From: a virus
Virus record (IMG/VR): IMGVR_UViG_3300042502_000409
Span: 1-25,336 of that record
Length of the DNA stretch: 25,336 nucleotides
Reading direction: 5' to 3' (one strand)
The notes beneath the pieces were generated by a model, which worked only from the letters and a program-made list of their open reading frames with translations, searched no databases and was not told the origin of the DNA. Position 1 is the first letter of the stretch, and each line of letters starts with the position of its first letter. Of this stretch, positions 1 through 25,336 are shown piece by piece. The translations under genes were made by a program, and so were the position numbers.

Positions 1-35
1 CGATCGCCAGTAGTCTCCAATCATCGAAACAAGGG
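1..35 (+). promoter_or_regulatory. Partial early promoter and leader (copy 0)
   Basis: TAGTCT (11-16) is followed after 5 nt by CATCGAAACAAGGG (22-35). The same arrangement, TAGGCT, 5 nt, CATCGAAACAAGGG, recurs at 849-873, where a perfect TTGACA lies 17 nt upstream. I infer that the window starts inside a host-type promoter whose -35 box lies off the left edge. No start codon follows at a useful distance from the AAGGAG at 39-44. Confidence 0.45.
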
Positions 36-159
36 AATAAGGAGACACCCGCCAAAGACTAACATTCAGGATACTAGCTAGGGTAATTGGGTACTAACTC
101 ATTAGGTGGCGTCAACGTATGGGGCCTTAATGCGGCAAAAGTACACGACGCCGCGCCTA

Positions 160-206
160 TTAACTCTCACCCATGGGGCTAACCATGCCCCATCAGTGAG
201 TGTTAA
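160..206 (+). promoter_or_regulatory. Long two-tier hairpin upstream of first gene
   Basis: The outer stem TTAACTCTCA (160-169) pairs with TGAGTGTTAA (197-206), 9 of 10 positions. A 3x3 internal loop follows, then a perfect 7-bp stem ATGGGGC (173-179)/GCCCCAT (187-193) with a 7-nt loop. It ends about 18 nt before the first start codon and has no T-tract, so it is not a classical terminator. An RNA processing site or a 5' stabilising hairpin is possible (inference). The rest of 36-159 shows nothing I can name beyond a weak GCGGC/GCCGC stem near 132-154. Confidence 0.5.
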
Positions 207-223
207 CCAGAAAGGGAAAAGAC

Positions 224-469
224 ATGACAAACGTGAATAAAATCATCGCGGCATGGTTCGCACTATGCGACACCCATGGGCTGGAGAATGTCCGGACCAT
301 GCGGGAGGTCAAGGGCACAAGGGCGAACCATCTAAGCCGCGCCATCCAGTTCTACTGGAGGTCACGGGAGTTCGCACAAACCCGCACCAATCTGGTCGGG
401 GTCGGGGTGGTCACATATGCGGACTATCGGCTAAGCCGGTTTCTCGAAAGGTCGGGGATTTCCCTCTAA
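224..469 (+). CDS. Small basic early protein, unknown function
   Basis: This is an 81-residue protein I do not recognise. I chose ATG 224 over an upstream in-frame start at 200 because a purine-rich ribosome binding site (AGAAAGGG) sits just before it and the earlier start lies inside the hairpin arm. The protein is rich in Arg, with an amphipathic N-terminus (NKIIAAWFALCDTHG) and a central basic stretch, and shows no signal peptide or membrane segment. It is the first gene behind the leftmost promoter, the position where T7-like phages place host-takeover genes. That role is inferred only from position. A competing 110-codon frame at 253-585 lacks a good start signal. Confidence 0.6.
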   Translation: MTNVNKIIAAWFALCDTHGLENVRTMREVKGTRANHLSRAIQFYWRSREFAQTRTNLVGVGVVTYADYRLSRFLERSGISL

Positions 470-508
470 CGGCGCAAGCCATGCGCCATAGGTTGTCATA
501 CCTACCAC

Positions 509-537
509 TTGACAGCCTATGCCAGATGGCTTATACC
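509..537 (+). promoter_or_regulatory. Host sigma70-type early promoter P1
   Basis: A perfect -35 box TTGACA (509-514) is followed by a 17-nt spacer and TATACC (532-537). ATCGAA follows at 543-548, the same hexamer found after the other two early promoter candidates. It drives rightward transcription into a region with no obvious gene before 883, so the transcript would have a long leader. Confidence 0.55.
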
Positions 538-797
538 ATCTTATCGAAGGCAATGGTCATGCCCATGCCAGAGATACGCCACTAGATGACTGCAAGCGAA
601 GCGATGGGCCTAACGGCTAGACACCGCTGAATGCTCTAGTAGGAAGTCACCCGACACTTTAGGGGGGCGCTGGAATACCGTGACTAAAGATTGACTGCTA
701 GACTGCTAAGCCGAATGACAGCCCATGGCATAGCTATGGGATGGCAGTGGGATTGTAGCCCGACATGTCGCAAGGTGAGGGCGAGTAGCAATAGCAA

Positions 798-832
798 TTG
801 ACTGATACCTACCAAAACAAAGCCCTTGACAA
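798..832 (+). repeat. Early repeat element, copy 1
   Basis: TTGACT, a short gap, then CCTACCAAA-A-CAA-A-GC and TGACAA at the end. Its 25-nt core (808-832) matches 1875-1899 at 20 of 25 positions by eye, and both copies are preceded by TTGAC(T/A). The end of this copy overlaps the -35 box of P2. Confidence 0.55.
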
Positions 833-873
833 TCGGAAACGGATGGCATAGGCTCTAAACATCGAAACAAGGG
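826..873 (+). promoter_or_regulatory. Host sigma70-type early promoter P2 with leader
   Basis: TTGACA (826-831), a 17-nt spacer and TAGGCT (849-854). Transcription would begin near 860-862, at the repeated leader CATCGAAACAAGGG (860-873). That leader also supplies the AAGGGG ribosome binding site for the gene starting at 883. The -10-like hexamer, the 5-nt spacing and the leader match positions 11-35, which supports a real duplicated promoter. Confidence 0.65.
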
Positions 874-882
874 GTCCACGCA

Positions 883-1176
883 ATGCCCTCGCAAGTAATC
901 CTCGACCTGCCCTTAAGGGGTGGGAGAGCACGAGCAAAGTTTTATCAGGTAGCCGCCGATATGTTCGGATTGGTACTCACTGATTTTACTGGCAAGCCAG
1001 TAGGTAAGGGCAAGTCACTGACTGCCCTTCAAGCTGGAAGGCTCAAACGTGACCTTGACGCGGCCAAGAGTGTGGATCACGTCCATTCGATTGTGTGGGC
1101 AGTATTGGGTTATGGTCCGGAATTGACCACGCCCATTGCCAGCACATATACCCATCCGGGCCGAAAGCCCTTCTGA
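883..1176 (+). CDS. Small early protein, unknown function
   Basis: A 97-residue protein with no family I recognise. ATG 883 follows AAGGGG by 9 nt. The N-terminal part is basic (GGRARAKFYQVAADMFGLVL). The middle has a K/G-rich turn and a helix (GKSLTALQAGRLKRDLDAAK) that could contact nucleic acid; this is speculative. It lies directly behind promoter P2 with a leader of about 22 nt, so it should be among the first genes expressed. It has no membrane segment or signal peptide. Confidence 0.65.
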   Translation: MPSQVILDLPLRGGRARAKFYQVAADMFGLVLTDFTGKPVGKGKSLTALQAGRLKRDLDAAKSVDHVHSIVWAVLGYGPELTTPIASTYTHPGRKPF

Positions 1177-1536
1177 TCCCTACCTAGCGCTAGTCGCTAC
1201 GGTATCGCATAGATGAATAGGCGCGGCTTGTCCGTGACCTAGTGCAGCGGATGGTTTGCCGCTCTGACACAAAAGCAAACCCGTAGCTAAGCCATGGTGC
1301 CGGAACTGACCGGCCTTGCAGACAAAGCAAGCGTGCCTCCCGGAGGGGAGGATCACACGGTGATTGACCCTAGGTCGATGGTGCAGCGGCGATAAGTTTA
1401 GGTGGAGTGGTGACGCGCTTTGCCTAAACCGCACAAGATAACCCGGCTAGTGCCCAAGTCAGAGATGGGCATTGGCTTCTAGGGTTTCTCCAAGGGCAAC
1501 GCGGTGTTGTCTTTGGTCAAGCCATGGAGATTACAG
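1177..1536 (+). other. Structured gene-free region, 360 nt
   Basis: No supported gene. Four stem-loops lie in a row: TAGCG/CGCTA (1185-1189/1195-1199); CCTCCC-GGAG-GGGAGG (1336-1351); GTTTAGG/CCTAAAC (1396-1402/1423-1429); and an 11-bp stem with two G-T wobble pairs, GCTAGTGCCCA/TGGGCATTGGC (1446-1456/1466-1476). None has a following T-run. The region would be transcribed from P2 and may be a structured leader or a non-coding RNA (inference). An 84-codon minus-strand frame here is not convincing. Confidence 0.4.
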
Positions 1537-1779
1537 ATGAACATTCACCCAACCGACGCGGGTTTCCTCGATGGTCTTACTGATGGCCGTCTCCCCGACA
1601 CCCAGACCTTCGTTGTCATGGATAGCGTCAAGGCCGGTCCCCGCTATGGCTATGAGGTGTTCAAGCCCAATGCTCTTGAACCGCTCTATACCTCCCCGGC
1701 CATCTACTTCAGTAGGGCGAGCGCGTTTGCTGCCTCGCGGAATTACCTGAAGGCTAATCAGGGTGAGGTGTTTGCGTGA
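1537..1779 (+). CDS. Small early protein, unknown function
   Basis: An 80-residue protein I do not recognise. I use ATG 1537, which follows a GGAG motif at about 8 nt, rather than an in-frame start 33 nt upstream that has no clear ribosome binding site. The sequence is soluble in character, with an acidic N-terminal half (PTDAGFLDGLTDGRLPDTQ) and an aromatic middle (GPRYGYEVFKPN). Its stop codon overlaps the start of the next tiny gene, so the two are probably translationally coupled. Confidence 0.6.
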   Translation: MNIHPTDAGFLDGLTDGRLPDTQTFVVMDSVKAGPRYGYEVFKPNALEPLYTSPAIYFSRASAFAASRNYLKANQGEVFA

Positions 1780-1871
1780 TGCTTGAACCCCACCACATTC
1801 TGATAGCAGTAGCCGCCACCATGATATGTGTGGCCATGCTAGTGGCCTATGCCATTGACATCGAAGATTGA
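1779..1871 (+). CDS. 30-residue single-pass membrane peptide
   Basis: The ATG overlaps the stop of the preceding gene (TGATG) and encodes 30 residues. Residues 7-26 are one hydrophobic segment (ILIAVAATMICVAMLVAYAI), followed by a short acidic tail (DIED). It looks like a bitopic membrane micropeptide. Its function is unknown. Small inner-membrane peptides are common in phage early regions, but nothing here identifies a target. Support is the coupling overlap and the clear membrane segment; its small size is the main doubt. Confidence 0.5.
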   Translation: MLEPHHILIAVAATMICVAMLVAYAIDIED

Positions 1872-1899
1872 CAACCTACCAAAGCAAGGCTAATGACAA
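1868..1899 (+). repeat. Early repeat element, copy 2, with TTGACA box
   Basis: TTGACA (1868-1873) followed by CCTACCAAA-G-CAA-G-GC and TGACAA, the partner of 798-832. TTGACA plus 17 nt leads to TAATGA (1891-1896), so a host promoter is possible here, but the -10 is poor. The element lies in the 112-nt gap before the 561-aa gene. CGGTTTCAACC (1949-1959) and another CCTACCA (1960-1966) are also in this gap. Confidence 0.45.
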
Positions 1900-1983
1900 G
1901 GGCCGGTGTTTACCTACCTGCCCTTGTGGTGAGCCTTCCTTGCTCAACCGGTTTCAACCCCTACCATGTGAGAGGGAATACCT

Positions 1984-3669
1984 ATGTCATATGCAGATAA
2001 ACTTTCGAAGATGAAGTCTGGGGAGTTTGCGGGACGTATGGTCCTCGCAATCACTGAGACCATGACAGATGAGCAGATTAACAGTGGTTCATGGGGGGCC
2101 ATCGAGGGGAGACCTGCCCTTAGTGTCCCTTCCTTCCGGCAAGTAATTGCCCGGTTGCGCCATGAGTTCCCCGATCAGCCCGTGATTGACTGGGGTGATG
2201 ACCGTCCGGGAGTTGCTACCGCTGAGAGTTTCTTCAGCCCCTTGTGCTCATGGTCACGTAGCGGTAGGTTCGGTGAGGTCCTACGATGGGCTGTCCTGCC
2301 CTACACTCGGGCACGGGCCTTTTCCAGTTTCTCCAGCATCGCTGAATGTGAGATTGACTGGGGTGAGGGTAAAATCTCGGATGATATTTCCCCGACCATA
2401 TTCGGAGACCTTCTGTCCACCCTCACCAAGAAGGGGTTTGGCCTACTTGAAGCGGCAATGGCCTACGGTTCCACTTACGAGCCACTTGACCTAACCCTGC
2501 TCGACCCCAGACTGGTGCCCAACCCCGAGCATGTCCTCGCCAAATCCGTCAAGTTCGACGGGCTAGTGTCCTACTTTCCAGATGAGGACAAGCTACTTGC
2601 CAATCGGCGGGTTGCCTTGAAACCCGGCAAATATCTGGGGAGGTTCTACCCGTTTCTCACCCAGCCGGAGATTGCGGAATATGCCGCTAAACTGGGGTCT
2701 CCCGGCTCTCTCCACTTTGCTGATACCCCGGATGATGTGGAGTGTGTCTACCTCAACGGCCCCTCCAGTTGCATGTCAAAGCCCCTTGGCTACTACGAAA
2801 GCTATGAACACCCTGTCCGGGTCTATGGGGGCTCTCCCGACCTCAAACTTGCCTACCTCACGTCAATGGGCGGGGAGATAACGGCCCGTGCCCTTGTGTG
2901 GCCCGAGAAGAAAACAGTGGGCCGGATTTATGGTGATGCCCAACGGCTCGCCCCCTTGCTTAATGCTGAGGGGTACGAATGTGATCCCACATGGATGAAC
3001 TACTATGACCACTTGGATGGGGCGCGTATCCGCCTTATCCGTCAAGGCCGGGGTGTTGTCTGCCCCTACATTGATGGGTCCGGGACGGTCTCCGAGAGTT
3101 ATTGTGGGAAGTGGTTAGAGATTGGGGGTGGGGATATTGGCGCTAGCTCTACCGATGGCGTGATCTTCCTATCTAACCCGGTAGAGTTCTACTGCCCCAG
3201 ACTTGATGAGCACTTTGAGTTCGAAGATGAAGATGAGATGGAGGAAAACACTGTCTATGTGGACGGGGAGGATGAGACTTGGCATATTCGTGCATACAAC
3301 CGCTATGCCGCGGTATGTGCTCATTCTGGTGACGCCTTTGACCGGGACAATATGACTGAGGTTTATATGTCCGCCACACGTGCCCGGCTCTGGGGTGACA
3401 CTTACCTTGAGGGCGAGACTTGGACGTGTGATGGTGATGGCACTATCTACTCTAACTCGGTGGTGGATGAGCCCTACCTTGACGCGCTCGGTAACCTCTT
3501 GAGGGTGGGTCCGATCTTCCTACAAGGTGGTGACGATGGGGCTATCTTTATTGATGACGAGAGCGAGCACTTTGACGCGTCCGCCAACGATGGTGACGGC
3601 TACTATGTGGACAAGCACCGCTTTCAATCCCCCGATCAACTCGCCCTACCCCTCGCCAATGCCGCTTGA
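1984..3669 (+). CDS. Large early phage protein with degenerate C-terminal repeats, unknown function
   Basis: A 561-residue acidic soluble protein. From memory, the middle (KPGKYLGRFYPFLT near 210-225; NGPSSCMS near 258; ITARALVWPEKK and GRIYGD near 299-318; ARIRLIR, PYIDGSGT) belongs to a family of uncharacterised phage proteins. The last 170 residues contain about three repeated blocks beginning YCPRLDEHFEFED, VCAHSGDAFDRDNM and WTCDGDGTIYSNS. They resemble zinc-ribbon modules in which most cysteine pairs have been lost. ATG 1984 follows AGAGGGAATACCT, and a CCTACCA motif lies 18 nt upstream of it. The peptidase gene starts 14 nt after its stop, so the two probably form one operon. No catalytic motif is evident. 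Confidence 0.75.
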   Translation: MSYADKLSKMKSGEFAGRMVLAITETMTDEQINSGSWGAIEGRPALSVPSFRQVIARLRHEFPDQPVIDWGDDRPGVATAESFFSPLCSWSRSGRFGEVLRWAVLPYTRARAFSSFSSIAECEIDWGEGKISDDISPTIFGDLLSTLTKKGFGLLEAAMAYGSTYEPLDLTLLDPRLVPNPEHVLAKSVKFDGLVSYFPDEDKLLANRRVALKPGKYLGRFYPFLTQPEIAEYAAKLGSPGSLHFADTPDDVECVYLNGPSSCMSKPLGYYESYEHPVRVYGGSPDLKLAYLTSMGGEITARALVWPEKKTVGRIYGDAQRLAPLLNAEGYECDPTWMNYYDHLDGARIRLIRQGRGVVCPYIDGSGTVSESYCGKWLEIGGGDIGASSTDGVIFLSNPVEFYCPRLDEHFEFEDEDEMEENTVYVDGEDETWHIRAYNRYAAVCAHSGDAFDRDNMTEVYMSATRARLWGDTYLEGETWTCDGDGTIYSNSVVDEPYLDALGNLLRVGPIFLQGGDDGAIFIDDESEHFDASANDGDGYYVDKHRFQSPDQLALPLANAA

Positions 3670-3683
3670 AGGAAACCCTACCA

Positions 3684-4643
3684 ATGCAAGAACTACTTGA
3701 CATGCTGTCCTACCGTAGGCCAGCGTTCTCCCGCCATGAGCAGAAGTTCATTCGACGCTTCCTTGAACCTCTGGGGTGTAGGCCCGATGCTTTCGGGAAC
3801 ATGATCCTAAAGGTGGGCGAGAGCGCCGTGCTCTGGTCCAGTCACACTGATACCGTTCATTCCCAATCGGGCCGACAAGAGGTCCTCGCCACTGATGACG
3901 GGTTTGCCTATGTCCCCAATTCAGATTGCCTCGGTGCCGATTGCACCACTGGGGTCTGGATCATGATGGAGATGATCCGGGCCAAGGTTCCCGGTCTCTA
4001 CATATTCCACCGGGCTGAAGAGACTGGGGGTGGTGGTTCAAGCCATATCGCTGCCAAAACGCCCCACCTACTCAAGGGCATTGATTATGCCATTGCCTTT
4101 GACCGTAAGGATGTGGGGTCCGTAATCACCCATCAGTTTGGCACGAGATGTGCAAGCGATGCTTTCGCTGCGTCCTTTGCCGCAGTAGTTGATCTACCTA
4201 TGAAGGCTGACGATGGTGGGACGTTCACTGACACTGCAAACTACACGGACCTCATTGGTGAATGTACCAACGTCTCGGTGGGCTATTACAAGCAACACAC
4301 CCGGCAAGAGTATCAGGACCTTGAGTTCGCTATGGCTCTACGTGACGCTATGATCGTGTTCGACGAGTCCCGCCTTGTGAAGCAGCGTGAGGCCGGTGAG
4401 CCTGATCTTGACTGGAGCAGGGATGACTACTCCACGCTCAACTGGAGGCGGGCTGTGTCCTACACGGATGACTATGGCCCGGGGAAGGACAAGACGGACA
4501 AACTCGCGGACCTTGAGCGTATGGTGCGGTATTACCCCGCCGCCGCCGCCCAAATTCTGGCGGATTATGGCGTCAGTGCGGATGAGGTTCTTGAAGCGGG
4601 GTGCGGCGAAGGTGACACCTATGGTAGGCGCTATGCCGCTTGA
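3684..4643 (+). CDS. M20/M28-type zinc metallopeptidase
   Basis: A 319-residue co-catalytic zinc peptidase-like enzyme, probably cytoplasmic because there is no signal peptide. The metal-site pattern looks complete: SHTD (H54, D56), LGADC (D86 as the bridging Asp), EE (E112 as likely general base and E113), D140 in IAFDRKD, and H205 in KQHTRQE. These match the H-x-D, D, EE, D, H order of M20/M28/M42 enzymes. The C-terminal 100 residues are a helical extension. ATG 3684 follows AAGGAAA and a CCTACCA motif; a TTG 18 nt upstream overlaps the previous stop and is less likely. Family members hydrolyse small peptides or acylated amino acids; the substrate here is unknown. It is an unusual enzyme for a podovirus early region. 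Confidence 0.82.
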   Translation: MQELLDMLSYRRPAFSRHEQKFIRRFLEPLGCRPDAFGNMILKVGESAVLWSSHTDTVHSQSGRQEVLATDDGFAYVPNSDCLGADCTTGVWIMMEMIRAKVPGLYIFHRAEETGGGGSSHIAAKTPHLLKGIDYAIAFDRKDVGSVITHQFGTRCASDAFAASFAAVVDLPMKADDGGTFTDTANYTDLIGECTNVSVGYYKQHTRQEYQDLEFAMALRDAMIVFDESRLVKQREAGEPDLDWSRDDYSTLNWRRAVSYTDDYGPGKDKTDKLADLERMVRYYPAAAAQILADYGVSADEVLEAGCGEGDTYGRRYAA

Positions 4644-4703
4644 CACCTTGTCCGTCCTTCTTCATACCATGTACGTAATACAACTCATGATACAGGAGAC
4701 TTC

Positions 4704-4787
4704 TTGTTAGAAATTCTCATCCTATATGTCCTCTATATCGCTTTCGTTTTCCTCGTTGTTGCAGTGCTTGGTCGCCTGCCGCTCTAA
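4704..4787 (+). CDS. 27-residue membrane peptide (TTG start)
   Basis: The TTG start is preceded by CAGGAGA at an ideal distance. It encodes 27 residues, almost all hydrophobic (ILILYVLYIAFVFLVVAVLG), with a short basic C-terminus (GRLPL). It lies in the gap between the peptidase gene and the next gene. The good ribosome binding site and uninterrupted membrane segment argue for a real bitopic micropeptide. The rare start codon and short length keep confidence moderate. Function unknown. Confidence 0.45.
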   Translation: MLEILILYVLYIAFVFLVVAVLGRLPL

Positions 4788-4806
4788 TCTAAGGGTCTTC
4801 CTTGTC

Positions 4807-5001
4807 ATGACTGCATCTGATTACATAAACAAACATGAGCCGTGGCTGTTGACCATTGCCCGCGATCCTGCTGGCCTACCCCTACAAATGCAAGCAGAGG
4901 CCCGCCGTGTGGCGGAGAGCCTCGGTGTAATCGGTGAGCCTTGTCCTAAAACTGGATTGACTACCTTTCCAGAATGGGTATGGTTTACCACATACCCCTA
5001 G
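4807..5001 (+). CDS. Small soluble protein, unknown function
   Basis: A 64-residue protein (MTASDYINKHEPWLLTIARD...) that I do not recognise. ATG 4807 is chosen because the upstream in-frame extension runs through the membrane-peptide gene in another frame. The ribosome binding site is weak (AAGGG, 13 nt upstream). A helical central segment (LPLQMQAEARRVAESLGVIG) is followed by an aromatic, proline-containing tail (FPEWVWFTTYP). It precedes the MarR-like gene by 18 nt and may be co-transcribed with it. Confidence 0.5.
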   Translation: MTASDYINKHEPWLLTIARDPAGLPLQMQAEARRVAESLGVIGEPCPKTGLTTFPEWVWFTTYP

Positions 5002-5019
5002 AGTGGAGTAATTACCGCC

Positions 5020-5379
5020 ATGTCCGCCGCTGCCCTGAAACTTGATCCCCTCTTCCGCGTCCTCGATGAGGCCCGCCGAATCTACCCGTCCATGACCGTC
5101 ACCCAACTCATGGTGTTCTGTCTGGTGGCGGCTGATCCGTACATTGGGCAGGCTGATCTTGAGGTGAAGGCGGACATCTCTGACGCATCCGCCTCGCGGA
5201 TCGTCGCTCTACTTGCCCAGTTTGGGAACCGGGGAACTGAACCCCTGAACCTGATTTCACTGGACACTGATCCTAAAGATAGGCGGCGGCGTATCATGAC
5301 CCTTACCAACAAGGGTGAGCGGTTCATCCAGCGTATGTTGGAACAGTTGGAACGATACACCAACAAGAGGACCACTTAA
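5020..5379 (+). CDS. MarR-like winged-helix transcriptional regulator
   Basis: A 119-residue protein with a MarR-type winged helix. Helices around 27-40 (TQLMVFCLVAAD) and 44-69 (QADLEVKADISDASASRIVA) form the helix-turn-helix. The wing is DPKDRRRRIMTLTNKG (84-99), the hallmark of the family, and a C-terminal helix (FIQRMLEQLERY) serves dimerisation. ATG 5020 follows GGAGTAATTACC. It sits immediately upstream of the integrase, with a 17-bp perfect palindrome in the 90-nt gap. I infer that it controls itself and/or the integrase, taking the place of a CI-type repressor. No ligand or redox Cys pair is evident. Confidence 0.82.
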   Translation: MSAAALKLDPLFRVLDEARRIYPSMTVTQLMVFCLVAADPYIGQADLEVKADISDASASRIVALLAQFGNRGTEPLNLISLDTDPKDRRRRIMTLTNKGERFIQRMLEQLERYTNKRTT

Positions 5380-5402
5380 TCCACCATGTCCACTTAAAGC
5401 AG

Positions 5403-5419
5403 CATAAGAGGCTCTTATG
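5403..5419. promoter_or_regulatory. 17-bp perfect palindrome, candidate operator
   Basis: CATAAGAGGCTCTTATG is two 8-bp half-sites, CATAAGAG and CTCTTATG, around one central G. It lies between the MarR-like gene and the integrase, 24 nt after one and 50 nt before the other. A weak promoter-like arrangement, CTTAAA (5393-5398), 17 nt, TATGTA (5416-5421), would overlap it. The size and symmetry suit a MarR-family dimer. As RNA it would form a short hairpin without a T-tract. GGACCACTT is also repeated on both sides of this gap, at the end of the regulator gene (near 5370) and at the integrase start. Confidence 0.6.
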
Positions 5420-5469
5420 TAACCTTCAATGGACATCAAACCGGCAACCGCTAAAGATAGGAGGACCAC

Positions 5470-6462
5470 TTGAGCGCACGAGTAAAAGGCTCTGGCTGGA
5501 TGGCGGACTTCACCAGAGATGGCCAGCGATACCGGGAGTTCGGCTTCCAATCTGAACTTGAGGCCGTGGCTTGGGAGGCACAAGCGCGGGTGGCACTTGC
5601 GAAGGGCCAGCCCCTTCCACTTGGACCCTCACCTACCAAGACCAAGCGTCTGTCAATCCGGGATCATGTCCGGTATTGTGGGCGCACCCACTGGATGGAC
5701 CACAAGTCTGGGTCCAAGAGTACCCGCAACGCTGAACTGTTCGCGGAGTTTATCGGGCCTGATGTCCCGGTAGGCGAAGCGCTGACAACAGTGGCTATCA
5801 ACGATTACGTGGAAGAACTGAAGGCGGATGAAACCTCGGGCTCCACGATCAATCGGCGATTGGCCGCTGTGTCAGTGCTGATCCACCACGCTAAGGCCCT
5901 TGACCTGATCGACCGTGACCCACTCCTGCCTTGGCAGAAGGAGGGCAAGAACAGGCTCCGGTACTTCACCGAGGACGAGGCCAAGGCCATCATCGCTACC
6001 ACCGAGTTCTGGGGGTACGCCCATGAGGCTCGGTTGTTTCGCTTCCTGCTAGATACAGGGTGCCGCGTTGGTGAGGCTCTGAAGTTGAGTCCAAACCGGG
6101 ACATCCACCGTATCTCTCCAGAGCGCCTCACGGTGACCTTTGGAGACACCAAGAACGGCGATGACCGAACCATACCACTGACGGCTAGGGCTTATGAGTC
6201 CGCCCGTCTGGGGGGCTTTGTAGGGCTTAACAGGTGGGGCCTCCGGTCCCTCTGGGAGAGGCTGAGGACTCACCATGAGTTCATCGGTACCGCCTCCCTC
6301 CACACCTTTCGGCATACCTGCGCCAGTTGGCTGGTCCAGCGGGGTGTGGAACTCTACCGGGTCCAGAAATGGCTCGGGCATAAGAGCATGGTGACTACAC
6401 AGAGATACGCGCATTTGTCCCCGAGGCATTTGGAGGGGATGGTAGATGTACTGGAGGATTGA
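5470..6462 (+). CDS. int: Tyrosine-family site-specific integrase
   Basis: A 330-residue phage integrase. The N-terminal third has an arm-binding-like segment (KGSGWMADFTRDGQRYREFGF) and a SAM-like core-binding domain (about 62-155). The catalytic domain has all six expected residues: R199 (TGCRVGEAL), K228 (DTKNGDDR), H278 and R281 (LHTFRHT), H304 (LGHKS) and the nucleophile Y313 (TQRYAHL). The TTG start is chosen because AGGAGG lies 5 nt upstream. Integrases in T7-like phages are known from marine and proteobacterial temperate podoviruses, where they sit upstream of the RNA polymerase as here. The target is unknown; tRNA-Leu is a candidate because of 9602-9683 and 10114-10132. Confidence 0.95.
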   Translation: MSARVKGSGWMADFTRDGQRYREFGFQSELEAVAWEAQARVALAKGQPLPLGPSPTKTKRLSIRDHVRYCGRTHWMDHKSGSKSTRNAELFAEFIGPDVPVGEALTTVAINDYVEELKADETSGSTINRRLAAVSVLIHHAKALDLIDRDPLLPWQKEGKNRLRYFTEDEAKAIIATTEFWGYAHEARLFRFLLDTGCRVGEALKLSPNRDIHRISPERLTVTFGDTKNGDDRTIPLTARAYESARLGGFVGLNRWGLRSLWERLRTHHEFIGTASLHTFRHTCASWLVQRGVELYRVQKWLGHKSMVTTQRYAHLSPRHLEGMVDVLED

Positions 6463-6464
6463 AC

Positions 6465-6698
6465 GTGCCCGACATTACAATGTGCCGTGCCCCGGCTGGA
6501 GATGAGGGCTGTGAGCGGGCTTCTCAATGTCGCCGCAACGCTGCGAGCGGGACCAAGCCCTGCGAGTACCGGCAGGCGTACTTCCTAGAGACCGCGCCTT
6601 GCCAAGGTGGGAAACTGCCGCGGAGTTATAGGTTTCACACGTTCCCGTTTTTCATGCAAGCCTACCAAGTGGAGGATACGTCACATGACACGCACTGA
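6465..6698 (+). CDS. Cys-rich small phage protein, paralog A
   Basis: The GTG start at 6465 follows GGAGG by 8 nt and is supported by alignment with the gene at 8215. Both begin MPDI(T/S)MC and share C...R..C.R..ASGT.P.EY.QA. The 77-residue product has Cys at positions near 7, 16, 22, 33 and 46, suggesting a small zinc-binding fold. The second half differs from its paralog and has no clear motif. Small proteins starting this way are frequent in proteobacterial phages and prophages, with unknown role. It begins 2 nt after the integrase stop and overlaps the following gene. Confidence 0.75.
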   Translation: MPDITMCRAPAGDEGCERASQCRRNAASGTKPCEYRQAYFLETAPCQGGKLPRSYRFHTFPFFMQAYQVEDTSHDTH

Positions 6699-7182
6699 CA
6701 CAAACGATCTGGTGGCGAGGCTGCGCTCTTACGCTAGGGACCAAGGGGGGTGGCACAACATTGACGAGACGTGCGAGGCCGCCGCCGACATTGTAGAGCG
6801 GCTGTTGCGCGAGCGGGATGAGGCGCGGCTGAGAGGCGACGTGCATCAAGGTCCGATGCAAGGCTTTGCGGCGATTGACCCAGCGACGGCGAACGTCGAT
6901 TGGCGAGCCCGTGCCACAAACCTCGCCGCCGATGTTGATCGGCTGACCCGCGAGCGGGATCAAGAGCGCCACGCCAGACAACTGCACAGCGCCGAGATTG
7001 CGCGGCTGACGATCGAGCGGGATGAGGCGCGGGCAGCGGCGCTGGAGGAAGCGGCGAAGGTGGCGGATGGCATGCGTCTTGACCTGAGCGGACCTTATCC
7101 CGCTGATCGGGAGGACTACCATTTTAATGACGCGCTAGAACAAGCCGCCGAAAACATCCGCGCATTGAAGGAGCCGACATGA
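6685..7182 (+). CDS. RERDEAR-type coiled-coil protein, long paralog
   Basis: A 165-residue protein. ATG 6685 is preceded by GGAGG and by CCTACCA (6661-6667). The N-terminus (TNDLVARLRSYA...CEAAADIVERL) matches the gene at 8424. Three heptad-like units follow: LLRERDEARLR, LTRERDQERHA and LTIERDEARAA, forming a coiled coil. The C-terminal segment (ALEEAAKVAD... AAENIRALKEP) also recurs in the short paralog. Such proteins are common, modular and uncharacterised in phages of alphaproteobacteria (from memory). The unit number probably varies through recombination between repeats. The end overlaps the next start (ATGA). Confidence 0.75.
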   Translation: MTRTDTNDLVARLRSYARDQGGWHNIDETCEAAADIVERLLRERDEARLRGDVHQGPMQGFAAIDPATANVDWRARATNLAADVDRLTRERDQERHARQLHSAEIARLTIERDEARAAALEEAAKVADGMRLDLSGPYPADREDYHFNDALEQAAENIRALKEPT

Positions 7183-7664
7183 CTGAACGCGAGAAGCTTA
7201 TCGAGGCGATGGCGAGGGGGATGGCTCTCGCAGACGATGAAGATTACATGGAGGATTATCGCCGTTACGACAAAAGGGCCACCGCCGCCCTCACCGCAAT
7301 CCTACCCCTAATACCAGAGGTGGCTGTGGAGACAGACGCGGCGCGCGATGTGCTGGCCGAACGTCAGAGGCAGGTCAGCACCGAGTACTGGCTGCCGCAC
7401 CACGACGACAACCACACTAGGATGGAATTGTCGCGCGCCGCGCTGTGCTACATTCTCAAGGCCATTCACACTGAGAACGACGACACCAGATACAACCCTC
7501 ATCTCGCGTCGGATGAGCAGTATCGCCCGCCCTATCCTCGTTGGGAGCCTCCACGGGAATGGCCGTGGGAGAGCACCGCGTGGAAGCCGAAGGGCACCCG
7601 CGCTGACTTGGTTCGTGCTGGCGCGTTGATCCTTGCAGAGATCGAGCGACTTGACCGCGTCTGA
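7179..7664 (+). CDS. Phage protein, WPW/WKP family, unknown function
   Basis: A 161-residue protein translationally coupled to its neighbour by ATGA. The N-terminal 45 residues (REKLIEAMARGMA...YDKRATAALTAILPLI) form a helical domain that also occurs in other phage cargo proteins. The rest (DVLAERQRQVSTE...HHDDNH...ELSRAALCYI... WPWESTAWKPKGTRADLVRAGALILAEIERLD) resembles a widespread uncharacterised phage/prophage family. The protein therefore looks like a fusion of two mobile modules. No catalytic site is identified; His/Asp residues near 75-80 could bind metal, but this is speculative. Confidence 0.7.
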   Translation: MTEREKLIEAMARGMALADDEDYMEDYRRYDKRATAALTAILPLIPEVAVETDAARDVLAERQRQVSTEYWLPHHDDNHTRMELSRAALCYILKAIHTENDDTRYNPHLASDEQYRPPYPRWEPPREWPWESTAWKPKGTRADLVRAGALILAEIERLDRV

Positions 7665-7776
7665 ATTGCGCGAGGCACGGAAGCAACTGAAGAACCTGGA
7701 GGCAGAACTACGACAAGCCAAAGCCGCCGCCACATACGTCGCGAAGATGGTCAAGGAATTGAGGGACGCGCTATGA
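7651..7776 (+). CDS. 41-residue coiled-coil peptide (TTG start)
   Basis: A TTG start inside the end of the preceding gene opens a 41-codon frame that closes on the ATGA of the next gene. The product (TASELREARKQLKNLEAELRQAK...) is a regular charged helix with leucine heptads, hence a likely coiled coil. The filled gap and the overlap at both ends match the rest of this operon. The start codon is uncertain; GAGATCGAG upstream is a poor ribosome binding site. Confidence 0.5.
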   Translation: MTASELREARKQLKNLEAELRQAKAAATYVAKMVKELRDAL

Positions 7777-8018
7777 GTGAATGGAAACCGATTGAGACAA
7801 GGCCGCCTGACGGTGATCGTAATGTGGTGGTTGAGCCGCATTTCAACCACACAGAAGGCTTAGCCATTGCTTATGATGACGATACAGGGGAGGCGCTTTA
7901 CATGGTCTGGTTCGCCAGCTTCGCGCCATCCGTTTCGGTGACTAGCTGGCCTTCAGCGACTTATTGCAGTGAAATAACGCACTGGATGCCGCTCCCATCA
8001 CCACCGGAGGCAAAATGA
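7773..8018 (+). CDS. DUF551-like phage protein
   Basis: An 81-residue protein with the DUF551 layout. The opening MSEWKPIETRPPDGDRNVVV corresponds to the W-x-P-I...P-x-D-G...V-L-V pattern. The end, ITHWMPLPSPPEAK, matches the conserved THWMPLPxPP tail. The domain occurs in many temperate phages and its function is unknown. It is coupled by ATGA overlaps to both neighbours. Its presence points to a temperate-phage cargo operon rather than core T7-like functions. Confidence 0.75.
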   Translation: MSEWKPIETRPPDGDRNVVVEPHFNHTEGLAIAYDDDTGEALYMVWFASFAPSVSVTSWPSATYCSEITHWMPLPSPPEAK

Positions 8019-8215
8019 CACGCCCTGCCCGCGTCACGATGTCAGACATGGCCCGTGCCGTCCGTGCGGCTGATGCCGGACGTGCGCCGCGTGCCGTCGA
8101 GATAGCGCCAGACGGGACAATCAGGATCGTGCCGGTTGACCCATCACCCCGGCCCGTCATAATGCACGCACCGTGGATGCCCGACCAGTGGCTTGGATAT
8201 GGGAGGGCCGACTAA
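8015..8215 (+). CDS. Small basic phage protein (MTRPARVT type)
   Basis: A 66-residue protein. ATG 8015 overlaps the previous stop and follows GGAGG by 4 nt. It opens MTRPARVTMSDMARAVRAA and contains VEIAPDGTIRIVPVD, a short beta hairpin seen in many small phage proteins of alphaproteobacteria (from memory). The N-terminal helix is basic and might bind DNA, but no role is known. Its TAA overlaps the next ATG. Confidence 0.7.
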   Translation: MTRPARVTMSDMARAVRAADAGRAPRAVEIAPDGTIRIVPVDPSPRPVIMHAPWMPDQWLGYGRAD

Positions 8216-8427
8216 TGCCCGACATCAGCATGTGCGCAGACGACGAATGCCCTGCCCGGTCAAGGTGCTATCGGCACAAGGCAAGCGGGACGGTGCCGAA
8301 CGAATATCAGCAGGCGTTCACGGATTTTCAGCGCCCGCCGGAAGATGAGCGGTGCGGCGATTTCTGGCCGGTTTTACATACAAACCGCATTTTTGTAGTG
8401 CAAAGCGAACAGAAGGACAAGCCATGA
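8215..8427 (+). CDS. Cys-rich small phage protein, paralog B
   Basis: A 70-residue protein, MPDISMCADDECPARSRCYR followed by ASGTVPNEYQQAFTDF. Cys at about 7, 12 and 18, with a fourth near 45 in CGDFW, suggest a small zinc knot. It is the paralog of the gene at 6465. This copy fits the wider family better because it has the compact C-x4-C-x5-C spacing and the CGDFW end. ATG 8215 is in TAATG overlap with the upstream gene, with GGGAGG close by. It overlaps the next gene by 4 nt. Confidence 0.75.
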   Translation: MPDISMCADDECPARSRCYRHKASGTVPNEYQQAFTDFQRPPEDERCGDFWPVLHTNRIFVVQSEQKDKP

Positions 8428-8762
8428 CTGACACAACCGAACTGGTGGCGAGGCTGCGCGACCAATGGGATATGATCCAGCTTGGCGAGGACGCCTACGA
8501 AGCCGCCGACACCATCGAGCGGCTGACCCGCGAGCGGGATGAGGCGCGGGTAGCGGCGCTTGAGGAAGCGGCGGCTGCGGTTGAGCAGAAAGCTAAAGCA
8601 GTGTGCCGCCAAGAATGTTGCGGCTATGGCGTCGGCTCGCCGCCCGAATGCTGCGGAGATGCGATACTTATGGTTTCCGACAGTGAAGCCGTTGACGCCA
8701 TCCGCGCATTGAAGGAGCCGCGCATTTCATTTCCCTACCAAATGAAGGATACTACCCAATGA
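8424..8762 (+). CDS. RERDEAR-type coiled-coil protein, short paralog
   Basis: A 112-residue paralog of the gene at 6685. It opens MTDTTELVARLRDQW, contains YEAADTIERLTRERDEARVA once, and has the shared IRALKEP near its end. Unlike the long copy it carries a Cys-rich insert, VCRQECCGYGVGSPPECCGD (about 74-93), with five cysteines, likely metal-binding or disulfide-bonded. ATG 8424 follows AGAAGGA. Its last codons contain CCTACCA (8734-8740) and the GAAGGA that serves the next gene. Confidence 0.72.
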   Translation: MTDTTELVARLRDQWDMIQLGEDAYEAADTIERLTRERDEARVAALEEAAAAVEQKAKAVCRQECCGYGVGSPPECCGDAILMVSDSEAVDAIRALKEPRISFPYQMKDTTQ

Positions 8763-8902
8763 ACAGATACCTCTTCCCAATGCTCGGCCCATTGGCCGGG
8801 ACCCTTACCGCCTTTTTCATGTCAGGCCCCCTTTATGCCATGAACTTCCTGTTTGGCGCTCTGGGCCTTCTGTTCGCCGTTTGGTTGGAGGACCGCTCAT
8901 GA
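8759..8902 (+). CDS. 47-residue two-pass membrane protein
   Basis: The ATG overlaps the preceding stop and follows GAAGGA. The product has two hydrophobic stretches (about 5-22 and 26-43: LFPMLGPLAGTLTAFFM and MNFLFGALGLLFAVW) with a short turn, and ends LEDRS. It looks like a small hairpin membrane protein. It is coupled to the downstream nucleotide enzyme gene by ATGA. A holin-like role is conceivable from topology, but its position far from the lysis genes argues against it. Confidence 0.6.
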   Translation: MNRYLFPMLGPLAGTLTAFFMSGPLYAMNFLFGALGLLFAVWLEDRS

Positions 8903-9354
8903 ACAAGCTCTACATCATCGGATCACTCCGAAACCCCCTCATCCCACTCACGTCCCACTGTCTCCGCTCTCAACTCCCCGGGGTGGAAATCTTCGACGAC
9001 TGGTACGCCGCTGGCCCCGAGGCTGACGACTACTGGATGACCTACGAGAAGGCCCGGGGACGTACCTACGCTGAAGCTCTGGCAGGGTACGCCGCTCGGA
9101 ACGTCTACGCCTTCGACAAGTCCCACCTCCTGTCAGCCGATGGTGCCCTGCTCATCCTCCCCGCGGGGAAGTCAGGCCACCTTGAACTGGGCTTCATGGC
9201 GGGCTTGGGGAAATGGACGGGTATCCTCCTGCCACAGGAAGAGCCCGAGCGCTGGGATGTTATGTACCAGTTCGCGGGTAAGGTTTACCGGAACGTGGAT
9301 GAAGTGGTAGAGGATGTGGCTGTGGCTACTGTGAGTAAGGAGCGGAGCAAGTGA
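8899..9354 (+). CDS. Nucleoside 2-deoxyribosyltransferase-like protein
   Basis: A 151-residue protein with the nucleoside deoxyribosyltransferase-like fold. The N-terminal strand is YIIGSLRN (5-12), FDDWYAAGPEADD follows near 32-44, and HLELG (94-98) carries the expected nucleophilic Glu (E96) after PAGKS. D73 and D81 occupy positions typical of the family. Members cleave or transfer the N-glycosidic bond of (deoxy)nucleosides or nucleotides. In a phage this could serve nucleotide salvage or removal of a modified or signalling nucleotide (inference). ATG 8899 follows GGAGGA. Confidence 0.75.
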   Translation: MNKLYIIGSLRNPLIPLTSHCLRSQLPGVEIFDDWYAAGPEADDYWMTYEKARGRTYAEALAGYAARNVYAFDKSHLLSADGALLILPAGKSGHLELGFMAGLGKWTGILLPQEEPERWDVMYQFAGKVYRNVDEVVEDVAVATVSKERSK

Positions 9355-9587
9355 GAGATGTTCGAGGCATAAAAATCACTGTAGGTGACACGATTGCCTA
9401 CGCTGTCAGACGTAGTTCAACTGTAAACATGATGATTGCTCACGTCCTGAACGTGGCCGATGACTACATCAGGGTAAAAGTTGACACCTTAACTGTGCAG
9501 ACTTGGCGCGAATATTCTCGGCCTGTGAAGTTAAGCAACCGTCATACTATAGTGGTTCTTGATGGTGTAGGCCTTGGAGCGGCTTAG
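9351..9587 (+). CDS. Small beta-rich phage protein, unknown function
   Basis: A 78-residue protein with a GTG start overlapping the previous stop (GTGA) and AAGGAG upstream. The sequence IKITVGDTIAYAVRRSSTVNMMIAHVLNV is typical of an SH3-like beta barrel seen in many small T7-like phage proteins (from memory). No catalytic residues are evident. It is the last gene of the cargo operon; the tRNA follows on the other strand after 14 nt. Confidence 0.65.
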   Translation: MRDVRGIKITVGDTIAYAVRRSSTVNMMIAHVLNVADDYIRVKVDTLTVQTWREYSRPVKLSNRHTIVVLDGVGLGAA

Positions 9588-9601
9588 TCGCGTCGATGTA
9601 G

Positions 9602-9683
9602 TGACCCCTCCGGGACTCGAACCCGGACGCCTCTCGGCTCGGCATTTTAAGTGCCGTGTGTCTACCAATTCCACCAAGGGGTC
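9602..9683 (-). tRNA. trnL-UAA: tRNA-Leu (anticodon UAA), complete
   Basis: Read on the minus strand, all arms fold. The acceptor GACCCCT/AGGGGTC has 7 perfect pairs. The D stem is GTG/CAC with loop GAATTGGTAGA. The anticodon stem CGGCA/TGCCG encloses loop CTTAAAA, with TAA at 34-36. The class II variable arm contains GCC-GAGA-GGC, and the T arm CCGGG-TTCGAGT-CCCGG is canonical. The discriminator is A73, as expected for Leu; CCA is not encoded. It would read UUA and UUG. It faces against every phage gene here, so it needs its own promoter, and I see only a weak one. It could be a functional tRNA, a captured host tRNA or the attachment site. Confidence 0.95.
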
Positions 9684-9720
9684 TCAAACTGGCCTCTAAT
9701 CAAATGGGTATAACATCACA

Positions 9721-10110
9721 ATGATTAAGGTTTTCGTCCGGCCTCCCGGTCCCCCAACACCTGAAGGTGCCCTCCCCGCTGGATGGGTGGCTAACTCCAC
9801 CAGCGCCGGTAACCAAGCCGACCGCTGCACTGTCTCGGCGTTTTATGATGAATATGATAAGCCCTGCGTAGTTCTTGAGCCGTATCTCGGTGGGAGGTTC
9901 TACCCATCTGGTCCTAACGACCGGTCACTATCCTCATCCCTCTATCTGAGAAGCGTCAACATCTACGGGGCCACTCTCCGGGACCTCATACAGGAACTTG
10001 TTGATCTGGGGTTGGTGACACACCCGGTGACAGACAACCATAATCCTCAACCCGCCAGTGACACAGGAGTCCACCCTAACCCCTTGTTCAACAACGCTAA
10101 TCCCCGTTGA
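9721..10110 (+). CDS. Hypothetical protein, 129 aa
   Basis: A protein I do not recognise. It opens MIKVFVRPPGPPTPEGALPAGWV, has a beta-rich middle (YDKPCVVLEPYLGGRFYPSG) and a helix (ATLRDLIQELVDLGLV), and ends in a polar, Asn/Pro-rich tail. ATG 9721 has no strong ribosome binding site; TATAAC lies just upstream (9709-9714) but without a matching -35 box. It stands alone between the tRNA and the intergenic region before the RNA polymerase gene. Confidence 0.6.
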   Translation: MIKVFVRPPGPPTPEGALPAGWVANSTSAGNQADRCTVSAFYDEYDKPCVVLEPYLGGRFYPSGPNDRSLSSSLYLRSVNIYGATLRDLIQELVDLGLVTHPVTDNHNPQPASDTGVHPNPLFNNANPR

Positions 10111-10113
10111 GCA

Positions 10114-10132
10114 CAGGGACTTAAAATCCCTG
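10114..10132 (+). other. tRNA-Leu(UAA) anticodon-arm mimic, candidate att core
   Basis: CAGGGACTTAAAATCCCTG forms a 6-bp stem with the 7-nt loop CTTAAAA. That loop is identical to the anticodon loop of the tRNA at 9602-9683, and the whole looks like the anticodon arm of a bacterial tRNA-Leu(UAA). No T arm or acceptor follows, so it is not a tRNA. Some tyrosine integrases are known to recombine at anticodon-loop sites, so it is a candidate attP core. It lies 3.65 kb from the integrase gene, and a chance hairpin cannot be excluded. Confidence 0.4.
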
Positions 10133-10166
10133 AACCACTCCCTACCATGTGAAGACCTTCTCCAAT

Positions 10167-10198
10167 CCCATTGAAAAACCTACACAATTTCCAATGGG
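10167..10198 (+). promoter_or_regulatory. Hairpin in RNA polymerase gene leader
   Basis: CCCATTG (10167-10173) and CAATGGG (10192-10198) are complementary around an 18-nt A/T-rich loop. It lies between the anticodon-arm mimic and the RNA polymerase gene. The rest of the 144-nt gap contains CCTACCA (10141-10147) and CGGTTTCAACC (10231-10241, shared with 1949-1959), and ends in the strong AAGGAGG at 10242-10248. A host promoter was expected here, but only weak matches were found. Confidence 0.4.
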
Positions 10199-10254
10199 TT
10201 ACTCATTCACCGCTCGATACCTAGGCGAAGCGGTTTCAACCAAGGAGGCTTAAA

Positions 10255-12669
10255 GTGACAATCACTCAACAAGACCTCGACCAACGTATGGTGACGTGGG
10301 GCCTTGATCGTGCCCGACGCGACTTCAACAGTGCCGCTGATCGTGGCGCTCTCGGTGAGACGGCGGCTGGCATTGCTGCCATGAAGGGGGTCATTGAGCC
10401 CCTCATCACCACCATCGCTGAGAAGCTTCTGGCCGACTCCTTCGTCAGTAAGGGCAGACCCACGACGCTCTACACGTTCTGTGCCGATATGGACCCAGCC
10501 GTGCTGGCCTTCCTGACCCTGCGCCAGTGCTTCGACAGGGCTGGCCCGGGCGGGGCTACCCTGACCTCTACAGCCCGCTCAGTGGGCGCGGCTGTGGAAG
10601 TAGAGGGGATCGTCCGATCCTTCAAAGCTGCCGATCCTATGGCCGTTAAGGTGGTCGGGGAGGTTCTCAAGAAGCGGGGCTCTGGGGCAGGAAGGCGGGC
10701 TAAGGTCCTCCGGGAGAATGCCAACAGGCGCGGCCACGATACGGACCCGTGGACCAGTCGCGACCTCATCATGGTGGGTCTGTCCCTCATCGACCTGATG
10801 ATGGGCTCCTGCCGATTGTTCGAGGTCTATAAGACCCGTCAGGGCCGCAAGACCACCGACATGATCCGCCTCACCGCCGAAGCTGCCAAGTGGTTGGAAG
10901 ACCGCACGGACAAGCAAGGCTTCCTGATGCCCGCCTACCTCCCTATGATTGAGACTCCCACGCCGTGGACCAGTCTCCGGGGAGGCGGGTATCGGGGGAC
11001 GCTGGAGGGTAAGATACCCCTCACCAAGCGTACCTTCCCCGGCCAGCTTGATGCCCTCAAGACATCGGACCTTCGGACCGTCTACGCCTCGGTCAACGCC
11101 ATTCAGGAGACTGCGTGGCAGGTAAACGGGGACGTTCTCGACGTGATGAAACAAGTCTGGGACAGCGGGAGACCGTTCCCCGGGGTTACCAACCGGGAAG
11201 ACCTGCCTATGCCCCCCAAGGCTTGGACAGGTGACCCGAGCGAGGATGAGCTTCGTTCGTGGAAGTATCAGGCGCGGACGGTCTACGAGGCCAACGCCAA
11301 GGCTCAATCAGCAAGGTTCACGATGAGCCGCTTGCTGTCAGTTGCGGAGGAAATGAGAAATGCAGAAGGACTATTCTTTCCACACCAGTTGGACTTTCGT
11401 GGACGAGTTTATGGACTTCCTATCGGACTATCCCCCCAAGGACCTGACGAGTCCCGCTCGCTACTTATATTTGCTCCGACGAATACTGAAGTGGGAGCAT
11501 CACCGCCTGCTGTGGGGGCCCACTGGCTCTCCATTCACGGGGCCAATTGTTACGGTGTCGATAAAGTTTCATTTGCCGACCGCGAACAGTGGACCAACAC
11601 CCACTCCGCTCGCATCCTCGCCACCGCTTCCAACCCACTGAATGACCTCTGGTGGACCGATGCCGACAAGCCATGGAGCTTTCTTGCGTTCTGTTACGAC
11701 TTCAACCGGTGCCTCTCCGGGGTTGAACAAAGCCGCGTTCCTATCGCTATGGATGGATCATGTAATGGCCTCCAACACTACGCCGCCCTGCTCCGAGACC
11801 CCGTTGCAGGGGAAGCCACCAACCTCACGCCCTCCGAAACACCCCAAGACATCTACGGGCGCGTTGCAACTCGAACTACCGCTCTCCTACGTGATAGGGC
11901 GGAGCAAGGCGACTGGGTTGCTCGAAGCTGGCTGGACTTTGGTATCGACCGTAGGATCACCAAGCGGCCCGTCATGGTTCTACCGTATGGAGGAACCCGG
12001 ATGTCCTGTATCCAGTACACCCGTGAGGCCGTGGTGGAGTCTATCACCACCTACGGGAAGGATAACCCGTTTGGTGACGAGGTAGGTAGATACTCTGCCC
12101 AACTGGCAATGGTGATCTGGGAGGCCATCGGTGACGTTGTAGTCTCCGCTCGTGCCGCCATGGAATGGCTTCAGGGTCTATCGAGGGTCCACACCTCGGC
12201 TGGCCTCCCGCTTATGTGGCAGACACCGAGCGGGTTCCATGGGTGGCAGGCGTATGCCCAGACCAAGATGGAGCGGATCGACACCATCTTCGGCACACTG
12301 GGGCGGGTCGCTGGGGCCTACTACGGTGACCTCCCGCTGCTCGATGGTGGGCGACAGTCTCTCGCCTTCCCTCCTAACTTCGTCCACTCCCTCGACGCTT
12401 CGGCCTTGGCCCTGACCATCGCTGAGTCCCGCCGTCAGGGGATCACCCAGTTCGCCTGTATCCATGACAGCTTCGGCACCACCGCGGCTAACGCTGACAA
12501 ACTGGCGAAGATCATCAGGGAACAGTTCGTGGGGATGTACGAGAACCACGACCCGCTCCACGATCTGTGGACCAACGCCAAGCGGATGGGGCTGGACGTT
12601 CCACCCCCACCAGTGAAGGGCGCTCTCGATCTACAGGAGGTGCATAACAGCCTGTATTTCTTCGCCTGA
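10255..12669 (+). CDS. T7-like single-subunit DNA-directed RNA polymerase
   Basis: An 804-residue phage RNA polymerase (T7: 883). The palm and fingers motifs are intact: D500 in AMDGSCNGLQHYAALLRD (T7 D537), K570 in ITKRPVM (T7 K631), Y578 in LPYGGT (T7 Y639), H711 in NFVHSLD (T7 H784), D738 in IHDSFGT (T7 D812) and the C-terminal foot YFFA. FRGRVYGLPIGLSPQG and SIHGANCYGVDKV align with T7. The promoter specificity loop, between GFHGWQAYAQTKMER and NFVHS, is unlike that of T7, so its promoters should differ. The GTG start follows AAGGAGG by 6 nt. It would transcribe the replication and late genes to the right. Confidence 0.97.
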   Translation: MTITQQDLDQRMVTWGLDRARRDFNSAADRGALGETAAGIAAMKGVIEPLITTIAEKLLADSFVSKGRPTTLYTFCADMDPAVLAFLTLRQCFDRAGPGGATLTSTARSVGAAVEVEGIVRSFKAADPMAVKVVGEVLKKRGSGAGRRAKVLRENANRRGHDTDPWTSRDLIMVGLSLIDLMMGSCRLFEVYKTRQGRKTTDMIRLTAEAAKWLEDRTDKQGFLMPAYLPMIETPTPWTSLRGGGYRGTLEGKIPLTKRTFPGQLDALKTSDLRTVYASVNAIQETAWQVNGDVLDVMKQVWDSGRPFPGVTNREDLPMPPKAWTGDPSEDELRSWKYQARTVYEANAKAQSARFTMSRLLSVAEEMRNAEGLFFPHQLDFRGRVYGLPIGLSPQGPDESRSLLIFAPTNTEVGASPPAVGAHWLSIHGANCYGVDKVSFADREQWTNTHSARILATASNPLNDLWWTDADKPWSFLAFCYDFNRCLSGVEQSRVPIAMDGSCNGLQHYAALLRDPVAGEATNLTPSETPQDIYGRVATRTTALLRDRAEQGDWVARSWLDFGIDRRITKRPVMVLPYGGTRMSCIQYTREAVVESITTYGKDNPFGDEVGRYSAQLAMVIWEAIGDVVVSARAAMEWLQGLSRVHTSAGLPLMWQTPSGFHGWQAYAQTKMERIDTIFGTLGRVAGAYYGDLPLLDGGRQSLAFPPNFVHSLDASALALTIAESRRQGITQFACIHDSFGTTAANADKLAKIIREQFVGMYENHDPLHDLWTNAKRMGLDVPPPPVKGALDLQEVHNSLYFFA

Positions 12670-12728
12670 TACCTACCAAACGCCATTTAACCCACACATA
12701 CACCAATCGCTCAGAAAGGTTCATTCCA

Positions 12729-12899
12729 ATGAAGCGTAACACTCTAACGATCCACATGGGAGCCTCTAGGTTCACCGTGACGATCCACAAGCCAGCCGGT
12801 GATGATGTGTTCGACATCAACGCCATGACGCCCCCGGAGAGGGGTAAGTTCTTCCGAGCGTTCCGTTCGGGAGTGGACCAGTACCTCGGAGGGAAGTGA
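12729..12899 (+). CDS. Small protein, unknown function
   Basis: A 56-residue product (MKRNTLTIHMGASRFTVTIH...) with two short beta strands and then a helix (PPERGKFFRAFRSGVDQYLG). ATG 12729 follows AGAAAGG. It is the first gene after the RNA polymerase. The 59-nt gap between them contains CCTACCA (12672-12678) and no terminator. Similar small proteins are common in this slot of T7-like genomes, but I do not recognise a function. Confidence 0.6.
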   Translation: MKRNTLTIHMGASRFTVTIHKPAGDDVFDINAMTPPERGKFFRAFRSGVDQYLGGK

Positions 12900-12900
12900 G

Positions 12901-13146
12901 ATGAAGATCAGTGTCAATCCCAAGGCCCTACCAAGTCCTGACCAGCCAGCCCGCTTCCCGGCTCTTGTACAATCGAAGAATGGTCAGGCTGTCCTCCTGT
13001 TCCTTGACCCTACCAAGGCGTTGGTCCTGAAAGCTCCACCCCATTCCAACTGGATGGGTGGGGCCGTGACTACCGACGCAGCTACCCACTGGAGGGATGG
13101 GGCCTATATCCCCTTCCACGGCTCAGTGACCTTCGAGGCCCCGTGA
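12901..13146 (+). CDS. Small protein, unknown function
   Basis: An 81-residue protein (MKISVNPKALPSPDQPARFP...). It looks beta-rich, with ALVQSKNGQAVLLFLDPTKALVL in the middle and a W/H-containing end (HSNWMGGAV...HWRDGAYIPF). ATG 12901 follows GGAGGGAAGTGAG, one base after the previous stop. The next gene starts on its stop codon. No motif or homolog is recognised. Confidence 0.6.
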   Translation: MKISVNPKALPSPDQPARFPALVQSKNGQAVLLFLDPTKALVLKAPPHSNWMGGAVTTDAATHWRDGAYIPFHGSVTFEAP

Positions 13147-13406
13147 TGAACCGCGACCTCATCGTCAACGTCCAATCGGAAGCAGCCTCAAAGGCCGCTT
13201 ACGCCGTCATCGACACTCTCCAGTTCCATCCTGCCCAGCACCAGATCGCAGCTATGGCCGCAGTCTTCGTCCTGCTGATGGACCACTACAGCATGGACAT
13301 TCCTGACATGGTTCAGGCGTTCCGGAACATGGCGAATGATGAAACCACCGGGGCTCAGGATAATATCCGGGCGCTCAGAATGTACATGGAAGGGGAACTG
13401 AAGTGA
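13146..13406 (+). CDS. Small helical protein, unknown function
   Basis: An 86-residue, mainly helical protein (MNRDLIVNVQSEAASKAAYAVID...). ATG 13146 overlaps the previous stop; a GTG one codon upstream is the alternative. A mildly hydrophobic helix (QIAAMAAVFVLLMDHYS) is too short and polar at the ends to call a membrane segment confidently. It overlaps the following GTG start by 4 nt. No family recognised. Confidence 0.6.
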   Translation: MNRDLIVNVQSEAASKAAYAVIDTLQFHPAQHQIAAMAAVFVLLMDHYSMDIPDMVQAFRNMANDETTGAQDNIRALRMYMEGELK

Positions 13407-13597
13407 CCAAGATCATCCTCGTCCTGTTAATCTTTGTGGCCCCTAACAAACCCCCGATGACGGCTACGTCAATCATGCCCAGCTTGGACATGTGTACTAA
13501 GGCGGCAGGGGAGTTCCTCGCTCAGGGTCCAAAAGTGTTCGACGCCGTGGCCATCGCGGCTGTGTGCGAAGTCCAGACGGTGGGAGCCCCAGCGTGA
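13403..13597 (+). CDS. Small exported protein with signal-like N-terminus
   Basis: A 64-residue protein with a GTG start overlapping the preceding stop. The N-terminus MTKIILVLLIFVAPN is hydrophobic and signal-like. The rest, MCTKAAGEFLAQGPKVFDAVAIAAVCEV, has two cysteines that could form a disulfide bond in the periplasm. This architecture recurs in tiny phage proteins of unknown function. No lipobox is present. It is coupled to the next membrane peptide by TGATG. Confidence 0.6.
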   Translation: MTKIILVLLIFVAPNKPPMTATSIMPSLDMCTKAAGEFLAQGPKVFDAVAIAAVCEVQTVGAPA

Positions 13598-13713
13598 TGG
13601 ATGTGGTCGCAGTTTTAATCGCAGTTTTCGCTGGCGGGATCACCGGTGTACTTCTGGGGGCTCTTGTATGTCGGTTTATTCTAGCCCCTCTCATGGACTG
13701 GATGCTCAAATGA
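13597..13713 (+). CDS. 38-residue membrane peptide
   Basis: ATG 13597 lies in the overlapping TGATG. The product is hydrophobic from residue 2 to 32 (VVAVLIAVFAGGITGVLLGA...), with glycine small-residue motifs, and ends MDWMLK. It is a probable bitopic membrane peptide. It follows a signal-bearing gene and precedes a small basic gene, with ATGA coupling downstream. Function unknown. Confidence 0.55.
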   Translation: MDVVAVLIAVFAGGITGVLLGALVCRFILAPLMDWMLK

Positions 13714-13844
13714 GTATGCCCCGCCCCCTCCGCCTCGCTATCCTCTACTGGAAGTCGGGACGCCCCGCTCCACTCCACATTGAAATGGCTCTCGTGGACC
13801 TAGGGTTTGAACTCTACGTCCTTGAGTCGAAGTATCGTACCTGA
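13710..13844 (+). CDS. 44-residue small phage protein
   Basis: ATG 13710 overlaps the preceding stop. The product MSMPRPLRLAILYWKSGRPA...ALVDLGFELYVLESKYRT resembles small uncharacterised proteins in other proteobacterial phages, which share an opening like RPLRLAILYW and an end like LExxYR (from memory). It has a basic amphipathic N-terminus. It ends just before CCTACCA (13847-13853) and the SSB gene. Confidence 0.6.
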   Translation: MSMPRPLRLAILYWKSGRPAPLHIEMALVDLGFELYVLESKYRT

Positions 13845-13871
13845 AACCTACCATCTGAAAGATTTAGCCAT

Positions 13872-14576
13872 ATGGCAGCGAAAAAGAAGCGCATCACAAT
13901 GACCACCCCTCCGGGGCGGTTCTCCTACCCAAAGCTGGACAAGCCCGACTACGGCACCAAGGACTACCCCAAGCCAGCCGGTGAGTACTCCGTTCAGTTC
14001 ATCCTGAATGCCAAGGACCCCGCCACCAAGGCGTTCCTCGCCAAGCTGGACCCCTACTACCAAGAGGCCCTCTCCAAGGGACGCGTTGAGTTCGACAAGC
14101 TCAAGGTTGAGCAGCGCAAGAAGCTCAAGAGCCTTACCGAGAACCCCCTGTTCACGGAACTCTACGACTCCGAGACCGAGAAGCCGACCGGGGAAATCAA
14201 GTTCAAGTTCGCCACCCCGGCGTCCTACAAGGACCGGGAGACGGAAGCCGTCCAGAAGGTGAACCCGCCGCCGATGTTCTCGGCAAGTGGTAAGCCTGTG
14301 AAGGGTGTCACCCCATGGGGCGGGACCCTCGGCAAGGTCAGCTTCGTCTTCGATGAGGATGGCTACTTCATCCCGGGCACAGGCTCAGCGGGCCTGAAGC
14401 TTCGACTGGCAGGGACGCAAATCCTTGAACTGGTTGAGGGTGGCCAGCGTGATGCCAAGAGCCTCGGCTTCGGTTCTGAGGATGGCTATGACGACATCTC
14501 CGAGCGGGATGTTGATAGTGATGACGCTGACCAGACTGACGACACCACGTCAGACGACGACGCTTCGGACTTCTGA
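13872..14576 (+). CDS. T7 gp2.5-like single-stranded DNA-binding protein
   Basis: A 234-residue protein in the gp2.5 slot (T7: 232 aa). The N-terminal OB-fold region has TTPPGRFSYPKLDKPDYGTK and EYSVQFILNAKDPATK, typical of the family. GEIKFKFATPA and a conserved WGGTLGKVSF segment follow. The C-terminus is a long acidic tail rich in Asp that ends in Phe (DDASDF), the hallmark tail that contacts DNA polymerase and helicase in T7. It coats ssDNA during replication and recombination. ATG 13872 is preceded by GAAAG. Its stop overlaps the endonuclease start. Confidence 0.92.
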   Translation: MAAKKKRITMTTPPGRFSYPKLDKPDYGTKDYPKPAGEYSVQFILNAKDPATKAFLAKLDPYYQEALSKGRVEFDKLKVEQRKKLKSLTENPLFTELYDSETEKPTGEIKFKFATPASYKDRETEAVQKVNPPPMFSASGKPVKGVTPWGGTLGKVSFVFDEDGYFIPGTGSAGLKLRLAGTQILELVEGGQRDAKSLGFGSEDGYDDISERDVDSDDADQTDDTTSDDDASDF

Positions 14577-15034
14577 TGTCCCGCCGCTCCCCTGTCCGCG
14601 CTCGCGCCCTCGCTGAGGGATACCGAAGTGGACTTGAAGAGGTAGTGGCAAAGCAACTGGAGCAGGCCGGTGTGAGCCCTCGTTATGAGGAACTCACGCT
14701 GGCCTACACCCAGCCTTCCAAGCCTCGTAGTTATACCCCCGACTTCGTTCTCCCGAACGGGATCGTGGTGGAGACCAAGGGCCGCTTCGTTACAGCGGAT
14801 CGCCAGAAGCATCTCCACATCCACGCTTGCCACCCACGGATCGACATTCGTTTCGTGTTCAGCAACGCCAACGCCAAGATCGGCAAGCTCAGCAAGACCA
14901 CCTATGCCAACTGGTGTGACCATAATGGTTTCCAGTGGGCTCAGCGCCTCGTTCCACGAGAATGGTTAGATGAGCCCAAGAACTTCGACAGCCTCGACGC
15001 TCTTACACACGCTCTCAAGAAAGGTTCCATCTGA
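14576..15034 (+). CDS. T7 gp3-like endonuclease I (Holliday junction resolvase)
   Basis: A 152-residue protein (T7 gp3: 149). The catalytic set is intact: E21 in YRSGLEE (T7 E20), a Glu at 38/39 (T7 E35), D56 in YTPDFVLPNG (T7 D55), and E66 and K68 in VVETKGR (T7 E65, K67). It resolves branched DNA and breaks down host DNA in T7. The start overlaps the SSB stop (TGATG), preserving the T7 order gp2.5-gp3. T7 places its lysozyme gene next, but here it is absent from this spot and found at 24124. Confidence 0.94.
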   Translation: MSRRSPVRARALAEGYRSGLEEVVAKQLEQAGVSPRYEELTLAYTQPSKPRSYTPDFVLPNGIVVETKGRFVTADRQKHLHIHACHPRIDIRFVFSNANAKIGKLSKTTYANWCDHNGFQWAQRLVPREWLDEPKNFDSLDALTHALKKGSI

Positions 15035-15273
15035 TGTCTTTCCGCACTGTACTCGATAAGTCCCAGACCGACCTCCTGCTCGACCACTTCAAGGTCCGCT
15101 CTTCTATCTCCGCTCTTGAGGCTCAGGGTATTCTCCTGATCCGCAGCCTGTCCCGCCGCATCAATGACCTTGAGGCCAAGGGTTACCGCTTCATCCGCGA
15201 ACAGTGCATGGACTCCCGGGGCCAGCGCTACGTCCGCTACCACATGGTTGCCGATAGCCGGAAGGCTGCTTGA
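15034..15273 (+). CDS. Small winged helix-turn-helix protein
   Basis: A 79-residue protein. LLDHFKVRSSISALEAQGILLIRSLSRRINDLEAKGYRF is a helix-turn-helix with a following wing (DSRGQRYVRYHM), close to the HTH_39-type domain of many phages. It starts on the stop of endonuclease I and ends on the start of the next gene. Position suggests a role in replication or in regulating it, but no target is known. A small DNA-binding adaptor is another possibility. Confidence 0.75.
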   Translation: MSFRTVLDKSQTDLLLDHFKVRSSISALEAQGILLIRSLSRRINDLEAKGYRFIREQCMDSRGQRYVRYHMVADSRKAA

Positions 15274-15503
15274 TGCGGCTTATTGAAAACAATGCCCCAG
15301 CCTCCCGCTTCATGATCCTCCTGTCCCCCGGTCCCGGGCAACCATGGACCGTGGCCAAGGAACGCTTCCATCTCCTTCAGGACGCGGAATACCACGTTGA
15401 GAAAATCATGAAGAACCCGGGCTGTAACTACTTTGTCGCGGAGGTTGTGGAAAGTGTCAGCACGTTCCGCTCGGCGCGAACCGTTGTCCGCGTCGCTCTC
15501 TGA
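15273..15503 (+). CDS. Small protein overlapping primase-helicase start
   Basis: A 76-residue protein (MRLIENNAPASRFMILLSPG...). ATG 15273 overlaps the previous stop (TGATG). Helical stretches (KERFHLLQDAEYHVEKIMK) and a C-terminal basic strand (FRSARTVVRVAL) are visible. No family is recognised. Its last 50 nt overlap the proposed beginning of the primase-helicase gene in another frame. Confidence 0.6.
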   Translation: MRLIENNAPASRFMILLSPGPGQPWTVAKERFHLLQDAEYHVEKIMKNPGCNYFVAEVVESVSTFRSARTVVRVAL

Positions 15504-17112
15504 CTTCATAGCCCACGTCCCCTGCCCCTGCGGTAAGTCATCGGATGGCCTCGGTACCTACACCGATGGCCACTCCTTTTGCTTCCCGTGCGGCAAGTAC
15601 TTTCCAGCGGAAGAGGGGGCTTCGGTCCCCTCTCCGTCCACCTCAAAGGAGAAGCGTGTGACGACCCTACTCAACGGTGAGCCAGACGCCCTCAAGAAGC
15701 GCGGCATCACCAAGGAGACCTGCTCCAAGATGGCCTACTGGATTGGTGAGATGAACGGTGAACCCGTCCAGATCGCCAACTACTATGCCGATGACGGGGT
15801 GACCCGGGTGGCGCAGAAGGTCCGCGGAGCCGACAAGAGCTTCTCGTTCATTGGCCGTCCGAAGGAAGCCACCCTCTTCGGTCAGCAACTCTGGCGCAAG
15901 GGTGGACGCCGGGTGTACATTACCGAAGGCGAGATCGACGCACTGACTGTCTTCCAAGTGACCGGACACAAGTGGCCCGTGGTCTCCGTCCCGAACGGGG
16001 CTCAGGGGGCTGCTAAGGCATTGGGGAGGCAACTGGAGTGGCTCAATGCGTTTGAGCAGGTGGTCATCGTCTTCGACAACGACGAGCCCGGGAAGGCCGC
16101 GGCGTCTGACTGTGTGGGCTTATTCCCACCCGGTAAGTGCTTCGTGGTCAGCCTACCCGCCGATGTCAAAGACCCCTCCGATATGCTCCAGCAGGACCGG
16201 GGACCAGAACTGGTCACGAGACTGTGGGAAGCCAAGGAGTACCGCCCAGACGGAATCGTGAGCCTCGCTGACATCCGTGAGCAGATCATCACCCCCATCG
16301 AACGTGGTCTCCCGTGGTTCCTACCAACTCTGGATGAATACACCTACGGTAGGCGGCTCGGTGAGGCGGTTGCCCTCGGTGCCGGAACCGGGGTGGGTAA
16401 GTCAGACTTCATCGACGAGCAGATCGTCTACGACCTCGTGACCCTCAAGGAAGACGTGGCCATCTTCAAGCTGGAGCAGCAACCGGTGGAAACCGGGAAG
16501 CGTCTGGCAGGGAAGGTGGCCGATAAGCGTTTCCATGTTCCGGATGGGACGTGGACCCCCGCCGAACTGGACGCCGCTCTCACCAAGCTAGAAGGTGGTG
16601 GCCGGTTGTTCATGTACGACAACTTCGGGGCCGCTGAATGGGCCACGATCAGGGAGCGTATCCGCTTCCTCGCCCACACCGAAGGCGTGAAGCTGTTCTA
16701 TCTGGATCACCTCACGGCTCTCGCGGCTATGGCCGATGACGAGCGTGTGGCCCTTGAGCAGATTATGGCTGAGCTAGGCGGTCTCGTGAAGGAGTTGAAC
16801 ATCTGGCTCCTGTTCGTCAGCCACCTCGCCACCCCAGACGGTAAGCCCCACGAGGAAGGTGGACGGGTCACCATCCGCCACTTCAAGGGGAGCCGCAGCA
16901 TCGGGTTCTGGTCCCACTTCATGTTCGGGCTGGAGAGAAACCAGCAGGCTGACGACGAGACTGAGCGGTCCACGACTACCTTCCGGGTGTTGAAGGATCG
17001 GCTCACGGGCCAGTCCACGGGCAAGACGATAGCACTCGGGTATAATCCAAAGACGGGTAGGATTTATCCGAAAGATGATGAGTGCCCATTTGATAAGGAG
17101 GAAGACTTCTAA
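15454..17112 (+). CDS. T7 gp4-like primase-helicase
   Basis: A bifunctional primase and hexameric replicative helicase of about 552 residues from GTG 15454 (T7 gp4A: 566). A zinc ribbon (HVPCPCG and FCFPCG) is followed by the TOPRIM primase core (VYITEGEIDAL; VVIVFDNDEPGK) and the RecA-like helicase. Walker A is GAGTGVGKS, Walker B lies near LFYLDHLTAL, and SHLATPDGKPHEEGG and RHFKGSRSIG follow. The tail is acidic and ends in Phe (PFDKEEDF), like the polymerase-binding tail in T7. GTG 15454 has GGAGG 9 nt upstream; a TTG at 15433 is possible. The first zinc pair is C-x-C rather than C-x2-C. An internal start is described separately. Confidence 0.93.
   Translation: MSARSARREPLSASLSDFIAHVPCPCGKSSDGLGTYTDGHSFCFPCGKYFPAEEGASVPSPSTSKEKRVTTLLNGEPDALKKRGITKETCSKMAYWIGEMNGEPVQIANYYADDGVTRVAQKVRGADKSFSFIGRPKEATLFGQQLWRKGGRRVYITEGEIDALTVFQVTGHKWPVVSVPNGAQGAAKALGRQLEWLNAFEQVVIVFDNDEPGKAAASDCVGLFPPGKCFVVSLPADVKDPSDMLQQDRGPELVTRLWEAKEYRPDGIVSLADIREQIITPIERGLPWFLPTLDEYTYGRRLGEAVALGAGTGVGKSDFIDEQIVYDLVTLKEDVAIFKLEQQPVETGKRLAGKVADKRFHVPDGTWTPAELDAALTKLEGGGRLFMYDNFGAAEWATIRERIRFLAHTEGVKLFYLDHLTALAAMADDERVALEQIMAELGGLVKELNIWLLFVSHLATPDGKPHEEGGRVTIRHFKGSRSIGFWSHFMFGLERNQQADDETERSTTTFRVLKDRLTGQSTGKTIALGYNPKTGRIYPKDDECPFDKEEDF
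15612..15660 (+). promoter_or_regulatory. Internal start signal for short helicase form, with UUCG hairpin
   Basis: A 9-bp stem AGAGGGGGC/GTCCCCTCT (15612-15620/15625-15633, one G-T wobble pair) is closed by a TTCG tetraloop. AAAGGAG follows, 6 nt before an in-frame GTG at 15658. Starting there would give a 484-residue protein lacking the zinc ribbon, like T7 gp4B (503 residues, internal start at Met64). The hairpin falls in the linker between zinc ribbon and primase core. Confidence 0.6.
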
Positions 17113-17348
17113 TGGGACAGAGTGAAATCAGAAGGCTGATTGAGCAGTACAAGCGCATTCATAAAGAGTCCGGATCGGGACCTCTAGTGACTATTGACGC
17201 TTCATTTATTGATCTTGTTGAACGCATTCTTAACGATCAGGCAGGGGCTATTGATGGCCTGAGAAACGGTAACTACCTTCTTCGGCAACAGGTCGAAGAT
17301 ATTCAGAATGATACTATGGATCGCCTTCGGGAGGTTCTGTTCGGCTAA
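17112..17348 (+). CDS. Small helical protein, unknown function
   Basis: A 78-residue protein (MGQSEIRRLIEQYKRIHKESG...). The C-terminal half is a probable coiled coil (LRNGNYLLRQQVEDIQNDTM). ATG 17112 overlaps the helicase stop and has AAGGAGGAAG upstream. Its codons are visibly more A/T-rich than those of the flanking replication genes, which may indicate a different origin. It lies between primase-helicase and DNA polymerase, where T7-like phages often carry small inserted genes. No function is recognised. Confidence 0.6.
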   Translation: MGQSEIRRLIEQYKRIHKESGSGPLVTIDASFIDLVERILNDQAGAIDGLRNGNYLLRQQVEDIQNDTMDRLREVLFG

Positions 17349-17357
17349 AGGAGCCCC

Positions 17358-19220
17358 ATGAAAGTCTTCGTATTCGACCTCGAAACAGACGGCCTATACG
17401 ATCAGGTGACCAAGGTTCACTCGCTCGTTTACGCCCCACCGGAGAACCCATCTGATGTGCGCTCTATTTGGCATAGCTCCCCCACCACCGTCCAGCAGGG
17501 CTTGGACGAACTCTCCGAGGCAGACGCCATCGTCGGACACAATGTCGTCGGATACGATGTCCCAGTACTCGACAAGCTTTTCCCCCTTTGGCGTCCCTCT
17601 GGCGGTAATGGCCCCCTTGTTCTCGACACCATGCTCCTTAGCCAACTCTTGTGGCCCTCAGAGCACCTCAGAGACCGAGACTTCAAGCTCGTCGCAGACG
17701 GAAAGTTCCCCGCCCACCTCATCGGGAGATACTCTCTAGAGGCTTGGGGCTACCGCCTTGGTGAGTACAAGGGAGACTTCAAGGGGCCATGGGATACGTG
17801 GACTCAGGAGATGCAGGACTACTGCGTTCAGGACGTTCAGGTAACCGTCAAGCTCTGGAACAAGTGCCTTGAAAGGCTGACGACATGGGGCATCGACCCC
17901 TTCGACCGGAACCCCCTACCCGGCAAGGACTGTGTGCAGCTTGAACACCGAGTAGCTGAGATTATCTCCCGGCAAGAGCGCCGGGGTGTGACCTTCAACA
18001 CCAAGAAAGCTGAGGCCCTCTTCGGTAAACTCTCAGCCCGTATGTTGGAACTCGAAGCCCAACTCACCCAAGCTTTCCCGCCTGATGAGGTGGAAAGCCT
18101 CTTCATCCCCAAGGCCAACAACGGCCCCCGGGGGTACGTCAAGGGTGTACCAGTTGTTCGTCACACCACGGTCCACTTCAACCCCTCGTCCCGCCAGCAG
18201 GTGGCTGAGCGTTTGAAGCGTCTCGGGTGGGTGCCCACGGAGTTTACCCCTGAAGGGTCTCCGAAGGTGGATGACGACATTCTGAACACCCTGCCCTACC
18301 CGCAGGCCAAGCTTCTCGCTGAGTACTACATGGTGGAGAAGCGGCTGGCTCAGGTGGGTGGAGGGAAGCAGGGGTGGCTGAGAGCCGTCAAGAATGGACG
18401 CATCCACGGGCGGGTCACCGTCAATGGAGCGGTCACTGGCCGGATGACCCACTCCAGTCCCAATCTAGCCCAAGTACCAGCCGTGGGTGTCCCCTACGGT
18501 AAGGAGTGCCGGGAGCTTTTTGAAGCGTCTAAAGGCTACCAACTGGTAGGCTGTGATGCCGACGCTCTGGAGCTTCGGTGCCTCGCCCACTTCCTCGCCA
18601 AGCACGATGACGGTGCATACATCGCCACCGTTCTGGAAGGGAAGAAAGAGCTAGGCACCGATATGCACACACTCAACGCCAAAGCGCTTGGGTGTTCCCG
18701 TGACGTGGCCAAGACGTGGTTCTACGCCTTCATCTACGGTGCCGGGGATTGGAAGCTAGGCTTTACATTAACGGGACAGCGGGGACCCAAGCAGAAGATT
18801 ACCGGTCGGGGTAAGCAGGGCCGTACAGACTTCCTCACCAAGCTCCCCGCCATGGGTAAGCTTGTCGGGGCTGTCAAGGCAGTTGTGGCCTCTAAAGGCT
18901 ACCTCGTCGGGCTGGATGGTAGGCGCATCTCGATCCGCTCTGACCACGCCGCCCTGAACTCCCTGCTCCAGTCAGCCGGTGCCCTACTCATGAAGCGGGC
19001 CGCAGTGCTCCTATTCGAGGAACTTACCCGGGCCGGTATCGACTTCTGGTTTGTCCTCAACATCCATGACGAGTGGCAGATTGAGGTGGCCCCTGAACAG
19101 GCTACCGAGGCTGGTAAGCTGGCCGCAGAAGCTATCCGCAGGGCGGGGGACTTCTACTCGTTCCGCTGCCCTCTCGCGGGGAACTACGTCATCGGGAACA
19201 ACTGGGCTGAAACCCACTGA
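17358..19220 (+). CDS. T7 gp5-like DNA polymerase (family A) with 3'-5' exonuclease
   Basis: A 620-residue replicative polymerase (T7: 704). Exonuclease motifs are D7 and E9 (VFDLETDG), D67 (GHNVVGYD) and D159 (YCVQD). Polymerase motifs are A with D400 (GCDADALELR; T7 D475), B with K452 and Y456 (AKTWFYAFIYGAG; T7 K522, Y526), and C with H570-D571-E572. Exo motif III to motif A spans 241 residues against about 301 in T7. The thumb is therefore shorter, and the thioredoxin-binding loop of T7 is probably absent. ATG 17358 follows AAAGGAG. The overlapping next gene is a GIY-YIG protein. Confidence 0.96.
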   Translation: MKVFVFDLETDGLYDQVTKVHSLVYAPPENPSDVRSIWHSSPTTVQQGLDELSEADAIVGHNVVGYDVPVLDKLFPLWRPSGGNGPLVLDTMLLSQLLWPSEHLRDRDFKLVADGKFPAHLIGRYSLEAWGYRLGEYKGDFKGPWDTWTQEMQDYCVQDVQVTVKLWNKCLERLTTWGIDPFDRNPLPGKDCVQLEHRVAEIISRQERRGVTFNTKKAEALFGKLSARMLELEAQLTQAFPPDEVESLFIPKANNGPRGYVKGVPVVRHTTVHFNPSSRQQVAERLKRLGWVPTEFTPEGSPKVDDDILNTLPYPQAKLLAEYYMVEKRLAQVGGGKQGWLRAVKNGRIHGRVTVNGAVTGRMTHSSPNLAQVPAVGVPYGKECRELFEASKGYQLVGCDADALELRCLAHFLAKHDDGAYIATVLEGKKELGTDMHTLNAKALGCSRDVAKTWFYAFIYGAGDWKLGFTLTGQRGPKQKITGRGKQGRTDFLTKLPAMGKLVGAVKAVVASKGYLVGLDGRRISIRSDHAALNSLLQSAGALLMKRAAVLLFEELTRAGIDFWFVLNIHDEWQIEVAPEQATEAGKLAAEAIRRAGDFYSFRCPLAGNYVIGNNWAETH

Positions 19221-19501
19221 TGTCTCCCGGCTATATCTACATCATCTCTAACCCTCTCTGGCCCGGTTATTCCAAGGTCGGGAGGGCTAGACGCGTCTCT
19301 GATCGCCTTCGGAATTATCAGACCTACTCACCTCACCGTGACTACCGCCTCAACCACTCGATACCAGTCCAAGACCGGTACCTAGCCGAAGCTGTGGCCC
19401 ACCGCCATCTGGCTGGATACCGAGTCCTCGGCACTGAGTGGTTCGTGATCGACCCTACTGACGCCTTCACCCTCATCCACCCCCACCTCAAGGAGACTTA
19501 A
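19220..19501 (+). CDS. Standalone GIY-YIG (T5orf172-type) nuclease-like protein
   Basis: A 93-residue protein. GYIYIISNPLWPGYSKVGRA at 4-23 is the GIY-YIG-type core as in T5orf172/MUG113 proteins, followed by the conserved basic RVSDRLRNYQT and a Glu near 57 (LAEAVAHRHL) that may be the metal ligand. No separate DNA-binding domain is present. The start overlaps the DNA polymerase stop, so it is neatly integrated rather than disrupting a gene. It could be a free-standing homing-type nuclease or a domesticated DNA-processing protein. Confidence 0.78.
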   Translation: MSPGYIYIISNPLWPGYSKVGRARRVSDRLRNYQTYSPHRDYRLNHSIPVQDRYLAEAVAHRHLAGYRVLGTEWFVIDPTDAFTLIHPHLKET

Positions 19502-19648
19502 ATGTCCGATACAGACCGCAGCGCATGGGCTGAAGCCCTCCGTGATAAGTATGGCATCCAGACCCCTGAAGTCTCCCAAGACTGGCTGGAAGATATGACC
19601 GACGAAGCCATCAGTTCTATTTCTGTAACACCTTGGATGGCTGAATGA
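19502..19648 (+). CDS. 48-residue acidic protein
   Basis: ATG 19502 follows AAGGAGACTTA directly after the GIY-YIG stop. The product MSDTDRSAWAEALRDKYGI... is acidic and helical (EVSQDWLEDMTDEAIS), with no membrane segment. It is coupled to the next gene by ATGA. No family recognised; it may be an adaptor or inhibitor of a neighbour, but that is a guess. Confidence 0.55.
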   Translation: MSDTDRSAWAEALRDKYGIQTPEVSQDWLEDMTDEAISSISVTPWMAE

Positions 19649-19821
19649 CCGACGAGTTACCCACAGTGCGTATTATTCGCGACCACTACATATCCAAAGG
19701 CTACGTCCATGGCAGGATCAGTAGGGATGAGGTTATCATTTACATCCCTGATGGCCTCACGGATGATGACCTTTCCTTCCTTCTGGCTGATGCGGCTGAA
19801 AGACTAGCTGATGGGAATTGA
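19645..19821 (+). CDS. 58-residue small protein
   Basis: The ATG overlaps the preceding stop, and the frame runs into the start of the exonuclease gene, overlapping it by 11 nt. The product MTDELPTVRIIRDHYISKGY...RDEVIIYIPDGLTDDDLSFLL has a strand-helix layout and an acidic end. Unrecognised. The tight coupling to a replication gene supports that it is translated. Confidence 0.55.
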   Translation: MTDELPTVRIIRDHYISKGYVHGRISRDEVIIYIPDGLTDDDLSFLLADAAERLADGN

Positions 19822-20584
19822 AACCACCGTCATCGTCGATGCCGACTATTACATCTACCGCGCCGCTCACGCCGTCGAGCGAGCTTTTGAGTGGGAAGAA
19901 GGTGTCTTCACCAGCTACGCGGAGATGGTTGAGGGCCGGGTAGCCTTCGAGCGGGCCATCGAGGAACTGGAGGACAAGGTGTCCCCCTACTGCCGCTCTG
20001 GCTTCTCTCTCGTCCTCGCCCTGTCCGACTCCCTGCCCTCCTTCCGTAAGGACTTCTGGCCCACCTACAAGGCCAACCGGAAGGGACGCCCGCTTCTCTA
20101 CACGGCCCTGCGTCAGTGGGTGCTTGACACCTACCCGAACACCTATCTCCGCCCCCGGCTGGAGGCTGATGACATCCTCGGTATCCTCATGACCAATAAG
20201 AAAATCGTTGAGGGACCCAAGATGATGGTCAGCATCGACAAGGACCTTAAACAAGTCCCCGGAAGACTCTATGACCCCAACCAAGAGGAACTCTCTGAAG
20301 CCAATGAACATTCAGGATTACTGGTATTTCTTACGCAGCTACTCACTGGGGATACTGTGGACAATTACCCGGGATGTCCGGGCATTGGCCCTGTCCGAGC
20401 CCAGAAACTACTGGAGGGTGTTGAGCATGTCGAGGATGTTTGGCCGGACATCGTGAAGACCTACGAGAAGGCTGGCCTCACTGAGGATGACGCGGTTGTT
20501 CAAGCGAACGTGGCCCGCATCCTTCTGAACAAAGATTATGATTTCAAGAACAAGGAGCCGATTGTATGGACGCCGCCCAAGTGA
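19811..20584 (+). CDS. T7 gp6-like 5'-3' exonuclease (FEN family)
   Basis: A 257-residue structure-specific nuclease (T7 gp6: 300). FEN-type metal residues are visible: D10 and D12 (VDADYYIYRA), E118-x-D120-D121 (LEADDILG), D143 and D145 (SIDKDLKQVPG) and D181/D184 (TGDTVDNYPGCPGIGP). The last contains the helix-hairpin-helix-like GCPGIGP. SFRKDFWPTYKANRK matches the R/K-rich helical gateway. In T7 it removes RNA primers and degrades host DNA. ATG 19811 lies within the end of the upstream small gene. Confidence 0.93.
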   Translation: MGIETTVIVDADYYIYRAAHAVERAFEWEEGVFTSYAEMVEGRVAFERAIEELEDKVSPYCRSGFSLVLALSDSLPSFRKDFWPTYKANRKGRPLLYTALRQWVLDTYPNTYLRPRLEADDILGILMTNKKIVEGPKMMVSIDKDLKQVPGRLYDPNQEELSEANEHSGLLVFLTQLLTGDTVDNYPGCPGIGPVRAQKLLEGVEHVEDVWPDIVKTYEKAGLTEDDAVVQANVARILLNKDYDFKNKEPIVWTPPK

Positions 20585-21036
20585 AGCTTCATAGAGGGGA
20601 TGTTGTACAATGTATCGACCCCGTGCCCCGGCTTATACGGGGCTCATACTACACGGTGGATATGGTAGACGGCGACACCATTTCGCTGTATCATTGTCCG
20701 GGCCTGTGGGTTAACAAAGACCGGTTTAAGCTTATCAGGGGAAACAACACGGTCCCTGTCATCGGCTTTCCCCCCGGCCACTACGCCACATTTACTCCTG
20801 AAAGCGACGAGCAGCCCCCTTCCCCCATCTCGGTCCAAGTCGGTGGTGACCACTACCGCAAGATGGCCATTCAGCCGATGACCTACATCCTAGCCAACGA
20901 CATCCCCTTCGCTGAGGGCTGCGTTATCAAGTACGTCTCCCGTTGGAAAAACAAGGGCGGACTCCAAGACCTAAAGAAGGCCCGCCAGAACCTCGACTTC
21001 CTGATTGAGCGGGAAGAGAAGAAGGTGTCCCAATGA
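20566..21036 (+). CDS. DUF3310 protein with N-terminal SH3-like domain
   Basis: A 156-residue two-domain protein. Residues 5-57 look like a small beta barrel (HRGDVVQCIDPVPRL... GLWVNKDRFKLI). Residues 90-150 are DUF3310: VGGDHYRKMAIQPMTYI, PFAEGCVIKYVSRWKNKGG, DLKKARQNLDFLIE. DUF3310 occurs in many phages; related proteins include nucleotide kinase-like gp1.7 of T7, but kinase activity here is not established. ATG 20566 follows AAGGAG and overlaps the exonuclease gene by 19 nt. Confidence 0.85.
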   Translation: MDAAQVKLHRGDVVQCIDPVPRLIRGSYYTVDMVDGDTISLYHCPGLWVNKDRFKLIRGNNTVPVIGFPPGHYATFTPESDEQPPSPISVQVGGDHYRKMAIQPMTYILANDIPFAEGCVIKYVSRWKNKGGLQDLKKARQNLDFLIEREEKKVSQ

Positions 21037-21281
21037 GGTCCGCAAGGCTCCGGGATCGTGCCAAACAGGCGGTTGCAATTAACCCACACAATAACCTACC
21101 GCCCTCCAATGTTCCCATTAAGGTTCCTATGGTGGACCCCGCCGTGGTTGCCCACTTGAACATGGTTTTCCCTGACTCCCTAACGCTCATTGATCGTCTG
21201 GGATCGGTGGACCAAGCTCGTGGAGCAAGGCGGGTGGTTGAACACCTCTTCCACCTCATCGACCAACAGGATAAATCATAA
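21033..21281 (+). CDS. Small protein before the structural genes
   Basis: An 82-residue protein (MRSARLRDRAKQAVAINPHNN...) with a basic N-terminus, a proline-rich linker (NLPPSNVPIKVPMVDP) and a C-terminal helical region (GARRVVEHLFHLIDQQ). ATG 21033 overlaps the previous stop (ATGA). I do not recognise it. It is the last gene before the structural block. Confidence 0.6.
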   Translation: MRSARLRDRAKQAVAINPHNNLPPSNVPIKVPMVDPAVVAHLNMVFPDSLTLIDRLGSVDQARGARRVVEHLFHLIDQQDKS

Positions 21282-21505
21282 TGTGCTTAGGTGGTTCCTC
21301 TCGCCCACCCCCGGCTCAAGCCCCGGCTCCCCCGCCTCCACCTCCTATGGATGCTCCCGCTTCCCCAGCCTTCAATGAAGCCAAGACCGACGCTGCGAAC
21401 GCAGATGGCCGCTCTTCTGGACAACGCGCTGGACGGAAATCTCTCCGTGTTGACATCCAAGCCCCCGGTACTGGCGGCGGCAACGGCCTGACGATCCCGA
21501 CCTGA
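21281..21505 (+). CDS. T7 gp7.3-like virion/tail assembly protein
   Basis: A 74-residue protein. The N-terminus MCLGGSS is followed by a proline run (about 9-23), a small helical segment, and a C-terminus GRKSLRVDIQAPGTGGGNGL. T7 gp7.3 ends with a comparable K-SL-V...GGG-I motif and likewise sits right before the portal gene. In T7 the protein is needed for tail assembly and adsorption. Assignment rests on this tail motif and position. The start overlaps the previous stop (TAATG). Confidence 0.7.
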   Translation: MCLGGSSRPPPAQAPAPPPPPPMDAPASPAFNEAKTDAANADGRSSGQRAGRKSLRVDIQAPGTGGGNGLTIPT

Positions 21506-21506
21506 T

Positions 21507-23111
21507 ATGGGTATCGCCGCTGAGCGTTACGCATCCGGCGAGTCCGACCGCAACCCGTTTCTTCAGCGGGCTCGTGACTGCGCCGCGCTAACCATTCCAT
21601 ACATCGCCCCCGATCAGGGTGCATCCTCCACCACCGACTTCGTGACTCCCTACCAAAGCCTAGGTGCTCGTGGTGTGAGAACGCTGTCATCCAAGCTCCT
21701 TCTCGCTCTCTACCCCAACACCCCATTCTTCAAGTACGTCATCGACGACCTTGCCCTCGGGGAGATGAACAAGAAAGGCCAGACCGACACCAAGCGTGGT
21801 GAGGTTGAGGCCGCTCTGTCCAGTCGTGAGAAGGCTGTAGCCTCCGAGATGGGTCCCGCCCTGTTCCGCCCGTCCGCCTCAGTTGCCCTTCAGCATCTCT
21901 TGGTGACCGGGAACTTCCTCCTGTACGTCCCCCCTGAAGAGGGCCGGTGCCGTGGCTGGAGGCTGGATCAGTATGTGGTCACCCGCGCCCCTGATGGTCG
22001 GCTGATTGAGTTTGTCATCAAGGAGGCAGTCGCCCCCGCCAAGCTCGATCCCGAAATTATCGCAGAGGCGGGGCTGGAAGATGACAACCGTGATGAGAAG
22101 GACCGCCCCACCCCCGGTGATGACGGTAACCTCGATCTGTACACCTATGGCGTCTGGGACAACCAGAAGTCCAAGTGGCTTGTCCATCAGGAACTCAATG
22201 ACGTGGAGCTTGAGAGCACCATGGGTGAGTTCGATGAAGACGAGCTTCCCTACATCGCCCTCCGCCTCAACTCGCAGCCCGGGGAGTCCTATGGCCGCTC
22301 TTACGTTGAAGAGTACCTCGGTGATCTGGATGCTCTTGAAGGGCTCACCCAGTCCATCGTTGAAGGCTCTGCCGCCGCAGCCCGTGTGGTATTCTTCGTC
22401 TCCCCGAACGGGGTTACGGAACTACGCGTGGTGGCTGAGGCTGAGAACCTCGATGTCGTTTCTGGCAATGCCGAAGACATCAGCACTCTCCAGTCCAACA
22501 AGCAGCAGGACCTCGGTGTAGCTCAGCAGCAGGCTCAGTCCCTCGCTCAGAGCCTCGCCTTTGCCTTCCTGATGAACGCGGCAGTCCAGCGTGGTGGCGA
22601 ACGTGTCACCGCTGAGGAAATCCGCTACCTCGCCAATGAACTCGATGCAGCCTTGGGTGGCATGTACACCCTCCTTGCGGCTGAGTTCCAAGCCCCCGTG
22701 GTGCGCCTCTTTGAGAAGCGTATGGAGAAGCGCCGTAAGGTCCCTCCCCTGCCCAAGGAGCTTGTCTCCCCCATGATTATCACGGGGCTGGAAGCCTTGG
22801 GGCGTGGTTCCGATCAGCAGAACATGAAGATGTTTGCCTCGGACATCATCCAAGTCCTCGGCCCTGAGCAGGTGATTGGCGTCCTCGATGCCTCTGAGTT
22901 CATCAAGAGAGCCGCTGCGGCCTACGGTATCGACACCGCGGGCCTCATCAAGACCCCTGAACAAATGCAGCAAGAGCAGCAGCAAGCCCAGATGATGCAG
23001 ATGATGCAGCAGCTTGGCCCTAACGCTGTGAACCAGCTTGGTGGAATGGCGCAAACCGCCATGCAAGCCCCGCCAGAAGGCGCTGGCCCACCCCCACCCC
23101 CACAAGGATAA
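21507..23111 (+). CDS. T7 gp8-like portal (head-tail connector) protein
   Basis: A 534-residue protein (T7 gp8: 536). The N-terminal region (ESDRNPFLQRARDCAALTIPYI, TPYQSLGARGVRTLSSKLLLALYP) and central segments (GESYGRSYVEEYLGDLDALEGL; AEEIRYLANELDAALGGMY) are characteristic of podovirus portals. The C-terminus is Gln/Met-rich (about 480-510), then Pro/Gly-rich, likely disordered. Twelve copies would form the dodecameric ring through which DNA is packaged. ATG 21507 lies directly after the previous stop. Confidence 0.95.
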   Translation: MGIAAERYASGESDRNPFLQRARDCAALTIPYIAPDQGASSTTDFVTPYQSLGARGVRTLSSKLLLALYPNTPFFKYVIDDLALGEMNKKGQTDTKRGEVEAALSSREKAVASEMGPALFRPSASVALQHLLVTGNFLLYVPPEEGRCRGWRLDQYVVTRAPDGRLIEFVIKEAVAPAKLDPEIIAEAGLEDDNRDEKDRPTPGDDGNLDLYTYGVWDNQKSKWLVHQELNDVELESTMGEFDEDELPYIALRLNSQPGESYGRSYVEEYLGDLDALEGLTQSIVEGSAAAARVVFFVSPNGVTELRVVAEAENLDVVSGNAEDISTLQSNKQQDLGVAQQQAQSLAQSLAFAFLMNAAVQRGGERVTAEEIRYLANELDAALGGMYTLLAAEFQAPVVRLFEKRMEKRRKVPPLPKELVSPMIITGLEALGRGSDQQNMKMFASDIIQVLGPEQVIGVLDASEFIKRAAAAYGIDTAGLIKTPEQMQQEQQQAQMMQMMQQLGPNAVNQLGGMAQTAMQAPPEGAGPPPPPQG

Positions 23112-23117
23112 CCCCTG

Positions 23118-23300
23118 ATGCCACGTAAGTCCTCTGAAGCCGCCGAAGTTGAAGGCTTCTCCCCTGAGAATGTTGCCACCGTCATCGCCGAAGCCCCTGA
23201 AGGCTCGGCTGTCGTCGCTGCGAGCGAAGTTCCGTATGAAGGCTTGAAGCCGGGTACGGTCCAAGAGTTCGACAACGGCCTGACGCTGATGACTAACTGA
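23118..23300 (+). CDS. 60-residue protein between portal and scaffold
   Basis: The product MPRKSSEAAEVEGFSPENVA... EGLKPGTVQEFDNGLTLMTN is small and acidic in the middle with a basic start. ATG 23118 follows AAGGATAACCCCTG, and its stop overlaps the scaffold ATG. It is unrecognised. Position suggests a structural or assembly accessory. Confidence 0.6.
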   Translation: MPRKSSEAAEVEGFSPENVATVIAEAPEGSAVVAASEVPYEGLKPGTVQEFDNGLTLMTN

Positions 23301-24124
23301 TGTCAGAAACCCTGATTATTCGGGAGCCGGAGACTGGCGCTGAACGCCCAGTCCCGGTCGCCCCGGTACCCTCTAATGAAACGGTAGCCCCCGCCGATAA
23401 GGCGCTCAAGGATACCAAGGCCGAACTCACCCGTGTTCAGCAGGAGCTTGCTGCCCTCAAGAAGGGTCAGGCTGTCCCGGCTGATCCCACCCCTCCCCCT
23501 GCCGATGAAGCTGATCCACTCGCCATCCCGGAAGATACCGGAGAGGCTGAAGGTGGCGATGACGAGCAGGTAGTCCCCGGCATCGCCAACGAGGCTTTTG
23601 AGCCGTGGCGTGAAGAGTATACCAAGACCGGTGATGTCTCCCCAGAGAGCCGCACCGCCATCGTGGACCTCCTGAAGGGCAAGGGCTTCGCGCCCGACCT
23701 CGCCAAGCAACTCGTTGACGATTATGTCGAGAGCGCCAAGGTCCGCGATAAGGCCGCTCAGGCTCAGGCTGACAATGCCGCCAAGTCCCTCATGGACGGC
23801 GTTGGTGGTCAGGAAGCCTACCAGAACATGGTCCTCTGGGCCTCCAAGAATTTCACTGAAGCTGAGCGTAAGGCTTATGACGGTGCCGTGAAGAGTGGTG
23901 ACGTGGCTGCGGCCTCGCTCGCTATCTCCGGTCTACAGGCCCGCTACAAAGCTGCCAACAAGGGCACGCCCAAGATGGTGCAGGCCACCGGCCTCTCATC
24001 CCCCACCAGTGATAACTACGCCTCCATGTACGAGGTGAAGACTGATATGTCCAAGCCTGAGTACCGGAACGATCCGGCATTCCGCGCCAAGGTCCAAGCC
24101 AAGCTGGCTAGGTCCAACATCTGA
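23300..24124 (+). CDS. T7 gp9-like capsid assembly scaffolding protein
   Basis: A 274-residue protein. The N-terminus is low complexity: a coiled coil (KDTKAELTRVQQELAALKKG) followed by a Pro/Asp/Glu-rich stretch (50-90). It then becomes helical (RTAIVDLLKGKGFAPDLAKQLVDDYVE; GGQEAYQNMVLWASKNFTEAE), ending with a basic C-terminus (FRAKVQAKLARSNI). This matches T7-like scaffolds in composition, and the motif around AYQNMVLWA is typical. It follows the portal gene as in T7. Scaffolds direct capsid assembly and then leave the prohead. Confidence 0.88.
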   Translation: MSETLIIREPETGAERPVPVAPVPSNETVAPADKALKDTKAELTRVQQELAALKKGQAVPADPTPPPADEADPLAIPEDTGEAEGGDDEQVVPGIANEAFEPWREEYTKTGDVSPESRTAIVDLLKGKGFAPDLAKQLVDDYVESAKVRDKAAQAQADNAAKSLMDGVGGQEAYQNMVLWASKNFTEAERKAYDGAVKSGDVAAASLAISGLQARYKAANKGTPKMVQATGLSSPTSDNYASMYEVKTDMSKPEYRNDPAFRAKVQAKLARSNI

Positions 24125-24576
24125 TGCGCAAGATTGACAAGCTGGTGATCCACTGTTCGGCCACCCCCGCTGGACGTGAGTTCACCGTGGCCGACATCGC
24201 GGCTTGGCATAAGGAGCGCGGCTTCGACACTATCGGCTACCACTACGTGATCCACCTTGATGGTCGGGTCTCTATTGGACGGCCTGAGAATCGAGTCGGC
24301 GCTCACGTAGCTGGCCACAATGCCCGCTCCATCGGTATCTGCTATATTGGTGGAGTGGATGCAAACCGTCGAACCCTAGCCCGCGATACCCGGACCCCGG
24401 AGCAGCGCAAGGCCATGGTTGACCTCCTTCTAGACCTCACGAAGCGCTTCCCCGGAGCAGAGGTTCTAGGTCACCGGGACTTCCCAAAGGTCGCCAAAGC
24501 CTGCCCCAGCTTCGATGTTAAATCGTGGTGGGCACGGGTCTTGGCATCTCGCACCCAACCCCCCAAGGCTACGTAA
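24124..24576 (+). CDS. T7-lysozyme-type N-acetylmuramoyl-L-alanine amidase
   Basis: A 150-residue zinc amidase (T7 lysozyme: 151). Zinc ligands are H10 (VIHCSAT), H117 (LGHRDF) and C127 (KACPSFD); Y39 and K125 correspond to T7 Y46 and K128. It cleaves the amide bond between muramic acid and the stem peptide. Two differences from T7 stand out. The N-terminus before the first zinc ligand is seven residues shorter, and in T7 this extension helps bind and inhibit RNA polymerase. The gene also sits in the late block behind the scaffold, in a full lysis cassette, not between gp3 and gp4. Confidence 0.94.
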   Translation: MRKIDKLVIHCSATPAGREFTVADIAAWHKERGFDTIGYHYVIHLDGRVSIGRPENRVGAHVAGHNARSIGICYIGGVDANRRTLARDTRTPEQRKAMVDLLLDLTKRFPGAEVLGHRDFPKVAKACPSFDVKSWWARVLASRTQPPKAT

Positions 24577-24762
24577 ATGTTCATCGTTGATTTCGTTACG
24601 GCAAACTGGACCGGCATCATGGCCGTGGTCCTTGCCGCTCACGGTCTCGCACTGGCCGTCGCGAACCTCACCCCCACTCCAAAGGACAATGAAGCCCTCG
24701 CTAAGGCTTATCGTGTTGTCGAGTGGGTGGCGGGTATCATCACCACCAAGGCCAAGCAGTGA
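24577..24762 (+). CDS. Holin-like small membrane protein
   Basis: A 61-residue protein with one clear membrane segment (about 11-30: TGIMAVVLAAHGLALAVANL), a short spacer (TPTPKDNEALAKAY), then an amphipathic helix (VVEWVAGIITTKAKQ) with a basic C-terminus. Placed between the amidase and the spanins, it is the best holin candidate in the window, although a single-pass topology is not decisive. ATG 24577 directly follows the amidase stop without a strong ribosome binding site, suggesting coupling. The end overlaps the spanin GTG. Confidence 0.7.
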   Translation: MFIVDFVTANWTGIMAVVLAAHGLALAVANLTPTPKDNEALAKAYRVVEWVAGIITTKAKQ

Positions 24763-24995
24763 TTAAGCACCTTCTCGCGGTCCTCTCTACGGTCCTTTCA
24801 CTCTTTGATCGCCTCTTCACGAGACTCGATGAGGAAAGATTCAGACGGCAGGGAGAGGACCGCTTGAAGGCTGCTCAAGCTGCCGAAGCGGAGAAACAAC
24901 GCGCTAATGTCCGCAAAGTTCGCGAAGCTCAGCGTGTTGCTGATCGCTCTCGCCCTGACCCCCGCCTGCACGACGATGGGTTCCGGAGGGACTAA
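24759..24995 (+). CDS. Rz: Rz-like inner-membrane spanin (i-spanin)
   Basis: A 78-residue protein with a GTG start overlapping the upstream stop (GTGA). It has an N-terminal hydrophobic anchor (IKHLLAVLSTVLSLFDRLF), then a highly charged helical periplasmic domain (LDEERFRRQGEDRLKAAQAAEAEKQ...) that forms a coiled coil. This is the i-spanin plan; it is shorter than lambda Rz (153 aa). The last 89 nt overlap the o-spanin gene in another frame, the typical spanin arrangement. It would fuse inner and outer membranes at lysis with its partner. Confidence 0.8.
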   Translation: MIKHLLAVLSTVLSLFDRLFTRLDEERFRRQGEDRLKAAQAAEAEKQRANVRKVREAQRVADRSRPDPRLHDDGFRRD

Positions 24996-25131
24996 ACCCT
25001 CAACCAGTACCATCCTCATGTGTGACTCTGTGGACCCGATCAGGTGGTCCCGCAGTGACACTATCGAAACCGTTCGGCAGGTTAAAGAGTTTAACGCTGC
25101 CTATAAGGAGGCTTGCCTTGGGACTAAATGA
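24907..25131 (+). CDS. Rz1: Rz1-like outer-membrane lipoprotein spanin (o-spanin)
   Basis: A 74-residue lipoprotein with a signal peptide (MSAKFAKLSVLLIALALTPAC). The lipid-bearing Cys would be C21; the lipobox TPAC is weaker than the LxAC consensus. The mature part contains CDSVDPIRWSRSDTIETV and QVKEFNAAYKEAC, a pattern I recall from other phage o-spanins with P-I-W-S...DT..T..QVK..NA. It starts inside the i-spanin gene and ends 14 nt into the next gene. It would pair with the i-spanin across the periplasm. Confidence 0.8.
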   Translation: MSAKFAKLSVLLIALALTPACTTMGSGGTKPSTSTILMCDSVDPIRWSRSDTIETVRQVKEFNAAYKEACLGTK

Positions 25132-25282
25132 TTATACGCTCGAAGAGTTTGCCGAAATGCTGGCTTACGCCGAAGACATCGGACTGGATGACCACGCTGT
25201 CTATGATACGCTTCAGGCACACTACGACGCTCGGCACGCTGCCAAGATTCTCTTCCTTGACCTCTTCGACGGCGTTGAGTGA
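25118..25282 (+). CDS. 54-residue acidic protein (TTG start)
   Basis: The TTG at 25118 has a very strong AAGGAGG 6 nt upstream, inside the end of the o-spanin gene. The product begins GLNDYTLEEFAEMLAYAED, is acidic and helical throughout, and ends FLDLFDGVE. An ORF extending upstream to 25022 is only the shadow of the spanin frame. Unrecognised. It is the last gene in the window; the final 54 nt (25283-25336) show nothing I can name. Confidence 0.6.
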   Translation: MGLNDYTLEEFAEMLAYAEDIGLDDHAVYDTLQAHYDARHAAKILFLDLFDGVE

Positions 25283-25336
25283 CCTCGTTCGCTGTTCGCC
25301 CGGGACGGCCATCTGACCTCCCGGCTATTAACGTCC

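Follow-up and report, generated by a model that had tools for sequence, protein, structure and literature searches.

The 19-mer CAGGGACTTAAAATCCCTG, which an exact position check placed at positions 10114-10132 on the + strand of a 25,336-base virus record, very probably serves as attP core to a T7-like (Autographiviridae) phage that encodes an integrase, splits a host tRNA-Leu(UAA) gene, and compensates for the loss with a tRNA-Leu(UAA) of its own. The window, by which we mean the whole stretch of 25,336 nucleotides analysed, is a fragment of a T7-like phage carrying an integrase. The features that bear on this reading are the following.

5020 to 5379, + strand: transcriptional regulator immediately before the integrase gene (phrog_9665, 1.2e-19)
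5470 to 6462, + strand: tyrosine integrase (Pfam PF00589, 2.9e-20; phrog_1 integrase, 9.5e-50)
9601 to 9683, - strand: complete phage tRNA-Leu(UAA) (ARAGORN; Rfam RF00005, 58.9 bits; fold)
9721 to 10110, + strand: 129-aa ORF between the tRNA and the candidate attP, with no family match (Pfam, PHROG profiles)
10114 to 10132, + strand: candidate attP core, with the CTTAAAA loop (the expected crossover region) at 10120 to 10126 inside a 6-bp inverted repeat
10255 to 12669, + strand: T7-type single-subunit RNA polymerase, first gene after the candidate attP (Pfam PF00940, 2.8e-100)

The succession of regulator, integrase, and RNA polymerase is that of temperate T7-like phages (Autographiviridae with an integrase), and the T7-type RNA polymerase, SSB, primase-helicase, exonuclease, and head-tail connector are encoded in T7 order. 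A MarR annotation stands at the regulator's place in LUZ100, CRP-403, and RHEph01. The integrase belongs to the tyrosine family, as in tRNA-dependent lysogeny; the nearest prophage integrase (48% identity) is that of a Xanthobacter prophage splitting tRNA-Leu(UAA), and a search of viral contigs with the window integrase alone gave one distant match. Also in the early region are genes for a peptidase (3666-4643; phrog_4191), at the place of an annotated zinc peptidase in phage Pasto, and for a nucleoside deoxyribosyltransferase (8911-9354; phrog_12607). The 19-mer lies in a 144-nt noncoding gap between the stop of the ORF at 9721-10110 on its left and the start of the RNA polymerase ORF at 10255 on its right, and fold prediction gives it a 6-bp stem and the 7-nt loop CTTAAAA. 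The sole tRNA in the window, the tRNA-Leu(UAA), lies 430 nt away, and its anticodon arm has the same loop on a stem (CGGCA/TGCCG) unlike that of the 19-mer. The noncoding location and the shared loop, both pointed out in the initial annotation, were thus borne out, with the qualification that the stems differ.

Searching the 84,980 GTDB species genomes with an alignment of RNA polymerases yielded 80 T7-like loci. Integrases were sought in 30 of the genomes with such loci, the far prophage ends were then retrieved, and the host flanks were joined in silico. In 13 prophages (8 UAA, 5 UAG) the joined flanks restored an intact tRNA-Leu across the join, split in its anticodon arm by the prophage, which is where the initial annotation had suggested that the ends of related prophages be sought and which supports its reading of the 19-mer as attP. 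The UAA cases comprise Rhodopseudomonas palustris XCP, Xanthobacter sp. YC-JY1, Parvibaculum, Reyranella, and four others, and the UAG cases Rhizobium anhuiense, Rhizobium sp. BK376, Devosia, Maritalea, and Mesorhizobium; from their coordinates, the elements in R. palustris and Xanthobacter measure ~42 kb and ~43 kb, respectively. For the prophage pairs L016, L078, and L025 no junction was obtained. Cores in the 13 splitting prophages are 8-17 bp long, and the one stretch that the phage has in common with its host site in every case is the anticodon loop of 7 nt (CTTAAAA or TTTAGGT), the attP and host stems agreeing at 2-9 of 10 positions. The proposal that the core is the entire stem-loop therefore holds for the loop and a few flanking bases, which are shared, but not for the full stem, a hairpin not being general in the attP sites. 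Each of the 13 elements also encodes an entire tRNA-Leu of matching isoacceptor; it lies near the integrase, except in two site-inverted cases, where it lies at the RNA polymerase end. The candidate core in the window, 140 nt before the RNA polymerase gene, has the position class and orientation of the cores mapped from prophage ends in these relatives.

The same relationship was found among phage records and viral contigs. In Rhizobium phage Pasto (MT708545.1), the best RNA polymerase match among phage records (39% identity), the integrase gene is succeeded by a tRNA-Leu(UAA) on the minus strand, then by GGGCACTTAAAATGCTC in the gap and by the RNA polymerase gene. In LUZ100 and HTVC200P a tRNA-Leu(UAA) adjoins the integrase and is followed by CAGACTTAAAA, and in RHEph21, RHEph01, and Lo5R7ANS a tRNA-Leu(UAG) is paired with a TTTAGGT core. 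The copied loop thus matches the phage tRNA in isoacceptor, since UAA phages carry the UAA loop and UAG phages carry TTTAGGT cores. We compared 50 contigs with an integrase upstream of the RNA polymerase, 18 with a tRNA-Leu near the integrase and 32 without. The gap between integrase and RNA polymerase repeats the anticodon loop of the phage tRNA-Leu in all 18 (UAA in 13, UAG in 4, CAA in 1). The loop of the same isoacceptor together with a flanking base is present on the + strand of the gap in 17/18 contigs with a tRNA-Leu versus 5/32 without (Fisher test, 4e-8; expectation from shuffling among the 18, 0.34), a comparison in which the kinship of some contigs overstates independence. The 18th contig, L167, has a tRNA-Leu(CAA) at 8619-8705 and, within its gap (9717-9971), GGATTCAAAATC, which contains the CAA loop as a matching TTCAAAA core, and adds a third isoacceptor that obeys the rule. 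As an exact DNA pattern, the window's core with its flank matched no other record among the viral contigs. The rule for T7-like phages, that the isoacceptor of the phage tRNA-Leu is that of the loop copied before the RNA polymerase gene, predicts both attP and attB for unmapped phages. For Pseudomonas phage LUZ100 (L005), whose tRNA-Leu(UAA) lies at 2658-2743 and whose CAGACTTAAAA core lies at 3917, it predicts integration into tRNA-Leu(UAA).

A strict pattern for the 5' half of tRNA-Leu(UAA) matched exactly twice, in the split gene and in the phage copy, in seven of the eight UAA lysogen genomes; in the remaining one the split gene alone matched, the phage tRNA falling outside the strict pattern. 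No third tRNA-Leu(UAA) gene was seen in these eight genomes with the strict pattern, although it could overlook a host gene whose D arm is unusual. In the five UAG genomes the pattern gave the split gene, the phage copy, and a few matches at control level. To our knowledge, UUA is normally read by no other bacterial tRNA, and because no other tRNA-Leu(UAA) was found in the eight genomes, the phage tRNA-Leu(UAA) copy is probably indispensable in the lysogens. The compensation suggested in the initial annotation is strengthened by these genomes and by the same-isoacceptor tRNAs of the 13 split-gene relatives.

The best-surviving alternative accepts the attP but takes the tRNA-Leu to have a purpose other than compensation for the split gene, or none: it would be either a relic passively left by imprecise excision, or an aid to lytic translation or to escape from anticodon nucleases. 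The authors of the LUZ100 study, who did not obtain a stable lysogen, took its tRNA-Leu to be such a relic (PMC10134795), and a role of phage tRNAs in countering host defences has been discussed (PMC10865867). We regard this alternative as unlikely: the isoacceptor of the tRNA is that of the core in 18 of 18 contigs, the stems of the phage tRNA are unlike those of the host gene, from which a fresh excision relic would not differ, and no other tRNA-Leu(UAA) was seen in the UAA lysogens. The isoacceptor rule likewise argues for a functional reading of the LUZ100 tRNA-Leu.

That the hairpin at 10114-10132 is a chance feature, a possibility raised in the initial annotation, is very improbable. An incidental hairpin would fit the fact that a perfect stem is not general among the attP sites of relatives. 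However, a perfect 5-bp stem around CTTAAAA occurred in none of 400 dinucleotide shuffles of the whole window, and shuffling the 144-nt gap 20,000 times produced such a stem once; position, orientation, and isoacceptor match are also conserved across the family. We also considered whether the inverted repeat marks two conserved core sites for the integrase, but in the set of 25 attP sites the pairing of left with right arms was not better than that of permuted arms (p 0.11, and p 0.30 without the window), and the idea of a general rule was dropped. Arm-type integrase sites were not recognised, and shared arm-type motifs around the 25 attP sites were not clearly above shuffles.

A classical attP, in which a tRNA half beside the core would leave one intact hybrid tRNA in the host, is scarcely credible here, for although other T7-like prophages use that mode (in tRNA-Cys(GCA) of Xanthobacter and Aminobacter, and with the tRNA-Leu(UAA) 5' half in L027) and a match to the first half of a tRNA-Leu is described in cyanophages (PMC8776855), neither flank of 10114-10132 contains a 3' or 5' tRNA part by ARAGORN or Rfam, which bears out the remark in the initial annotation that no 3' half follows, and the window carries a complete tRNA-Leu(UAA), as the splitting class does. 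The window's candidate core has the loop of tRNA-Leu(UAA) and is flanked by no tRNA half; short cores with no rebuilding of the tRNA are found in the 13 related prophages. The cores of the classical-mode prophages are 17-21 bp. Those in tRNA-Cys(GCA), from Xanthobacter (L015/L199 and L029/L200) and Aminobacter (L053/L208), have an intact tRNA-Cys at one end and integrases akin to those of the splitting class. In the T7-like prophage L027/L214, integrated in tRNA-Leu(UAA), the core measures 20 bp and the tRNA at the integrase end is intact, its 5' half seemingly contributed by the phage; the integrase gene of this prophage has one in-frame stop.

The initial annotation had proposed a search for host tRNA-Leu(UAA) genes containing the 19-mer and had named their absence as grounds for refutation. 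The full 19-mer was found in 0 of 385 alphaproteobacterial genomes, its outer C-G pair occurring in no tested host tRNA, but 124 of the 397 genomes from the order that includes Xanthobacter contained the inner 17-mer AGGGACTTAAAATCCCT, a reversed control giving no match, and all 30 of the places examined were the anticodon arm of tRNA-Leu(UAA). The split tRNA-Leu(UAA) gene of R. palustris itself carries the 17-mer arm. For Alphaproteobacteria, the named absence was thus in part observed, yet sharing of the 19-mer is the wrong criterion because real cores span only 8-17 bp. The 17-mer match would be consistent with a host from the Alphaproteobacteria. Identification of the host by the 17-mer was rejected, given that in the prophage cases no more than 2-9 of 10 stem positions agree between attP and host; since stems vary among the prophage cases, the 17-mer names no host. 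Neither the phage's own host nor its prophage ends were found, so that the attB of the window phage is a predicted one.

From the sequence of the core loop we infer that the gene split by the window phage would be tRNA-Leu(UAA), and, by analogy, that this phage would act as its relatives do. The integrase would catalyse recombination between attP and the tRNA-Leu(UAA) gene of the host, strand exchange most likely taking place within the 7-bp anticodon loop CTTAAAA, and because attP has no tRNA half the host gene would be split on integration. The 5' half of the host tRNA would come to precede the RNA polymerase gene of the phage (10255-12669), which would become the gene at the prophage end, and the 3' half would lie beyond the integrase and the phage tRNA. 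The tRNA-Leu(UAA) at 9601-9683 would then supply the lost essential tRNA, and its different stem may make it a poor target for the phage's own integrase. Among the relatives, the stem of the phage tRNA is not always less host-like than that of attP.

A strong hairpin resembling an intrinsic terminator follows the core in 14 of 25 attP sites (L003, L005, L010, L014, L019, L020, L030, L034, L039, L040, L057, L111, L156, and others), compared with ~3 in shuffled flanks, and none precedes it. These hairpins lie between attP and the RNA polymerase gene, 64-120 nt past the core loop, mostly at 72-76 nt (~74 nt); after the window's candidate attP no clear terminator was found. In most of these lysogens the host tRNA promoter would face the RNA polymerase gene, which a terminator at this place would thus insulate. 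It is possible, as a tentative suggestion, that integration in this phage family is part of the lysis-lysogeny switch, the tRNA swap being coupled to silencing of the polymerase.

The mechanism is already published; the window is very probably a new, distant, UAA-using member, and the mechanism here holds across a whole family. tRNA-dependent lysogeny was named and proved in mycobacteriophages by Guerrero-Bustamante and Hatfull in 2024, who asked how common it is outside phages of Actinobacteria (PMC10865867). As is predicted here, the mycobacteriophages Fionnbharth, LeBron, and Gaia combine a tyrosine integrase, a core of 8-17 bp in a host tRNA that is not rebuilt, and a phage tRNA of the same isotype; Gaia uses tRNA-Leu-CAA with an 8-bp core (PMC10865867). 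They differ in being unrelated phages of unrelated hosts, in using mostly tRNA-Lys or tRNA-Ile, and in that their need for the tRNA has been shown by experiment, whereas that of the window phage is predicted. In the temperate Rhizobium T7-like phages vTRX32-1/RHEph01 (Paadamvirus), a 12-bp core, CAGATTTAGGTT, in a host tRNA-Leu was described in 2021; the tRNA-Leu of these podoviruses replaces that of the host, and the absence of the motif from the phage tRNA would bar self-integration (PMC8631192). We recovered the same 12-bp core independently from prophage ends (L072). That system uses the UAG isoacceptor and the window UAA, and the two are distant relatives, their RNA polymerases being about 35% identical. 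The tRNA-Leu of uv-Fonsiphage-EPL is stated to replace a lost host function (Chen et al. 2019; PMC6811365), and the pelagiphages HTVC011P and HTVC025P share the tRNA-Leu site according to Zhao et al. 2019, as cited in that article. On this account, the Pelagibacter and Fonsibacter T7-like phages resemble the window in using a host tRNA-Leu site and a replacing phage tRNA-Leu, and differ in using tRNA-Leu(TAG) and SAR11 hosts. Pasto shares with the window the integrase, the minus-strand tRNA-Leu(UAA), and the CTTAAAA copy before the RNA polymerase gene, and differs in its core stem (GGGCA/TGCTC) and in its integrase (32% identity). In the context of replacement tRNAs, Mesorhizobium phage Lo5R7ANS (L004) carries two adjoining genes annotated as "tRNA splicing ligase" at 8855-10050, between its tRNA-Leu and core and the RNA polymerase gene, and this pair may provide for tRNA repair alongside the replacement.
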